Below the pieces are notes generated by a model that was not told where the DNA came from, searched no databases, and worked only from the letters and a program-made list of their open reading frames with translations. Below, in pieces: positions 1-64,000 of a stretch of DNA of 64,000 nucleotides (positions are counted from its first letter, which is position 1; each line of letters begins with the position of its first letter). The stretch is from assembly GCF_002797355.1 (NCBI RefSeq), contig NZ_KZ454939.1:308940-372939 (forward strand), read 5' to 3'. Made by a program: the position numbers and the translations under genes. Source of the stretch: Bacillus xiapuensis (GTDB lineage Bacteria; Bacillota; Bacilli; Bacillales; Domibacillaceae).

Positions 1-360
1 GAAGTAATTGTTGAAGGCTACTGCATTGCTAATCCCGATTGTAAAGCAGCCAAGCTGACAGAAGCAAAAGCCCCTTTGAATATAGACGAGATCGCCGCTT
101 ACGCGAGAATGGCAGAGAAAATGTTCCGGCTGCCGCTGTTTTATTTGGAATACAGCGGCAGATTTGGTGAATTAGAAGCGGTGAAAGCTGTAAGGGACAT
201 GCTAGAAGAAACGACATTTATTTATGGCGGGGGGATTAAAACGGCTGCTCAAGCGGAGGAAATTGCTCAATTAGCCGATGTAGTTGTCGTGGGAAATGTT
301 GTGTACGAACAGCTTGAAGAAGCGTTGAAGACTGTTAAGGCGGTTAAAAAAGAGGTATAA
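1..360 (+). CDS. pcrB: Heptaprenylglyceryl phosphate synthase PcrB (C-terminal part)
   Basis: The first 119 visible codons run from base 1 in frame 1 to a TAA at 358-360; the N-terminus lies outside the window. The segment holds the substrate-binding elements of the PcrB/GGGPS TIM-barrel family: YLEYSG, YGGGI and VVVGN near the phosphate-binding end. In Bacillaceae the enzyme joins sn-glycerol-1-phosphate to heptaprenyl diphosphate, giving an archaeal-type ether lipid precursor. It lies 34 bp upstream of pcrA, the same pair as in B. subtilis, so the two are probably cotranscribed. No sign of damage in the visible part. Confidence 0.93.
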   Translation, partial: EVIVEGYCIANPDCKAAKLTEAKAPLNIDEIAAYARMAEKMFRLPLFYLEYSGRFGELEAVKAVRDMLEETTFIYGGGIKTAAQAEEIAQLADVVVVGNVVYEQLEEALKTVKAVKKEV

Positions 361-394
361 TAAGAACAAATGTTCTAGGAGGCGGTGAATAAGA

Positions 395-3300
395 ATGATG
401 CAATTTTTAACAGAGAAATTATTATCAGGGCTAAACCCTGAACAGCAAGAAGCAGTGAAAACGACGGAAGGGCCGCTTCTGATTATGGCGGGAGCTGGCT
501 CTGGCAAAACGAGAGTGTTAACCCACAGAATCGCTTATTTAATGGTGGAAAAGGGAGTCAATCCTTATAATATTTTAGCGATTACGTTTACGAACAAAGC
601 AGGTGCGCTCTGTTCTCACACAATCTGATTCAGAAATGAACAGGAAAAGTGAGGGGTAGCGAATTACCCAACTCTATATCCGATAAGAAAGGTGCAATTC
701 CTTTCCTGGACTTGAGGTTGGAAGTCTTGCCTAAGCCCTGCGACGTGCGCTTATTTCTTACAGAATAAGGGTGCGGGAGCTCGCTGAAGACGGCGAAAAC
801 ATAGCCTGAGATGGTTATCAGTAGCCGGGGTGCTAAAAAGATGCTATGCCTAGAGAATGTTCAAGGAACATTGGAGCGAACCTGCGGAGGAAAGGCTCGT
901 AAGTTCGGAACGTGCTTAAATGAAGGCACGTGCCCCATCATGGGGGTTCAGTCGCGGTTATCGTAGGCTGCTTTGCGGTAACGGCATTAATACCAGAAAG
1001 GATTAATGTCCTTCGTCCACCAGCCAAGGACAAAAGGATGGCTGACGGGTCAGAGCAGGAGGCTAAGGCATCCATGTAAAGCTAGGATATAGGGAACAGA
1101 GGAACCGCGGAAGGAAATGCTAATGGGTGTAAGACTAGATGTTCCTAAACAGGAGGAAATGACTGTTGAATCCGCGGGGCAGCAGCCCGTAGTAGTGTTG
1201 AAACAGGGGAATGCCTGTGGAGCGAAGGGGCATAGTCATATAGCTGAAGATAATGAAGGCCGAAGTACGATTAGGAAGCTGCTGGGCGTAACTGGTTACA
1301 TCAATAATTAAAGAGCGGCGGAATATATGGAATTCTGTCCAAACCATACGCTAGGCATATAAATGAGGGAATAACTGGACTTATATAATTTATAATCTGT
1401 CTGCAAATGGAATGGATGCAGGGGCGTTTTACGCAGAGTATCATATCTTCCTTTGGATAAGATGAGTAAGGCGGACAACCTAGTTACTCAGTTTATAAAT
1501 GTCCATCATTAGCTTCACCGAAAAGATCCTGGCTTACAAAAAAGCTTCGGCCTTTCTCTTAGCCATATATGATGGAACGCCGTATGATGGGAAACCATCA
1601 CGTACGGTGTGAAGCGGGGGAAAGGAGCTCCTAACATATTTGGTGGATACCAACTAAATGATGAGGATGGCTCTTACCTATCGCTATCTCGCGAAATGAA
1701 AGAGCGGATCGGCCGGCTGCTGGGAGGAGCCGCGGAGGATATTTGGATTTCTACCTTCCACTCGATGTGTGTGCGGATCTTGCGAAGAGATATCGACCGC
1801 ATTGGGTATAATCGCAATTTTACCATTCTTGACACGACTGATCAGCAGTCCGTCATCAAAGGGATATTAAAAGAGAAGAATCTGGATCCGAAAAAATTTG
1901 ACCCCCGCGGCCTGTTAGCGTCCATCAGCTCGGCGAAAAATGAACTGGTGGATCCGGAAACATTCAGCAAGCGTCAAGGGGGCTATATGGACCAGATCGT
2001 CAGCGAAGTATATACAGAATACCAGAAGCGCCTTAAAAAAAATCAGGCGCTAGATTTTGATGATTTGATTATGGTGACCATACAGCTGTTTCAGCGTGTA
2101 CCCGAAGTGCTTGAATTTTACCAGCGTAAATTTCAATATATTCATGTGGATGAATACCAGGACAGTGCGACACGTTGCTAATTGAAAAGATTAGCCACTA
2201 GCGAGCAGCTAGGAGAACTAAGAATCCGAGGAGTCGAATGAGGGGGTAACGCCCTGAAAGGCTCGCCTAATCCTCCGAATAGCGTTCGGACGGTGCAAAA
2301 CGTCTGAGGGTTATAAGCTCGGTGAAGTCGGTTGAAGGTCATCCTAACGTAAAGACGAGGAAAGCTCTCTGGAGGCAGAGGGTGTGGCTGATAGACCGGG
2401 GTTCTACAAGACAATCTATGGTGAGAAATTAGATGCGGCAACCATCTATGGACGAAACTCCGAATGTACGGCTCTAGAGGTATAGCTATTCGAAACGGAT
2501 AGTCCACCGCGATTGGGTTAGTGAGGTAGAGTAAAATTTGTCATTATGAAATACCTTATGATGTTATAGGCATCATCCAGCTAACAGGGCTAGAGGGGTC
2601 ACCTACGGATTGTGTATGTATAGATAGGATTCTTGGAACGTGGTAAGCCGGCAGCGTGGAGAGTTTGCACTCTGTGAAGCGGTGGAAGGGAAAGCGAATA
2701 GGCGCATAACCTCCTTTATGCCGGTGAAGGTGATGGCACAGTACCGATGAAGCTGTGATAACAAACAGTGGAGGGATAGCCATTAGTCAGCTAGTAGAAG
2801 ATGACATTATTAACACAGAGATTCGAGTGTGAGCATGCAAACGCAAGACATTTCTGACAAATTGTATCAGCTAAGTCCGGAAGGGAATCACAACACTATA
2901 TTCGATATCGGACTTAGAAGCTCTGATAGGCCCGTGCCATATGTCAAAAATTTAATTTACGGGAATGACTGAGTGAGGTTCATACTCATCGCAAAAACTG
3001 TGTCATTGATAATGTCATGAGCTAGTAGTTGATGGGGCGCCGTATGAGATGAAAGTCTCACGTACGGTGCTAAGCGGGGGAAAAGACGGAGATGACGTCA
3101 AAGTCTTACCTATCGCCACCAAACAGAGCACAATATATGCTCGTCAAACTTTTAGCCAGCCGCTTTCATAATTTATGTGTAGTCGGTGACAGCGATCAAT
3201 CCATTTATCGCTGGCGCGGCGCGGACATTGCAAATATTCTTTCGTTCGAAAAGGATTATCCCCAGTCCCGGTCCATTTTCCTTGAGCAAAACTACCGCTC

Positions 3301-5608
3301 GACGAAATTGATTTTGCAAGCGGCCAATGAAGTGATCAAGAACAATGCGAACCGCAAGCCGAAAAAGTTATGGACGGAAAATCCAGAAGGCCGGAAACTT
3401 TCATACTACCGGGGAGACAATCAGCAGAGCGAAGCGCAATTTGTGGCCGGGAAAATTAAAGAAATGACAGAAAGCGGCAAGCGAAAACGGTCTGATATCG
3501 CGATTTTATACCGGACCAATGCCCAATCTCGCGTGATCGAGGAAGTTTTAATGAAGTCCAATATTGACTATACAATTGTTGGCGGCATCAAGTTCTATGA
3601 CCGCAAAGAGATTAAAGACTTGCTAGCCTACTTGCGGCTAATTGCTAATCCGAATGACGATATTAGCCTGCAGCGAATTATCAATGTTCCGAAGCGAGGT
3701 ATCGGTTCCACATCGGTCGACAAAATCTCCCGCTATGCTCAAGAAAATGACTTAACAATGTTTCAAGCTTTAGCAGAAGCAGACTTTATCGGGCTAAGCG
3801 GCAAAGCCGCAAAGGCAGCGGTCGAATTTCGGAGTCTGATTGAAACCTACACTCAGCAGCAGGAGTATTTGTCCATTTCCGAATTAGTAGAGGAAGTGCT
3901 GGAGCGAACAGGCTATCGCGATATGCTGAAAGCGGAGAAGACCATTGAATCGCAAAGCCGCCTTGAAAATATCGATGAATTTTTATCGGTGACGAAGAAC
4001 TTTGAAGAAGAGAACGACGACAAAAGTTTAATTGCGTTTTTGACCGACTTGGCGCTTGTGGCTGATATTGACCAGATGGGCAAAGAAGAGGAAGAACAAG
4101 ATGCAGTCGTGTTAATGACGCTTCATTCTGCGAAAGGGCTGGAATTTCCTGTTGTCTTTTTAATGGGAATGGAAGAGGGCGTGTTTCCGCATAGCCGTTC
4201 ACTAATGGAAGAAGCAGAGATGGAAGAAGAACGCCGGTTAGCCTATGGTGCGTGACGTTAGACAGAAATCGGTTTTCTACCCGAAGGATTGTCTGGACTA
4301 ACTTTTGTTAGTAACAACTGAAACTGCGAGACCACGGTGGGATACCCGAATAAATCCCATGACTAGATGGCTGCTAATACTCCCCCATGCACGGCTGGTA
4401 ACGGCTGTGTGTGAAGCGGGGTGAAGACGCATCGAGTAGCCCTAACAGGTAAAAGCTGAGGAAAGGTATAACACACTGTGAAAGTGATGCGGGCAGGGAG
4501 CTATATATGGTTAGTATTTGAGCAATCAATGACGAACTGCTGAATGTACGTCTCGTAGAGCGATTCCTAGAAATGGGAATGAAATTACCTCCAAAACAAA
4601 TATCGTAGGCTTTGTGATGGATAAAGCTGATGGGTTGCTTTAACTTCTTGAGGAAGTGGTAATCGAGACAAAGGCAGGACCTAAGTATAGTTATACACCT
4701 AGCAGTTTCGGAACGTCAGAAGTCCCTAACGATTCAGTAATAACTCGGGGATCGGTACATAAAGCACCGTGAAAGAGTTATGAATAGGGATGGCAGCAGG
4801 GATGTAGTACCAATGAAACTCTGATAATAAGGAGTGGAGGGAAGGTCCCGAGTCTAATGAATAACAGGTTAAACGCTATTCGTAAGAGAAAGAAGCGGAA
4901 ATCAAAGATAAAGACATATTTTAATCGGGAATAAACGATATTGAAATTGCGATCTTTGAGAAACTGTTAGAAAATAAACAGCATAACCGCTTATGGCACT
5001 TAGTGATGGAGAAACGAAATGCGTACCTACATAGACCCATTGAAGGGATCTCAATAAGCTAAAAAAATTGTGGTTTTCCCAAACTATACCGAACTGCCAT
5101 TAGAGGTTTACGATCACCTGTTCATTAGATGGAACGCCGTGTGCGGTGAAAGTCGCATGCACGGTGTGGGGTGGGGGAAAAGCTGGAGATCACTTCAAAG
5201 GCTTACCTATCACCATTGGGAATTACAAGAGCGGAAGAAGAGCTTTATTTAACGAATGCGCAAATGCGCACATTGTACGGCCGCACGAACATGAATCCTG
5301 TTTCGCGATTTATCAGTGAAATTCCAGAGGATTTGATTGATGAAGTATCGGCTGATCGAAAAGTCAATACGCCATTCGGCTTGAAAAAACAGCCTGCCCG
5401 GCGTCCGGTAGTACGGCCGCAGGCCAACACGGCAAGCGGAACAGCTGATTGGAAAGTAGGGGACAAGGCAGCCCACAAAAAATGGGGGACAGGCACTGTT
5501 GTCAGTGTGAAAGGCAGCGGAGACAGCGTGGAGCTGGATATCGCTTTTCCAAGCCCTGTGGGAATTAAGCGGCTGCTTGCTAAGTTTGCGCCGATTGAAA
5601 AAGCTTAA
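395..5608 (+). CDS. pcrA: ATP-dependent DNA helicase PcrA, split into four exons by three group II introns
   Basis: UvrD/Rep-family 3'-5' helicase for repair and plasmid rolling-circle replication, essential in B. subtilis. Exons: 395-602, 1688-2164, 3120-4247 and 5217-5608, summing to 2205 nt (734 residues plus stop; B. subtilis PcrA is about 739). Joining them gives an unbroken UvrD-type protein. Walker A GAGSGKT and motif Ia ITFTNKAAREM span exons 1-2. Motif II DEYQDT spans exons 2-3. [13 protein letters not shown] and QNYRST are in exon 3. Motif VI region [14 protein letters not shown] spans exons 3-4. The C-terminal [10 protein letters not shown] segment is in exon 4. The start is ATG 395 (ATG 398 follows directly) after AGGAGG at 378-383. 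All junctions are phase 1: GCA-G/CT, GAC-A/CA, TAT-G/TG. Without splicing each exon ends quickly at an in-frame stop, so function depends on removal of all three introns. Exon sequence is not decayed, which argues against a pseudogene. Confidence 0.9.
603..1687 (+). ncRNA. Group II intron 1 in pcrA (no maturase ORF)
   Basis: A 1085-nt insertion starting GTGCG (the group II GUGYG end) and finishing in TAT (YAY). Domain V is the hairpin at about 1578-1609: CGCCGT arm, GAAA tetraloop, ACGGTG arm. Domain VI follows, with basal pairing GCG/CGC and a bulged A at 1680, eight bases before the 3' splice site. A candidate EBS1, CTGCTTTG at 968-975, is perfectly complementary to the last eight exon bases (595-602). 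No reverse-transcriptase or maturase motif is visible; the longest plus-strand reading frame inside (64 codons at 1117) resembles nothing I know. Splicing in vivo would probably need a maturase supplied in trans. Confidence 0.88.
2165..3119 (+). ncRNA. Group II intron 2 in pcrA (no maturase ORF)
   Basis: A 955-nt insertion beginning GTGCGAC and ending CAC. Domain V at about 3038-3069 has the same CGCCGT...GAAA...ACGGTG core as the other two introns. Domain VI again has GCG/CGC basal pairing with the candidate branch A at 3112, eight bases before the end. It interrupts the codon for Thr right after DEYQD, the Walker B/motif II of the helicase. I found no convincing EBS1 of more than four pairs for this copy. 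No protein-coding potential recognised. Confidence 0.86.
4248..5216 (+). ncRNA. Group II intron 3 in pcrA (no maturase ORF)
   Basis: A 969-nt insertion beginning GTGCGTG and ending CAT. Domain V is at about 5135-5166. The Domain VI basal pair is GGTG/CACC where introns 1 and 2 have GCG/CGC: a compensatory change supporting the fold. The candidate branch A is 5209, eight bases before the 3' site. A candidate EBS1, CGTAGGCT at 4604-4611, pairs with exon bases AGCCTATG (4240-4247) with one G-U pair, at nearly the same offset as in intron 1. It interrupts the Val codon in RRLAYVGITRA (motif VI). No maturase ORF seen. Confidence 0.87.
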
Positions 5609-5612
5609 ATAA

Positions 5613-7634
<2,022 letters not shown>

Positions 7635-7646
7635 GAGGTGGCTCTT

Positions 7647-8816
7647 TTGAAGAAAAAGTTGTTATTGGCTGGGCTGACAGCTATATTGCTGGTCAGTGGA
7701 TGCGGACCAGAATTAGAGAAGAAAAAGGAAGTTCTGCAGGGAGAAGGCGAGCAGGAAAAGGCCGTTGTGCCGAATTATCAGATCTCTGATCATTATTATC
7801 GAACACTCAGCCCTTTTAAGCCCGGAAAAGCGAGGGGACTGGTCGTCTCTAACTTAAATACGCGATATGATATCGTGGAATTTGAGACAGGTCTGATGCG
7901 AATAGCACAGAATCACTTTCCTACAGATGAATACTTATTTCAAGAAGGACAAATGCTGGATGCCGATACGATCAAATCTTGGCTGAACCGAAAATTCACT
8001 AAGGAGCAGCTAAAGGAAGAAGGGATGAAGGCGGAGGAAAATATTGGCCTGAATCCGGTGGACAACGGCAAGGGATCGGTGGCTGAACGCAATGAGAAAA
8101 ATCCTATCTATCTTGCCCATGTTATGGAGCATAACTACCTAACGAAGACTAAGGAAAATTCAGTGGAACTGAGCGGCGCTGTAATTGGGCTTGCACTGAA
8201 CTCAGTTCACTACTATACGAAAGAAAAATATGGCGCTGTCTATGACTATAAGATTCCTGATGCAGAAATAGAAAGAGAAGGAAAGAAAATTGCCGCAGAA
8301 GTAGCCAAGAGAATACGCGCGAAAAAAGGCTTGAAGGACGTCCCTGTAACGATTGCTTTGTTTAAGCAGCAAGCCCAGAATTCTGTCGTGCCGGGTAATT
8401 TTTTTGCTTACACTCATTTGGATGCCGGTGAAGACGCCATTAATGATTGGGAAAAGGTAAACGAGCAATATTATTTATTCCCATCCCCTGAAGCGGAAAA
8501 AGATAGAAGAGACGATTTGAATTACTTCTTAAACTTCCAGCAGGATGTTGAGAAGTATTTCAAAAACTATAATGGGGTCATTGGACGAGCTCTCTATAAC
8601 GGTGACGAGCTGGTCAGCTTGAAAATTGAAATCCCCGTTCAATTTTACGGAAAGGCCGAGGTGATTGGCTTCACCCAATTTGTTACCGGACTGACGATGG
8701 ACCATTTCCCTGCATATGTCCCGATTGAAGTGACCATTTCATCTACAAGCGGTCCGGAAGCTTTAATTGTGAAGAAAGCAAACGCGGAATCGCCAAATGT
8801 TCATATTTACGAATAA
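7647..8816 (+). CDS. camS: CamS family sex-pheromone-precursor-like lipoprotein
   Basis: A 389-residue lipoprotein; the counterpart in B. subtilis is yerH, also directly after ligA. The N-terminus is a lysine-rich stretch, a hydrophobic core and the lipobox LLVSGC, so the mature protein is lipid-anchored on the outer face of the membrane. I prefer TTG 7647, because the Shine-Dalgarno AGAGGTGG (7634-7641) sits 5 nt before it; an in-frame GTG at 7638 lies inside that site. In other Firmicutes the CamS signal peptide is processed to a sex pheromone; whether that applies here cannot be read from sequence. A strong terminator follows at once and ends the operon. Confidence 0.9.
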   Translation: MKKKLLLAGLTAILLVSGCGPELEKKKEVLQGEGEQEKAVVPNYQISDHYYRTLSPFKPGKARGLVVSNLNTRYDIVEFETGLMRIAQNHFPTDEYLFQEGQMLDADTIKSWLNRKFTKEQLKEEGMKAEENIGLNPVDNGKGSVAERNEKNPIYLAHVMEHNYLTKTKENSVELSGAVIGLALNSVHYYTKEKYGAVYDYKIPDAEIEREGKKIAAEVAKRIRAKKGLKDVPVTIALFKQQAQNSVVPGNFFAYTHLDAGEDAINDWEKVNEQYYLFPSPEAEKDRRDDLNYFLNFQQDVEKYFKNYNGVIGRALYNGDELVSLKIEIPVQFYGKAEVIGFTQFVTGLTMDHFPAYVPIEVTISSTSGPEALIVKKANAESPNVHIYE

Positions 8817-8820
8817 AAAA

Positions 8821-8862
8821 GCAGTTTCTTCGCCGATGTACGGTGAAGAAACCGCTTTTTTT
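8821..8862 (+). terminator. Rho-independent terminator after camS
   Basis: Two 15-nt arms (8821-8835 and 8841-8855), nearly perfectly paired around ATGTA, followed by a run of seven T. It begins 4 nt after the camS stop. Confidence 0.92.
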
Positions 8863-8924
8863 GTGTTGAAACATCATTTAAGAAAAATGTCGAAAGAAAA
8901 TTATAAATTATCAGATAAAAGGTA

Positions 8925-8975
8925 TTCTCATTCTAATGGATCTGTTATATAATACAAACAACAGTATATAACTGT
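8925..8975 (+). promoter_or_regulatory. Probable aceB promoter with palindromic operator
   Basis: TATAAT at 8948-8953 with a weak -35 (TTCTCA, 8925-8930) at 17-bp spacing. Just downstream, ACAGT-ATATA-ACTGT (8961-8975) is a perfect 5-bp inverted repeat with a 5-bp spacer, placed over the likely transcription start. It looks like a repressor site for the glyoxylate genes; the regulator is not known from this window. Confidence 0.5.
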
Positions 8976-8999
8976 AATATAACAAAGGGGATGAAGCGG

Positions 9000-10592
9000 G
9001 TGACTACGCAAACAGCTGGCATTAAAGTATTAGGTACGATGCGGCCAGGATATGAAGAAATTCTTACATCGGAGGCTTTGCAATTCATTGAACAGCTAGA
9101 GCGGCGCTTCGGCCAACGCAGAATCGAACTCCTCCAAAAGCGGCAAGAGAAGCAGAAGGACTTTGATCGGGGAGAAATGCCGGGCTTCCTTAAAGAAACA
9201 GAAGCGATTCGCAGCAGTGAGTGGACCATTGAACCTTTGCCGAAGGATCTTCAAGACCGCCGAGTCGAAATTACTGGACCGGTCGACCGCAAAATGGTAA
9301 TCAATGCGTTGAACTCCGGTGCCAAATGTTTTATGGCATGCTTTGAAGATGCCACTTCGCCTACGTGGGCTAACATTATTGAAGGGCAAATCAATTTGAG
9401 AGATGCCGTCCACCGCACCATTCATTTAGAAAGCCCAAACGGAAAAAAATATGAATTAAAGGAAGAAACCGCTGTTTTGATCGTTCGTCCGCGGGGCTGG
9501 CATTTAGAGGATAAGCATGTGGAGGTTGACGGGCAGCCGGTATCTGCCAGCTTGCTTGACTTTGGATTATTCTTCTTTCACAATGCTGTCCGCCTAGTGC
9601 AAAATGGCAGCGGGCCATATTTTTATTTGCCTAAGCTTGAAAGCCATTTAGAAGCAAGGCTATGGAATGACGTTTTTCTGTTTGCTCAAAAGTATATCGG
9701 CATTCCAAGGGGGACTATTAAAGCAACGGTGCTGATCGAAACGATTGTAGCAGCGTTTGAAATGGATGAAATTCTGTATGAACTGAAGGAGCATTCCGCC
9801 GGTCTGAACTGCGGACGCTGGGATTACATCTTCAGCTATATTAAAAAGTTCAGAAATCAACAAAATGTTATCCTGCCAGACCGGGCACAAGTGACGATGA
9901 CAGTCCCATTTATGAGAGCATATTCTCTCCTGACCATCAAAACTTGCCACCGCCGCAAAGCTCCCGCAATTGGAGGAATGGCTGCACAAATTCCGGTGAA
10001 GAACGATGAAAAGAAAAATGAAGAGGCATTTGCCAAAGTGCGCGCCGATAAAGAAAGGGAAGCCCAAGATGGACACGATGGCACTTGGGTTGCGCACCCG
10101 GGGCTCGTTCCTGTCGCACTAGCAGCTTTTAATGCTGAAATGAAAGAGGCCAATCAGATTGAATCTAAGAAGAGGGAAGATGTGCAGGTAACAGAAGATG
10201 AGCTGCTGGCGGTGCCGGATGGTGACATTACGGAAGAAGGGGTACGCACCAATATCAGTGTCGGAATTCAATACATCGCTTCGTGGCTGAACGGAAGAGG
10301 GGCTGCCCCGCTCCATCATTTAATGGAGGATGCGGCGACCGCTGAAATTTCACGAGCTCAGCTATGGCAATGGATCAGACATCCCAAAGGGGTATTGAAG
10401 GACGGACGGAAAGTGACGATGGAACTGTATCAGCAGATCAAGCAAGAAGAGTTTCAGAAGCTGAAACAAGAACTGGGGGATAAAGCTTTTGCTGCTAATC
10501 GCTTGGAGGAAGCCGCAGAGCTGTTTGATCGGCTGATTATTCAGGATGAATTTGAAGAATTTTTAACGATACCAGGCTATCACATTCTTTAA
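9000..10592 (+). CDS. aceB: Malate synthase A
   Basis: Condenses glyoxylate with acetyl-CoA to malate, the second step of the glyoxylate shunt, in the cytoplasm. About 530 residues, as expected for the short malate synthase A form. Visible family blocks are [37 protein letters not shown] and [12 protein letters not shown]. The C-terminal helical lid contains [14 protein letters not shown] and a conserved Asp near [12 protein letters not shown] chose GTG 9000 because AAAGGGG (8984-8990) is 9 nt upstream; ATG 8991 would have no spacing. aceA follows after 99 bp, forming a two-gene aceBA unit. B. subtilis lacks this shunt while several other Bacillaceae have it, so the organism should be able to grow on acetate or fatty acids. 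Confidence 0.96.
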
Positions 10593-10691
10593 TATTCAAT
10601 CTGGCGGCAAGGGGTTCAACTTATTAGTAAAAGGCGGCATGAGTAAGATCGCTCTGCTCCTTTTCAATATACAAACAGGGAGGAATTTTTC

Positions 10692-11975
10692 ATGTCAAAC
10701 AAACGCGTTCAGCAGTTGCAGGAAAGCTGGGATAATGAGGCGAGATGGAAAGGGGTTACGCGACCTTATACCGCAGAGGAAGTCATTGCACTTCGCGGTT
10801 CAATCGATATCGAGCATACATTAGCGCGCCGCGGGGCTGAAAAGCTATGGAACTACTTAAATGGGGAACCTTTCATTAACGCGCTTGGCGCCTTAACGGG
10901 CAATCAGGCAGTTCAGCAAGTCAAAGCCGGATTAAAAGCTATTTACCTGAGCGGCTGGCAAGTAGCAGCCGATGCCAATCTGGCCGGTCACATGTATCCA
11001 GATCAAAGCCTGTATCCCGCCAACAGCGTGCCGAGTGTAGTGAAACGGATTAATCAGGCACTTCAGCGCGCCGATCAAGTTGCTCAATTAGAGGGCGGTG
11101 ATGCGATAGATTATTTTGCGCCAATCGTGGCGGATGCAGAAGCCGGCTTTGGCGGACAATTAAATGTGTTTGAATTGATGAAAGGCATGATTGAAGCAGG
11201 TGCGTCTGGCGTTCACTTTGAAGATCAGCTGTCTTCGGAGAAAAAATGCGGCCATTTAGGAGGAAAGGTTCTGCTGCCGACACAGACGGCGGTTCGCAAC
11301 TTGATTGCTGCTCGCTTGGCGGCTGATGTAATGGGGACACCAACCGTTTTGATCGCTCGGACCGATGCCAATGCCGCTGATTTGATTACAAGCGATATCG
11401 ATCCATACGATGCGCCATTTATTACAGGAGAGCGCACGCCAGAAGGGTTCTACCGAGTGAAAGCCGGCTTGGATCAAGCCATCGCCCGCGGGCTTGCTTA
11501 TGCTCCGTATGCCGACCTTATTTGGTGTGAAACCTCTGAACCTAACTTGGAGGAAGCGCGCCGTTTTGCGGAAGCGATTCATGAGAGATTTCCTGGCAAG
11601 CTGCTTGCTTACAACTGCTCTCCTTCATTTAACTGGAAAGCAAAGCTGGACGAAGACACGATTGAAACCTTCCAATTGGAACTCAGCAAAATGGGCTATA
11701 AATTCCAATTCGTTACATTAGCTGGCTTCCACGCTTTAAACCACAGCATGTTCCAGTTGGCGCTCGGCTATAAAAAGCGCGGAATGGGGGCGTACTCTGA
11801 GCTTCAACAATCCGAATTTGCCCTGGAAAAAGACGGATACACGGCTACTCGTCATCAGCGTGAAGTTGGAACCGGCTACTTTGATCAAGTATCCATGGTC
11901 ATTTCAGGAGGAGAATCTTCCACAACCGCTCTGAAAGGCTCAACAGAAGAAGAGCAATTCCAAATTCAAAAGTAA
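10692..11975 (+). CDS. aceA: Isocitrate lyase
   Basis: Cleaves isocitrate to succinate and glyoxylate, first step of the glyoxylate shunt. 427 residues, typical of the bacterial AceA group. The signature KKCGHLGGK is at residues 184-192 with catalytic Cys186. The metal/substrate loop WQVAADAN is near residue 89, DAEAGFGG near 148, and the C-terminal YNCSPSFNW block is intact. The start at ATG 10692 follows GGGAGGAA with 6-7 nt spacing. Coexpression with aceB is likely; no terminator lies between them. An inverted repeat directly after the stop closes the unit. Confidence 0.97.
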
Positions 11976-11984
11976 CCCATACAC

Positions 11985-12014
11985 AGAAGCTGTCCCGTTT
12001 ACGGGACAGCTTCT
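11985..12014 (+). terminator. Inverted repeat after aceA, probable terminator
   Basis: Perfect 14-bp arms AGAAGCTGTCCCGT / ACGGGACAGCTTCT around TT. The T-run after it is poor, so it may act as an mRNA 3' stabiliser or a weak terminator. Confidence 0.7.
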
Positions 12015-12266
12015 CAGGCTGCCATTAAAGAAAATATTGCTATGAGGATACAGAGAAGCCGGACGTATTTTTTCATCGGTATTCCACCTCAACACAAGTA
12101 TAGCAAAACCACAAATACTTTCAATTTGGCAATATAACATAATAGCCTTTATGTTGCATTAGTTCCCGTTTGTGACAGCGGACCGAAAATCAGAAAATAT
12201 ATTAGCTTTTCATTAAATCGGTTTCCTTTTCTATGCCTGTTTCTAAGCTAAAGTTAGGTGGTATGT

Positions 12267-12440
12267 CTAGTTGCTTATCTTCTTCCTGTACATCACATAC
12301 AGTATGGTTCCAAATAAAAACAGTCCAGTGTTGATCCACGCCAAGATGCCGGACCATTCGCTGCCAAAGACAGTTGATCCTAAAAATGAAGCTAGAAACA
12401 TCAATAGGAACAGAGCGTATAACCCAGTAACAGCTTTCAT
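12267..12440 (-). CDS. Small membrane protein, 57 residues
   Basis: A short gene read on the minus strand: ATG at 12440-12438, preceded by a full AAGGAGGTAA ribosome site, and TAG at 12269-12267. The protein MKAVTGLYALFLLMF... has two predicted membrane helices (about residues 5-24 and 30-50), joined by a short loop with GSEW, and ends YRKKISN. The basic tail suggests the C-terminus faces the cytoplasm. I do not recognise a family. The strong ribosome site and clean hydrophobic pattern argue for a real gene. It sits alone between the aceA terminator and the terminator of the next minus-strand gene; the 252 bp between aceA and it show nothing else. Confidence 0.65.
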   Translation of the reverse strand: MKAVTGLYALFLLMFLASFLGSTVFGSEWSGILAWINTGLFLFGTILYVMYRKKISN

Positions 12441-12512
12441 CTGAATTACCTCCTTTACCTTAATTCTATCGCACTCCTCCCCGTCCGATAAGTCTACTAT
12501 TTATCGATAAAA

Positions 12513-12544
12513 CGAAATAGTATCGCCCTTGACGATACTATTTC
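12513..12544 (-). terminator. Terminator of the secreted Cys-rich gene
   Basis: 13-bp perfect arms (12513-12525 and 12532-12544); on the minus strand the hairpin is followed by TTTT. It lies 22 bp past the stop at 12567. Confidence 0.85.
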
Positions 12545-12566
12545 GCTTATATTTAATAGAGACTAT

Positions 12567-13352
12567 TTAGGCACACCTAGAAACGCAGCGAATAGCATCA
12601 CTTGTCCATAGCGCAGCTACTTGAGAAAGAGCAGTCACGCAGACTGGATTTGGACCAAATACACAGGAGACGCCTGCTACAGTAATAATCGTATAGCTCA
12701 ACCACTTAGGAACAGCGGAATTGTCCAGGCATCTGTCCAAGCAACTAGAAAAACTGGTGATTCCGAACGTTGCTTCCTCACCGCAGCTTGAGCCTGGTGC
12801 TGTCGTGGTATCCAGATAAGCGTTGAAACTCTGCTGGAAACTGTCCGAAGCAACATCTACTTTTTTCCCAAATTCATTTGTCATCCAGCCAGATACAAAC
12901 GCATTGTCGCTGGACCTTACTATGTAGTCGCCGGTGACGACTTCATTTTGCAGCATAATGACTTGCTTCAATCCGTCTTCCAAATCCTCAACCTTCAGCA
13001 ACTGACTTGTAACCGTACTTGCGTCTTCATCAGCTATCGTGAAAATCGCGTGACTCAGTTCACTATCGATAGAAACACGGTCGCTCTTAATCTTATAAAT
13101 TACTGCTGTCACATCGGATTCTGGATACAGAAAGACGCCTGGCTCGTAAAACTCGATCTTGTCTTCTTTAAATTGTTTCTCCAACTTTTTCTTATCAGTT
13201 TTTACTAGCTTTTCAGCCGCTTTGATCTCCTTTTCATCCGTGACTTGCTCGAATGTTCCAGCATCGATCGTAGTCGAATTGGCATTGGTATTGGCAGAAA
13301 GCGACATGAAGATCAAACAGAAGATTGAAAAGCTTTTCAGAAACATTCTCAT
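12567..13352 (-). CDS. Secreted protein with Cys-rich C-terminus, possible halocin C8-like bacteriocin precursor
   Basis: 261 residues with a clear signal peptide (hydrophobic SIFCLIFMSLSA, likely cut near NTNA). A charged, lysine- and glutamate-rich middle region (about 30-185) shows no family I know. Residues 190-261 contain seven cysteines (190, 204, 208, 230, 238, 256, 260) around a hydrophobic core with TVAGVSC and NPVC. That layout (paired Cys, VAG-SC, VC-x-A) resembles the mature domain of the archaeal bacteriocin halocin C8, which is also released from the C-terminus of a larger secreted precursor. The similarity is by eye and tentative. It starts at ATG 13352 behind GGGAGGTAA. No dedicated transporter or immunity gene is adjacent. 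It could instead be an unrelated disulfide-rich exported protein. Confidence 0.6.
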   Translation of the reverse strand: MRMFLKSFSIFCLIFMSLSANTNANSTTIDAGTFEQVTDEKEIKAAEKLVKTDKKKLEKQFKEDKIEFYEPGVFLYPESDVTAVIYKIKSDRVSIDSELSHAIFTIADEDASTVTSQLLKVEDLEDGLKQVIMLQNEVVTGDYIVRSSDNAFVSGWMTNEFGKKVDVASDSFQQSFNAYLDTTTAPGSSCGEEATFGITSFSSCLDRCLDNSAVPKWLSYTIITVAGVSCVFGPNPVCVTALSQVAALWTSDAIRCVSRCA

Positions 13353-13740
13353 GCGTATTACCTCCCAAAGTTATTCAGTTCTTTAAGCAATAGGGCAGAA
13401 GAGTCATGTGACTGACCTAATAAAGACGAGATTTAAAGAATATAAGACAAAACCTCCTTTATTGAGCTCTTTGATAAGGGGATAAAGAAGTATAGGTTAT
13501 AATCACCATACAATCCAATATTATCATATATATGTAAATTAATTAGATATTTCCCTTTTTAAGGGGTTCCGTCAGGAAAATGTGGATTTAAAACGATAAG
13601 GTGAATTATCCTAATGCGAGATATGTATATTAGACATCCAAATCCCATGATGCCTAATAAAGCAATTCATTATCAATAGCGTAAACCCTAATGGTACAAG
13701 GCTTTTTCTTTTAACGTTGTAAATTGTCAAAATCCTGACG
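13353..13740. other. Intergenic region with a degenerate repeat, no intact gene
   Basis: AT-rich spacer upstream of the secreted Cys-rich gene, which must hold its promoter. It contains two copies of a dispersed 38-nt repeat in opposite orientation (about 13563-13600 and 13709-13747). No intact reading frame is convincing. Confidence 0.5.
13563..13600 (-). repeat. Dispersed 38-nt repeat, copy R1 (inverted)
   Basis: The reverse complement reads ...CGTTTTAAATCCACATTTT then CCTGACGGAACCCC. It shares the pattern CGTTNTAAAT(N10)TCCTGAC with copies at 13709 and 24809. It may be an end remnant of an insertion element. Confidence 0.5.
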
Positions 13741-13747
13741 CTACCCC
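13709..13747 (+). repeat. Dispersed 38-nt repeat, copy R2
   Basis: Same family as R1, with AACGTTGTAAAT then TCCTGACGCTACCCC. It directly precedes the truncated coding fragment at 13741, so an insertion or deletion at this repeat probably removed the 5' part of that gene. Confidence 0.5.
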
Positions 13748-13956
13748 AAATAACAGGAAAAGACCAAAAAGAATTAGATGATTTGTTAAATAAAAAGTAT
13801 GAAGGCAAAGGTTTTCATTTTAGTGTAGAAGATATTGATGAAGAGACACTTTCTTCTCTCCAAGTAGGACGAAAAGTTAAAGTTACTTTTGACAAATACG
13901 GGCACTCTGCGCCGATGGCTGCGCATGCTACTAAGATAGAAGTTATAGAAGAGTAA
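13741..13956 (+). pseudogene. 3' fragment of a small secreted-type protein (DUF3221/YobA-like)
   Basis: A frame open from the repeat R2 to TAA 13954-13956 encodes about 71 residues with no start codon or ribosome site at its beginning. The end ...SSLQVGRKVKVTFD... followed by a short tail ATKIEVIEE looks like the C-terminal beta-rich half of DUF3221 proteins such as B. subtilis YobA. The family call is by eye and modest. The N-terminal signal sequence and first half are missing. Confidence 0.45.
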
Positions 13957-14070
13957 TAAGCTTAAATTTTTAAATCCGTATTTTGGGGACACTTCCCTTT
14001 GTAGATATGACCATATAAACTGTATGCATTCTAATTACATCAAATTTTTACAATAAGCACACCAGAAAAA

Positions 14071-14128
14071 CCAGGATTCTTTTTTAAAAGAAGAATCCTG
14101 GTCAGGCTGTCGAGACTTTCTCGACAGC
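14071..14128. terminator. Two adjacent hairpins
   Basis: First hairpin 14071-14101, arms CCAGGATTCTT / AAGAATCCTGG. Second 14106-14128, perfect 10-bp arms GCTGTCGAGA / TCTCGACAGC. The second abuts the broken 5' edge of the resolvase remnant. They may be terminator remnants or element ends. Confidence 0.5.
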
Positions 14129-14876
14129 TTCTATTACTCTATTTGAAGAGAAGGTTTCTGGAACAACAAAAGATCGTGAGCAACTTCAAAATATGTTAGA
14201 GGATTTACAGGAAGGTGACATTATTTATGTTACAGACTTAACTAGGATTACTCGTAATACGCAGGATTTATTTGAATTGATTGATTTAATACGAAGTAAA
14301 AAGGCAAGCTTAAAATCACTCAAGGATACATGGCTAGATTTATCAGAAGATAATCCATACAGCCAATTCTTAATTACAGTAATGGCTGGTGTTAACCAAC
14401 TAGAGAGAGAGCTTATCCGTATGCGTCAACGTGAAGGGATTGAGCTGGCTAAGAAAGAAGGAAAGTTTAAAGGTCGGTTAAAGAAATATCATAAAAATCA
14501 CGCAGGAATGAATTATGCTGTAAAGCTATATAAGGAAGGCGGTATGACTGTAAATCAAATATGTGAAATTACAGATTTTCCGAACAAGAAAGCCCACACA
14601 GGTCGCAGACCGTCTTTAGACGTGGGATGATAGTGAGGTCAAATACGGAGTACCGCATTTAACCGTAAGGTTTTGCGGTACTTCAAGTATTGGAAAACTC
14701 CACTATATTTATTTTTATATATTTGTTGTCGTTTATAGTGAAAACTGATAAAAATATAAGTATGGAAGATTATAGAAGAACTACTACAACCGTATCATTC
14801 ATTAACTATCATTTTGTGTTTTGTCCTCGGTACAGAAGAAAAATATGGGTATTCGGATTTTATGGTGGAAAAGGGC

Positions 14877-16199
14877 TTATATTCCACCCTTCTCCAATTT
14901 CTTAATTAGTGTGGAAAAATCAACACCATAGTTGTCTGTTATGTTGTGGTCTGTCACTTCATACCAATTGAGAGTTTCGTATAATATAGCTTTGCTGAAC
15001 GCACTCGAATTAAAACGTGGCTTACGTCTCTTATGTAGTTTTTCATTAAAAAGTATTTTGGCTCGTAAGGCTTCAAAGGAGTAACCTCTACCCATTCGTT
15101 CTACTTGCCTAATAATACTATTAATGGACTCTGTATAAGCGTTAGTGAGCCTTTTATCGAAGTAGTTGAAGATTTCATCCTGCCAGTTGTCTACAGCTCT
15201 AACAAGGTCTTTATATGCGTCTTTAGAGTTACTGGATAAACAACGTTGTCTCCAATATCTATAACGATCCATCCCCTCGTCAGAATCATCTGTATCCCAT
15301 ATCATGTAGAACTCTTCTTTAATTTCATAGGCTTCTTTTAGGTCAGAGCTATTACTTAACCAAGTATCTAAAAGAAATGAGTCTCTTTCATTCAAGTCAT
15401 GCTTTCGTTTAAGAAGGATATACCTTTCACGCATAAGGGTACGCCTTTCTTTGGCTGTCATATTGGCTCTGAGAGACTTCCTAACATTATCTAATGCTTG
15501 ATTAGCCATTCGGACTACATGAAACTTATCTACAACTACTTTAGCGTGTGGCAAAACAGTATTTACTGCATCTTTGTAAGGCTTCCACATATCCATTGTG
15601 ACGTATTCAATGTAATGCCTATCACCAATCTCTGAAAGCCTTTGTATAACAGTATTCTTATTACGATTAGGCTTAATATCAAAGATGGTTTTACGTTCAA
15701 CATTAGTCAATACAAGACGAGGTTTACGGATAATATGTATTTCATCTATTCCAAGCCATTTAGGAGTCTCAAATTGGTATTCTTGTTCTTTAAATGCTAC
15801 ATAGTCCTTAAAGACGTTTCTTACGGTCTTTTCGTCTACACCGACGCTTTCAGCGACATCCACAAAGGTCTTGGACATAGACTGCTCTTCAATGGACTTT
15901 AACAACCTTTTAGTCATGCTACGTTTTTCGTCAATAGAAATAAGACGTTCCCAAAAGGTAGAACCACATTCACGACATTTATAACGTCTACGCTTTAGTT
16001 GTAAGCCCACTCGCTTCAAACGAATGGGCAAGTCCATAATTAGTTGCTTTCGTGAGTCATGCCTATACAACTTATCAAAACCACATTCAGGACAACGTTC
16101 AGGCGGTTCGATTGCTTCCACTTTAAACATCATATCGCTTTCATTTTCTTGTGGTGGTTCTGTTGTTTTAAGATCTGGTAGTAATAATAAGTCTGACAT
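14877..16199 (-). CDS. ISL3-family transposase
   Basis: About 440 residues, full length for the family. The N-terminal zinc-binding part has CPECGFDKLYRH (near residue 35) and YKCRECGSTF (near 72). A helix-turn-helix follows, then the DDE catalytic domain with WLGIDEIH (first Asp), VTMDMWKPY (second Asp) and the C-terminal NAYTESINSIIRQVERMGRGYSFE block containing the Glu. I take the second Met (16199) as start, since AAAGGA lies 8-9 nt upstream of it; Met at 16208 directly abuts that site. The stop lies 30 bp inside the left end of the element. It looks intact and able to mobilise the element and its cargo. Confidence 0.92.
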   Translation of the reverse strand: MSDLLLLPDLKTTEPPQENESDMMFKVEAIEPPERCPECGFDKLYRHDSRKQLIMDLPIRLKRVGLQLKRRRYKCRECGSTFWERLISIDEKRSMTKRLLKSIEEQSMSKTFVDVAESVGVDEKTVRNVFKDYVAFKEQEYQFETPKWLGIDEIHIIRKPRLVLTNVERKTIFDIKPNRNKNTVIQRLSEIGDRHYIEYVTMDMWKPYKDAVNTVLPHAKVVVDKFHVVRMANQALDNVRKSLRANMTAKERRTLMRERYILLKRKHDLNERDSFLLDTWLSNSSDLKEAYEIKEEFYMIWDTDDSDEGMDRYRYWRQRCLSSNSKDAYKDLVRAVDNWQDEIFNYFDKRLTNAYTESINSIIRQVERMGRGYSFEALRAKILFNEKLHKRRKPRFNSSAFSKAILYETLNWYEVTDHNITDNYGVDFSTLIKKLEKGGI

Positions 16200-16265
16200 A
16201 CTGTTCATCCTTTACTACTCGTAGTGTTACGATATTAATTATCTTTCATTGAATATCCTACGTAA

Positions 16266-16300
16266 AAAAGGTTATCCCATTGATGCAGGGATAACCTTTT
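16266..16300 (-). terminator. Terminator between metallothionein and transposase
   Basis: Perfect 13-bp arms AAAAGGTTATCCC / GGGATAACCTTTT (16266-16278, 16288-16300). On the minus strand the T-run follows. It separates cargo expression from transposase expression. Confidence 0.88.
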
Positions 16301-16310
16301 CATTATTCAT

Positions 16311-16460
16311 TTATGCAGTAGCACAGCTACAATCTTTGCACTCACAGACTTCATCAGTACAGTTATCTACACATTCTTGACTGCAATAAACTTTTCCTTC
16401 TACTTCTACTTTGTTTTCACCAAGAAGACAATTACAGCTTGGTCTCGCACATTTTTCCAT
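16311..16460 (-). CDS. Bacterial metallothionein (SmtA/BmtA family)
   Basis: A 49-residue protein with ten cysteines (4, 9, 11, 26, 30, 34, 39, 41, 44, 46). It begins MEKCARPSCNCLLGENKV, has the central KVYCSQEC and ends CKDCSCATA. This is the layout of prokaryotic metallothioneins: an N-terminal C-A-x3-C-x-C, a YCS-x2-C in the middle and a C-x2-C-x-C end. The cluster binds Zn, Cd or Cu thiolates in the cytoplasm. ATG 16460 follows AAGGAGGAGT by 7 nt. It lies 16 bp after the arsR-type gene in the same direction, so the two form a self-regulated pair inside the ISL3 element. Confidence 0.88.
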   Translation of the reverse strand: MEKCARPSCNCLLGENKVEVEGKVYCSQECVDNCTDEVCECKDCSCATA

Positions 16461-16476
16461 ACCAAACTCCTCCTTA

Positions 16477-16821
16477 TTATTTTGGTAAATCCTCGGTTAA
16501 ACACCAACCTTGGTCTAAAAGACTAACGACACAATTATCAACAATTCGGTACCGAATAAAATTGCCTTCACGATTATTGCGAACGATGCCTTTATCGACC
16601 AATCGTTGAAGTTGGTTGGAAATGGCTTGAGGTTTCATTTCAAGCTGTTCTGCTACCTCACTAACAGATAAATTTGGTGTTCGAATTAAAGTGTGCAATA
16701 TTCTGAGTCGAGTCCCATTAGAAAGTATTTTAAAGGTCTCACTTAAACCCTCAGCGTTATCTGTATCTAACAAGGGGCGTTCCGTTAGTTTTGGTTTTGG
16801 TGTACACCAGTTTTCAGCCAT
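16477..16821 (-). CDS. ArsR/SmtB-family metal-responsive repressor
   Basis: 114 residues from ATG 16821; GGAGGAGG ends 5 nt upstream and overlaps an upstream in-frame ATG (16836), which I therefore reject. It is a winged helix: ETFKILSNGTRLRILHTLI, then LSVSEVAEQLEMKPQAISNQLQRLVDKGIV as the recognition helix, and a wing with NNREGNFIRYRI. Cysteines in the N-terminal WCTPKP and in the C-terminal helices (DNCVV and GWC) are candidate metal ligands. The classic CVC box of ArsR is absent. A TTGACA-17-TATAAT promoter lies directly upstream, with a palindrome over its -10, so autoregulation with metal-induced derepression of the metallothionein is the obvious reading. Confidence 0.88.
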   Translation of the reverse strand: MAENWCTPKPKLTERPLLDTDNAEGLSETFKILSNGTRLRILHTLIRTPNLSVSEVAEQLEMKPQAISNQLQRLVDKGIVRNNREGNFIRYRIVDNCVVSLLDQGWCLTEDLPK

Positions 16822-16842
16822 TATTTCCTCCTCCATTTCACA

Positions 16843-16876
16843 ATTACATTATATAGTGTAATAGTTTTTGTGTCAA
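16843..16876 (-). promoter_or_regulatory. Consensus promoter and operator of the arsR-metallothionein pair
   Basis: On the minus strand, TTGACA (16876-16871), 17 bp, TATAAT (16853-16848), both hexamers perfect. ATTACA (16843-16848) and TGTAAT (16857-16862) form an inverted repeat overlapping the -10, positioned for repression by the ArsR-type protein encoded just downstream. Confidence 0.82.
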
Positions 16877-17445
16877 GACGTTTATACAGTGAAATTCATA
16901 ATATAAGCATCTTTTTTATCAGTACGTTATGACACCTTTACAATATAGTAATTTATTTCCCTTGCACTGACTATTTAAATTTTTTTCAACCTATAATCAC
17001 CTGTGTTTGTGTTTGATTGGAACTATTATTTTCCTTAGTATTCCACTAAATAATCCGATTTAACACTAACTGTTTTTAAATTATTAAAATAGTAATTCCA
17101 CTATATATTCCGAAGACCCAAAAATATTTCTTGACAACAAGGTAGAAAAGAGATTCAAAGAAATGGTGCACGAAATATGCGAACCACTAAAAATACAAGT
17201 GATTGCTTTAGAATGTGACAAAGACCATGCACACATGTTTCTCAATGTACTACCTACACTAAGCCCTGCAAACATCATGGCAAAAATCAAAGGAGTGACA
17301 TCTAAACAGTTGCGAGAAGAATTTCCGCACCTGCGACACCTGCCAAGTTTGTGGACACGTTCTTAATTTGTTTCTACTGCTGGAAACGTATCAAGTCAAA
17401 CTATAAAGCGATATGTTGAACAACAAAAAACAAGGGGGTGAAATC

Positions 17446-18522
17446 ATGTCACAAACAATCACTGTAAAAATCAAATTGCTACCTACTAAAGAACAGGATT
17501 TGACTTTGACCGAAATGAGTAAAACATACATTTCAACAATCAACGATCTTGTGTCTGAAATGGTAAAAGAAAAGAAAAGCACTAAGAAAACAAGTAAAAA
17601 CATTGGTGCTTCTTTGCCCAGTGCGGTGAAAAACCAAGCAATTAAAGATGCGAAAAGTGTTTTCAAGAAGGCAAAGAAAACAAAATTTGAAACCATTCCA
17701 GTCTTAAAGAAACCTACGTGTATCTGGAACAACCAAAACTACTCTTTGGACTTCACTCATATTTCACTGCCGATCATGATTGACGGTAAAGCCAAGAAAA
17801 CGCCTATTCGGGCTTTATTAATTGATAAGGAAAATCGAAATTTCAATTTGCTGAAACATAAGTTAGGCACATTGCGTATCACGAAAAAGTCAAATAAATG
17901 GATCGCACAAATTTCTGTCACTACGCCTACTCCTCAAAAAACGGGATTCAAGGTTATGGGAGTTGACTTAGGTTTAAAAGTTCCGGCTGTTGCAGTAACT
18001 GATGACGGAAAAGTGCGTTTCTTTGGTAACGGCAGACAGAATAAATATAAAAAGAGAAAGTTTCGTTCTGTTCGTAAAGCATTAGGCAAAAAGAAAAAAT
18101 TAAATGCTATCCGCAGTTCAAAAAACAAGGAACAGCGTTGGATGAAAGATCAAGACCATAAAGTAAGTCGTGCGATTGTTAATTTTGCTAAAGAAAATGA
18201 AATCTCTGTCATTCGTTTAGAACAATTAGCGAATATCAGACAGACGACAAGAACAAGTCGTAAAAACGAAAAGAATTTGCATACATGGTCCTTTTATCGT
18301 CTATCTCAATTTATTGAGTACAAGGCCAAGTTAGAAGGCATTAAGGTTGAATATGTGAGTCCTGTTTATACGAGTCAAACATGTCCTAACTGTTCTGAAA
18401 AGAACAAAGCACAAGACCGCAAATACAAGTGTAAATGCGGATTCGAGAAACATCGTGATCTAGTAGGTGCTATGAACATTCGATGTGCACCTGTGATTGA
18501 TGGTAATAGTCAATCAGCATAG
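17446..18522 (+). CDS. tnpB: TnpB, RNA-guided RuvC nuclease of IS605-type element
   Basis: 358 residues from ATG 17446 behind AGGGGGTG. RuvC-like catalytic residues are all present: Asp174 in GVDLGLK, Glu259 in VIRLEQL and Asp338 in HRDLVGAMNI. The zinc ribbon is CPNCSEKN...CKCG (Cys313, 316, 329, 331). The N-terminal region is lysine-rich, as in RNA-binding TnpB wedge domains. TnpB proteins use an RNA from the element's right end (omega RNA) as a guide to cut targets next to the TAM, which for this element should be TTAC. The gene looks intact while its partner tnpA is dead, so it could act only as a stand-alone nuclease or through another copy's TnpA. Confidence 0.92.
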   Translation: MSQTITVKIKLLPTKEQDLTLTEMSKTYISTINDLVSEMVKEKKSTKKTSKNIGASLPSAVKNQAIKDAKSVFKKAKKTKFETIPVLKKPTCIWNNQNYSLDFTHISLPIMIDGKAKKTPIRALLIDKENRNFNLLKHKLGTLRITKKSNKWIAQISVTTPTPQKTGFKVMGVDLGLKVPAVAVTDDGKVRFFGNGRQNKYKKRKFRSVRKALGKKKKLNAIRSSKNKEQRWMKDQDHKVSRAIVNFAKENEISVIRLEQLANIRQTTRTSRKNEKNLHTWSFYRLSQFIEYKAKLEGIKVEYVSPVYTSQTCPNCSEKNKAQDRKYKCKCGFEKHRDLVGAMNIRCAPVIDGNSQSA

Positions 18523-18680
18523 GGAACTATAGGTTCTGCCCTATGAGGGGCAATGAGATGCCCTCATCTTGAAGGCTGTTCAAAACAGAAATGGACTGCG
18601 AACGCTTAGTCATTCAAGAATCCCACCCGTTTAACCGTAAGGTTTAGGGCTTGCGTCTTTAGACGTGGGAGTCTCAAAAG
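18523..18680 (+). ncRNA. Right end of IS605-type element, likely omega RNA scaffold
   Basis: 158 nt between the tnpB stop and the element boundary. It contains GCCCTATGAGGGGC and further inverted repeats, plus the terminal GTCTTTAGACGTGGGA hairpin region. In TnpB systems the omega RNA overlaps the 3' end of tnpB, ends at the right end of the element, and takes its guide from the bases just beyond; here the guide would start at 18681 (TGTGTCTAGGGCATC). Assigned by position, not by a covariance model. Confidence 0.6.
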
Positions 18681-18786
18681 TGTGTCTAGGGCATCATTAT
18701 ATAGAAAGCTATCGGAAGGGAACTAATAATCACTCTTTATTCCATTAAGGGTCAGTCTATCGAAATAGTAAATGGGTGCTTTCTTG

Positions 18787-18820
18787 TTGACAATTTATAA
18801 AGTTTGGTATACTTTATAAA
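18787..18820 (+). promoter_or_regulatory. Promoter-like site with 9-9-9 palindromic operator
   Basis: TTGACA at 18787-18792 and TATACT/TACTTT at 18808-18815. They are overlapped by a perfect inverted repeat, TTTATAAAG (18794-18802) and CTTTATAAA (18812-18820), with a 9-bp spacer. The layout is typical of a repressor operator between -35 and -10. Confidence 0.55.
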
Positions 18821-19082
18821 CAACTTAAAAATCGGTAGATGTTTATTTTCGCCTTTATAAAAAAATTAGACCTTTAGCATTCTTTTAATATTTAATATTG
18901 ACTGGATGAAAAAGTATCCTAAATAAAAAAGGAAGAGTAACGTAAATCGATTTATTTCATAATCAAGGGGCTAAATTAAAATTAAACCAATGTTTTCTTT
19001 AGAAGGAAATTAAAACATAAAGTAAAATGACCTATAAAAAGGTAGCTCTTCAAAAAACTTCGCATGAAGTTAGTTGAAGTGA

Positions 19083-19150
19083 AGCCGACAATTTTCAAGA
19101 TTCAATGATTTAAAATCATCATTGAATTATTGAAGTTGTCGGCTTTTTTT
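19083..19150 (+). terminator. Long terminator/attenuator hairpin upstream of dabB
   Basis: Arms AGCCGACAA...GATTCAATGAT and ATCATTGAAT...TTGTCGGCT, then TTTTTTT. It lies between the upstream promoter and dabB, so either it ends a lost transcript or it attenuates the DAB operon. Confidence 0.75.
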
Positions 19151-19259
19151 ATTGGAAAATAACATGTAACTAATAATTGAAGTAAATAACCTGGAAATAA
19201 AATCACCTTCATTAAAAGGATTTTTTGTACGTTAATGTCATAAAAAGGGAGAATTTGAA

Positions 19260-20792
19260 ATGTTAGTTTCACTGAGTTCGTCATCATGGTTAACATTATT
19301 TTTTATTATGCTTATTGCATCTGGTCTAAGTGGACTATTGTTTTTACATCCACGAGTACCCTTAAGTTTTGTTCGCATTCATATTGGAATCGTTGCTTTA
19401 CCGCCATTGATTTCCTTATTGGCTCTAGCTAATACCACTGTGGACGTAATTATTGGTCCTTGGTCCTTGGATTCCTTAGCTTGGTTAATGGCTTTCTTTG
19501 TACTTTCAATTGGTTTAATCATTCAGCGTTTTTCTGTACATTACTTAATGGGAGATCACTCTTATCGTAAGTATTTTATACTTTTTACATTCACTACAGG
19601 TGTTGCTTCAATTACATGGTTAAGTGGTGACCTCCGCTTGATGGTTATATCTTGGGGAGCAACCCTTGCCGGTTTAATCTTACTTATTAGGTTAAATAGT
19701 GGATGGAAAGTAGTTAGTGAAGCAACCAAAGTTTCTGGTCGATTATTTATATTAAGTTGGTTTTCTTTGTTACTTGCAATGATTTGGCTTTTTAAAGTTA
19801 CTGGTGAATGGCAGTTATCATTAGCTCTAACAAATGAAAACTTAGCTCAACTTGGAGCATGGGAGAAAACAGGGGTTAATTTATTGATAGTATTAGCAGT
19901 GATAATTCCTGCAGCCCAATGGCCTTTCCAAAGATGGTTAATTGAGTCTGTTGTTGCTCCGACTCCTGTTTCTGCGATTATGCACGCAGGGATAGTAAAT
20001 GCAGGTGGGATTATGCTAACTCGATTTTCACCTCTTTTTAATGGGGATATAGCATCGATAATTTTACTTATTCTTGCAGGCATTTCTGTATTAATTGGGT
20101 CTGGAATTAGTTTAGTCCAGGTTGACTATAAACGTCAGTTATTAGGCTCCACGATTGGACAAATGGGGTTTATGCTCATTCAGTGTGCATTAGGTGCGTA
20201 TTTAGCAGCCATTATTCATCTTATATTACATGGTTTGTTCAAAGCTATGCTGTTTTTACAGGCTGGTTCTGCAGTACGTCGTTTCGAAGTTTCGACTCGC
20301 GTTAATGAAAAGTCATCTAAATTATGGATCATGAGTGGCCGGACTTTAGGCTTAGTTGTCGGGGTTACTTTTTGGCTCATGGCTCCTGGAGAGGGTTATC
20401 AATTGATTAGTGCTCTAATCTTAGGGTGGTCATTGTCTGTTTCTTGGACACAGCTCGTAGCTTTTGGAGAGGGGAGAATTGGTAGAATTGCTGGTTTATC
20501 ATTTTTAGGAGGATCTGCCATCGTTTATTTTATCATTCACAACCTCTTCTATGAATGGTTGCATACAACCGTTTATCAAGGTGTCCAACCTCCGATGGCA
20601 GTTGTCATCATTGTCTTATGTCTCTTACTATTTGGCAGTGTTATAGGTACATGGGTAACTCGTCATTGTTCTACTGTTTCCTTTGCGGTTCTTTATCTTT
20701 GGTTAGTAAGATTAGGTGAAGCAAAACCAAAGTCAGTAGAAAGTCACCCAAGCTACCTTAAACAATATTTATCTCAAGGAGGTAGTCGGTGA
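19260..20792 (+). CDS. dabB: DabB, membrane subunit of the DAB inorganic-carbon transporter (NDH-5-like)
   Basis: 510 residues, almost entirely hydrophobic with about 13-14 membrane helices. It belongs to the proton-pumping antiporter family of NuoL/MrpA (Proton_antipo_M region with APTPVSAIMHAGIVNAGG and the broken-helix LHGLFKAMLFL). In DAB complexes this subunit carries a cation current that energises carbonic-anhydrase-like hydration of CO2 by DabA, trapping bicarbonate in the cell. ATG 19260 follows AAGGGAGAA. The stop overlaps the dabA start by one base, so the two are translationally coupled. B. subtilis has the same pair (ndhF/ybcC). A different role (complex I subunit) is unlikely because no other nuo genes are near. 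Confidence 0.92.
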   Translation: MLVSLSSSSWLTLFFIMLIASGLSGLLFLHPRVPLSFVRIHIGIVALPPLISLLALANTTVDVIIGPWSLDSLAWLMAFFVLSIGLIIQRFSVHYLMGDHSYRKYFILFTFTTGVASITWLSGDLRLMVISWGATLAGLILLIRLNSGWKVVSEATKVSGRLFILSWFSLLLAMIWLFKVTGEWQLSLALTNENLAQLGAWEKTGVNLLIVLAVIIPAAQWPFQRWLIESVVAPTPVSAIMHAGIVNAGGIMLTRFSPLFNGDIASIILLILAGISVLIGSGISLVQVDYKRQLLGSTIGQMGFMLIQCALGAYLAAIIHLILHGLFKAMLFLQAGSAVRRFEVSTRVNEKSSKLWIMSGRTLGLVVGVTFWLMAPGEGYQLISALILGWSLSVSWTQLVAFGEGRIGRIAGLSFLGGSAIVYFIIHNLFYEWLHTTVYQGVQPPMAVVIIVLCLLLFGSVIGTWVTRHCSTVSFAVLYLWLVRLGEAKPKSVESHPSYLKQYLSQGGSR

Positions 20793-23410
20793 TGAGTGTG
20801 ACATCCGTATTAAAGAAAGATATAAATATTGATGTTCAAGAAAGGGATTTTAACGTTTTAGTTGAATCAGCTAGCCGGGTTATTGCCCCGCTATCGCCAA
20901 TTTCTGCGTTTGCTGCACGTAATCCCTGGATGGGACTTGAAAACCAATCTTTTCATCAGGTTGCAGTGTGGTTAAAAAATATTCGTGGTGTTGATATATA
21001 CCCTAGTGCTTCTATGATCCTTTCGGCAAAGAGTAAAGGTGAGATTGATGATGCTTTTGTGAAAGCAGGACTACTGCGTTGGCTTGATTCACAGTCCTTT
21101 AATATACCACGGGACGTGGCAGAGCGATACTGTCTTACTGCACTAAAATTAGATACATTACCATCAAACTTCTTATCATCACATGAGCTGGAAAAATTAG
21201 TAGAGGGATTTAGTGTTCTGAATACGGATAGTATCGAGGATTTTTTAAAGCAACCAATAAGTTCGCATATAAAGAATCAAGATGGTGAAAGATTAATAAA
21301 TATTCTCGATTATCATGTTATCAAGTGGTGTAAGTTATATCTTGATGAATCTCAGGCAGGTTGGACAATGCCTAATCGTGAGAAAGGTTTCTATAGTGCT
21401 TGGCAGCGTCTCATTCAATATGATCCGGCACTTAGTAAAAATCAACGTAAAAGTTTTAGAAATTGGCCCCAAGAGGCAAATACGGCTTTAAAAGAAGCTT
21501 TAACTGCACTAGAAATACCAGGATCAGAGATACAGACTTATCTTGAAGGCCATTTGCTTTCCTTACCTGGGTGGGCAGGAATGATGCTTTGGCGCTCCCA
21601 ACAATCGAGCCATGAACGTGCACTTCTAACAGAATATTTAGCAGTTCGACTTTCCATGGAATGTGTTCTCATAAAGCCTTACTTACCTTTGTCCAATCAA
21701 AGCACTAAGAAAAAAGTTTCGATTACTCCCCTTTTAGCATCTTGGATTCATTGGGGGGACCTATCCATCGAGGAATGGTCACAGATGTCTGCCGCTGAAC
21801 AAAGCGAATATTTATTATTTGCCTATCGTTTTGATGAGAATCTTCGCAAGAAGCTTTGGTTGGAAGCTTGGGAACAAACATACATTGAGCGATTAAGTGA
21901 GAAGATTGTCTCTAAACAACGTGTGACCAACGATAAAAAATCTGTTTTAGCCCAATTAGCATTCTGTATTGATGTACGATCAGAACCTTTTCGTCGTCAA
22001 CTTGAAAAAGAAGGTCCGTTTGAAACGATTGGAATTGCTGGTTTCTTTGGCTTACCGATTGCAACTAGTGAACTTGGTAGTAATCACACCCATTCATCCT
22101 TGCCGGTTATGCTAAAGCCTAAACATCACATAAAAGAATCAGCGGGTGAAAAAGAGCTTTATTCTTACCAACAACGCAAGCAGGCAGCAAATTCATTAAG
22201 CTATACATTTAAAATGATGAAACAGAATGTACTTGCGAGCTTAGTTTTACCAGAAATAAGTGGACCTTGGCTTAGTCTGCAAATGGTAGCACGAAGCTTT
22301 GTGCCAAGAAGAGCAGGTCGTTTCATTCATAATCTTCGTAAGACCTGGTTACGCAAACCTGATACAAAACTCTTACTTAATCATGTTTATGACGAAAAGG
22401 CGGGGCTACCTGTTGGCTTTTCTAAAGAAGAAAAAGTGAACTATGTGCGTCAAGCTCTAAAAGGGATGGGGCTTACAGAGAATTTCGCACCATTAGTCGT
22501 GATATGCGGACATGGTAGTCAAAGCAACAACAACCCTTATGCTGCATCTCTTGACTGTGGTGCCTGCGGTGGGGCGGCAGGTGGATTCAATGCTAGGGTT
22601 TTAGCTACTTTATGCAACCTTACAGAGATAAGAGAAGTGCTTTCTGCTGAAGGAATAGAAATCCCTGAGGAAACTGTTTTTGTAGCCGCTGAGCATAACA
22701 CAACAGTGGATGAATTACACTGGATTTATGTTCCTGAACTTTCTGAATCTGCACAAGAAGCATTTGATCATATCGAAGCTATTATGCCGAAAGTGAGCCA
22801 TAATGCAAATGCGGAGCGTCTAGCTCAATTACCAAATTTCAAATCAAAATTTAAAAATCCAAGTGCTGAGGCACACCGATTTGCGGAAGATTGGAGTGAG
22901 ATTCGTCCGGAATGGGGGCTAGCGCGGAATGCATCTTTTATTATAGGCCAACGTGAATTAACTCAGGATTGTGACTTGGAGGGTAGAGCCTTCCTTCATA
23001 ATTATGATTGGAAGCAGGATGAGAGTGGTGATCTGCTAGCAAACATCATTGCAGGACCAGGAACGGTTGCCCAATGGATTAATCTACAATATTATGCTTC
23101 AACGGTAGCTCCTCATTATTATGGTAGTGGAAATAAAAGAACACAAACCGTAACAGCAGGTCTTGGCGTTATGCAAGGGAATGCAAGTGACTTGTTAAAC
23201 GGACTACCTTGGCAATCCGTCATGGAATCGGATTACGAGGCTTATCATTCTCCTCTTCGCTTGCTGATTGTCATCCAAGCACCTAGTGAATATGTAAAAC
23301 GGTTATTAACTAATGATTTAGCGTTTCGAGAAAAAGTTCAAAATGGATGGGTTAGACTTGCTAGTGTTGATCCAGAAGGACGTTGGGAAAATTGGCAACT
23401 GCAAAAATAA
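20792..23410 (+). CDS. dabA: DabA, zinc-binding subunit of the DAB inorganic-carbon transporter (DUF2309)
   Basis: 872 residues from ATG 20792 (a GTG three bases earlier is possible; AAGGAGGTA lies upstream). It is peripheral or cytoplasmic and related distantly to beta-carbonic anhydrases. The zinc site is visible: Cys392 and Asp394 in FCIDVRSE, His574 in ICGHGSQ, and Cys589 in LDCGACGG. The 15-residue His-Cys spacing is as in characterised DabA. With DabB it forms an energy-coupled, one-way CO2 hydration device that supplies bicarbonate for carboxylations. That would be useful here for anaplerosis in low CO2. Codon use is more AT-rich than the core genes nearby, in keeping with the operon lying in an island. 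Confidence 0.95.
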   Translation: MSVTSVLKKDINIDVQERDFNVLVESASRVIAPLSPISAFAARNPWMGLENQSFHQVAVWLKNIRGVDIYPSASMILSAKSKGEIDDAFVKAGLLRWLDSQSFNIPRDVAERYCLTALKLDTLPSNFLSSHELEKLVEGFSVLNTDSIEDFLKQPISSHIKNQDGERLINILDYHVIKWCKLYLDESQAGWTMPNREKGFYSAWQRLIQYDPALSKNQRKSFRNWPQEANTALKEALTALEIPGSEIQTYLEGHLLSLPGWAGMMLWRSQQSSHERALLTEYLAVRLSMECVLIKPYLPLSNQSTKKKVSITPLLASWIHWGDLSIEEWSQMSAAEQSEYLLFAYRFDENLRKKLWLEAWEQTYIERLSEKIVSKQRVTNDKKSVLAQLAFCIDVRSEPFRRQLEKEGPFETIGIAGFFGLPIATSELGSNHTHSSLPVMLKPKHHIKESAGEKELYSYQQRKQAANSLSYTFKMMKQNVLASLVLPEISGPWLSLQMVARSFVPRRAGRFIHNLRKTWLRKPDTKLLLNHVYDEKAGLPVGFSKEEKVNYVRQALKGMGLTENFAPLVVICGHGSQSNNNPYAASLDCGACGGAAGGFNARVLATLCNLTEIREVLSAEGIEIPEETVFVAAEHNTTVDELHWIYVPELSESAQEAFDHIEAIMPKVSHNANAERLAQLPNFKSKFKNPSAEAHRFAEDWSEIRPEWGLARNASFIIGQRELTQDCDLEGRAFLHNYDWKQDESGDLLANIIAGPGTVAQWINLQYYASTVAPHYYGSGNKRTQTVTAGLGVMQGNASDLLNGLPWQSVMESDYEAYHSPLRLLIVIQAPSEYVKRLLTNDLAFREKVQNGWVRLASVDPEGRWENWQLQK

Positions 23411-23474
23411 ATATTTATCAAATGATATGTTACTCAGTTAAAAAATTCATAACAATAAAGAAAGGGTGTACAAT

Positions 23475-23999
23475 ATGGATTTAAATAAAAATAAAAAAGC
23501 TTTATTGTTAACGGATATCGAAAGTGGATTGGAGCCTCTCCTACAACAAGTAACTAACATTCAACCAGAAAATATGTTAATGATACAAAGCTATGGCACC
23601 GTAATCTCACATCCTTATGGAGATATAATGAGATCTGTTATCATTGCTATTTATCAGGAAAATGTCGAGGAGATTTTTATTGTAGGAACAAAAGATAAGA
23701 GGACTACCACAGTTAATGTACAAACTCAATTTGAATCAATGAAAAATAAAATACAAACATTAGACTATCTTTATCAACATTGTATGCCTGAATTTTCAGG
23801 TGGTACAGTTGATGAATGGCTAAATGGAAATGAAAATATCATTGACAGTATCGAAAAGAGTGTTGATGTCATTCGTCACCATCCTTTAGTACCGTCTTAT
23901 GTTAAAGTTTGTGGTTTAATAGTTAATAATAAGGAGGGAAAATCCTCAATTGTGGAGATTCCTACTAATAAAACAGCGGGAAACTGTCCAACCTTTTAA
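23475..23999 (+). CDS. Beta-carbonic-anhydrase-like protein lacking visible zinc ligands (YbcF-like)
   Basis: 174 residues from ATG 23475 after AAAGGGTG. The pattern IQSYGTVISHPYGDIMRSVIIAIYQENVEEIFIVG has the spacing of the RNAG...SL-x2-A...I-x-V-x-G core of beta-class carbonic anhydrases. The zinc-binding positions are not there: the usual C-x-D-x-R becomes TDIESG (near residue 15), and the HTDCG box becomes GTKDKR. B. subtilis encodes a similar protein (YbcF) after its dab genes. It is therefore more likely a structural or regulatory partner of the DAB complex than an active anhydrase. Family assignment is by pattern only. Confidence 0.65.
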   Translation: MDLNKNKKALLLTDIESGLEPLLQQVTNIQPENMLMIQSYGTVISHPYGDIMRSVIIAIYQENVEEIFIVGTKDKRTTTVNVQTQFESMKNKIQTLDYLYQHCMPEFSGGTVDEWLNGNENIIDSIEKSVDVIRHHPLVPSYVKVCGLIVNNKEGKSSIVEIPTNKTAGNCPTF

Positions 24000-24194
24000 A
24001 AAGTTCTTAAAAGATTCTATAAAAGTCCCTAATAAGATCAATATAGACCTGTTAGGAACTTTTTCTGGAGAGATAAAGGATAGGCTGACTCCCTTAGAAA
24101 CTCTCTGGAAAAAGCAAGAATGGGAGTGGATGAACTTGGTCTCCCTCTTGAAATAGCTAGTAAAGGAAGTAATAGACTATTTTTTGTTCTATAG
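24000..24194 (+). pseudogene. Short frameshifted coding remnant between the CA-like gene and the YbcI-like gene
   Basis: Two overlapping frames look coding. One, starting upstream, gives FKKFLKDSIKVPNKINID... up to about 24110. The other gives DSLRNSLEKARMGVDELG then LPLEIASKGSNRLFFVL, ending TAG 24192-24194. They would join by a single frameshift near 24085-24110. The position matches the small ybcH of B. subtilis, but I cannot confirm homology. It is either a decayed gene or the lost C-terminus of the upstream protein. Confidence 0.4.
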
Positions 24195-24208
24195 GAGATG
24201 TATCGTTT

Positions 24209-24577
24209 ATGAAAATATCTAAAGGTTCTTATGAAGCTGAAATAAGTAAGGCCATTACTCAATGGGAAAAAGACTTTCTTGGACGTGGGTCTGTATCTGT
24301 TAAAACAGATATATTACGGGATATGATAATTGTGAATTTACAAGGTATTTTAACACCAGCTGAATATACTGTTTGTGAAACAAAAGAGGGACTGTTAACT
24401 ATTAAAAAAACTCGTTCGGAATTAGTTGAATCAGGTATAGAAGATCTTAAGAATATTATATTAACTATAACTGGAGAAAAAGTGAAAAGCTTTCATACTG
24501 ATCTAAGCTCTCGTACTGGTGAACGAGTTATGGTATTTAAATTATTTAATAATCTTGAGAAAAATCTTTTTATGTAA
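24209..24577 (+). CDS. DUF2294 family protein (YbcI-like)
   Basis: 122 residues. It begins KGSYEAEISKAITQWEKDFLGRG and continues with VKTDILRDMIIVNLQGILTPAEYTV, the usual DUF2294 blocks. The C-terminal part TGEKVKSFHTDLSSRTGERVMVFKL completes the roughly 115-120 residue domain. The biochemical function is unknown; in B. subtilis ybcI closes the same cluster, and DUF2294 proteins are often beside carbon or ion transport genes. GGAG at 24194-24197 is about 11 nt before ATG 24209, a loose fit, but no better start is available. A two-sided terminator follows 176 bp later. Confidence 0.8.
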   Translation: MKISKGSYEAEISKAITQWEKDFLGRGSVSVKTDILRDMIIVNLQGILTPAEYTVCETKEGLLTIKKTRSELVESGIEDLKNIILTITGEKVKSFHTDLSSRTGERVMVFKLFNNLEKNLFM

Positions 24578-24752
24578 AAAATAAGTGGAAGTGTTTAGCA
24601 ACTTTCTCTTCTTTTGTTTATAGTTATTGCACAGTACAAAAATACATTGTTCTTTTTGCTCATTATGAAGTTTATTAAAGGATGATAATATCTCTTAATT
24701 GGTTAAGCCTCCCTTTTCAACGATTGCGCGCTTTTCTAGAGTAACGGAAAAA

Positions 24753-24797
24753 AGTCCAATTTCTCCATTTTAATACTGAGAAATTGGACTTTTTAAT
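24753..24797. terminator. Bidirectional terminator
   Basis: 13-bp perfect arms AGTCCAATTTCTC (24753-24765) and GAGAAATTGGACT (24778-24790). T-rich and A-rich flanks on both sides suit the DAB operon (plus) and opuE (minus). Confidence 0.88.
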
Positions 24798-24808
24798 ATT
24801 GTAAGTTC

Positions 24809-24846
24809 CTTAACGTTGTAAATCCGCACTTTCCTGACAGTGCCTC
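24809..24846 (+). repeat. Dispersed 38-nt repeat, copy R3
   Basis: CTTAACGTTGTAAATCCGC, then ACTTTCCTGACAGTGCCTC. It is the same family as R1 and R2 near 13.6 kb, so the variable region is framed by this repeat. Confidence 0.5.
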
Positions 24847-24848
24847 TA

Positions 24849-26330
24849 TTATTTCAATTGTTCCGCCAGCTGGGCTTCCATCTGATCAAAGGATCGCTGC
24901 ACGTTTTTGTGAGGATGATTTGTTAATAGACTCACGATCACGACGGCCATGAAACTAATGAGAAAGCCAGGAATCATTTCATACATTAAAGATTTCAAGG
25001 ATGGTGTACTAATCCAGATCATAACCGTTACCGCTCCGGATATCATTCCTGCAAGCGCTCCCCACTTAGTCATTCGTTTCCAATAAAGGCTCAATAGAAC
25101 AGTTGGCCCAAAAGCGGCGCCAAATCCGGCCCAAGCATTCCCGACGAGCGAAAGAATGGTGTCATTCGGCGTGTACGACAGGATGATACCGACTGCCGCT
25201 ACTGCAAATACAGCAAGTCTTCCGATCATAACCAATTCCTTGTCTGTGGCTTGCCGGTGGAGAAAGGCTTTATAAAAGTCTTCCGTCAACGCACTGGACG
25301 TGACAAGCAACTGAGAAGAAATCGTACTCATAATCGCCGCTAAAATGGCCGATAATAAAAAGCCGGTAATGAGCGGATGAAACAAGATCTCTGAGAAGAG
25401 AATGAAGATTGTTTCAGGGTCTTTAATTTGGATGTTATTCACTGATAGGTAAGCCACGCCAACTAAACCGGTTGCTAAGGCGCCAACGATAGAAATTACC
25501 ATCCAGCCGATGCCAATTCTTCTGGCGGTTTTTAGTTGCTTCACAGAGGTAATCGCCATAAATCGCACGATAATATGCGGCTGGCCGAAGTAGCCTAATC
25601 CCCATGCAAGGAAGGACATAATTCCTAAAATGGAAGTGCCTTTGAATAAATCCATCAAGCTTGGATCAATCGCGTGAACTTCTTGCAGAGTAGAAGAAAT
25701 GCCGTCTAATTCGGTAAACGCGACTACAGGAACAAGCACTAATGCAGCAAACATAATACAGCCTTGAACGAAATCGGTTAAACTGACGGCCAGAAATCCG
25801 CCAAATAGCGTATAACAAATAACGACTCCAGCTGTTACGAATAGCCCCACCTTATAATCCATTTGAAAGGCTGACTCGAATAGCCGCCCGCCGGAAACTA
25901 ACCCTGCCGATGTGTAAAGTGTGAAGAAAGTGATGATAACTACTGCAGAAACGAAGCGCAGTATTTTGGTTCGGTCAGAAAAGCGGTTTTCAAAATAATC
26001 GGGGATAGTAATCGAATCGTTTGCAACCTCTGTATATGTGCGCAAACGAGGGGCGATTAAGAGATAATTCAAATAGGCACCGACCGTTAAACCAATGGCA
26101 ATCCAAGCGCTGGACAAACCAGTTGCAAACATGGCTCCGGGCAGCCCCATCAGCATCCAGCCACTCATATCGGAAGCGCCGGCTGATAATGCAGTAACAG
26201 CAGGGCCAAGACCGCGCCCGCCCAGCATGTAATCGGATAAATCGGACGTTTTTCTATAAGAATACAGACCGATCGCCAGCATTCCGATGAAATAAATAGC
26301 TAAAGATATGAAGATTTCTACACTCACCAA
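24849..26330 (-). CDS. opuE: Sodium/proline symporter (OpuE/PutP)
   Basis: 493 residues of the sodium:solute symporter family, with about 13 membrane helices. Family features: the N-terminal LSDYMLGGRGLGPAVTALSAGASDMSGWML (sodium and proline site), GWMVISIVGALATG and QLLVTSSALTEDFY. It imports proline with Na+. The gene is divergent from gatC exactly as opuE is in B. subtilis, where it is osmotically induced and supplies proline as compatible solute, so OpuE is preferred over the catabolic PutP. It starts ATG 26330 behind GAAGGAGAG. A perfect cre box lies 114 bp upstream and may link it to carbon catabolite control. Confidence 0.88.
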   Translation of the reverse strand: MVSVEIFISLAIYFIGMLAIGLYSYRKTSDLSDYMLGGRGLGPAVTALSAGASDMSGWMLMGLPGAMFATGLSSAWIAIGLTVGAYLNYLLIAPRLRTYTEVANDSITIPDYFENRFSDRTKILRFVSAVVIITFFTLYTSAGLVSGGRLFESAFQMDYKVGLFVTAGVVICYTLFGGFLAVSLTDFVQGCIMFAALVLVPVVAFTELDGISSTLQEVHAIDPSLMDLFKGTSILGIMSFLAWGLGYFGQPHIIVRFMAITSVKQLKTARRIGIGWMVISIVGALATGLVGVAYLSVNNIQIKDPETIFILFSEILFHPLITGFLLSAILAAIMSTISSQLLVTSSALTEDFYKAFLHRQATDKELVMIGRLAVFAVAAVGIILSYTPNDTILSLVGNAWAGFGAAFGPTVLLSLYWKRMTKWGALAGMISGAVTVMIWISTPSLKSLMYEMIPGFLISFMAVVIVSLLTNHPHKNVQRSFDQMEAQLAEQLK

Positions 26331-26443
26331 ATCTCTCCTTCATGAAAATAGTTATAACAATTTCTAACCCTAACAAAGAATGCCGCGTCATTCAAGGAAC
26401 CTAAAAGCGGAGAAAGGGAGGAGAGACCTATATACGAACATAA

Positions 26444-26457
26444 TGAAAGCGATTACA
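26444..26457. promoter_or_regulatory. cre site (CcpA operator)
   Basis: TGAAAGCGATTACA matches the consensus TGWAANCGNTNWCA at every position. It lies in the opuE-gatC divergent region; opuE is the likely target. Confidence 0.7.
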
Positions 26458-26659
26458 TAAAACGAAAAAGTAAAATGATTCTAAATATTCAAAACAAGAA
26501 AAAGAATCTGTGCGAACAATGCTATTCGAATAAAGTGGAGCGTGGTAAAATAAGCTTTGTGCGAAGGAAGAGACTCTTCTGCTTTATTGCTATGAAACCG
26601 GATTATTTGATAAGATGAAGAGTATTGTAGAGTGTCGAAATATACGGAGGTGAATGAAC

Positions 26660-26950
26660 TTGACACGTATTACAGAAGAACAAGTGAAACATGTAGCGAA
26701 TTTAGCGCGTCTTGCTGTGACTGAAGAAGAAGTAGAGAAATTCACTTCTCATTTAGATGCCATTATCTCTTTTGCGGAGCAATTAAATGAGTTGGATACA
26801 ACAAATGTAGAGCCGACATCACATGTTTTAAATATGAAGAATATTATGCGCGAGGATAAAGCTCAGCCAGGATTGCCGCAGGAGGAAGTATTGAAAAATG
26901 CTCCAGACCATGAAGGCGGACAAATCCGCGTGCCGTCGATAATTGAGTAG
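26660..26950 (+). CDS. gatC: Asp-tRNA(Asn)/Glu-tRNA(Gln) amidotransferase subunit C
   Basis: 96 residues of the GatC family, the clamp that holds GatA and GatB together in the heterotrimer that amidates misacylated Glu-tRNA(Gln) and Asp-tRNA(Asn). The start is most likely TTG 26660, giving (M)[17 protein letters not shown], colinear with other GatC proteins. GGAGG at 26646-26650 is 9 nt upstream, too close (3 nt) for the in-frame ATG 26654. The conserved C-terminal [20 protein letters not shown] segment is complete. It is 12 bp from gatA and first gene of the gatCAB operon. Confidence 0.95.
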
Positions 26951-26962
26951 GGAGGGAACACG

Positions 26963-28420
26963 ATGACATTATTTAATTACAAGCTGACAGAGCTTCATGA
27001 TCTTTTACATAAAAAAGAAATCTCCATCCCAGATCTAGTGGAGGAATCCTACAAAAGAATTGAAGAAGTGGAAGACAAGGTTCAAGCGTTCATTACTTTA
27101 AATGAAGAGCAAGCACGCAAACAAGCGGAAGCGCTGCAAGCCAAAATCAGCACCGATGAGGCGAAAGGGCTTTTGTTCGGCATGCCGATTGGAATTAAAG
27201 ACAATATCGTCACCAAAGGATTGCGGACAACAAGCGGAAGCCAAATGCTGAATAATTTTGATCCGATTTATGATGCGACGGTCATGGAGAAACTTCATGC
27301 CGCGCAAACCATTACGATCGGAAAATTAAATATGGACGAGTTTGCGATGGGCTCGTCTACGGAAAATTCCGGATACCATAAAACGTATAACCCTTGGAAT
27401 TTGGACTGCGTGCCGGGCGGTTCCTCAGGCGGATCTGCGGCAGCTGTAGCCGCAGGAGAAGTGCCGTTTTCTTTAGGATCTGATACAGGCGGCTCCATTC
27501 GCCAGCCAGCTGCCTTCTGCGGAGTAGTTGGATTAAAGCCTACATACGGCCGGGTCTCCCGTTACGGATTGATTGCCTTTGCTTCTTCGTTAGATCAAAT
27601 TGGGCCGATCACCCGCAACGTGGAGGATAACGCCTATTTATTAGAAGCGATTTCAGGATTGGATCCTCACGATTCCACTTCAGCTGATGTCGCTGTTGAT
27701 TCTTATGCACAAGCGCTGACCGGCGATGTGAAAGGACTGCGGATTGCTGTACCGAAGGAATATCTGGGAGAAGGCGTTTCGGACGATGTGCGCCAATCCG
27801 TTTTAGAGGCGCTGAAGGTGTTAGAAGGCATGGGAGCCACATGGGAAGAAGTATCACTTCCGCATTCTAAATATGGTGTAGCCACTTATTATTTGCTCGC
27901 CTCATCAGAAGCCTCCTCCAACCTGGCTCGCTTCGACGGCATCCGTTACGGTTATCGCACGGAAAATGCAGAGAATTTAATCGATCTCTATAAAAAAACT
28001 CGTGCAGAAGGGTTTGGCGATGAAGTGAAGCGCCGGATTATGCTCGGTACATTCGCTTTAAGCTCCGGTTATTATGACGCCTATTACAAAAAAGCCCAAA
28101 AAGTACGTACATTAATTAAAAAAGACTTTGAAGATATTTTAGAACAATACGATGTGATCATTGGGCCAACCGCGCCGACGCCAGCTTTCAAAATCGGCGA
28201 AAACATTGATGACCCATTAACGATGTATGCCAATGATATCTTGACCATTCCGGTAAATCTTTCCGGCGTTCCGGCTATTTCCGTACCATGCGGATTCTCT
28301 GGCGGCATGCCGCTCGGTCTGCAAATCATCGGAAAGCATTTTGATGAAAAGACGGTCTATCGCGTGGCTCATGCCTTTGAACAGGAAACAGACTTTCATC
28401 AGAAAAAACCAACATTGTAA
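26963..28420 (+). CDS. gatA: Asp-tRNA(Asn)/Glu-tRNA(Gln) amidotransferase subunit A
   Basis: 485-residue amidase-signature enzyme that hydrolyses glutamine and channels ammonia to GatB. The Ser-cisSer-Lys triad is visible: Lys79 in GIKDNI, Ser154 in [15 protein letters not shown], and Ser178 in [12 protein letters not shown]. Length and C-terminal region ([15 protein letters not shown]) are normal. ATG 26963 follows GGGAGGG. It lies 12 bp after gatC and 12 bp before the gatB start, so it is cotranscribed with them. It indicates that this organism makes Gln-tRNA (and perhaps Asn-tRNA) by the indirect route, as Bacilli do. Confidence 0.97.
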
Positions 28421-28432
28421 GGGGTGAACAGA

Positions 28433-29863
28433 ATGAACTTTGAAACGGTCATTGGATTAGAAGTCCATGTAGAGCTTAAAACAGAATCAAAAATCTTTTC
28501 TTCGGCGCCGGCTCACTTCGGTGCTGAACCTAATACAAATACAACAGTGGTCGACTTAGGTTATCCAGGCGTGCTGCCCGTAGTCAATCGGCGCGTCGTG
28601 GAATTTGCGATGAAAGCGGCAATGGCATTAAACTGTGAGATTGCTTCTATTACTAAATTTGACCGCAAAAACTACTTCTACCCCGATAACCCGAAAGCTT
28701 ATCAAATTTCGCAATTCGATAAGCCGATTGGCGAGAACGGCTGGATTGAAATAGAAGTCGGCGGTAAAAAGAAAAAAATCGGCATTACGCGCATTCATAT
28801 GGAAGAAGATGCCGGTAAATTAACGCACACAGGAAACGGCTATTCTTTGTGTGACTTTAACCGCCAAGGAACACCGCTTATTGAAATCGTATCAGAGCCG
28901 GACATTCGCTCTGCGGAAGAAGCTTATGCTTATTTAGAAAAGCTGAAGTCTATTATTCAGTACACAGAAGTGTCTGATTGTAAAATGGAGGAAGGTTCTC
29001 TTCGCTGTGACGCCAACATTTCATTGCGTCCGTTCGGACAAGCGGAGTTCGGTACGAAAACGGAGCTAAAGAACCTCAATTCATTTAACTTCGTTCGCAA
29101 AGGCTTGGAATATGAAGAAAAGCGGCAAGCGGATGTATTATTATCCGGCGGTGTGATTGAACAGGAAACACGCCGTTTTGATGAAGCGTCAGGAAAAACG
29201 TTATTAATGCGCGTTAAAGAAGGCTCTGATGATTATCGCTATTTCCCCGAACCGGATCTGGTGGATATCCATATTGATGAGGAGTGGAAAGAGCGGGTGC
29301 GCGCTTCCATTCCAGAGCTTCCGGATGAGCGCAAAGAACGCTATATGAATGAGCTTGGCTTGCCGGCCCACGATGCCAAGGTGCTGACCATTACGAAAGA
29401 AATGGCGGACTTTTTTGAGGCAACAGTTGACGCAGGCGCAGACGCGAAGCTTGCATCTAACTGGTTAATGGGAGAAGTGTCGGCTTATCTGAACGCCGAA
29501 GCCAAGGAATTGAATGAATGCGCCTTGACACCGGAAAGCTTAGCCGGAATGATCCGCTTAATTGAAAAAGGAACGATTTCTTCGAAAATCGCCAAAAAAG
29601 TATTTAAAGAGCTCATTGAAAATGGCGGAGATGCTGAGAAAATCGTGAAAGAAAAAGGGCTAGTCCAAATTTCGGATGAAGGCGCCCTGATGAAATATGT
29701 AACGGAAGCATTAGATGCCAATCCGCAATCCGTTGAAGATTTTAAAAACGGAAAAAGCAAGGCCATCGGCTTCTTAGTCGGCCAAATCATGAAAGCGACT
29801 AAAGGACAAGCAAACCCAGCTGTTCTGAACAAGCTATTAATGGAAGAAATCAAAAAGCGCTAG
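28433..29863 (+). CDS. gatB: Asp-tRNA(Asn)/Glu-tRNA(Gln) amidotransferase subunit B
   Basis: 476 residues from ATG 28433 ([20 protein letters not shown]), preceded by AAGGGGTG; an upstream GTG at 28424 falls inside that site. It phosphorylates and amidates the misacylated tRNA. Visible are the GatB cradle domain with [21 protein letters not shown], the SRCDANISL-type block [13 protein letters not shown], and the C-terminal YqeY-like tRNA-binding helical domain ending [19 protein letters not shown]. Last gene of gatCAB; a strong terminator follows 65 bp later. Confidence 0.97.
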
Positions 29864-29928
29864 CAAATAAAATGCACTCCTTAATTAGGAACTGCGCTTT
29901 GTTATAATAAGGGGATTTTTACAGATCA

Positions 29929-29982
29929 ACCGTCTCCAGCCGGGCGACTCTTCGCTTATGCAGGCTGGAGACGGTTTTTTAT
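29929..29982 (+). terminator. Terminator of the gatCAB operon
   Basis: 13-bp perfect arms ACCGTCTCCAGCC (29929-29941) and GGCTGGAGACGGT (29963-29975), followed by TTTTTTATT. Confidence 0.92.
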
Positions 29983-30232
29983 TGTCCGGCCGCAAGTCTG
30001 GTAGGGTGAAGGCAGAGAATAGACGGCTAAAGTGATCATCAAAAGTAAGAATTTTCTTTCATCCGTGCTGCTGAAGGAAGAAATAAGGCTCTTCCATTCA
30101 ACGCCTTAGTCCCTTGCATCTGGCAGCCTGCATGCGGGATCGGGCTGCTATTCCGAGTTGACGAATAAGGAATTAAAGTTTAAAGTATATATAACTCATA
30201 AAAATAATCGGGATTGAACAGGAGGGATCAAA
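29983..30232. other. Intergenic region with dispersed repeat copy B
   Basis: No gene. At 30053-30120, in inverted orientation, it contains a degenerate repeat also seen at 36276-36342 and 61976-62034 (common core AAGGCGTTG, then a CTT-rich block and TTCAGCAG). AT-rich sequence near 30180 probably holds the esterase promoter. Confidence 0.45.
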
Positions 30233-31003
30233 ATGAAAGAACAGTATCGTGTGATACCTGGTGCTGAAGCGTTTTATTTTGAAGGTAATGAAATAGGTAT
30301 TATACTTTCACATGGCTTTATGGGAACCCCGCAAAGTGTGAAATACATTGGGAAAGGTCTGGCGGCCAAAGGGTTTACTGTTTTAGCTCCACGGCTCAAA
30401 GGGCATGGCACGCATCCTCTCGATATGGAAAAATGCCGCTATGAAGATTGGTACGAAAGCTTTCAGCAAGCTTATGGCACGCTGAAAGCCCAAGAGAAGC
30501 AAGTGTTTGTATTGGGCCAATCGATGGGAGGCACACTAGCTCTTAAATTGGCTTCTGAATATCAGGATATCGCGGGGATCATCACGATCAATGCAGCTTT
30601 GGCACTTCCGTCCTTTGATTATTTGAAGTCAACGCCAGCCCCGCGATTTATTGATGAGGGACCGGCGGATATTAAAGCTGCGGACGTTCAGGAAATCACC
30701 TATGATCAAGCGCCTGTACGTGCTATTCGTGAATTGCAAAGATTAATGGTCGAAGTGCCGGGCTGTTTCTCTCAAGTCACTGCCCCTGCGCTCTGTATCA
30801 AATCCTTCATTGATCATGTGGTCCCTCCAGAGAGCACGGTGTACATTTATCAATCGATTGCTTCTAAAAACAAAAGCCTCGTAACATTGCCGAATTCCTA
30901 TCATGTTGCTTCAATGGATCATGATAAGGATTTGATCATCGAGCAAGCGGCGAGCTTTATTCTGGAGCATGCATCGGTGCAGCCGCGCGCGACGGCACAA
31001 TGA
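30233..31003 (+). CDS. est: Carboxylesterase / monoacylglycerol lipase-type alpha/beta hydrolase
   Basis: 256 residues, the small compact type known from Bacillus and Geobacillus esterases (Est30 group). The triad is readable: Ser97 in GQSMGG, Asp194 in SFIDHVVPPE, and His224 in NSYHVASMDHD. The oxyanion loop is LSHGFMGTP (residues 26-33). It is cytoplasmic, as no signal peptide is present. It hydrolyses short or medium acyl esters; the physiological substrate is unknown. ATG 30233 follows GGAGGGATC. It is convergent with argD and shares a bidirectional terminator with it. The C-terminal tail (VQPRATAQ) is a short extension. Confidence 0.9.
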   Translation: MKEQYRVIPGAEAFYFEGNEIGIILSHGFMGTPQSVKYIGKGLAAKGFTVLAPRLKGHGTHPLDMEKCRYEDWYESFQQAYGTLKAQEKQVFVLGQSMGGTLALKLASEYQDIAGIITINAALALPSFDYLKSTPAPRFIDEGPADIKAADVQEITYDQAPVRAIRELQRLMVEVPGCFSQVTAPALCIKSFIDHVVPPESTVYIYQSIASKNKSLVTLPNSYHVASMDHDKDLIIEQAASFILEHASVQPRATAQ

Positions 31004-31018
31004 AGATTGCTCAGTAAA

Positions 31019-31056
31019 GGGAACAAGGAATGTCCGTTTGGACATTCCTTGTTCCC
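31019..31056. terminator. Bidirectional terminator between esterase and argD
   Basis: Perfect 17-bp arms GGGAACAAGGAATGTCC / GGACATTCCTTGTTCCC around GTTT. One end touches the argD stop codon; the esterase stop is 16 bp away on the other side. Confidence 0.85.
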
Positions 31057-32198
31057 TATGGCGCGCGGAATGCGGCGGCTATAATGGCAGCGGCCTGTTT
31101 GATTTCGTTATCGGAAACCGTAAGCGGCGGAAGCAGGCGCAGGACGTGTGTGCCCGCCGTTAGCAGCAGAAGCCCCCGCTCACGGATTGCGGCTACATAA
31201 GGGGCGGCTTCTTCGGTCAGCTCAATGCCAATCATGAGCCCTTTTCCTTTTATTTTCTTTACTTGCGGCATGAGGGAAAGCTCCGAATTCAGCGCAGCGG
31301 CCAACTGTTTCCCTTTTGCTGCTACTTGCTGCAAAAATGTTTCTTCAAAAACAGTTTGCAGCGTAACTTTCGCTGCAGCGAGAGACACAGGGTTGCCGCC
31401 GAAAGTGGAACCGTGTGAACCTGGTGAGAAAGCGCTCGCCAGTTCCTTTTTGCCGATGATGGCTCCGAGGGGCAAACCGTTGGCGATGCCTTTGGCGGTG
31501 GAGACGATATCAGGATCTAATCCCGCATGCTGGAAAGCGAAAGCTTTCCCAGTTCGGCCAATGCCGGTTTGCACTTCGTCTACAATAATCAAGGAACCAT
31601 TTTGCTGGACGAGTTCCGCAGCTGCTTGCAAAAATTCATCTTCCGCCGCATGGATGCCTCCTTCTCCTTGAATGACTTCAAATAGAAGTCCCGCTGTGTC
31701 GTCATCCAATGCGCATCGGAGCGCTTCTAAATCATGTAAAGGCACATATTCAAAGGTAGGCAGCATCGGGCCGAATCCTGATTTGATCTTATCCTGTCCT
31801 GTCGCAGCCATAGTGGCAAATGTCCGGCCGTGAAATGAGCTGATAAACGTAATTATTTTGCTTCTCCCGGTTGCTTTGCGCGCCAGCTTAATGGCTGCTT
31901 CATTTGCTTCCGCACCGCTGTTGGCGAAAAAAACAAGGTCCAGGCCAGAGGCATCAGCCAGCTGTTTAGCCACTTCTTCCTGCAGTTCGCTTTGGAATAA
32001 ATTCGAAGTGTGCCAAAACTGATTCAGCTGCTGTTCGACGGCTGCTTTGACTTGATCGTTGACATGGCCAAGATTGCAGACGCCGATGCCGGAGGTGAAA
32101 TCCAAATATTTTCTTCCGCTGACATCTGTCAGCCACGCCCCTTTAGCCGCTTGCGGGGTCACGTCCCAGCGTTTGTAGGTTGGGAATAAGTGGCTCAT
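31056..32198 (-). CDS. argD: Acetylornithine aminotransferase
   Basis: 380 residues. PLP-dependent class III aminotransferase converting N-acetylglutamate semialdehyde to N-acetylornithine. PLP contacts are NSGAEANEAAIKLARK (near 93), SFHGRT, VDEVQTG (Asp207) and the Schiff-base Lys236 in VSTAKGIANG. The start is ATG 32198, which overlaps the argB stop (ATGA) and follows AAGGTGAT. Upstream Met codons would lie inside argB. Last gene of the argC-argJ-argB-argD operon, directly followed by a terminator. Confidence 0.95.
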   Translation of the reverse strand: MSHLFPTYKRWDVTPQAAKGAWLTDVSGRKYLDFTSGIGVCNLGHVNDQVKAAVEQQLNQFWHTSNLFQSELQEEVAKQLADASGLDLVFFANSGAEANEAAIKLARKATGRSKIITFISSFHGRTFATMAATGQDKIKSGFGPMLPTFEYVPLHDLEALRCALDDDTAGLLFEVIQGEGGIHAAEDEFLQAAAELVQQNGSLIIVDEVQTGIGRTGKAFAFQHAGLDPDIVSTAKGIANGLPLGAIIGKKELASAFSPGSHGSTFGGNPVSLAAAKVTLQTVFEETFLQQVAAKGKQLAAALNSELSLMPQVKKIKGKGLMIGIELTEEAAPYVAAIRERGLLLLTAGTHVLRLLPPLTVSDNEIKQAAAIIAAAFRAP

Positions 32199-32965
32199 AG
32201 GATCACCTTCTCTTTCATAAACTTTGTTCCATACCACTGTCCATTCTGATAAAAAGATTTTTTCCCGGAAACGATATGCACGTCACCAGCGTGATGGGTT
32301 AAGGCTTTTAAGGCAGATTGGACTTTCGGAATCATTCCGCCCTGAATCACTCCGTTGGTGATCAGTGCTTTCGTTTCTTGTTCCGTTAGCTGAGAAAGCA
32401 GTTTCCCCTCCTGTAAGACTCCATCTACATCTGTGACGATTAGAAAATGGTCGGCATTCAAGGCGTTGGCAACCGCGCAGGCAGCATGATCAGCATTCAC
32501 ATTTAACACGGCGCCATTAGGACCGGATGCCAGCGGAGTAAGGACGGGCATCAGCTTCTGGCTGCACAGCAGCCGGATAAAGGTGCTGTTGACTTTCGTG
32601 ACATCGCCGACAAACCCAAGCTCTTCTTGATTGATGAAGTCCGCTTCGAGCAGGGCGTTGTCGCTGGAATTGACGCCAATTGCCGCGATTCCATGCGCTT
32701 CAAGCATGCGGACCAGCTTGCGGTTTAAGCTGCCGGCAAGGGCCAGTTCAGCTGTTTGCAGCACTTGTTCCGATGTGACGCGCAAGCCGTTTTTAAATTC
32801 GCTCTCAACTTGCAGAGCCTCAAGCATCGCATTAATCTCGGGGCCGCCTCCGTGAACAAATACAATCGCATGTCCGCTTTCCGATAATTCTTTCATGCTG
32901 GCAAAGAAAGCGTCATCTAACTCATTCAGGACACTTCCGCCGCATTTGACAACAATGGTTTTCAT
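32195..32965 (-). CDS. argB: Acetylglutamate kinase
   Basis: 256 residues of the amino-acid kinase family, phosphorylating N-acetylglutamate, second step of arginine synthesis. The N-terminal VKCGGSVL (ATP phosphate loop), FVHGGGPEINAML (acetylglutamate site), LNVNADHAACAVANAL and VTDVDGVL blocks are all present. It is of the short, arginine-insensitive type, lacking the N-terminal helix of feedback-inhibited hexameric enzymes. This fits an operon with a cyclic pathway via argJ, where control usually acts elsewhere. 63 bp separate it from argJ; it overlaps argD by 4 nt. Confidence 0.95.
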   Translation of the reverse strand: MKTIVVKCGGSVLNELDDAFFASMKELSESGHAIVFVHGGGPEINAMLEALQVESEFKNGLRVTSEQVLQTAELALAGSLNRKLVRMLEAHGIAAIGVNSSDNALLEADFINQEELGFVGDVTKVNSTFIRLLCSQKLMPVLTPLASGPNGAVLNVNADHAACAVANALNADHFLIVTDVDGVLQEGKLLSQLTEQETKALITNGVIQGGMIPKVQSALKALTHHAGDVHIVSGKKSFYQNGQWYGTKFMKEKVIL

Positions 32966-33028
32966 AATATTCTCCTTTTTAGAAAAAAGCGCAAGGAGCC
33001 GCTCGCGCTGACTCCATGGCTTTAATGA

Positions 33029-34264
33029 TTAAGTCCGGTAGCTAGCGTTTATTTTGATATAATCATATGAAAGGTCGCAGCCCCACGCCCGGCCGCATCC
33101 GTCCCCTGTGTGTAAATGAACGGTGATTTTAACCGTATCGCCTTTAAAATAATCCGTGAGTTGTTTTTCTGAATAACAAACGACTTCGCTTTGTTCAAGG
33201 ATTTTTTGATTGCCGATCGCGATATCGATCCTGTTTGGATTGAGCATGATATTGGCCGAGCCGATTGCGCTAATGATGCGTCCCCAGTTAGCATCCGCGC
33301 CGAAAACAGCTGTCTTCACAAGGTTGGAACCAACGACTGCTTTGGCGGCTGTCCGGGCTTCTTCGTCATTAAATGCTCCAGATACTTCCACTTCTACAAG
33401 CTTCGTTGCCCCTTCTCCGTCTCTGGCAATCATTTTTGCTAATGTTTCACTCGTCTTCTTGAGCATAAATAAAAAGGCAGGCCAATCGCGATGCTCCGGA
33501 GACAGCGGCTGGTTGCCGGCAAGTCCGCTGGCCAGCACCATCACGGTGTCATTGGTGGATGTATCACCGTCTACCGTAATCTGGTTAAAGGTTTGATCGG
33601 TCACTAACCGCAGAGCCGCCTGCAAATGCTCAGAAGCAATGGCCGCATCAGTTGTGATATAGGCAAGCATCGTAGCCATGTTCGGGTGAATCATGCCAGA
33701 CCCTTTCGCTGCGCCGCCCATCGTGACCGTTTGGCCATCTATTTTCGTTTGAAAGGCGCATTTTTTAGTTTGTGTATCCGTGGTCAGAATGGCTGTTTCA
33801 AATGGCTCGGCATTCTGTGAATGCAGCGCTGGCGGCAGCTGCTGAATGCCGGCTTTTATCTTCTCCATTTGCAAATATTCACCAATCACACCCGTAGAAG
33901 AAACAGCAACATAATGCTCGGGCAGGCCGAAAGCTTTCGCTGTCCATTGCCGGGTTTCATAGGCATCCTCCAGCCCTTGTTTGCCGGTGCAAGCATTGGC
34001 GCAGCCAGAATTGACAAGAATGGCCTGCAGTTTATTCTCCAAGGAAAGACTGTCCTGAGTGACTTTAAGGGGAGCAGCCTGGAAATGACTTGCCGTATAA
34101 ACAGCAGCACATTCGGCCGGCACCTCGCTGAAGAGGATCCCTAAATCATTTCTTGCTTCGCGGACGCCCGAGCAGACCCCCGCCGCCATAAAGCCTTTTG
34201 GGGAGAGGATGGACCCCGCTTGAATTTCATATAAAGGAGCTTCTTTTATCGACTGTATCTTCAT
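33029..34264 (-). CDS. argJ: Bifunctional glutamate N-acetyltransferase / ornithine acetyltransferase
   Basis: 411 residues, secondarily autoprocessed between Ala197 and Thr198 in MIHPNMATMLAYITTDA, Thr198 then being the nucleophile of the beta subunit. It transfers acetyl from acetylornithine to glutamate and, in the bifunctional type, also makes acetylglutamate from acetyl-CoA. NSGCANACTG (near 85) and DGEGATKLVEV mark the family. No argA or argE is seen in the window, consistent with the cyclic route. ATG 34264 is preceded by GTAGGAGGC. Second gene of the operon. Confidence 0.95.
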   Translation of the reverse strand: MKIQSIKEAPLYEIQAGSILSPKGFMAAGVCSGVREARNDLGILFSEVPAECAAVYTASHFQAAPLKVTQDSLSLENKLQAILVNSGCANACTGKQGLEDAYETRQWTAKAFGLPEHYVAVSSTGVIGEYLQMEKIKAGIQQLPPALHSQNAEPFETAILTTDTQTKKCAFQTKIDGQTVTMGGAAKGSGMIHPNMATMLAYITTDAAIASEHLQAALRLVTDQTFNQITVDGDTSTNDTVMVLASGLAGNQPLSPEHRDWPAFLFMLKKTSETLAKMIARDGEGATKLVEVEVSGAFNDEEARTAAKAVVGSNLVKTAVFGADANWGRIISAIGSANIMLNPNRIDIAIGNQKILEQSEVVCYSEKQLTDYFKGDTVKITVHLHTGDGCGRAWGCDLSYDYIKINASYRT

Positions 34265-34286
34265 TCGTTTGCCTCCTACGTTAAGA

Positions 34287-35324
34287 TTATGGGTACAGGG
34301 GAAAGTTTTTTAATCCGGCCGTTTCCTCCAGTCCAAACATGAGGTTGGCGTTTTGCACGGCCTGGCCGGCGGCTCCCTTCATTAAGTTATCAATGACAGC
34401 GACTATCGTAAGGCGCCCGGTCCGTTCATCTGCATCCATGCCGATATCACAGAAATTGGAGCCCGTGACCGCTTTAATACTCGGAAATTCACCGATCGGG
34501 CGAATTCGCACGAAATGATCGCGGGCATAGGCTTCTTCATATAGCCGATGGATATCCCGAGTGTCCAGCCGCCTTTTCATGGGGGCGTAAATCGTTGTCA
34601 TGATGCCGCGGGTAACAGGCAGCAAATGAGCAGAGAAGGTAATCGGACCAGTTTGTGTATGCCAGAGATTCAATTGTTGTTGAATTTCGGGAATATGCTG
34701 ATGCTGATTGACCTTGTAAATTTGAAAATTATCGTTCATTTCAGCAAAGTGAATGTTTTGCGACAATCCGCGGCCCGCTCCAGAAACGCCTGATTTGGCA
34801 TCGATGATGATCCACGCCGGGTCAATGATTTCCGCTTGCAGCGCCGGAGCAATTCCTAACAGGGCGGCTGTGGGGAAACAGCCTGGATTGGAAAGGAGAT
34901 TGGCCGATTGAATTTGATCGCGGTTCCATTCAGTTAAGCCATATACCGCTTGCTGGAGAACGGCAGGAAGAGCGGGTTCTTTTTTGTACCACTTTTTATA
35001 ATTTTCTGGATCTTTCAAGCGCAAATCACCTGATAAATCAACGACTTTCGTTCCGTTTTTAAGCAGCTGAGGAGCGAGGCTTGCGGAAGCGCCTGAAGGA
35101 ACAGCCAGAAAGACAACATCCGCTGTTTGAGTGATTTCTTCCGGTTCGATTTGCACCAGCGGCAAAGCACAAATATCTTGAAGATGCGGATAATCCTCCG
35201 TAACGGGCACTTGATCTTTGCTTGAAGAGTAAATGGATTGAAGGTGGAATTCCGGATGATTGGATAAAAGCCGTATAAGCTCAATTCCCCCATAGCCAGA
35301 AGCACCAATGACAGCAGCTTTCAT
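34287..35324 (-). CDS. argC: N-acetyl-gamma-glutamyl-phosphate reductase
   Basis: 345 residues. An NADPH-binding Rossmann start (MKAAVIGASGYGGIELIRLL) is followed by the catalytic Cys149 in LLSNPGCFPTAA and the catalytic His region HQHIPEI. It reduces acetylglutamyl phosphate to the semialdehyde. First gene of argCJBD, with ATG 35324 behind ATAGGAGGC. The upstream promoter and ARG-like boxes indicate repression by the arginine repressor AhrC/ArgR. Confidence 0.96.
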   Translation of the reverse strand: MKAAVIGASGYGGIELIRLLSNHPEFHLQSIYSSSKDQVPVTEDYPHLQDICALPLVQIEPEEITQTADVVFLAVPSGASASLAPQLLKNGTKVVDLSGDLRLKDPENYKKWYKKEPALPAVLQQAVYGLTEWNRDQIQSANLLSNPGCFPTAALLGIAPALQAEIIDPAWIIIDAKSGVSGAGRGLSQNIHFAEMNDNFQIYKVNQHQHIPEIQQQLNLWHTQTGPITFSAHLLPVTRGIMTTIYAPMKRRLDTRDIHRLYEEAYARDHFVRIRPIGEFPSIKAVTGSNFCDIGMDADERTGRLTIVAVIDNLMKGAAGQAVQNANLMFGLEETAGLKNFPLYP

Positions 35325-35335
35325 GTTAGCCTCCT

Positions 35336-35412
35336 ATTGCATAATTATTTATAGAATTAAATAATTATTAGTGTTTTTTTATAATTATAAGATTGTCAAT
35401 CCTTGAAATCAA
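35336..35412 (-). promoter_or_regulatory. arg operon promoter with ARG (AhrC) boxes
   Basis: On the minus strand, TTGATT (35412-35407), 17 bp, TATAAT (35389-35384). Downstream of the -10 are two ARG-like boxes: ATTGCATAATTATTTATA (35336-35353) and AATTAAATAATTATTAGT (35355-35372). Both are close to the ATAATTATT-centred AhrC consensus and lie so as to block transcription start. Confidence 0.75.
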
Positions 35413-35541
35413 CCACTTTTAGAAAATATCCGTAGAATATGCGATAATAATATAGAGAGACACAGAAAAAGGATTTTGATCAAGCATCTCGAATAACCAA
35501 TAAGGGATGAGATTTCTAAGAATGATATGGAGGAAGCAGCC

Positions 35542-36105
35542 ATGAATTTGATGGAGTGGTTTGAAAAAGGAGTTTCACCGGATGATTATATAGAGCAAAT
35601 GAAAACAAATCAGGAAAACGTTAAATATATTCAGTCTTCCTTTCACATTCAAAAGGAGGAAGCATCCTTCTTGGCAAGACTGAAAGAGGAGAATTTAAAG
35701 GCGATTGTGCTGACGGAAGACTGGTGCGGGGATGCGATGATGAACATTCCGATCTTTCTGGAAGTGGCCAAGCATGCTGGAATAGAGGTCCGTTTTCTAT
35801 ATAGGGATGAAAATTTGGAGTTAATGGATCAGTATTTAACGAATGGAACGTCTCGAGCGATTCCGATTATGATCTTTATGAATGAACAGGGGGAAGAGCA
35901 AGCGATATGGGGGCCGCGGGCTGCAGCAGTGCAGGAGCTGGTCAACAGCAAGCGCTCAAGCTTGCCGCCGCTTGATCATGAAGATTTTGAAGCCCGGCAA
36001 ACGGAGATGTTTCGCGAACTGACGGATGCATTTCTTCATGAAAAGGGATTGTGGCAGGAAGTGTACCGGAGTATAAAGACGGCATTGACTGAAAAGCTAT
36101 TGTAA
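35542..36105 (+). CDS. Thioredoxin-like family protein
   Basis: 187 residues from ATG 35542; GGAGGAAG lies 7 nt before, inside which an upstream ATG (35527) falls. The thioredoxin fold is suggested by LKAIVLTEDWCGDAMMNIP (single active-site Cys62 in WCGD), FLYRDENLELMDQY and the cis-Pro loop SRAIPIMIFMNEQGEE. Only one Cys is present at the CxxC site, so it may be a monothiol or glutathione-type reductant, or bacilliredoxin-like, not a classical disulfide reductase. It is monocistronic, cytoplasmic, and similar to short uncharacterised thioredoxins of Bacilli. Confidence 0.75.
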   Translation: MNLMEWFEKGVSPDDYIEQMKTNQENVKYIQSSFHIQKEEASFLARLKEENLKAIVLTEDWCGDAMMNIPIFLEVAKHAGIEVRFLYRDENLELMDQYLTNGTSRAIPIMIFMNEQGEEQAIWGPRAAAVQELVNSKRSSLPPLDHEDFEARQTEMFRELTDAFLHEKGLWQEVYRSIKTALTEKLL

Positions 36106-36412
36106 AAAGGGACAGGCATCGGGAGCGCACTTCCTGGCCTGTTTTTTGTCTGGATCAGTGCTTTGCAGGGGGGTTTAGCCCGCATGCAAGATTCTCCCTT
36201 TAAGAAAGGAAGAGGAAGCAAGAGGCTGAGCGGGAAATCACGGCACCTGAATGCCTGATTCGTTCGGGTCTGTACGATGCAGGTGACAAAGGCGTTGCGA
36301 TAGCAGCCTTTATTCTTCTTTTCAGCAGGACGAAAGAAGCCCCAATGTTTGGAGCTTCACTTTCATTCGTTTTTTGAAAATGGATAAACACCAGGATGAA
36401 GGAGGTGAGAGG
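36106..36412. other. Intergenic region with weak terminator and dispersed repeat copy A
   Basis: ACAGGC / GGCCTGTTTTTT near 36110-36150 may end the thioredoxin-like gene. At 36276-36342 lies a copy of the degenerate dispersed repeat (GATGCAGGTGACAAAGGCGT and onward to CAGCAGGACGAAAGAA). No gene. Confidence 0.45.
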
Positions 36413-37213
36413 ATGGATGCCGTATCCAGCTATTTGCAGCGATTGAGAATTGGAAAGGAACAACCGAGTTTAAATTATTTGCAGCGGCTGATCCAGCACC
36501 ATTTGTCGTTTATCCCCTATGAAACGTTCAGCAAATTTCATTATTACAATCAAAACCACAGGGATATCCCCAGCTTTTCAGTCTATGTTAAGAACTTGGA
36601 AGATAGGGGCTGGGGAGGCACCTGCTATTCACTAAACGTGAACTTCGCCCGCCTATTGCAGCGGCTTGGATTTACTTGCTCGTTTGTTCGCGTGCTGCCG
36701 GGGCATGCCGCTATTATGGTGATCATGGAGGGGAGAAGGTTTTATGTCGATGTCGGCTACGGTTCCCCTATTATCCGCCCCATTGAGCTAGAAAGCCGGC
36801 ATCGCCACGTTCTGCATGGATTTGGGGAAGAAATCATTTTTACCAATCGAAATGAGAAAAACTTTTTACTTGAACGGCGCGCCAACGGCAAAACATTTGT
36901 GACGAAGCAAATTCATTGGCTTCCGCTCACGGAAGAAGAGCTGAAGGAGGACATTTGTGCCTCCTACCAAGATGCGGATCACAACATTACGATGCGCCGG
37001 ATATCGGCTGTCCGCTTTAATGGAAATGACTGCTACTTTTTGAGGAATCATACGCTGAAGGTGATCAATTACCGCCATATTAAAGCCCGTCATTTTCAGG
37101 AGAAAGAGCAATGGAAGAAGGCGGTTGCGGAATCCTTTCAAGTGGACGAGCAAGCATTGGAGGAATCCATTCTCTTTTTGGAAAAAAGGGGCGTAAGATT
37201 GTTTGCAAAATAG
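36413..37213 (+). CDS. Arylamine N-acetyltransferase
   Basis: 266 residues from ATG 36413 after GGAGGTGAG. Cysteine-protease-like triad: Cys71 in GWGGTCYSLN (the family's RGG-x-C motif, here WGGTC), His98 in PGHAAIMV and Asp113 in YVDVGYGSP. It acetylates arylamines or hydrazines with acetyl-CoA; in Bacilli such enzymes detoxify aromatic amines or act on bacterial metabolites. Length is near the usual 255-280. It stands alone between the thioredoxin-like gene and dagK, a position not shared with B. subtilis as I know it. Confidence 0.9.
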   Translation: MDAVSSYLQRLRIGKEQPSLNYLQRLIQHHLSFIPYETFSKFHYYNQNHRDIPSFSVYVKNLEDRGWGGTCYSLNVNFARLLQRLGFTCSFVRVLPGHAAIMVIMEGRRFYVDVGYGSPIIRPIELESRHRHVLHGFGEEIIFTNRNEKNFLLERRANGKTFVTKQIHWLPLTEEELKEDICASYQDADHNITMRRISAVRFNGNDCYFLRNHTLKVINYRHIKARHFQEKEQWKKAVAESFQVDEQALEESILFLEKRGVRLFAK

Positions 37214-37307
37214 CTTTTTTTTTGGAAACGTAGTAATATAAAAAAAGCGTAAAAGAACCTAGGAAAAAGTAAACATAACAATCGATTGAAGACTAGGATG
37301 GATACAA

Positions 37308-38225
37308 ATGAAAAGAGCAAGAATTATTTATAATCCGACATCAGGGCGTGAGCTTTTCAAGAAGCACTTGCCGCTAGTACTGCAGAAGCTGGAAGAAGCG
37401 GGGTACGAAACATCCGCTCATGCAACCACGTCAGAGGGCGATGCCACGCGAGCGGCGAAGATAGCTGTTGAGCGCCGCTATGATATTGTGATCGCAGCGG
37501 GTGGAGACGGGACATTGAACGAAGTTGTCAATGGTCTTGCGGAACAGGAGTATCGGCCGAAGCTCGGGGTCATTCCGATGGGAACAACGAATGATTTTGC
37601 ACGCGCTTTGCAGATTCCTCGGGATGATATTCAGCGCGCTGTTGATGTCATTATTCATGGCGATACGATCCCGGTGGATATCGGCCGGATGAATGACCGC
37701 TATTTTGTCAATATCGCGGGGGGCGGCCGCTTAACCGAGCTTACATATGAAGTGCCGAGCAAATTAAAGACCATGCTTGGCCAAATGGCCTATTACTTAA
37801 AGGGAATCGAGATGCTGCCGTCGATTAAAGCCTCACAGGTGTCTATCGAATATGACGGCAAGCTGTTTGAAGGCGAGGTTATGCTGTTTTTAATTGCGCT
37901 GACTAATTCAGTGGGCGGTTTTGAAAAGCTGGCCCCGGATTCCTCTGTGAATGACGGATTGTTCTCAGTGTTAATTCTAAAGAAAACAAGCCTGCCGGAA
38001 TTTATCCGTATTGCCAGTCTTGCTTTGCGCGGAGAACATCTTCAGGATGATCATGTCATCTACACGAAGGCGAACCGCGTGAAAATCACCTCTCCTGAAA
38101 AGGTGTTAATAAATCTCGATGGAGAACTGGGCGGTTCATCACCGGCCGATTTCGAAAATTTGTATCGTCACATCGAGGTATTTGCCCCTGTCGATCAATT
38201 GCGTCCACAAGATAGAATTTATTAA
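37308..38225 (+). CDS. dagK: Diacylglycerol kinase (soluble, DagK)
   Basis: 305 residues of the DGK catalytic family. It has NPTSGRELFKKH at the N-terminus, the nucleotide loop GGDGTLNEVVNGL (65-77), PMGTTNDFARAL, and the DGLFSVLILKK C-terminal lobe. It phosphorylates diacylglycerol released by lipoteichoic acid synthesis, returning it to phospholipid; in B. subtilis it is the essential yerQ. There it lies just upstream of yefA/rlmCD; here about 8.7 kb of other genes separate the two, so this stretch is an insertion or rearrangement relative to B. subtilis. A strong terminator follows. Confidence 0.95.
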   Translation: MKRARIIYNPTSGRELFKKHLPLVLQKLEEAGYETSAHATTSEGDATRAAKIAVERRYDIVIAAGGDGTLNEVVNGLAEQEYRPKLGVIPMGTTNDFARALQIPRDDIQRAVDVIIHGDTIPVDIGRMNDRYFVNIAGGGRLTELTYEVPSKLKTMLGQMAYYLKGIEMLPSIKASQVSIEYDGKLFEGEVMLFLIALTNSVGGFEKLAPDSSVNDGLFSVLILKKTSLPEFIRIASLALRGEHLQDDHVIYTKANRVKITSPEKVLINLDGELGGSSPADFENLYRHIEVFAPVDQLRPQDRIY

Positions 38226-38265
38226 GAGCTATGAAAAGGGGCTGCCTCATAAGCCCCTAAAATAA

Positions 38266-38309
38266 GAACGCGGAGAGAAAAACAACTCGTTTTTCTCTCC
38301 GCGTTCTTT
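38266..38309 (+). terminator. Terminator after dagK
   Basis: Long hairpin, GAACGCGGAGAGAAAAAC pairing with the 3' arm that ends CTCTCCGCGTTC, followed by TTTC. A smaller GGGGCT/AGCCCC hairpin precedes it at about 38237-38258. Confidence 0.85.
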
Positions 38310-38428
38310 CGTTATTTATTTTAAAAAGAGAATATCTCAACGATAAAAATTGATTAATAATTAACAATTATTTATTGATAAACAATAAATATTTTATTAT
38401 AATTGAAGAAAAGGAGGAAGGTATAGGC

Positions 38429-38905
38429 ATGCAAAAAAATAAAATTACTTTTTTAAAACTAACTATTTTTATTATCGGATTCACGGTACTTTCACTATGT
38501 GTATTTTTATTACCCAACTTGGCGAGAGATGCAGCGGTGGAATATCCTGAGTATTCTTATTTGAAAATCCCTGTTCTTTTGGGATTATATTTAACAGCCA
38601 TACCATTTTTTCTGGCTTTATACCAAGCGTTAAAAATTTTAAATTATATAAAAGGAGAGAATGCCTTCTCTGATTTGTCTGTAATTTCTTTAGGATATAT
38701 AAAGAATTGTGCATTAGTCATTTTAGTTTTATATATAATAGGGGTAATTTCTCTAGCTGTGTTAAACGCTTTACACCCTGGAATTGCCATTATGGGGATT
38801 GTGATTATGTTTGCAGCTCTTGTTATTGCTGTATTTGCTGCCATTCTTCAAGAACTTTTAAGAAATGCAATTCAATTAAAATCGGAAAATGATTTAACGG
38901 TTTGA
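38429..38905 (+). CDS. DUF2975 family membrane protein
   Basis: 158 residues from ATG 38429 after AGGAGGAAGG (upstream Met codons lack a ribosome site). Four membrane helices (about 8-28, 48-68, 92-115, 122-145). The KGENAFSDLSVISLGYIKNCA segment between helices 2 and 3 is typical of DUF2975, similar to YoaS of B. subtilis. Function is unknown. It is followed 9 bp later by a tiny XRE-type regulator; the pair recurs in many Firmicutes and probably works as a membrane sensor plus DNA-binding protein. Confidence 0.85.
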   Translation: MQKNKITFLKLTIFIIGFTVLSLCVFLLPNLARDAAVEYPEYSYLKIPVLLGLYLTAIPFFLALYQALKILNYIKGENAFSDLSVISLGYIKNCALVILVLYIIGVISLAVLNALHPGIAIMGIVIMFAALVIAVFAAILQELLRNAIQLKSENDLTV

Positions 38906-38914
38906 GGTGGTAAA

Positions 38915-39124
38915 ATGGCAATCATTATAAACATTGATGTAATGCTAGCTAAAAGAAAAATGAGTGTAACCGAACTTACAGAGAAAGTAGGTATCACCAT
39001 GTCTAATCTTTCTATATTGAAAAATGGAAAAGCAAAAGCCATTAGGTTTTCAACTTTAGAGGCGATATGCAAGGCCTTGGAGTGTCAACCTGGCGATATT
39101 CTTGAATATAGAAGTGAAGATTAA
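38915..39124 (+). CDS. XRE-family small transcriptional regulator (YozG-like)
   Basis: 69 residues, a single Cro/CI-type helix-turn-helix: IDVMLAKRKMSVTELTEKVG, ITMSNLSILKNGKAKAIRFS, then TLEAICKALECQPGDILEYR. The C-terminal CQPGDILEY ending is characteristic of the HTH_26 group that partners DUF2975 proteins. It is in one operon with the preceding gene (9-bp gap, ribosome site GAGGTGG inside it). Confidence 0.9.
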   Translation: MAIIINIDVMLAKRKMSVTELTEKVGITMSNLSILKNGKAKAIRFSTLEAICKALECQPGDILEYRSED

Positions 39125-39186
39125 ACGTTAAAAAGGAGAATAGGGCTGTCTAAAAAGCTCTATTCCGGCTAATATATATCCAAAAT

Positions 39187-39228
39187 TAAAGCCCAAGAAT
39201 GTTGATTTAACAGCATTCTTGGGCTTTA
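39187..39228 (+). terminator. Terminator of the DUF2975/XRE pair
   Basis: 15-bp arms TAAAGCCCAAGAATG / CATTCTTGGGCTTTA around a 12-nt loop. Confidence 0.75.
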
Positions 39229-39402
39229 ATGTCTTCACTTTTTCGGACGAGCCATCACTTTCTGGACATCGCCATTTTTCATGTGAATTTTGTTGCGAAA
39301 TATAATTTGAAATTTTAGTGATTTCCCCTGCGATTTATATTGAGATTTCAAGTTGTGCACCCAAAAAATAAACTCGTTAGAGAGCCATTCAGCCGTCTTT
39401 TC

Positions 39403-39458
39403 TTTACAACCAGCGCGTACCTTATGCTACAATTAAGGAATAATATTTACCTAGGTAA
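39403..39458 (+). promoter_or_regulatory. marR efflux operon promoter and MarR operator
   Basis: TTTACA (39403-39408) and TACAAT (39428-39433) at a rather long 18-19 bp spacing. TTACCTAGGTAA (39447-39458), a perfect 12-bp palindrome of the kind bound by MarR dimers, lies between the start point and the ribosome site. Autorepression by the adjacent gene product is likely. Confidence 0.72.
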
Positions 39459-39477
39459 CTAAAGAGGGAGGAAAAAA

Positions 39478-39906
39478 ATGAAATCACATCTGCTATTTCA
39501 CGCAGTGAATCAGCTTTCCAGACAGCTGGCCAAGCAATTGAATTTCACTTTGCAGCCGCATGGGCTTTATAGTGCACAATGGTCCGTTCTCTATGTATTG
39601 AAAGAGAAAGGAAGTTTAACACAGAAAGAGCTTTGTGATTATTTGGCAGTGGAAGCCCCGCCGATGACCCGGACCGTTCAGCGGCTTGTCAAGCAAGGCT
39701 ATGTCCGTCAAGTGCCGGGGAAGGACCGGAGAGTGAAGATTATTGAGCTGACTGAAAAAGCAGCATCTGAATATCCGGTTTGGGAAAAGAAAGTAGCAGC
39801 GGCCAATGAACAATTGGTGGAGAATTTTCCTAAGGAGGATCAGGAGCAGTTGCAGCAGCTGATCTCCAAATGGCTGAAGGCTTTAGGGAAGGAAGAAAGC
39901 AAATGA
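39478..39906 (+). CDS. MarR-family transcriptional regulator
   Basis: 142 residues with the MarR winged helix: LSRQLAKQLNFTLQPHGL, SAQWSVLYVLKEKGSLTQKELCDYL, the recognition helix AVEAPPMTRTVQRLVKQGYV and the wing PGKDRRVKIIELTEKA. It likely represses its own operon (an MFS pump and a heterodimeric ABC exporter) through the palindrome upstream and releases DNA on binding a drug or phenolic ligand. GAGGGAGG precedes ATG 39478. The stop overlaps the next start (ATGA). Confidence 0.92.
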   Translation: MKSHLLFHAVNQLSRQLAKQLNFTLQPHGLYSAQWSVLYVLKEKGSLTQKELCDYLAVEAPPMTRTVQRLVKQGYVRQVPGKDRRVKIIELTEKAASEYPVWEKKVAAANEQLVENFPKEDQEQLQQLISKWLKALGKEESK

Positions 39907-41102
39907 GGAAATCAGCTTTATGGACAAAGGATTTTATCAGCGTATCGTTTAGTAATTTTTTTCTATTTATTGTTTTTTATATTTTATTGGTGACCATGCC
40001 TGTTTACGCGCTTGAGGAAATGGGCAGCACGGCGGCTGAAGCCGGGTTAGTCACCACCTTTTTTTTACTATCGGCGATTATTATCCGCCCGTTTGCCGGG
40101 CAGTGGATTGAGCATTTCGGAAAGAAAAAAGTGCTCATTAGCTCTCAAATCATTTTTTTCATCGCTTCCTTGCTATACTTTCTGCCTGATTCATTTGAAA
40201 TGATGCTGGCTTTAAGATTTTTCCATGGCCTTGGATTTGGATTGGCCACAACGGCTGCAGGTGCGATGGTGGCGGATATTATCCCGGATTCTCGCCGCGG
40301 AGAGGGGATGGGCTATTATGTCATGTCCATGAACCTCGCAATGGTGATCGGCCCGTTTCTTGGATTAACACTCATGCAGCAATGGGACAGCCAGACGATG
40401 TTTGCGGTGACTGTGGCTGTTACTTGCCTGGCGCTGATCTCGGGAATCATCATTCGGACATCGGAGCATAAGGAAGCCGCAAGTGCAGCGGCTATACTGA
40501 AAATAAAGCTGCGGCCAAGGGACTTATTTGAGTTTTCAGCAATTCCAGTAGCGCTAGTCGGCTGTTTTTTCTCGGTGGCTTACGCTTCCTTGCTTTCTTT
40601 CGTCTCCGTATATGCCAATGAGCTTCACCTTCCGGAAGCGGCCAGCTATTTCTTTGTTGTATACGCCGCAGTATTGCTGCTTTCCCGCCCGTTTACTGGA
40701 AGATGGTTTGATCAGTATGGAGCGGCTGTCATTATCTATCCCGCTATTGTTATATTTGCTTTGGGCATGCTGCTCTTAAGTCAAACGTCAACGGCGCTCG
40801 TCTTTTTAACGGCTGCCGGGCTGATCGGTCTGGGGTGGGGGACTTTATTCCCGAGCTTTCAGACGATTGCTATTCAAAAAGCGCCTCCGGCCAAAAAGGC
40901 GCTGGCAACGGCCACATTCTTGTCGTTATTTGATGTGGGGATTGGAGCCGGGTCGTTTATAGTGGGGCTTGCGGGAACGATGATGAGCTTAGGCCAGCTA
41001 TATTTATATTCCTCTTTTTATATTTTGCTGGGAATGATGGTTTATTATTTATTCGTTCAGCCGAAGCGGACGTCAGGGAAGGCTGTTGATAAAAGCATGT
41101 GA
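39903..41102 (+). CDS. MFS drug efflux transporter
   Basis: 399 residues, 12 membrane helices, drug:H+ antiporter type. Between helices 2 and 3 it has the motif-A-like GQWIEHFGKKKVLISSQ. The loop between helices 8 and 9 (GRWFDQYG) repeats that motif, and LGFGLATTAAGAMVADIIPDSRRGEGMGY marks helix 4-5. ATG 39903 overlaps the marR stop, so translation is coupled. It probably exports toxic small molecules under MarR control; the substrate is not deducible. Confidence 0.9.
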   Translation: MRKSALWTKDFISVSFSNFFLFIVFYILLVTMPVYALEEMGSTAAEAGLVTTFFLLSAIIIRPFAGQWIEHFGKKKVLISSQIIFFIASLLYFLPDSFEMMLALRFFHGLGFGLATTAAGAMVADIIPDSRRGEGMGYYVMSMNLAMVIGPFLGLTLMQQWDSQTMFAVTVAVTCLALISGIIIRTSEHKEAASAAAILKIKLRPRDLFEFSAIPVALVGCFFSVAYASLLSFVSVYANELHLPEAASYFFVVYAAVLLLSRPFTGRWFDQYGAAVIIYPAIVIFALGMLLLSQTSTALVFLTAAGLIGLGWGTLFPSFQTIAIQKAPPAKKALATATFLSLFDVGIGAGSFIVGLAGTMMSLGQLYLYSSFYILLGMMVYYLFVQPKRTSGKAVDKSM

Positions 41103-41163
41103 ATCGTCTATACTGATAAAAATATAATTGAGAATTTTTATCAATAGAGAGGGGGCGGCCGCT

Positions 41164-42906
41164 ATACGAACAGCACTATCTTATTTAAAGCGCTACCGGC
41201 CGTTCATGATTTTGGCTTGGCTTTTAATGCTTGTCGAGCTAGCGGTGGAACTGACACATCCGCTGTTTATGGCGAAAATCATTGATGAGGGGATCGTCAA
41301 GCAGGATATCTCCGCTATTTACAAATGGGGAGGAATCATGCTTGCCACTTCCTTGCTCGCTTTTGCCTCGGGGATTATAAACTCCTTCGCCGCCGCTCAC
41401 GTCGGCCAAAACTACGGGTTTGATTTACGGGAGAAGATGATGGAGAAAGTGCAGTCTTTTTCCTTTGCCAGCTATCACCGATATGCAGCTTCCTCCTTGA
41501 TCACTCGTATGACCAATGATGTCACGCAATTGCAAAATGCGGTGTTTATGAGTTTGCGCATCATGCTGCGCGCGCCGCTTGTGATCGTATTTGGAACGGT
41601 AATGGCGCTGCTCGTCCATGTGAAGCTGACATTGATATTAGTGATGGTTATTCCAATCATGGTGGTATTTCTTCTGCGGATGATAAAGAGAAGCGCGGCG
41701 CTGTTTAGATCTGTGCAGAAGCGGCTGGATCGGGTGAATCATGTGATTCAAGAGAATCTTTTTGGCATGCGCATTATTAAAGCATTTCTGCGCTGGAAGC
41801 ATGAAGGCGCTCGTTTTCAAGCAGCAAATTCTCAGCTGATGCAGCAATCCATTCGCGTGTTAAGAACCGTGGAGACGACGGCTCCTGTACTGCTATTTGT
41901 TATGAACAGCAGCTTAATTGTGATTCTTTGGCTGGGCTTTGCTGAATTTCAAGCGGGTACGGCAACAGCGGGAGAATTGGTGGCAGTTATGAATTATGCA
42001 ACTAGAATTATTACCTCTTTATCGATTTTCACTTTTATTATGATGGCGTTCTCGCGGGGGAAGGCTTCTGCTGAGCGCATTGGCGAACTACTAGAAGAAC
42101 CGGAAGAGCAGTCCGATCAACGCTTAAAAGGAACTCCTTTTAAGCCGGCCGCAGGAAAGATTGAATTCGATCGCGTGTCGTTTTCATTTCCGGGCAGTCA
42201 AGAATTGGTGTTGAAGGATATTTCTTTCACGGTACAGCCAGGGGAGACGGCGGCGATTATGGGCGCGACCGGAGCGGGAAAGTCGACGCTGTTTTACTTG
42301 ATACCGCGCTTATTTGAAGCTGATAGGGGAACGATTCGGATCGATGGTCAAGATATTAGCCAAGTGCAGTCAGCAAGCTTACGGGAGTGTATTGGCTTTG
42401 TGCCGCAAGAGGCGCATCTGTTCACAGGAACGGTTCGCGATAACATTGCCTGGGGCAAGAAAGAAGCTTCATTGGATGAAATAAAGGAAGCGGCCCGCCG
42501 CGCGCAAATACTGGAAACGATTGAAGAACTGCCAGATGGCTTTGATACGCTAATTGGCCAAAAGGGAGTGAATCTGTCTGGTGGCCAGAAGCAGCGATTA
42601 TCTATTGCCAGAGCTGTCATCCGCAACCCGTTCATTTTGCTGCTCGATGACAGCACGAGCGCACTCGATTTGAAAACAGAGGCAAATTTAATGGCAGCAC
42701 TTAAAGAAGAAGCCTGCACAACACTCATGATTACTCAAAAGATTAGCACCGCTTTACAGGCGGATAAGATCATTCTGTTGGAAGAGGGAAGGATCTCATC
42801 AGCAGGCACGCATGAGCAGCTAATCGAGCACAGTCCTTTATACCGGAAAATCTTCGCTTCTCAATATGGAAAGGAGGAGGCCGCGTATGCCGAGACCCAT
42901 CGTTAA
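41164..42906 (+). CDS. Heterodimeric ABC exporter, subunit with degenerate ATP site (YfiB-like)
   Basis: About 580 residues: six-helix exporter domain then an ATPase. Walker A is GATGAGKST and the signature LSGGQKQRL is sound. Walker B, however, is LLLDDSTSALD (Asp in place of the catalytic Glu), and the switch residue is Gln in LMITQKIST where His is usual. That is the mark of the non-canonical half of heterodimeric exporters, such as BmrC or TM287. The start is unclear. An AGAGGGGG site (41148-41155) is followed 8 nt later by ATA (41164), giving IRTALSYLKRYR, where relatives begin M-K/R-TALSYLKRY. The only conventional alternative, TTG 41128, has no ribosome site. Partner gene overlaps the 3' end. 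Confidence 0.85.
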   Translation: MRTALSYLKRYRPFMILAWLLMLVELAVELTHPLFMAKIIDEGIVKQDISAIYKWGGIMLATSLLAFASGIINSFAAAHVGQNYGFDLREKMMEKVQSFSFASYHRYAASSLITRMTNDVTQLQNAVFMSLRIMLRAPLVIVFGTVMALLVHVKLTLILVMVIPIMVVFLLRMIKRSAALFRSVQKRLDRVNHVIQENLFGMRIIKAFLRWKHEGARFQAANSQLMQQSIRVLRTVETTAPVLLFVMNSSLIVILWLGFAEFQAGTATAGELVAVMNYATRIITSLSIFTFIMMAFSRGKASAERIGELLEEPEEQSDQRLKGTPFKPAAGKIEFDRVSFSFPGSQELVLKDISFTVQPGETAAIMGATGAGKSTLFYLIPRLFEADRGTIRIDGQDISQVQSASLRECIGFVPQEAHLFTGTVRDNIAWGKKEASLDEIKEAARRAQILETIEELPDGFDTLIGQKGVNLSGGQKQRLSIARAVIRNPFILLLDDSTSALDLKTEANLMAALKEEACTTLMITQKISTALQADKIILLEEGRISSAGTHEQLIEHSPLYRKIFASQYGKEEAAYAETHR

Positions 42907-44653
42907 GGGAGGGCCGAAACCGCAGATTAAAGATTTATTTCAAACATTGAAGCGACTGGCTGGCTATCTTGCCCGGCGAAAAGGCTTGCTTGTTCTTGTC
43001 GTAATCATGGTAGCGGCAAGCTCGGCATTGGGACTGCTCGGCCCCTTTCTTGTCGGAATGGCCATTGACCACTATATTATGATCGGCGACCAGCAAGGTC
43101 TTCTGTTTCTGCTTATTCTGCTGGGGGCAGTATATATATGTCATTCACTGAGCAGTTTTTTGCAAAGCTACTGGATGGCGGGCATTGCCCAAAAAACGGT
43201 GTATGAAATGAGGACAGAGCTGTTTGAGCATCTCCATCAGCTGCCGCTGGCATTTTTTGATAAGCGCCAGCATGGGGAACTGATGAGCCGAATGACGAAT
43301 GACATTGAAAACGTAAGCAGCACGCTGAACAGTTCCGTGATTCAAATTGTCTCCAGTCTGCTGACACTGACGGGAGCTGTGGCGGTTATGCTGTGGCTTA
43401 GTCCGATATTGACATTGATTACCTTGCTGATCGTTCCTCTCATGTATATGGGGATGAAGTGGATTACCAAGAGAACGCGCAAGCAATTTAAAGAACAGCA
43501 GCAGCATTTAGGGGAACTGAATGGGTATATTGAAGAAGCGGTCTCCAGCAAGCACATTGTGAAAATATTTTCTCAGGAAGAGCAGATTGCCGCTCAATTC
43601 GCCAATCGAAATGAAAAGCTGAAGCGGGCGGGTTTTTGGGCACAAGCGTACTCGGGATTTATCCCTAAATTAATGAATGTGCTGAACAACCTCAGCTTTG
43701 CTATGATTGCTGCTGCGGGTGGCTGGCTGGCGCTGAAGGGAACCATTACAGTGGGAGTCATTGTCGTATTTGCGGAATATTCCCGGCAGTTTACCCGGCC
43801 TTTACATGACTTAGCCAATCAATTTAATACCTTGCTGTCGGCGATTGCAGGAGCTGAGCGGGTGTTTGAGATTCTGGATACCGAAGCGGAGGAAACGGAA
43901 GAGACTCTGATGGAGAAGGATATTCCCATTCAAGGGAACATCGAATTTCGGGATGTCACCTTTTCCTATGATCAAGGCAAAGAAACAATTCGCAGCGTAA
44001 GCTTTCAAACGGGACCCGGTCAGACGCTGGCTTTAGTTGGTCCAACGGGATCCGGAAAAACAACGATGATTCATTTGCTTGCGCGTTTTTATGATCCGGA
44101 CAGCGGCGCCATCTTTATTGATGGCCGTGATATTGCCGATATCCCTCGGGGAAGCCTGCGAAAGGCGATGGGCTTTGTGCTTCAGGAAACGTTTTTATTT
44201 GAGGGCAGTGTAAGAGAAAATATCCGCTTCGGGCGGCTTGGAGCTGCCGATGAAGAGGTGGAGGAAGCGGCTAAGAAAGCGAATGCTCATGATTTTATTA
44301 TGAAATTGCCCGAGGGGTATGAAACAAAGCTTCGGTCAGAAGGAATGGGCATCAGCCAAGGGCAAAAGCAATTGCTTGCGATTGCCCGTGCGATTTTGGC
44401 GGATCCGGCGATCTTAATTCTGGATGAGGCGACGAGCAATATTGATACCATTACAGAGGTGCATATTCAAGAGGCTCTTGCTCGTCTGATGAAAGGCCGC
44501 ACCAGCATCGTCATTGCCCACCGGCTAAATACGATTAAGCAAGCGAACCAAATTCTTGTTCTTCATAAAGGTGAAATTATGGAGCGCGGCACCCACCAGC
44601 AGCTCATGCAAAAAAGCGGCTACTATTCACAGCTGGCAAATGTCGGGAGTTAA
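42887..44653 (+). CDS. Heterodimeric ABC exporter, catalytically competent subunit (YfiC-like)
   Basis: 588 residues from ATG 42887, preceded by AAAGGAGGAGG and overlapping the previous gene by 20 nt. N-terminal exporter membrane domain (six helices, residues about 40-310), then an ATPase with Walker A GPTGSGKTT, signature GISQGQKQL (a variant of LSGGQ), Walker B LILDEATSNID with catalytic Glu, and H-loop VIAHRLNT. Together with its upstream partner it should form a heterodimeric multidrug exporter with one consensus and one degenerate ATP site. It is the last gene of the marR-led efflux operon. Confidence 0.92.
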   Translation: MPRPIVKGGPKPQIKDLFQTLKRLAGYLARRKGLLVLVVIMVAASSALGLLGPFLVGMAIDHYIMIGDQQGLLFLLILLGAVYICHSLSSFLQSYWMAGIAQKTVYEMRTELFEHLHQLPLAFFDKRQHGELMSRMTNDIENVSSTLNSSVIQIVSSLLTLTGAVAVMLWLSPILTLITLLIVPLMYMGMKWITKRTRKQFKEQQQHLGELNGYIEEAVSSKHIVKIFSQEEQIAAQFANRNEKLKRAGFWAQAYSGFIPKLMNVLNNLSFAMIAAAGGWLALKGTITVGVIVVFAEYSRQFTRPLHDLANQFNTLLSAIAGAERVFEILDTEAEETEETLMEKDIPIQGNIEFRDVTFSYDQGKETIRSVSFQTGPGQTLALVGPTGSGKTTMIHLLARFYDPDSGAIFIDGRDIADIPRGSLRKAMGFVLQETFLFEGSVRENIRFGRLGAADEEVEEAAKKANAHDFIMKLPEGYETKLRSEGMGISQGQKQLLAIARAILADPAILILDEATSNIDTITEVHIQEALARLMKGRTSIVIAHRLNTIKQANQILVLHKGEIMERGTHQQLMQKSGYYSQLANVGS

Positions 44654-44762
44654 TTCCTGCTAGTCAGTCAACAAGATGGCTAAAAGCTGCGGAAGAGAAA
44701 GAAGAGTGGAGAAGGGCTGCAAATGACAAAGAAAATGCCGAAAGCTCGAGGGTCAACTTAAA

Positions 44763-44788
44763 AAGCAGCGGGAATCGCCCCGCTGCTT
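44763..44788 (-). terminator. Terminator of bdhA
   Basis: Arms AAGCAGCGGG / CCCGCTGCTT; on the minus strand it is followed by a TTTTT run. Confidence 0.82.
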
Positions 44789-44791
44789 GAT

Positions 44792-45841
44792 TTATTCTGG
44801 TTTTACTAGGATTTTGACTTGGTTCTTCTCTTTAAGGAGGGCATCAAAGCCTTCTGTAACGATATCATCTAGCTTGATTCGTTTTGTGACAAGCTTTTCG
44901 GCTGAAAAGTATCCTTGATTCATTAATTCCATCACGGCAGGGAAGATATCGCGGTAGGCGATAATGCCTTTGACTGTTTTTTCTTTTAGAACAAGATTAT
45001 TTGGCTGAACGGATGCTTCTTTTTCCCAGATGCTGACGATGACTGTTTCGCCTTCAAAGTTGGTACAGTCAATGGCTTGCTGCAGAACGGCTGGTACGCC
45101 GGTTACTTCATAGGCTACATCTACCCCGCCGTTTGTCAGCTCATGCAATTTCTCAACCGGATTGACTTCTGCAGGGTTGATAGCTATGGCTCCTAGCTCT
45201 TCTGCTTTTGCGATTCTTTCAGGAGAAAGCTCAACCGCATAGATTTCAGCGGCACCTGCTGCTCTTAAGGCTTCGATCACTAATAAGCCAATCGGGCCGA
45301 CGCCGAAAACAGCGGCTTTATCTCCCGCTTTTAGCTTGCTTTGCCGAACTGCGTGAAGCGCCACGGCTGCTGGCTCTACCAATGCCCCTTGCTCAAAGGA
45401 TAATCCTTCCGGCATTTTATGCACCATATGTTCATCCACCATAGTGTATTCGGAGAATCCGCCGCCTCCGCCAGATAAGCCGTGGAAGCCTAAGGAATCA
45501 CAAAGATTATATTTCCCTTTTCTGCAAGGAGCGCATTCTCCGCAGGACAGAATCGGTTCAACGACAACGCGGTCACCGACGGCCACTTTGTTGACGCCTT
45601 CCCCAATTTCAGTGACGGTGCCTGAAAACTCATGGCCCATCGTGATTGGGGCGATATCTTGGCTGACGGGATGAGGCTTGTCTACCGGAACGAAAATCGG
45701 TCCAGCCGCGTATTCATGCAAATCGCTTCCGCAAATGCCTGTCCATTCTACTTTAATCTTCACTTTGCCTGATTGAATTTGAGGTTCTTCTACGTTTTCA
45801 ACACGAATATCCTTTGCCTTGTACCAACGTGCACTTTTCAT
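44792..45841 (-). CDS. bdhA: (R,R)-butanediol dehydrogenase / acetoin reductase
   Basis: 349 residues of the zinc medium-chain dehydrogenase family, very close in pattern to B. subtilis BdhA along its length. Catalytic zinc ligands: Cys37 (GICGSDLHEY), His70-Glu71 (GHEF) and Glu-rich VVVEP. The coenzyme loop is VFGVGPIGLLVIEALRAAG. Unlike B. subtilis BdhA it has a complete structural zinc lobe, CGECAPCRKGKYNLC (Cys100, 103, 106, 114). It interconverts acetoin and 2,3-butanediol with NAD(H). ATG 45841 follows GGAGGG; an upstream Met (45856) lies before that site. Monocistronic. Confidence 0.9.
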   Translation of the reverse strand: MKSARWYKAKDIRVENVEEPQIQSGKVKIKVEWTGICGSDLHEYAAGPIFVPVDKPHPVSQDIAPITMGHEFSGTVTEIGEGVNKVAVGDRVVVEPILSCGECAPCRKGKYNLCDSLGFHGLSGGGGGFSEYTMVDEHMVHKMPEGLSFEQGALVEPAAVALHAVRQSKLKAGDKAAVFGVGPIGLLVIEALRAAGAAEIYAVELSPERIAKAEELGAIAINPAEVNPVEKLHELTNGGVDVAYEVTGVPAVLQQAIDCTNFEGETVIVSIWEKEASVQPNNLVLKEKTVKGIIAYRDIFPAVMELMNQGYFSAEKLVTKRIKLDDIVTEGFDALLKEKNQVKILVKPE

Positions 45842-46013
45842 AAAGAAACCCTCCAAATAAGTAATTTATCCTACGCTATGATTCTAGCACTTTTTTTAAA
45901 GCTGGTATAGTTTGAAACTCTTGCTGAAAATAAGGTGTGTGCTGTCTGGACACAGGGCGTGTTATAATGGCATGATGTGAAAGATAATACGCTGTGAACG
46001 GGAGGGCTGATTT

Positions 46014-46874
46014 ATGTGGAAGGAAATAGTGAAGGCACACAGTCCATACAATTTTGATCAGGTGCTGGAGCGTCTGGCCATCGATCCGCTTCATGCCATT
46101 GATCTAGTAAATCGAATGCTTTGGCTGCCTATTTACCAGACGAATGAAACGATCTCGATAAAAGCGGTGGGCACAACCCGCCATCCGCTGTTTGAAATAA
46201 GCGGAAAATCCTTAAAAACGAAGCGGACCTGTTTAAAGGAAGCGGCCCGGATTTTGCGGTGGGAGGCACCGATAGCGGCCGTTCATGAGCATTTTCAATC
46301 AACGGATTTACAGGAGCTGTTTAATGCGCGTCTTGGAACGCCGATCGTATTGGATTTTTCCCTCTATGCCAGCTTGGTTAAATGCATTATTCACCAGCAG
46401 CTAAATACGAAATTTGCCCATAAACTGACGGAGCGATTTGTTCACGCTTATGGAACGAAGCAGGACGGCGTGTGGCATTATCCCCGCCCGGAAACAGCGG
46501 CACAAATTCCTGTTGAAGAGCTGCGCCAGCTTCAGTTTAGCCAAAGAAAAGCAGAATACTTGGTGGGGCTATCGGAGATGATTGCCAATAACAAGCTGGA
46601 CTTGCATGAGCTCGAATTTATGAGTAATGAAGAGGTCGTTGGCACACTTGTCAAAATTAGAGGAATCGGCCCATGGACGGCGCAAAACTTCTTGCTGTTC
46701 GGTCTCGGCCGAGATAATCTATTTCCAATCGCAGATATCGGCTTGCAAAAAGCAGTTCAGCAGCTTTACAAGCTAAAGAACAAACCAAGCTTAGAGGAAA
46801 TGAATCAATACATCCAAGCTTGGAAACCATATTTAAGCTACGCTTCCTTGTACTTATGGAGAAGCGTCGAATAA
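46014..46874 (+). CDS. DNA-3-methyladenine glycosylase II, AlkA/HhH-GPD family (YfjP-like)
   Basis: 286 residues. The C-terminal half is a HhH-GPD domain: [19 protein letters not shown], then [35 protein letters not shown] with the helix-hairpin-helix (about 213-225) and catalytic Asp241. It removes alkylated or otherwise damaged bases in base excision repair. The N-terminal region fits the AlkA N-domain. No iron-sulfur cysteines, so it is not the EndoIII type. Its 3' end lies 20 bp before the rlmCD start. Confidence 0.88.
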
Positions 46875-46894
46875 AGAAAAGGGAGATTAGAATC

Positions 46895-48274
46895 GTGGCA
46901 AAAATTCCAGCCCCTGTGCAAAAAAATGAAATTATTGATGTTGAATTCGAAGATCTGACCCATGACGGACAAGCCGTTGCTAAAATTGAGGGCTATCCAT
47001 TATTTGTGGCAGGTGCACTGCCCGGAGAAAGGGGACGTATTCAAGCAACGAAGCTCAATAAGGGCTATGGCTTTGGCCGTTTGATCGAATTGCAGAAGAC
47101 AAGTCCATTCAGACAAAATCCCGAATGTCCGATCTATTCGCAATGCGGCGGCTGCCAGCTTCAGCATTTATCCTACGAAGGGCAGCTAGAAGCAAAGGGA
47201 AAACAAGTGCGCGATGTGATGGAGAGAATCGGCAAGCTGAAAGACGTGACCATCCATCCGGTACTTGGCGCTAACAATCCATGGCGCTACCGCAACAAAG
47301 CGCAAGTGCCGGTCGGCGAAGAAAACGGCGGCCTAGTCGCAGGATTCTATCAGAAGCGGAGCCACTCCATTATCAATATGGAGCAGTGCCTGATCCAGCA
47401 AGAAAAAAGCGATGAAGTTATTCGAAAAGTGAAAGCAATCTGCCAGCGCTATGGTGTGAAAGCTTATGATGAAAGCAAGCATAAAGGCACGCTTCGACAT
47501 ATTATGGCGCGTTGCGGCAAAGCCACCGGAGAAGTGATGGTCGTATTCGTTACGCGCACAGAGGATTTCCCTCATAAAAAGGAAGTCATTAAAGAAATCA
47601 CTGAACAAATTGATGGGATCACGTCGATCATTCAAAATATCAACCCGAAAAAAACAAACGTCATCCTTGGCGACACAACAAAGGTTCTCTGGGGCAACGA
47701 AGTCATTTACGATTACATCGGCCATATTCAATTCGCCATCTCCGCACGCTCCTTTTACCAAGTGAACCCGGAACAAACAAAAGTGCTCTATGACAAAGCG
47801 CTGGAATACGCCGGCTTGACCGGAGAAGAAAACGTCATTGACGCTTACTGCGGCATTGGCACAATCTCCTTATTTCTGGCCCAAAAAGCGAAGAAGGTAT
47901 ACGGGGTAGAAATTGTCCCGGAAGCCATCGAAGACGCTAAAAGAAACGCCCGGCTTAACGGTATCACCAACGTCGAATTCTCTGTTGGAAAAGCCGAAAT
48001 GGTCATTCCGCATTGGTACAAGCAAGGCATGACAGCCGACGTTCTCGTCGTCGATCCCCCAAGAAAAGGCTGCGACGAAGCCTTGCTGCAAACCATTATG
48101 GAGATGAAACCGAAGAGAGTCGTTTACGTCTCCTGCAATCCTTCCACACTGGCGAGAGATCTGCGGGTGCTGGAGGACGGCGGATATAAAACCCTGGAGA
48201 TTCAGCCTGTGGATATGTTTCCGATGACAACGCATGTGGAGTGTGTAGCGTTGATGACAAGGATGGAGAAGTAG
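46895..48274 (+). CDS. rlmCD: 23S rRNA (uracil-5)-methyltransferase RlmCD
   Basis: 459 residues from GTG 46895 (AGGGAGAT upstream), the exact length of B. subtilis YefA, which methylates U747 and U1939 of 23S rRNA. TRAM domain (about 8-66), then a [4Fe-4S] site with Cys78, Cys84 and Cys87 ([11 protein letters not shown]). The Rossmann methyltransferase domain has [16 protein letters not shown], the [10 protein letters not shown] motif and the catalytic Cys in [14 protein letters not shown]. Family and length argue for a full functional gene. In B. subtilis it follows dagK. Confidence 0.95.
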
Positions 48275-48400
48275 TTCTACTGAAAAAACTGATAAATCAA
48301 GGGTTTCCTGACATTGCATTTTACGTTCGTCTATTTTACGAAGATGCTGATGCCGGGAACCTTTTATTTTTATTGTTCAAGGAAACATATCAACTACTTT

Positions 48401-48594
48401 AAAGGTTATGACAACCCTTGTATTGATTCCTTTCACGGTATTCTTAAACGTGAGCCTTTTATGAAACGAATTACAAAATGAGAGATGAAGCGAAAAAATC
48501 ATTGTTCGAATACATCGAGTTTTTCTGCAACTCCAAAAGGGTCCATTCAACCATAATTTACTTTTCAACGAATGAACTCGAGGGAATGTGTGGA
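48401..48594 (+). pseudogene. IS3-family (IS150-like) orfB remnant
   Basis: The frame reads DNPCIDSFHGILKREPFMKR, then a TGA at 48479-48481. The sequence beyond it, RDEAKKSLFEYIEFFCNSKRVHST, is the tail of IS3-type integrase domains (usual form E-S-F-h-x-L-K-x-E and Y-I-x-F-Y-N-x-x-R-x-H). The catalytic Glu position appears as Asp and the frame is broken. Only the last 60 or so codons remain. Confidence 0.75.
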
Positions 48595-48611
48595 ATTCTA
48601 CGGATTGATTT

Positions 48612-49202
48612 TACCTTTATAAACAGCAGCAAGTATGCTTTATCGAGTATTGTTTGCGGCGGACAGTTCGGTGATATTTGCTGGGGTTACCAGTCTATTG
48701 TTTTGCGATGCGTCAGCCGTTTGGAGGAAAAGGGCTCTGAATGCACTGCCCCTACAATAAATGAGGAGACATTGCAGACCTCAGTGGTCAAGGCTATTAA
48801 CGAACTTTTGACTAACAAAGAATCCTTCATCCAGGCGCTACAGAAAAAATAGCTACTGTATTTAATGAAGAAAATGATAATGCCACTGATGACCTTGATA
48901 GCAAATTGGAAGAATTGCAACAACAGCTTCTAACCAAGCAAAGTCCAACAATGACTATGAAGAAGTGGCTAATGAAATTTACCGCCTTCGGGAGCTGAAG
49001 AGAAATTCACTTATAGAGAATGCAGAGTGTGAAGGAAAAAGACAGCAAATCGCTGAAATGGCTGATTTCTTGAATGAACAATCTTGCGAGGAATATGATG
49101 AGCAGTTAGCAAGGAAGGCTTATTGAAAAAACTATGGTATTTGATGATAAGCTGACCGTTGGGTTTAAATCAGGTTTTGAAATTGATATAGAAATAGAGT
49201 AG
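48612..49202 (+). pseudogene. Large serine recombinase, C-terminal remnant
   Basis: Decayed coding sequence: KYALSSIVCGGQFGD (a damaged zinc-ribbon, usual form LSGLLYCGKCG), LRCVSRLEEKGSEC, INEETLQTSVVKAINELL, a stop at 48852, then frameshifts through LEELQQQLL, EVANEIYRLRELKR and YDEQLARKA to VGFKSGFEIDIEIE and TAG 49200-49202. This order matches the end of large serine integrases. At least two frameshifts and one stop; not functional. Its start is fused in frame to the IS3 remnant, giving a chimeric frame at 48478-48852 that should not be taken for a gene. Confidence 0.75.
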
Positions 49203-49240
49203 CTGTTAAAAAACAAGCTACTCTATTTTTAATAATAAAC

Positions 49241-49273
49241 CCTTATAAATTCCTTATAATTACCTTCTATACT
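49241..49273 (+). promoter_or_regulatory. Response-regulator boxes and promoter of the lanFEG-RK cluster
   Basis: Three direct repeats at exact 11-bp steps: CCTTATA (49241), CCTTATA (49252), CCTTCTA (49263), running into TATACT (49268-49273) as -10. No good -35 exists; activator repeats in its place, one helical turn apart, are typical of OmpR-type regulators such as SpaR or NisR. Confidence 0.65.
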
Positions 49274-49317
49274 TTAAATATCGATTAAATACAAGATGAA
49301 ATTAGGAGGTAATTAGG

Positions 49318-50025
49318 TTGTCAGATTACATTTTAGAAGTAAAGGGCTTAACTAAAAAGTTCAAGAATCAAATCGCTGTAAATAATGTTTCTTTATCTAT
49401 TAGGAAGAATTCGGTCTATGGTTTACTTGGACCAAACGGTGCAGGAAAATCAACTATATTAAAAATGATTACAGGGATTATGAAACCATCCTCTGGAGAA
49501 ATATTATTTGAAAATCATCTGTGGACAAGGAAAGATTTAAACGATATAGGCGCATTAATAGAAAATCCTGCAATATACCCGAATTTAACAGCAAGGGAAA
49601 ACTTAAATGTTGCCTGTACCCTTCATGGGCTTCCTAAGTCAAGGGCGGAAGAAGTTCTAAATATTGTAGACCTTGAGAAATCAGGTAAAAAGAAAGTAAA
49701 GAATTTCTCTATGGGGATGAAACAGAGATTAGGGCTTGCAATTGCAATTATCCATAATCCAAAGCTACTTATTCTTGATGAACCTACGAACGGTCTAGAC
49801 CCAATCGGTATTGAAGAATTAAGAGAGTTAATTAAAACATTTCCCTCTAAAGGGATTACAGTAATTCTATCCAGTCATATTCTATCAGAAGTAGCACAAG
49901 TAGCTGATGAAATAGGCATTATTTCAGATGGAATCATCGGCTACAACGGTAAAATAAATCATGAAGATAATCTTGAAAAACTATTCATGGAAATCGTGGA
50001 AAGAAATAGAGGGATAAACCAATGA
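49318..50025 (+). CDS. Lantibiotic immunity / peptide-antibiotic ABC transporter, ATP-binding subunit (LanF type)
   Basis: 235 residues, starting at TTG 49318 after TAGGAGGTAA. ATPase with Walker A GPNGAGKST (38-46), signature NFSMGMKQRLGLA, Walker B LLILDEPTNGLD and H-loop LSSHIL. The sequence pattern (NIVDLEKSGKKKVKNFSMG) is of the BcrA/SpaF/NisF group, which with two small permeases expels lantibiotics or bacitracin-like peptides from the membrane. It overlaps the next gene by 4 nt. No lantibiotic precursor or modification genes are near, so it is likely a stand-alone resistance system. Confidence 0.92.
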   Translation: MSDYILEVKGLTKKFKNQIAVNNVSLSIRKNSVYGLLGPNGAGKSTILKMITGIMKPSSGEILFENHLWTRKDLNDIGALIENPAIYPNLTARENLNVACTLHGLPKSRAEEVLNIVDLEKSGKKKVKNFSMGMKQRLGLAIAIIHNPKLLILDEPTNGLDPIGIEELRELIKTFPSKGITVILSSHILSEVAQVADEIGIISDGIIGYNGKINHEDNLEKLFMEIVERNRGINQ

Positions 50026-50741
50026 TGGACATATTGAAAGCAGAATTTCAAAAGAGTAAAAGAACAACTACAAATAAATTTGTTTTAATAACACCATTAT
50101 TTACCCTTTTATTATGTGCTTTATGGGGTGGAGGGCAAAATGGAGCATATAACTGGTGGTATATTATGTTTCTTCCAGGAATGATCGCTATTATTTCTGC
50201 TCAAGTAATTACAAGAGAGAAAAGCCTTTCCTATAAAGGCGTACTTTTATATCCTAAGGATAAAGGTTCTATATGGTTGGGAAAAATATTATACAGTAGC
50301 ATTTTACTTATATTTTCCAGCTTAATATTTATGGCAGGGATTGAAGTCATTGGTTTTCTCTTTGGTAATACTATTCCTTTAAAGGCAAATATGTTTGCAA
50401 CGGTTGTATTGATACTCACAATGTTATTTACTATTCCGATTAGTTTGTTTTTAACTGTCCAATTAAATATGTTTGTTGCTGTTCTTTTTAATATAGGCAT
50501 GACGATCATGGGTGTAGTTAGTTTCGATACAAATTCCATTTTAAAATTTTCACCTTATGGAACATCCTCTGCCTTAATGGCACCGATTCTTCACATTTTG
50601 CCAAATGGTCTTCCAGTACCGGAAAATAGTCCATTATTAAATGGTGATATGATCGTAAAGGATACAGTGATCAATATCATTGTTTTTATTATACTGGCCG
50701 TTCTGACTACTGTTTGGTTTAAGAAAAAAGAGGTGAATTAA
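50022..50741 (+). CDS. Lantibiotic immunity ABC transporter permease, LanE (MutE/EpiE) type
   Basis: 239 residues with six membrane helices (about 20-40, 45-63, 92-112, 125-150, 155-175, 215-235). The start is MMDILKAEFQKSKRTTTNKFVLITPLF, a signature opening of the LanE permease family. It pairs with the LanF ATPase upstream and LanG downstream as a hetero-permease. The start overlaps the LanF stop by 4 nt; the next gene begins at the base after its stop. Confidence 0.88.
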   Translation: MMDILKAEFQKSKRTTTNKFVLITPLFTLLLCALWGGGQNGAYNWWYIMFLPGMIAIISAQVITREKSLSYKGVLLYPKDKGSIWLGKILYSSILLIFSSLIFMAGIEVIGFLFGNTIPLKANMFATVVLILTMLFTIPISLFLTVQLNMFVAVLFNIGMTIMGVVSFDTNSILKFSPYGTSSALMAPILHILPNGLPVPENSPLLNGDMIVKDTVINIIVFIILAVLTTVWFKKKEVN

Positions 50742-51497
50742 ATGCTGCAATTAATAAAGTTAATAAAAGCTGATATACTGAAATTAAAATCTACTCAAAT
50801 GATATGGATGCACCTATACATTCCACTATTAGGGTTGATTATATTTTTAGGTTATTATTCTTTTTCACCGTGGAGCGATTTTAACAAGATATCCGCCTAT
50901 TTACAAATTTTATGTATCGTTTTCCCTATATTAATTGGAATAATTACTTCAATGGTGGCGGATCAAGAATATACAGCAGGAGGATTTCAAAACATTTTAA
51001 CTAGTTCAGAACCAAAGTGTTTAACTTTTACTAGTAAACTAATATTATTTTTATTATTGGGGACCCTAAGTACTATATTAGCAGTTATAGGCTTTTATAT
51101 AGGTTATTCTTTTGTAGGTAATAATATTTACTCTATTTTTATAAATCTAGTTATTGTCGGAATTTTAATAGGGAGCAATGTGTTTCAATATATTCTACAT
51201 TTCTTCTTAAGTTTTAGATTTTCAAAGGGAGTTTCAATTGGAGTAGGAATTGCAGAATCTTTTGCATCCGCCTTATTTTTAACAGGCATGGGGGATGGCA
51301 GATGGCCATTCGTCCCAAGCTCTTGGAGTATTAGATTTGTTGAATCTTTATTAGTGAAATATCAAAATGGCAGCAGTGTATTTATAGATCCGGATTTGCA
51401 TTTAGGGGTCATCATATCAATTGTTGTAACTGTTTTATCCATTGTAATTATGTTAGTGTGGTTTACAAGATGGGAAGGGAATAAGCTAGAAGAATAG
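50742..51497 (+). CDS. Lantibiotic immunity ABC transporter permease, LanG (MutG) type
   Basis: 251 residues with six membrane helices. It begins MLQLIKLIKADILKLKSTQMIWMHLYIP and carries VADQEYTAGGFQNILTSSEPK after the second helix, the conserved loop of the MutG group. Second permease of the FEG transporter. It is abutted by LanE upstream and followed 9 bp later by the response regulator, so one transcript covers transporter and sensor genes. Confidence 0.87.
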   Translation: MLQLIKLIKADILKLKSTQMIWMHLYIPLLGLIIFLGYYSFSPWSDFNKISAYLQILCIVFPILIGIITSMVADQEYTAGGFQNILTSSEPKCLTFTSKLILFLLLGTLSTILAVIGFYIGYSFVGNNIYSIFINLVIVGILIGSNVFQYILHFFLSFRFSKGVSIGVGIAESFASALFLTGMGDGRWPFVPSSWSIRFVESLLVKYQNGSSVFIDPDLHLGVIISIVVTVLSIVIMLVWFTRWEGNKLEE

Positions 51498-51506
51498 GAG
51501 GTTGCT

Positions 51507-52166
51507 ATGGCAAATATTTTAGTTGTAGATGATGATAAAGCCATTCTCGATTTGATTGGGAATATCCTCAGTAAAAGCGGACATTTTGTTAAGAAAATAG
51601 AGAATCCAGAAAGGGTATTATCTGAAGATTTCGATTACTACAATCTAATAATTCTAGATATAATGATGCCAAGCATTGATGGGTTTCAATTATGCTCTCA
51701 AATAAGGGCGCAAGTTGATGCTCCTATTTTATTTCTTACTGCAAAAACAGAGGAAGCAGATATTATAAAGGGGTTAGGATTAGGGGCAGATGATTATTTA
51801 ACAAAACCTTTTGGCGTTCAAGAACTTCGTGCAAGAGTAGATGCTCATATCAGAAGAGATCAAAGAGAAAAGATGCACTCTGTTAATATAGGCAATGTTC
51901 GATTTTCAATATCCAGTAAAGAGTGTTTCGTATTGGACAATAAGATTCCTCTTACTAAGAGTGAATATGAAATAAGTGAGTATTTAGCCCTTCATCATGG
52001 TCAAGTCTTTTCAAAGGAACAAATATTTGAATCTGTATTTGGGTTTGAAAAGGAAAGCAACTTAAGCGCAATCGTTGAGCATATAAAAAACATTCGAGCG
52101 AAATTCATACAATTTGGGGAAGAACCAATTAAAACAGTTTGGGGAATAGGGTACAAATGGGATTGA
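51507..52166 (+). CDS. OmpR-family response regulator (SpaR/NisR-like)
   Basis: 219 residues. Receiver domain: acidic pocket VVDDDK (8-10), phosphoacceptor Asp51 in LIILDIMMPSIDG, Thr in FLTAKTEEAD, Lys in YLTKPFG. A winged-helix output domain from about 125 ends KTVWGIGYKWD. TAGGAGGTTG precedes ATG 51507. Probably binds the 11-bp direct repeats upstream of the lanF gene and switches on the operon, itself included. Overlaps the kinase start. Confidence 0.93.
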   Translation: MANILVVDDDKAILDLIGNILSKSGHFVKKIENPERVLSEDFDYYNLIILDIMMPSIDGFQLCSQIRAQVDAPILFLTAKTEEADIIKGLGLGADDYLTKPFGVQELRARVDAHIRRDQREKMHSVNIGNVRFSISSKECFVLDNKIPLTKSEYEISEYLALHHGQVFSKEQIFESVFGFEKESNLSAIVEHIKNIRAKFIQFGEEPIKTVWGIGYKWD

Positions 52167-53527
52167 AAAAAAGTAAAAAGCTTCGCACAATTTTTATTGA
52201 ATATGTCGTATCTCTTGGGGCTTTAATTATCACCTTATTGTTAGCTAATTATTCCCTATTTACTTCATCCGCAATGGTATATCCGGCAAATTACTCTGAA
52301 AAAGTAATTCAAAGGAATTATGAGGAACTAAAGAATTCACCTAAGGTAACAATGGAGTTATTAACACCAATGAGCAGTTTTGGTGTTTATTCAAAAGATG
52401 GACACTACTTATATGGGAATTTCTCTTCTGAGAATAAAAAAATAATTTGGGATACCTATAGTAATGGGGGGAATTCAATAGGTTTATCAAATTATATTGT
52501 TAGTATAGTAAGAGAAAAGGATATATTGATTATTAACTATCCATTAACTATGCAATTTAGAAGTGAAAGATTGAGGGAAGTTTTGCCTAATGCAGAATTG
52601 GCTATGGTTTTTTTATTTATTCTTCAACTTATTATAGTATTTTTCTTGTGGTCTAATAGATTTGCTAAAAGGGTTAAAATTGAATTAGAAGCGCTTCTGG
52701 TAACAACGGAAAAAATAAAAGAACAGAACTTAGATTTTAACGTAGGCAATAGTAATATAGAAGAGATAGGTATGGTCCTTAAAGGGATTGATAAGATGAA
52801 AAATTCTTTAAAGATTGCGATAGAGGAACAATGGTTATTAGAGAAGCAAAAGAGGGAACAGGTTTCAGCTTTGGCTCATGATATAAAAACTCCTCTTACC
52901 ATAGTCAAAGGCAATGCCGAATTACTTAAGGAAACAGAATTAACGAAGGAACAAAAAAACTACTGCAATTATATAAAGGAAAGCAGTGAACAAATGGATG
53001 AATACATTCAAAAATTATTGACCTTTACAAAAAATGAAATTGATAAAGAACATCCGAATGATAATATCAAGGTTATAAAAGTGCTAAATTCCTTGGAAAG
53101 GCAAAGCGGGGCTTTAAGTAAAACGAAAAAAATTAACACAGCCTGGAAAGTGGATATTGAAGAAAATCTCTATATAAAAGGGGATGAAAATGAATTCGAA
53201 CGTGCAATAATGAATATTATTAAAAATGCATTTGACTTTTCTCCAAAAGGCTCAACTATTGCCATATATAGTGTTGCGGACAATTATGAACTAACTATTC
53301 AAGTAATAGATCAGGGCAATGGCTTTTCTAAAAAGACGTTGAAGTATGGAAAAGAACAATTTTTTATGGAAAATGAAAGTAGAACAAAAACTGGACATCA
53401 TGGGTTAGGTTTATATATTGCAAACACCATTATTACAAAATGTAATGGAGAACTTACATTATCGAATGATGAGAATGGCGGTGGGGCAGTTACAGTTAAG
53501 GTTCCGATATTCCAAAAGGATGATTAA
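52157..53527 (+). CDS. Sensor histidine kinase (SpaK/NisK-like)
   Basis: 457 residues from ATG 52157 (MGLKKSKKLRTIF), overlapping the regulator gene by 10 nt. Helix 1 (about 11-34), an extracellular loop of about 110 residues, helix 2 (about 143-163), a HAMP-like linker, dimerisation/phosphoacceptor helix with SALAHDIKTPLTIVKGNAELL, then HATPase boxes: N-box MNIIKNAFDFSP, G1 IDQGNGF, and G2 HHGLGLYIA. The large outer loop suits peptide detection, as in nisin and subtilin kinases. A 25-bp hairpin begins inside the last codons and ends the cluster. Confidence 0.92.
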   Translation: MGLKKSKKLRTIFIEYVVSLGALIITLLLANYSLFTSSAMVYPANYSEKVIQRNYEELKNSPKVTMELLTPMSSFGVYSKDGHYLYGNFSSENKKIIWDTYSNGGNSIGLSNYIVSIVREKDILIINYPLTMQFRSERLREVLPNAELAMVFLFILQLIIVFFLWSNRFAKRVKIELEALLVTTEKIKEQNLDFNVGNSNIEEIGMVLKGIDKMKNSLKIAIEEQWLLEKQKREQVSALAHDIKTPLTIVKGNAELLKETELTKEQKNYCNYIKESSEQMDEYIQKLLTFTKNEIDKEHPNDNIKVIKVLNSLERQSGALSKTKKINTAWKVDIEENLYIKGDENEFERAIMNIIKNAFDFSPKGSTIAIYSVADNYELTIQVIDQGNGFSKKTLKYGKEQFFMENESRTKTGHHGLGLYIANTIITKCNGELTLSNDENGGGAVTVKVPIFQKDD

Positions 53528-53557
53528 TCAAAATTAATCATCCTTTTGAAATATCGG
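53504..53557 (+). terminator. Long hairpin at the end of the lanFEG-RK cluster
   Basis: Nearly perfect 25-bp inverted repeat: CCGATATTCCAAAAGGATGA and its continuation, around CAAA. It overlaps the kinase stop codon. The T-run is weak. Confidence 0.75.
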
Positions 53558-53771
53558 GAAAATATCTGAAGCCAGCCCGTCTGTACTTATATAAAGAAAG
53601 CTCCAGGACTGCTTAATGCGGCAGTGCGACCATTTCTTTCCCACCAGTTGTCAGTCCGTAAGATGAGGAAGGAGAGAGTTTGAGCAGGCACCAATCCAGC
53701 TATCTTGTTGTTGGAATTCTGTGTAAACCGCAAACAACGGTGAAGAGACTTAAAAAATAATCCTTTAAGGT

Positions 53772-53966
53772 TTATAAAAAATCCAACCCATCCTTAAAGA
53801 ATCTTCCTAGGCCTCTAAGTAACCAAAAAATTAATCTGAAAGGCAAGAAAATTATTTCTGGTATCCAAAATAGTACATCCAAAACAAAATCTAAAAATGT
53901 ATATTCATCATGGTTCTTCTTACTTTTTCTCGTTTTGCTTTTCTTTTTGTTCCACCATTTATTCAT
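53772..53966 (-). CDS. Small basic membrane-associated protein, 64 residues
   Basis: The likely start is ATG 53966 with AAGGGG 9 nt upstream, giving MNKWWNKKKSKTRKSKKNHDEYTF, then a hydrophobic/aromatic helix LDFVLDVLFWIPEIIFLPFRLIFWLL and an amphipathic tail GRFFKDGLDFL. A longer frame back to 54053 has no ribosome site. Strongly basic N-terminus plus one membrane segment; no family recognised. It lies between the sensor kinase cluster and an IS3 remnant, on the opposite strand. Confidence 0.6.
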   Translation of the reverse strand: MNKWWNKKKSKTRKSKKNHDEYTFLDFVLDVLFWIPEIIFLPFRLIFWLLRGLGRFFKDGLDFL

Positions 53967-54684
53967 ATGCTCAACCCCTTGTTGAATAATAGCTATGGAC
54001 TTCTTATAACTTTTCTTAATTGATTTTACGTTTGAGGATTTATTTAGTTTCATACTGCGCCAAGAAAATAGACAACGATTTTTGGTGGCGCTTTCGCTCG
54101 GTGGCCTGCATAAAAAGTTTTAATAAAGTGCGATTTAACCTTTTTTAAGGAGAACTCTTCGTTCATCTGCCTTAGAGGAAAGTAATAGGACGGACTTAAT
54201 TTCTGGTTGCCGGTTATACTTCTTTACCCAATCATATAAAGTATTTTCATTCACGCCTACTTTTCCAGCCACTTAGGCTACAGGCTTATCGCTTCCAATT
54301 GAAGTTCTTCTTCGAATCGTCTGCCTTTTGCCATAGGGCATACCTCGTGGTCGTTAATCTGTTTATGATTAGCACCAGGCAGCTAAGGCAGGTTTAGTTG
54401 GCTAGTAAAAGCAACGATTGGCCAGAAAGCCCTCCTTCAAATGGAAGGAAACGGGGATTATTTTGGAATTGTCATGTGCACCTTGTCGATATATAGAAAA
54501 CAAAAAGAGGTTGGTCGCTGAAACAGCAGATAATGAAATATTTTTGTTGGTAAGGATGCTTTGTCAGCAGTCTCCTTTAAAGAACGTAATGTTTCATCGG
54601 CGGTGTTCACTTATTGATTCAAGGAGGAAGCTTTACGGTTATAATGAAAAAGTAGTCAAATAAGGATGATGAGGAGGTTTCAGT
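53967..54684. other. Accessory stretch with IS3 remnant, no intact gene
   Basis: Apart from the orfA remnant (54140-54334) it holds an 81-codon plus-strand frame at 54418-54663 (MARKPSFKWKETG...), starting at a TTG without a ribosome site. I see no family in it and regard it as doubtful. Confidence 0.45.
54140..54334 (-). pseudogene. IS3-family orfA remnant
   Basis: MAKGRRFEEELQLEAISL, a stop/frameshift near 54275, then VAGKVGVNENTLYDWVKKYN and RQPEIKSVLLLSSKADERR. This is the helix-turn-helix of IS3/IS911-type OrfA (V-x-x-N-T-L-Y-x-W). It may derive from the same lost element as the orfB remnant at 48.4 kb. Confidence 0.72.
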
Positions 54685-55251
54685 ATGAAAATGGAAGACG
54701 GGAAGCTGCTACCTGAACAGTGTGAAGAAATACTCGGAATATTGAAAGCCCGTTTTGAGCAAAACATGAATCGTCACAAAGGGCTTGAATGGGCTAAAGT
54801 ACAAGCAAAGCTGGAATCAAATGCTGAAAAACTATGGTCGCTAAATGAGATGGAAAGAACCGGCGGTGAACCGGATGTGATTGAGTATGACAAAGAGGCG
54901 GATGTATACATTTTTTGTGATTGTTCAGCGGAAAGTCCTAAAGGCCGAAGAAGTGTTTGTTACGACCGGGACGCGCTGGAGTCAAGGAAGAAACACAAGC
55001 CGCAAAACAGCGCAATGGACATGGCTGCTGACATGGGGATTGAGATTTTAACAGAAGAACAATACCGCAAGCTGCAGAAGCTTGGACATTTCGATACTAA
55101 AACATCGAGCTGGGTGCAGACACCTGAGAATATTAGAAAACTTGGGGGAGCTCTCTTTTGTGATCGCCGCTATGACACGGTTTTTGTGTACCACAATGGA
55201 GCGGAATCGTATTATGCTGCTAGGGGCTTCCGCGGCTTGCTGCGGGTCTGA
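54685..55251 (+). CDS. DUF4256 family protein
   Basis: 188 residues after GAGGAGGTTT. Conserved blocks of the family: RFEQNMNRHKGLEWAKVQAKLE, MERTGGEPDVIEYDKE, FCDCSAESPKGRRSVCYDRDALESRKKHKP, MAADMGIEILTEEQYRKLQ, TKTSSWVQTPENIRKLGGALFCDRRY and the end VYHNGAESYYAARGFRG. Function unknown. It is a soluble, cytoplasmic single gene common in Bacilli and many other bacteria. Confidence 0.9.
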   Translation: MKMEDGKLLPEQCEEILGILKARFEQNMNRHKGLEWAKVQAKLESNAEKLWSLNEMERTGGEPDVIEYDKEADVYIFCDCSAESPKGRRSVCYDRDALESRKKHKPQNSAMDMAADMGIEILTEEQYRKLQKLGHFDTKTSSWVQTPENIRKLGGALFCDRRYDTVFVYHNGAESYYAARGFRGLLRV

Positions 55252-55773
55252 ATGTTGGTGCTACATTTTTTCTGCAAACGCTGGTGGTTAATACCATGCG
55301 GAGGGTGAGTTTTGCCATGGGAGGTATAGAGGCACTCCATCCTTTTTTTACTTGTTTGTTAAAATAAAGTGCAGTTTCTCCATCAATGCTTTGGGCGGTA
55401 TTTGAGGCATAAGAATTGGGAAATTTATTGGAAGCCAGTTTGCAGGAAAGAGCGCTTAAACAAGCGGTTCTCCAGACCGAGAGATATCTGGCTTCTTCTC
55501 AATCAAAAAAAATGGGGTAAGAGGCTGACAGCCCGTGAATGTTTGGACAGGCGCTTCTATGCCTTGTGAAGCTGTCATGTTTTTTTAATGTTTACGGGCT
55601 GCGCTTCAGATTAATCCGTTCCCAAAAACAACAGTTGGATCGGCTCTGTTATACAAAACATCTGGTACAATCAAGGGAAATTTATGGAAGTTCTAGTAAG
55701 GAACTATTGTGAAAATTAGATAGACGGCTGTTTTCCGCATAATTAGAGCCGTTTATTTACTTAGTCAGCCAAT
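55252..55773. other. 522-bp gap without a convincing gene
   Basis: A 66-codon frame at 55369-55569 has no ribosome site and no recognisable pattern. GACAGC...GCTGTC followed by TTTTTTT (about 55527-55590) may be a terminator. ACGGCT / AGCCGT (55724-55752) near the right side could end the minus-strand DHFR-like gene. Confidence 0.4.
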
Positions 55774-56307
55774 TTATCTTTTGACTTCATAATGCAATTC
55801 AATAAATTGATTAAATCTTTTCGTTCCTTTCAAAGAAAGGTCTAATTGGTAATTTCCTTCCTTAAATAAGGGGATTCCGCTGCCTATTATGGAAGGCGCA
55901 ATGGTTATAATGAATTCATCCACTAAATCCTCTTGAATAAAAGAATTTAACAATTCACCCCCACCGACTACCCAGATGTTATGACCGACTTTGTTTTTTA
56001 GTTTATTTACAAAATTAGTAATGTCATCATTAACAAACTTCACATTCTCAGTATCCTTATAAGAAGATCTTGTAAACACATAGCATTCTTTATTTTTATA
56101 CGGGAACTCTTCAGTTTCTTGTCTCATTAACCAATCGTAAGTTTTTTTCCCCATTAAAACGGTATCAACCGTATCATAAAACTCCGAAAATCCATTATCA
56201 CCTTCCCCTTCTACATCAAATAACCACTGCAGAGACTCATCTTTTGTAGCAATGTATCCATCTAAACTTGATGCAATGAATAATACGGCATTTCGATTTT
56301 GATTCAT
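55774..56307 (-). CDS. Dihydrofolate reductase-family protein (RibD C-terminal type)
   Basis: 177 residues from ATG 56307; GAAAGGAGA lies about 8 nt upstream. The fold is that of RibD_C/DHFR-like reductases such as B. subtilis YyaP: VLFIASSLDGYIATKDESLQWL at the start, TVLMGKKTYDWL (NADPH loop), IWVVGGGELLNSFI (the GG dinucleotide motif), and VDEFIITIAPSIIGSGIPLF. Probably an NADPH-dependent reductase of unknown substrate; not the essential DHFR. It is divergent from a WYL regulator 101 bp away, which may control it. Confidence 0.87.
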   Translation of the reverse strand: MNQNRNAVLFIASSLDGYIATKDESLQWLFDVEGEGDNGFSEFYDTVDTVLMGKKTYDWLMRQETEEFPYKNKECYVFTRSSYKDTENVKFVNDDITNFVNKLKNKVGHNIWVVGGGELLNSFIQEDLVDEFIITIAPSIIGSGIPLFKEGNYQLDLSLKGTKRFNQFIELHYEVKR

Positions 56308-56408
56308 AACCATTCTCCTTTCTTTCACCTTAAAATAAGTATATAGTTGAAATACGACATCCTTTGTCATATTAATATAATTCTGTTTTTTACCAAGGGG
56401 ATGGATTT

Positions 56409-57371
56409 ATGAGAGCAGATAGATTAATGAATATTATGATCTTGTTACAGAACAGAGGAAAAATGACGGCAAAAGAATTAGCTAACGAACTAGAGGTTTC
56501 GGATAGAACCATCCTTAGAGATATGGATGCATTAACTAATGCTGGGATCCCAATTGTTTCTGAAAGAGGTAAAGAGGGAGGGTGGCGTCTATTAGATCAT
56601 TTTCGGAGTAAATTAAGCGGATTAAATATAGATGACATGAAATCTTTATTTCTTTTCCCCTCTGGAGAAATACTTGAAGATTTAGGATTAAATAAGCAGC
56701 CGCTTGACACGAGGCAAAAGTTACTTGCAGCAATCCCAGATATTTATCGGGACGAAGCACAAGCAATGTGGGAAAGAATTCATATAGATTCGGGTACTTG
56801 GAGGCAATCCAAAGAAAAAGCGTTTGCTCTGAATACCGTGCAACAAGCAGTTTGGGATAGCAAAAAGCTGAAAATTGTCTATGAACAGGCTGATGGGGAG
56901 CAAAAAGAAAGGTTAATTGAACCATTAGGATTGGTCGCGAAAGGAAATAAGTGGTACCTGGTGGCTGCCAGAAATGGAGAACTGCGCAATTATAGGGTAT
57001 CACGCATACACAATGCAAAAGTTGAAAATGAAACTTTTAGAAGGCCGCTTAACTTTAATTTGGCGGCATACTGGGAACAATCAAAAGTGGAGTTTGTGCA
57101 AAATTTACCGAAATATGAAGTGCAAGCAGAAATACATCCAGAAATTATAAAAAGAATTAATTTTACAGCTAAGTTTGTTGAAGTTATAAAAACAGAAAGT
57201 CCAAATGGAGACAAATGGATACCAACAACTCTAGAATTTAATGATAAGCAAGAGGCTATAGAGTTTATATTGGGATTCGCAAACAAAATAAAGGTCGTTT
57301 CCCCTAAAGATCTTCGGGATAAAGTCATATCGTCCGCCATGTCTGTTATTGATTTTTATAATAATGAATGA
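56409..57371 (+). CDS. WYL-domain transcriptional regulator (YafY/DeoR-like HTH)
   Basis: 320 residues. N-terminal winged helix (MRADRLMNIMILLQNRGKMTAKELANELEVSDRTILRDMDAL), a middle linker, and a WYL domain from about 140 to 215 (IVYEQADGEQKERLIEPLGLVAKGNKWYLVAARNGELRNYRVSRI). The KWYLVA block is the WYL motif itself. A WCX-type C-terminal extension follows. It probably senses a ligand or nucleic acid and controls the divergent reductase gene. ATG 56409 after AAGGGGATGG. Confidence 0.9.
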   Translation: MRADRLMNIMILLQNRGKMTAKELANELEVSDRTILRDMDALTNAGIPIVSERGKEGGWRLLDHFRSKLSGLNIDDMKSLFLFPSGEILEDLGLNKQPLDTRQKLLAAIPDIYRDEAQAMWERIHIDSGTWRQSKEKAFALNTVQQAVWDSKKLKIVYEQADGEQKERLIEPLGLVAKGNKWYLVAARNGELRNYRVSRIHNAKVENETFRRPLNFNLAAYWEQSKVEFVQNLPKYEVQAEIHPEIIKRINFTAKFVEVIKTESPNGDKWIPTTLEFNDKQEAIEFILGFANKIKVVSPKDLRDKVISSAMSVIDFYNNE

Positions 57372-57716
57372 GGGGTTTTCATTGAAATGATATATTGCTA
57401 TTAGCAATCGGGCGCTTTCCGGAGCAATGCTAAAAGTGACAGCCAAAAAAGGGATTTTCAACATCCAAGATTGGATAGATCGGCAGAAGAAAAGAAACTC
57501 ATATGGCCGATGAACAAAGGCGTGTTTGTTTAACCTTCAAGAGTGGTATCTATAATAGAAGATATATTTTAATCTGTAAATAATAGTGCTATACTATACT
57601 TAGGATATATGAATGCAGAAAAGGTGTGTGACAGGGTCGCGCCTTGGCTTGCTGTGATGCCTATTGAGGAGCGCCTATATCCTTTCTGCAAATTTCAGGG
57701 GATAAGGATGGACAAA
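57372..57716. other. mqo upstream region with structured 5' leader
   Basis: A promoter-like TATACT at about 57592-57597 precedes a roughly 100-nt leader. TGCAGAAAAGGTGTG (from 57614) can pair with TATATCCTTTCTGCA (57676-57690), forming a long outer stem; an inner ACAG/CTGT stem is also possible. No riboswitch class recognised. Confidence 0.4.
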
Positions 57717-59237
57717 ATGAGCAACAGACAAACTGCAACAGACGTTATCTTAATTGGTGCTGGAATCATGAGTGCGACTTTGGGATCACTGCTGAAAGAG
57801 TTGGCACCAGACTGGAAGATTAAAGTATTTGAGAAGCTCGACAAAGCCGGACAGGAAAGCTCCAACGAATGGAATAATGCGGGAACGGGGCATTCTGCGC
57901 TGTGTGAGCTTAACTATACCGTCGAAAAACCAGACGGATCTATAGATATTCGCAAAGCCATAAGAACGAACGAACAGTTTCAGGTTTCGAGACAGTTTTG
58001 GTCTCATCTTGTTAACAATCATTTAATACGCAATCCGCAGGAGTTTATCATGCCGCTGCCTCATATGAGCTTAGTGCAGGGCGAAGAAAATGTAGCTTTT
58101 TTAAAAAAACGATTTGAAGCGCTTTCAAACCTTCCTCTGTTTGAAGGAATGGAGTTTTCTGATGATCCAGAAAAACTGAAGGAATGGATTCCGCTTATCA
58201 TGAAAGACCGCGCATCAACCGAACCGGTAGCTGCCACAAAAATTGACTCTGGAACGGATGTCAATTTTGGCGCATTAACGCGCATGCTGTTTGACCATCT
58301 TAAGAAACAGGACGTCGAACTTCATTATAAGCACAGTGTCGAAGATCTTAAACGCACTGGCGATGGCGCTTGGGAAGTGAAAGTTCATGATCTCCATAAC
58401 GGTCAAATCGAATACCATAAGGCGAAATTTGTCTTTATCGGCGGCGGCGGCGGAAGCCTGCCTTTACTGCAAAAATCCGGTATCCCTGAAGGAAAGCATA
58501 TTGGAGGATTTCCGGTAAGCGGGCTGTTTATGGTATGCAACAATCCGGATGTTATTGAGCAGCATCATGCTAAAGTGTACGGCAAAGCGAAGGTCGGTGC
58601 ACCGCCAATGTCTGTTCCGCATCTTGACACAAGATTCATCGACAATAAAAAATCGCTTCTGTTTGGACCGTTTGCCGGCTTCTCGCCTAAATTCTTAAAG
58701 ACCGGCTCCATGTTTGATCTGATAGGTTCGGTAAAGCCGAATAATCTGGTGACGATGCTGGCAGCAGGCGCTAAAAACATGAAATTAACAAAATATTTGA
58801 TCCAGCAAGTGATGTTATCGAAAGAAAAGCGCATGGAAGCCTTGCGGGAATTTATTCCGAATGCTAAAAGCGAGGATTGGGATTTAGTCGTAGCAGGCCA
58901 GCGCGTGCAAGTGATTAAAGATACGGAAGCTGGCGGTAAAGGAACACTCCAGTTCGGTACGGAAGTTGTAAGCGCCGCCGATGGCACGATAGCCGCTTTG
59001 CTTGGGGCTTCTCCGGGTGCTTCTACGGCCGTTCAAGTAATGCTTGAACTGCTGAGCAAATGCTTCCCTGACCGCATGAGCGAATGGGAACCGAAAATTA
59101 AAGAAATGATTCCATCGTATGGCGTGTCACTGATGGAAAATCCAGAGCTACTGCGAGAAATCCAAGCTTCAACCGCACAGGCGCTCGGTCTAAATGAAAA
59201 CAGACCGCTGCAGACGACCGGGGGGAACGCCAAATAA
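57717..59237 (+). CDS. mqo: Malate:quinone oxidoreductase
   Basis: 506 residues from ATG 57717 ([23 protein letters not shown]), colinear with B. subtilis Mqo; ATG 57708 is also possible. The FAD-binding [13 protein letters not shown] is followed by [37 protein letters not shown] and the C-terminal [20 protein letters not shown] membrane-associated flavoprotein that oxidises malate and passes electrons to menaquinone, giving an NAD-independent TCA step. With aceB and aceA in the same window it fits growth on C2 compounds. The frame is open back to 57609, but that start lies within the leader stem and has no ribosome site. Confidence 0.95.
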
Positions 59238-59792
59238 CGGAGCCATAGTTTGCGCAGGATCTAACGGTTTTACTGTCCTCGAGTAAAGGCTTCCGCTTCG
59301 AATGTGGCGATACGCCGGCACTAGTGAAAGCGGGAGATGAATGGAGCTTAGCCATAAGAACTATTGGAACGGGAGGGACAGCTCGGTCCGATTCCGTTGA
59401 CTGCTTAAAAGCAACGATCAGTCCGATAAGCCCCTGCTTCAAACAGCGTAAGATTTAAGGCGGCGGGCATTCCATAGATTAGAAGAATAGCAGCGTCATA
59501 GAGCAATTCTATTGAATAAGGAGCTTCTCACTCTCTGTGAGGAGTTTCTTTTTGTTTAGGAAGGCAGTAAATGGCGAAGAATGGTTAAGAAAAACCACTT
59601 TCAAATAGGGCGTCTTTCTTGTTTATCTTGAATAGGCGGGAATCCCCCTGCCAACAAAGAGTAGGGAGGGGGATTGGGATCAATCACGTATGGAAGTCGG
59701 AAGATATCTAACACAAATCACAATTATTTGCATGAGATTTCCATCGGAATGGGAGGTTGGCAATTGTCTAAACCGATGCGCTCTCGTTGGAC
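59238..59792. other. 555-bp gap between mqo and hsp20
   Basis: Contains the mqo terminator (about 59517-59555) and otherwise no recognisable gene. A stretch near 59435, TAAGCCCCTGCTTC, resembles part of the dispersed repeat at 62 kb. Confidence 0.45.
59517..59555 (+). terminator. Terminator downstream of mqo
   Basis: AAGGAGCTTCTCAC / GTGAGGAGTTTCTT, 14 pairs with a few G-U, loop TCTCT, then TTTTT. Confidence 0.7.
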
Positions 59793-60233
59793 TTAGTGAA
59801 AATCTACATCAATTTTCTTTTTCGTTGTTTGTGCTTGCTTCGGCATAGTGATTTCCAGCACCCCGTTTTTATAGGATGCCTTTACTCCTTCTTCATTTAC
59901 TGGAGCAGGAAGAGAGATGGTTCGGTGAAAGCGGCCTGAGTATCTTTCTCTTCTGTGCATGTGCTCGTCTTGGGTTTCATGGGTGCGGTTGATGGAGCCG
60001 CTCACTGTCAGCCGATTGTTTTCAATGTCAATATGCACGTCTTCTTTTTTTTCTATTCCTGGAATGTCGCAACTGGCGATGATCGCATGATCTGTTTCAT
60101 GCACATCTACGCGAATGTTTCCTAACTGGCGGGCCTCACCTTCTAAATCCCAAGGGAACGCGGAAAACAGTCTGTCAATATCTTTTCTGATGATGGATAA
60201 CTGCCGAAATGGATCATTAGGAATTAACGCCAT
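59793..60233 (-). CDS. Small heat-shock protein, Hsp20 family
   Basis: 146 residues, starting at ATG 60233 behind GAGGAGGAGGAT. The alpha-crystallin domain runs from about residue 38 to 135: NIRVDVHETDHAIIASCDIPGI, a loop rich in charged residues (DEHMHRRERYSGRFHRTISLP), VNEEGVKASYKNGVLEITMPK with the conserved G-V-L motif. The C-terminal I-x-V type tail is KKIDVDF. An ATP-independent holdase in the cytoplasm or spore. Monocistronic. Confidence 0.93.
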   Translation of the reverse strand: MALIPNDPFRQLSIIRKDIDRLFSAFPWDLEGEARQLGNIRVDVHETDHAIIASCDIPGIEKKEDVHIDIENNRLTVSGSINRTHETQDEHMHRRERYSGRFHRTISLPAPVNEEGVKASYKNGVLEITMPKQAQTTKKKIDVDFH

Positions 60234-60344
60234 TCTTTATCCTCCTCCTCCTGTTATTTGTACCATATTATTGTTTCGCATTTAGCCAATCATTATGCTG
60301 AGAATCCTTTCATAAGAGCAGGTTTCTTTCTAAATGAAACTCCC

Positions 60345-61757
60345 TTAACGAAATTTTCGGATGCGAAAGTTGCCTTCAAGCAGCACCCAATTTTGCGGAA
60401 ATGGATATCCCAGTACCCAGTAGCTGATTCCGCGTAAGCCATAGTCTTTGACCAGATCAAATTTAGCTTGGGCGCTGCGGGCATCTTCAAACCAGACTTC
60501 ATGCTGGCGGCCTTTTTCGTCCCAATAGCGAAAAAAAGGAGATTGCGCCGTTTGATCGTACTGGATCACGGCCTTATACTTTACGGCGCGGCGGATCGCT
60601 TCTTGCATATCAAAGGTTTCTGCTTCCTGGCCTTGGACATGCGGAAGGAGCCAATCACGGGCGTATACTTGGAAGCCCATAAAGATTTTATTCTTTGGGA
60701 TCACGGTGACCGCATAATCAAGAACGCGCTTTATTTGATTAAGCGGAGAGATCGCTTGCGGAGGTCCGAAGCGATAGCCCCATTCGTAGGTCATTAATAC
60801 GACAAAGTCTACGATTCTGCCATGAGCGGCGTAGTCGTGGGCTTCATATAAAAGTCCTTTCTGTTCGGAGCTGATCTTCGGCGCTACGGCGGTGGAAACG
60901 GAATACCCTTTGGGACGCAAGCGGTTCACCGCACGCTGCAAAAACTGATTATACAGCTCGCGATCAGCTGGATAAACGTTTTCAAAGTCGACATTAAGTC
61001 CTTTATACCCTTTGGTTCGCATGGTGTTTTCAATATTGGTGAGTAACCGGTTTTGCACGGTCGTATTTGAAAGAATGGTATGAGCTAAACGGGAACCGGG
61101 GTCTTCGCTTGTAAAATTAGTGATGCACATTAACGGCATCACTCTCGCTGCTTGTGCAGCTTGGAGGATAGGAGCATCATCAATAGGCTCTAATCCGCCG
61201 TCTGCTTTCATAATGTAGCCAAAGGGGGACACGTAAGTTAAATATCTGCCAACTTCACGGACTTCTTTGCCCCCTTGTTCTCCTTTATTGATTGTATAGG
61301 CATTGACATCAATCATCGGTCTAGGAAAAGGAATGACTAGCATCGTTCCTTGAGAAACCGCTTGAGGATTTTGAATTTGATTCGCTTGCATCAGCTCCCG
61401 GACTGTCACGCCAAAGCGCTGGGCAATTTGCTGCAGGCTTTCGCCGCGCTGCACAGTGTACCTTCGGGGCGGAATGAGCAATGTATTTCCCGGCTGGAGA
61501 GGAGCTGCACTGCTAATCGCATTTACTTGAGCAATCGCTGCGGCCGTCACACCGTATCTACGGGCAATTTGCCATAAGGATTCCCCAGCTCGAACGGTAT
61601 GCCGGCGGATCATGCTTGGAATAATAAGCGCCTGGCCAATGACGAGCTGATTCGGATTGGGAAGTCCATTGGCAGCAATCATCTGAGCAACTGTTATCCC
61701 ATAACGCCTAGAGATACTCCATAATGATTCTCCTCTTTTCACTACATGAATAATCAT
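60345..61757 (-). CDS. Triple-LysM glycoside hydrolase family 18 protein (SleL/YaaH-like)
   Basis: 470 residues from ATG 61757 after GAGGAGGAC. Three LysM peptidoglycan-binding repeats (about 3-47, 53-96 and 98-142; each begins Y/H-x-V-x-x-G-E-S-L-W/Q-x-I). Then a GH18 domain (about 155-470) with the catalytic LNVDFENV (D-x-D/E-type motif, Glu as acid) and LMTYEWGYRFGPPQA. Relatives in B. subtilis (YaaH, YdhD) have two LysM and act on spore cortex muropeptides as N-acetylglucosaminidases during germination. A third LysM is a small difference. No signal peptide, as usual for spore-deposited members. Supports a spore former. Confidence 0.9.
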   Translation of the reverse strand: MIIHVVKRGESLWSISRRYGITVAQMIAANGLPNPNQLVIGQALIIPSMIRRHTVRAGESLWQIARRYGVTAAAIAQVNAISSAAPLQPGNTLLIPPRRYTVQRGESLQQIAQRFGVTVRELMQANQIQNPQAVSQGTMLVIPFPRPMIDVNAYTINKGEQGGKEVREVGRYLTYVSPFGYIMKADGGLEPIDDAPILQAAQAARVMPLMCITNFTSEDPGSRLAHTILSNTTVQNRLLTNIENTMRTKGYKGLNVDFENVYPADRELYNQFLQRAVNRLRPKGYSVSTAVAPKISSEQKGLLYEAHDYAAHGRIVDFVVLMTYEWGYRFGPPQAISPLNQIKRVLDYAVTVIPKNKIFMGFQVYARDWLLPHVQGQEAETFDMQEAIRRAVKYKAVIQYDQTAQSPFFRYWDEKGRQHEVWFEDARSAQAKFDLVKDYGLRGISYWVLGYPFPQNWVLLEGNFRIRKFR

Positions 61758-62121
61758 GTCTGTCCTCCTCTATTTTCAATATATCCTATATGTATGCCGC
61801 TGAGCGGGAAGATAGAAAGGGATCAGCAGGATGACATCTTATTCTTTAAGCCGGTCAGAGGGAAGATGCAGTTTTAACGGGTTAGAGGCCAAGAATGTGT
61901 ATCCCGCATTAGGGATAGAGCGGAGAACAAACAGTCTAAGCGGGAGGCGGTAGCCCTTACATGCTTGATTTATTCGGCAAAGGCGCTGCGATGTTACTTT
62001 TCATCAGCAGAGAGGATAGTAAGCCCCTGCTGTTAGCGGGTTCAATTTGCGGAAACTTTTCCTTTTTCAAATTCGTATATAAGGTAAGTAGTAATCCAGC
62101 TTTAGGAAAGTGGTGGTGTAT
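61758..62121. other. Intergenic region with dispersed repeat copy C
   Basis: Contains GGCAAAGGCGCTGCGATG through CAGCAGAGAGGATAGTAAGC (61976-62034), a degenerate match to the repeats at 30.1 and 36.3 kb. No gene. The AAGTGGTGGTG ribosome site of the next gene ends it. Confidence 0.45.
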
Positions 62122-62721
62122 ATGAAATTATGGCTGTCCGCGCTATTCATTGGTATCGTGGTTTACTACAGCTATCAGCTGATTCGGGTACTATTTAAAA
62201 TGAAACAAAGCATTGTGTTCCCTGCGACAGAAAGAGAATGGAAATCTGTGAGAAAGTTCCCATTACAAGCTGTTTATTCCCCTGAATTTTCAAAGCAAAA
62301 AAGCGGCATTCTCTTATACTCTTTTATCCTTTTGTCTGTGCTTGCCATGCTTCTTTTAGGTGTATATATAGAGGGGTTCGATTGGACTTTCATTCTGCCT
62401 GTTTTTCTGCCGATTGCATATTCTAATTCATTATTAAATCTATTTGCGGTTGTCAAAGGGGGGATATTAAGCGGAAACCGTTTTATTCCTTGGCATAAAA
62501 TCAAGTCATTTCAGTTCATTCCGATTACGATGAATCACAGGTTTTACGGTTTTGGAAAAGAAGTGAATGACGGTTGGGAATTGGAAATGAAAACGAAATT
62601 TTTTTCGGCAAGCTGCATCATCACTTCGCGGGAAACGAAGGAAAAGCTAGCGGCAATATTGAGGGAACAGGCGGTGATAGAGCTGGAAGAAGAGTCGCCT
62701 GAAGATGGGGTGAACAGCTAG
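62122..62721 (+). CDS. Membrane protein of unknown function, PH-like C-terminal part
   Basis: 199 residues from ATG 62122 (a GTG at 62110 is in frame but precedes the ribosome site). Helix 1 at residues 4-24, two more helices at about 64-82 and 87-108. Then a soluble part GNRFIPWHKIKSFQFIPI...FYGFGKEVNDGWELEMKTKFFSASCIITS resembling the short beta domain of DUF5673-type proteins. I do not recognise the family with confidence. Not in an operon; flanked by debris on the right. Confidence 0.65.
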   Translation: MKLWLSALFIGIVVYYSYQLIRVLFKMKQSIVFPATEREWKSVRKFPLQAVYSPEFSKQKSGILLYSFILLSVLAMLLLGVYIEGFDWTFILPVFLPIAYSNSLLNLFAVVKGGILSGNRFIPWHKIKSFQFIPITMNHRFYGFGKEVNDGWELEMKTKFFSASCIITSRETKEKLAAILREQAVIELEEESPEDGVNS

Positions 62722-63276
62722 GGTTTAGTGATATTATGAACTCGCAAGCGTTATGGGGGGATTAAGATACGATCACTAGCTTATTCGATTGCGGAATTAG
62801 TACGGCTCAAAAATCAAAGCTTTGTAACGGTTATTCGCTATAAATGGGATGGCAAGCAAAAGTCGTTGGTTTTGGAGTCAGATCAACAAGTAAAGAAATG
62901 TATAAATTGAGTCCTGTTATTCACGGGAAGGCCTCGACATTGCAAACAGATTAAAGAAACGATACCGGAGAGAAAATGGTTTTATGGAGAATGGACAAAG
63001 AGGCTTAGAAAGCCAGTGTATCGAATGAAGATATTTCGTCTCGATTATCGAAATTAGACGGACTTGCTTCTTCACAGTGGGATAAAGTGCTTCAGACTAT
63101 GAGAGAGGTTAAAAAAGCAGGGTATCAAGAGGCTATTATCTCAAGCCTTATACAGGACATTCAAGAAAAGCTTGAACAACAGCTTTGATTAAATAAAGGA
63201 ATTAAGAAGCAGAAGGCCAAAGCGGCGCTTCTGCTTTTTAATATTCCTTTGATCGCGTTCTCCTCTTAAAGAGATT
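62722..63276 (+). pseudogene. Decayed coding sequence, unknown
   Basis: Several short frames look like fragments of one or two genes. At 63015-63188 the frame encodes SVSNEDISSRLSKLDGLASS and a charged helical tail KVLQTMREVKKAGYQEAIIS ending at TGA 63186-63188. It lacks a start in frame; a short frame from ATG 62981 could join it by one frameshift. A terminator (63207-63240) follows. No family recognised. Confidence 0.4.
63207..63240 (+). terminator. Terminator
   Basis: Arms AAGCAGAAG / CTTCTGCTT, then a TTTTT run. It lies just before the second IS605-type element. Confidence 0.75.
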
Positions 63277-63469
63277 TTACAGATTTTCCGAACAAGAAAG
63301 CCCACACAGGTCGCAGACCGTCTTTAGACGTGGGATGATAGTGAGGTCAAATACGGAGTACCGCATTTAACCGTAAGGTTTTGCGGTACTTCAAGTATTG
63401 GAAAACTCCACTATATTTATTTATATATATTTGTTGTCGTTTATAGTGAAAACTGATAAAAATATAAGT

Positions 63470-63867
63470 ATGGAAGATTATAGAAGAACTACTACAACCG
63501 TATCATTCATTAACTATCATTTGGTGTTTTGTCCTCGATACAGAAGAAAAATATTTCTTGACAACAAGGTAGAAAAGAGATTCAAAGAAATGGTGCACGA
63601 AATATGCGAACCACTAAAAATACAAGTGATTGCTTTAGAATGTGACAAAGACCATGCACACACGTTTCTCAATGTACTACCTACACAAGCCCTGCAAACA
63701 TCATGGCAAAAATCAAAGGAGTGACATCTAAACAGTTGCGAGAAGAATTTCCGCACCTGCGACACCTGCCAAGTTTGTGGACACGTTCTTTTTTTGTTTC
63801 TACTGCTGGAAACGTATCAAGTCAAACTATAAAGCGATATGTTGAACAACAAAAAACAAGGGGGTGA
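63470..63867 (+). pseudogene. tnpA: tnpA of IS605-type copy 2, frameshifted
   Basis: ATG 63470 to TGA 63865-63867. Compared with copy 1 a single T is missing near 63685 (CTACACAAGC against CTACACTAAGC), which breaks the frame after LPT. The HUH region reads DHAHTFL (copy 1 DHAHMFL). The rest, including the C-terminal YVEQQ, is still recognisable in the shifted frame. Not functional as it stands, unless frameshifting occurs. Confidence 0.85.
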
Positions 63868-63871
63868 AATC

Positions 63872-64000
63872 ATGTCACAAACAATCACTGTAAAAATCAA
63901 ATTGCTACCTACTAAAGAACAGGATTTGACTTTGACCGAAATGAGTAAAACATACATTTCAACAATCAACGATCTTGTGTCTGAAATGGTAAAAGAAAAG
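63872..64000 (+). CDS. tnpB: TnpB of IS605-type copy 2 (N-terminal 43 codons)
   Basis: MSQTITVKIKLLPTKEQDLT and onward, identical to copy 1 over the visible part, with the same AGGGGGTG ribosome site. Cut by the window end, so the catalytic domain cannot be judged. Confidence 0.85.
   Translation, partial: MSQTITVKIKLLPTKEQDLTLTEMSKTYISTINDLVSEMVKEK

What the first reader, a model, noticed from the sequence alone, without database searches (positions are those of the whole stretch)
395..5608. Three maturase-less group II introns inside one essential helicase gene (pcrA)
Seen directly: three insertions of 955-1085 bp each start GTGCG, end YAY, and share a Domain V core (CGCCGT...GAAA...ACGGTG) near the 3' end. 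Removing exactly 603-1687, 2165-3119 and 4248-5216 rebuilds a full PcrA with no frameshift or stop. Known: most bacterial group II introns sit outside essential genes or carry their own reverse transcriptase. Three ORF-less copies in one essential housekeeping gene imply efficient splicing and a maturase in trans, and make repair-helicase supply dependent on splicing.
Basis: partly seen in the sequence, partly recalled or inferred. Interest (0 to 1): 0.92.

Follow-up and report, generated by a model that had tools for sequence, protein, structure and literature searches.

The report
Maturase-less introns interrupting repair helicase gene
The only copy found of a DNA-repair helicase gene in this bacterium is cut by three self-splicing-type introns that have lost their own helper protein, part of a set of seven such introns found only in DNA-repair genes, so DNA repair here probably depends on RNA splicing with little or no dedicated helper.

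Summary
Insertions 603-1687, 2165-3119 and 4248-5216 match Rfam group II models, start GTGCG, end AY; removing them rebuilds full-length PcrA (TIGR01073, 1187 bits, cut-off 911). No second pcrA was found. The genome has seven domain V hits, all in DNA recombination/repair genes: pcrA 3, recJ 1, radC 2, addA 1. In related species introns at the same sites still carry a reverse transcriptase (RT) for pcrA sites 2 and 3, recJ and both radC sites; here it is lost, two pcrA introns keeping RT scraps. The only RT found lies in the addA intron. It is LtrA-like, a different clade from the RTs lost by the pcrA and recJ introns, with changed catalytic residues and no endonuclease domain, its maturase domain better kept. 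So a maturase in trans is plausible for radC, but pcrA and recJ introns have no cognate one: either they splice largely unaided or one RT-dead maturase serves two classes. Each part has precedents (Trichodesmium, Thermosynechococcus, O.i.I2, C.te.I1); the combination was not found in my searches. Splicing is inferred, not shown.

The parts
1..360 (+). 3' part of the upstream gene (read as pcrB; name recalled)
   Evidence: open frame; name from recall only
395..602 (+). pcrA exon 1 (ends in TFTNKA)
596..602 (+). IBS1 of intron 1 (AAAGCAG)
603..1687 (+). group II intron 1, ORF-less, 1085 nt
968..974 (+). predicted EBS1 of intron 1 (CTGCTTT, 7 of 7 pairs)
1575..1687 (+). domains V-VI of intron 1 (domain VI longer than in the other two)
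   Evidence: RF00029 56.3 bits
1688..2164 (+). pcrA exon 2 (ends in DEYQD)
2165..3119 (+). group II intron 2, ORF-less, 955 nt; RT-bearing at the same site in G002, G003, G005
2539..2545 (+). predicted EBS1 of intron 2 (TGTCATT, 5 of 7 pairs)
2856..3022 (+). RT remnant in domain IV of intron 2 (RT residues 3-68, then 564-600 weakly)
   Evidence: E 1.9e-5 and 0.028; E 0.015
3035..3119 (+). domains V-VI of intron 2
   Evidence: RF00029 59.7 bits
3120..4247 (+). pcrA exon 3 (ends just before VGITRA)
4248..5216 (+). group II intron 3, ORF-less, 969 nt; RT-bearing at the same site in G004
4604..4610 (+). predicted EBS1 of intron 3 (CGTAGGC, 7 of 7 pairs)
4898..5020 (+). RT remnant in domain IV of intron 3 (RT residues 42-82)
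   Evidence: E 3.1e-6
5132..5216 (+). domains V-VI of intron 3
   Evidence: RF00029 60.8 bits
5217..5608 (+). pcrA exon 4
5625..7634 (+). downstream gene, DNA ligase LigA by reading (name recalled)
   Evidence: open frame 5613-7634

Best explanation
The three insertions are genuine group II introns that descend from mobile, RT-bearing introns homing into conserved helicase motifs. Here they have lost their RT by deletion in domain IV and can no longer move by themselves. They are removed from pcrA mRNA by their own ribozyme (shown: conserved cores, exon-binding pairs, an uninterrupted product; inferred: the splicing itself). Since no cognate RT remains in the assembly, splicing of the pcrA and recJ introns is most likely largely maturase-independent, perhaps with general RNA chaperones, while the RT-dead, LtrA-like protein in the addA intron is kept as a maturase for its own intron and the two radC introns. 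My split for what helps the pcrA and recJ introns: no dedicated maturase about 0.5; the addA protein about 0.35; an RT missed by the assembly about 0.15.
For:: intron cores and an intact PcrA; same-site introns in pcrA of G002, G003, G005 (site 2) and G004 (sites 2 and 3) and in recJ of G004; five of these six carry an open RT frame of 617-640 aa. Intron 2 is 89.6% identical to the G005 intron over 690 nt, recJ 84.4% to G004 over 674 nt, and then the RT is missing. RT scraps in introns 2 and 3; one RT found in the genome; it is LtrA-like and in another clade than the RTs of the pcrA/recJ-type introns; catalytic residues changed, no C-terminal HNH; identity to its nearest relative with intact motifs (L042) is 0.67, 0.51, 0.53 over three RT regions but 0.75 over the maturase domain; the pair L042-L044 gives 0.84, 0.85, 0.75, 0.84. 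EBS1-IBS1 7/7, 5/7, 7/7 for pcrA and 7/7 for recJ. PcrA against the uninterrupted G001 gene dN 0.045 with synonymous sites saturated (pS 0.756).
Against: No RNA data. Intron 2 has a weak EBS1 (5 of 7). Intron 1 has a low domain I-IV score (42.6) and no same-site relative in what I searched. The second radC intron ends GC where the same-site intron of G005 and relatives L014, L015, L017, L018 end AC, so not every intron here need splice well. The maturase domain also deviates at 2 of 9 invariant columns. The genome is in three contigs, so an RT in a gap is possible. Nothing here tells self-splicing from help by the addA protein; a comparison of the pre-ORF part of domain IV was inconclusive.
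Confidence: 0.72

Rival explanations
1. One RT-dead maturase, encoded in the addA intron, has become a general trans-acting splicing factor for all seven introns, of two clades.
For: It is the only RT or maturase found in the genome; its frame is open (512 aa) with catalytic residues changed but the maturase domain better kept. An IEP with relaxed specificity serving several ORF-less introns is described for T. elongatus (PMC2882425, abstract and passages).
Against: It belongs to the LtrA-like clade, far from the RTs that the pcrA and recJ introns lost. Known bacterial helpers mostly serve related introns (PMC4424553, passages).
Confidence: 0.3
2. A cognate, intact RT of the pcrA-intron type exists but is missing from the assembly (gap or lost plasmid).
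For: Genome in three contigs; sister G004 has an ORF-less pcrA intron alongside RTs of that clade.
Against: Completeness is given as 100%; a search with an RT of that clade at E up to 1 finds only the addA RT and a scrap in intron 2.
Confidence: 0.14
3. The introns no longer splice; pcrA is a pseudogene and another helicase has taken over.
For: Weak EBS1 in intron 2 and a changed 3' end in radC intron 2.
Against: All four exons are intact and in frame, dN 0.045 against an uninterrupted relative; PcrA is found in all 150 genomes searched, this one included; PcrA is essential in B. subtilis (recalled).
Confidence: 0.05
4. Assembly or sequencing artefact.
For: None found.
Against: Same-site introns in four other genomes.
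Confidence: 0.01

Closest known systems
O.i.I2 of Oceanobacillus iheyensis (ML-class IEP lacking YADD, in radC; as described in PMC4424553, passages seen)
   Same: ML-type IEP with lost RT motif and open frame, in a DNA-repair gene; the review (2015) calls it the only known degenerate IEP in bacteria
   Different: Here the protein sits in addA and coexists with six ORF-less introns; a further such protein is in Metabacillus lacus addA (L045)
C.te.I1 of Clostridium tetani (PMC3919590 and PMC4424553, passages seen)
   Same: ORF-less bacterial group II intron with no related IEP in the genome
   Different: C.te.I1 is in an S-layer gene; here four such introns are in pcrA and recJ, and an IEP of another clade is present
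Thermosynechococcus elongatus introns (PMC2882425, abstract and passages)
   Same: Many ORF-less introns beside few IEPs, splicing in trans
   Different: There only a few introns lie in genes, the introns derive from one intron and are described as mobile
Trichodesmium erythraeum introns (PMC4649490, passages)
   Same: ORF-less introns in protein genes; 10 of 17 introns documented to splice in vivo lack an ORF
   Different: Cyanobacterium; help by trans-encoded factors shown by expression in E. coli
Geobacillus kaustophilus recA intron (Chee and Takami 2005; seen only as a reference title in PMC4424553)
   Same: Group II intron in a repair gene of a Bacillales bacterium
   Different: Paper itself not read; intron make-up not checked
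MatK and plant organellar introns (PMC4424553, passages)
   Same: RT-dead maturase, many ORF-less introns in needed genes
   Different: Organelle; MatK serves IIA introns, with many nuclear factors

Membership tests
Group II intron (the three pcrA insertions) | Domain V with catalytic stem and tetraloop | tested here: met
   RF00029 56.3-60.8 bits, cut-off 40
Group II intron (the three pcrA insertions) | Domain I-IV core | tested here: met
   RF02004 42.6, 176.6, 56.3 bits, cut-off 34.5
Group II intron (the three pcrA insertions) | 5' GUGYG and 3' AY ends | tested here: met
   GTGCG; ends AT, AC, AT
Group II intron (the three pcrA insertions) | EBS1-IBS1 pairing | tested here: met
   7/7, 5/7, 7/7; over 8 introns at different sites 18 of 40320 assignments of IBS1 to intron, the true one included, score as high as the true one. 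The search region was fixed after a first pass that gave 307 of 40320
Group II intron (the three pcrA insertions) | Excision and exon ligation in vivo | not testable with these tools
   no RNA data
IEP class B lineage (pcrA and recJ introns) | Cognate RT in the class B clade | tested here: inconclusive
   RTs of same-site introns group apart from the LtrA-like RTs, 100/100 (which warns of long branches); no reference class B protein was in the tree, so the label 'B' is recalled
LtrA-like (ML, IIA) IEP (addA intron protein) | Closest to LtrA among solved group II RTs | tested here: met
   385 bits to LtrA, next 107
LtrA-like (ML, IIA) IEP (addA intron protein) | Catalytic Asp residues (GDIK..., YADD) | tested here: not met
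   GEIQ and YADS
LtrA-like (ML, IIA) IEP (addA intron protein) | C-terminal HNH endonuclease | tested here: not met
   protein ends before it; relatives such as L042 and L044 have it
Trans-maturase system (ORF-less introns plus related IEP in the genome) | A related IEP in the same genome | tested here: not met
   for pcrA and recJ introns none found
Trans-maturase system (ORF-less introns plus related IEP in the genome) | Same, for the two radC introns | tested here: met
   radC introns share stretches of 70-84% identity with the addA intron; RT matches in the G005 radC introns are 40% and 34% identical to the addA RT

The most novel reading that the evidence does not exclude
A bacterium has independently reached the organelle-like state: all its group II introns are immobile and sit in DNA-repair genes, and a single RT-dead maturase in addA has become a general splicing factor for introns of two ribozyme classes, so that repair capacity (PcrA, RecJ, RadC, AddA) is tied together through one splicing protein.
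Probability: 0.25. Interest if true: 0.92.

Novelty: new variant of a known kind. Interest (0 to 1): 0.72.

Why it matters
The review PMC4424553 (2015; passages seen) says ORF-less introns are rare in bacteria, nearly always sit beside a related IEP with C.te.I1 the sole known exception, and that O.i.I2 is the only known bacterial degenerate IEP. This genome shows both departures at once, in needed genes, with RT-bearing introns still present at the same sites in related species. That makes the step from mobile retroelement to splicing-only intron with a shared helper, proposed for organelles and for the ancestors of the spliceosome, testable by comparing a few related bacteria.

Tried and rejected
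Artefact and pseudogene readings were set aside. A second pcrA: none found. Another RT or free maturase domain in the genome: none found. A closer relative of the addA RT in the order: none at E 1e-110 or better in 396 genomes besides this one, a strict cut; named relatives at 55-60% identity came. Conservation of the pre-ORF part of domain IV, meant to show whether a maturase still binds the ORF-less introns: inconclusive, because the window runs into the deletion. The first EBS1 test gave 307 of 40320 because the aligned region missed the intron 1 site by a base; a wider fixed region (331-420) gave 18 of 40320, so the region was not chosen blind. A regular-expression search for domain V arrays in a sister species printed nothing and was replaced by a simpler one. 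I considered that introns prefer genes of their own retrohoming factors (RecJ, Pol III; PMC3636086, passages); the same paper found no recJ effect by qPCR, so it stays an idea.

Not in print, as far as searched: pcrA with group II introns and helicase gave one paper, on plant organelle helicases by its title (listing only); other searches were made, in open-licence papers only.

Full report
Check of the observation. The three insertions are at the stated coordinates. Each holds a domain V-VI hit and a domain I-IV hit over Rfam's curated cut-offs, starts GTGCG and ends AT, AC or AT. Taking them out gives a 734-aa product without a stop that matches the PcrA model TIGR01073 end to end at 1187 bits against a cut-off of 911. 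The introns split three conserved stretches: TFTNKA/AREM, DEYQD/TN and AY/VGITRA (sequence; that these are helicase motifs Ia, II and VI is recalled). The longest stop-free stretches inside are 72, 52 and 53 aa. A whole-genome search finds PcrA only here; its five other, weak matches are three in addA and two in one frame on contig 3.

The genome as a whole. The window lies in a genome of 3.26 Mb in three contigs, completeness given as 100%. It has seven domain V hits, all over the cut-off: the three in pcrA, one in recJ, two in radC and one in addA. Introns with a very degenerate domain V would be missed. Borders: recJ 976 nt, radC 734 and 877 nt with a 63-nt exon between them, addA 2240 nt. 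Host genes are confirmed by NCBIfam: RecJ TIGR00644 for the exon after the intron, RadC TIGR00608 for the exon before it, AddA TIGR02785 with exon 1 on profile positions 1-431 and exon 2 on 432-1232. So 7 of 7 introns found lie in 4 genes of DNA recombination and repair. This count was made after seeing the data and is descriptive.

One RT, and a damaged one. Only one RT is found, in the addA intron, 512 aa. Among solved structures it is closest to LtrA (385 bits; next 107). Aligned with LtrA and with relatives it has GEIQSFF where most have GDIKGFF, YADS where most have YADD, and it stops before the HNH endonuclease seen in relatives such as L042 and L044. Against L042 (Bacillus sp. MRMR6, the closest at 60%) identity is 0.67, 0.51 and 0.53 over three RT regions and 0.75 over the maturase domain; for the pair L042-L044, both with intact motifs, it is 0.84, 0.85, 0.75 and 0.84. 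Against the more distant L046 it is 0.49, 0.53, 0.42 and 0.39, where L042 has 0.67, 0.56, 0.56 and 0.43. Of columns invariant in 16 relatives with intact motifs it deviates at 18 of 91 in the RT part and 2 of 9 in the maturase domain. Its terminal branch is 0.52 against 0.046-0.061 for L042, L043 and L044. Introns at the same addA site occur in L042, L043, L044 and L045 by reading of the flanking frames; L045 (Metabacillus lacus) has a damaged RT too (GEIG, FADE).

Where the introns come from. PcrA was found in 150 of 150 genomes, this one included. Its best match is broken at an intron in five: this genome, G002, G003, G004 and G005; the other best matches that I read in that listing were single open frames of 725 aa or more. 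Site 2 (DEYQD/T) is occupied in all five. In G002, G003 and G005 the intron carries an RT frame of 617-626 aa; in G004 it is ORF-less (893 nt). G004 also has an RT-bearing intron at site 3 (633 aa), another at about residue 197 (631 aa), and an RT-bearing intron at the recJ site (640 aa). G005 has introns at both radC sites, with the same 21-residue exon between them, and an RT match in each. Intron 2 here is 89.6% identical over 690 nt to that of G005, a different genus, but 75.8% over 636 nt to that of G003, the same genus, which suggests movement between lineages. It keeps scraps of the RT, as does intron 3. A relative of intron 2 (80.2% over 637 nt) sits in addA of G018 at the corresponding DEYQD motif, and one in Lysinibacillus xylanilyticus addA (77.7% over 646 nt, first 700 nt compared). 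So this intron family probably homes to the same motif in two related helicases. Intron 1 has no same-site relative in what I searched.

Two intron clades, one RT. In a tree of 41 RTs the 10 from pcrA, recJ and related introns separate from 31 LtrA-like ones with 100/100 support; the LtrA-like rows were picked by similarity to the addA RT, rows under 400 aa were dropped, and the tool warned that long branches meet. No RT of the first clade was found in this genome: a search with the G005 protein at E up to 1 returns only the addA RT and the scrap in intron 2, and the maturase-domain model finds only the addA protein, below its cut-off. Hence the pcrA and recJ introns lack any cognate maturase in the assembly. 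The label 'class B' for them rests on recall; the review places class B only in Firmicutes (PMC4424553).

Signs of function. Predicted EBS1 pairs with IBS1 at 7/7, 5/7, 7/7 (pcrA) and 7/7 (recJ), at intron positions 357-395; over eight introns at different sites 18 of 40320 assignments, the true one included, score as high as the true one (first pass 307 of 40320). Up to about position 600 the core keeps, in 120-nt windows, 0.88-0.97 identity to the G005 intron for intron 2, 0.81-0.91 to G004 for recJ and 0.71-0.82 to G004 for intron 3. PcrA dN to the uninterrupted G001 gene is 0.045 with synonymous sites saturated. Against: the weak EBS1 in intron 2, the low core score of intron 1, and the GC end of radC intron 2 where G005 at the same site and L014, L015, L017 and L018 have AC.

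A wider pattern. Of the 29 loci outside this genome fetched for the best domain V hits in relatives, 16 are in DNA metabolism genes: radC 9, pcrA 3, addA 1 (by similarity), and one each in ribonucleotide reductase, a Y-family polymerase and topoisomerase III (read, confirmed). Of the other 13, one (L031) reads like a cell-wall hydrolase and 12 I did not assign. G004 also has an RT-bearing intron in polC.

How it works, and status. Shown: intron anatomy, intact product, RT loss, single damaged RT. Inferred: splicing; that the introns are immobile; that the addA protein is a maturase. Undecided: whether the pcrA and recJ introns need that protein. I give about 0.5 to no dedicated maturase, 0.35 to the addA protein and 0.15 to an RT missed by the assembly.

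Comparison with the literature. PMC4424553 (passages) states that most bacterial introns lie outside housekeeping genes, that ORF-less ones are rare and nearly always beside a related IEP except C.te.I1, and that O.i.I2 (in radC) is the only known bacterial degenerate IEP. PMC2882425 and PMC4649490 document ORF-less introns served in trans. The parts are known; the combination did not turn up in my searches, which cover open-licence papers only.

Noticed in passing
L084:4686-4756, 6020-6090, 8360-8427, 18949-19024; L083:5910; L085:12171 (sister species G004); also L086, L088, L081, L070: Very similar domain V-VI-like elements in series, at least four in L084 followed by a new open frame starting DGNS or DENS, near surface-protein-like frames. 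Recalls the S-layer gene of Clostridium tetani, where an intron joins one 5' exon to four 3' exons (PMC3919590). Possible alternative splicing of surface proteins; most Rfam scores are below the cut-off. Not among the seven hits of this genome.
   Followed up: partly
L009:4761-5637 (- strand): Second radC intron ends GC where the same-site intron of G005 ends AC, perhaps a decaying splice site; a 63-nt exon lies between the two radC introns.
   Followed up: partly
L045:5998-7500: Metabacillus lacus addA intron also encodes an RT with changed catalytic motifs (GEIG, FADE) and no HNH domain, on its own long branch: perhaps an independent loss.
   Followed up: partly
L043:4437 and the RT frame from 5998: Lysinibacillus xylanilyticus addA carries two group II introns, one at DEYQD and one at the YRFRLAEP site, of different types.
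   Followed up: no
L048 and L049, upstream of the RT: LtrA-like introns seem to interrupt an HU-type DNA-binding protein gene in Cytobacillus firmus and Metalysinibacillus jejuensis (only the L048 frame was checked by family search).
   Followed up: no
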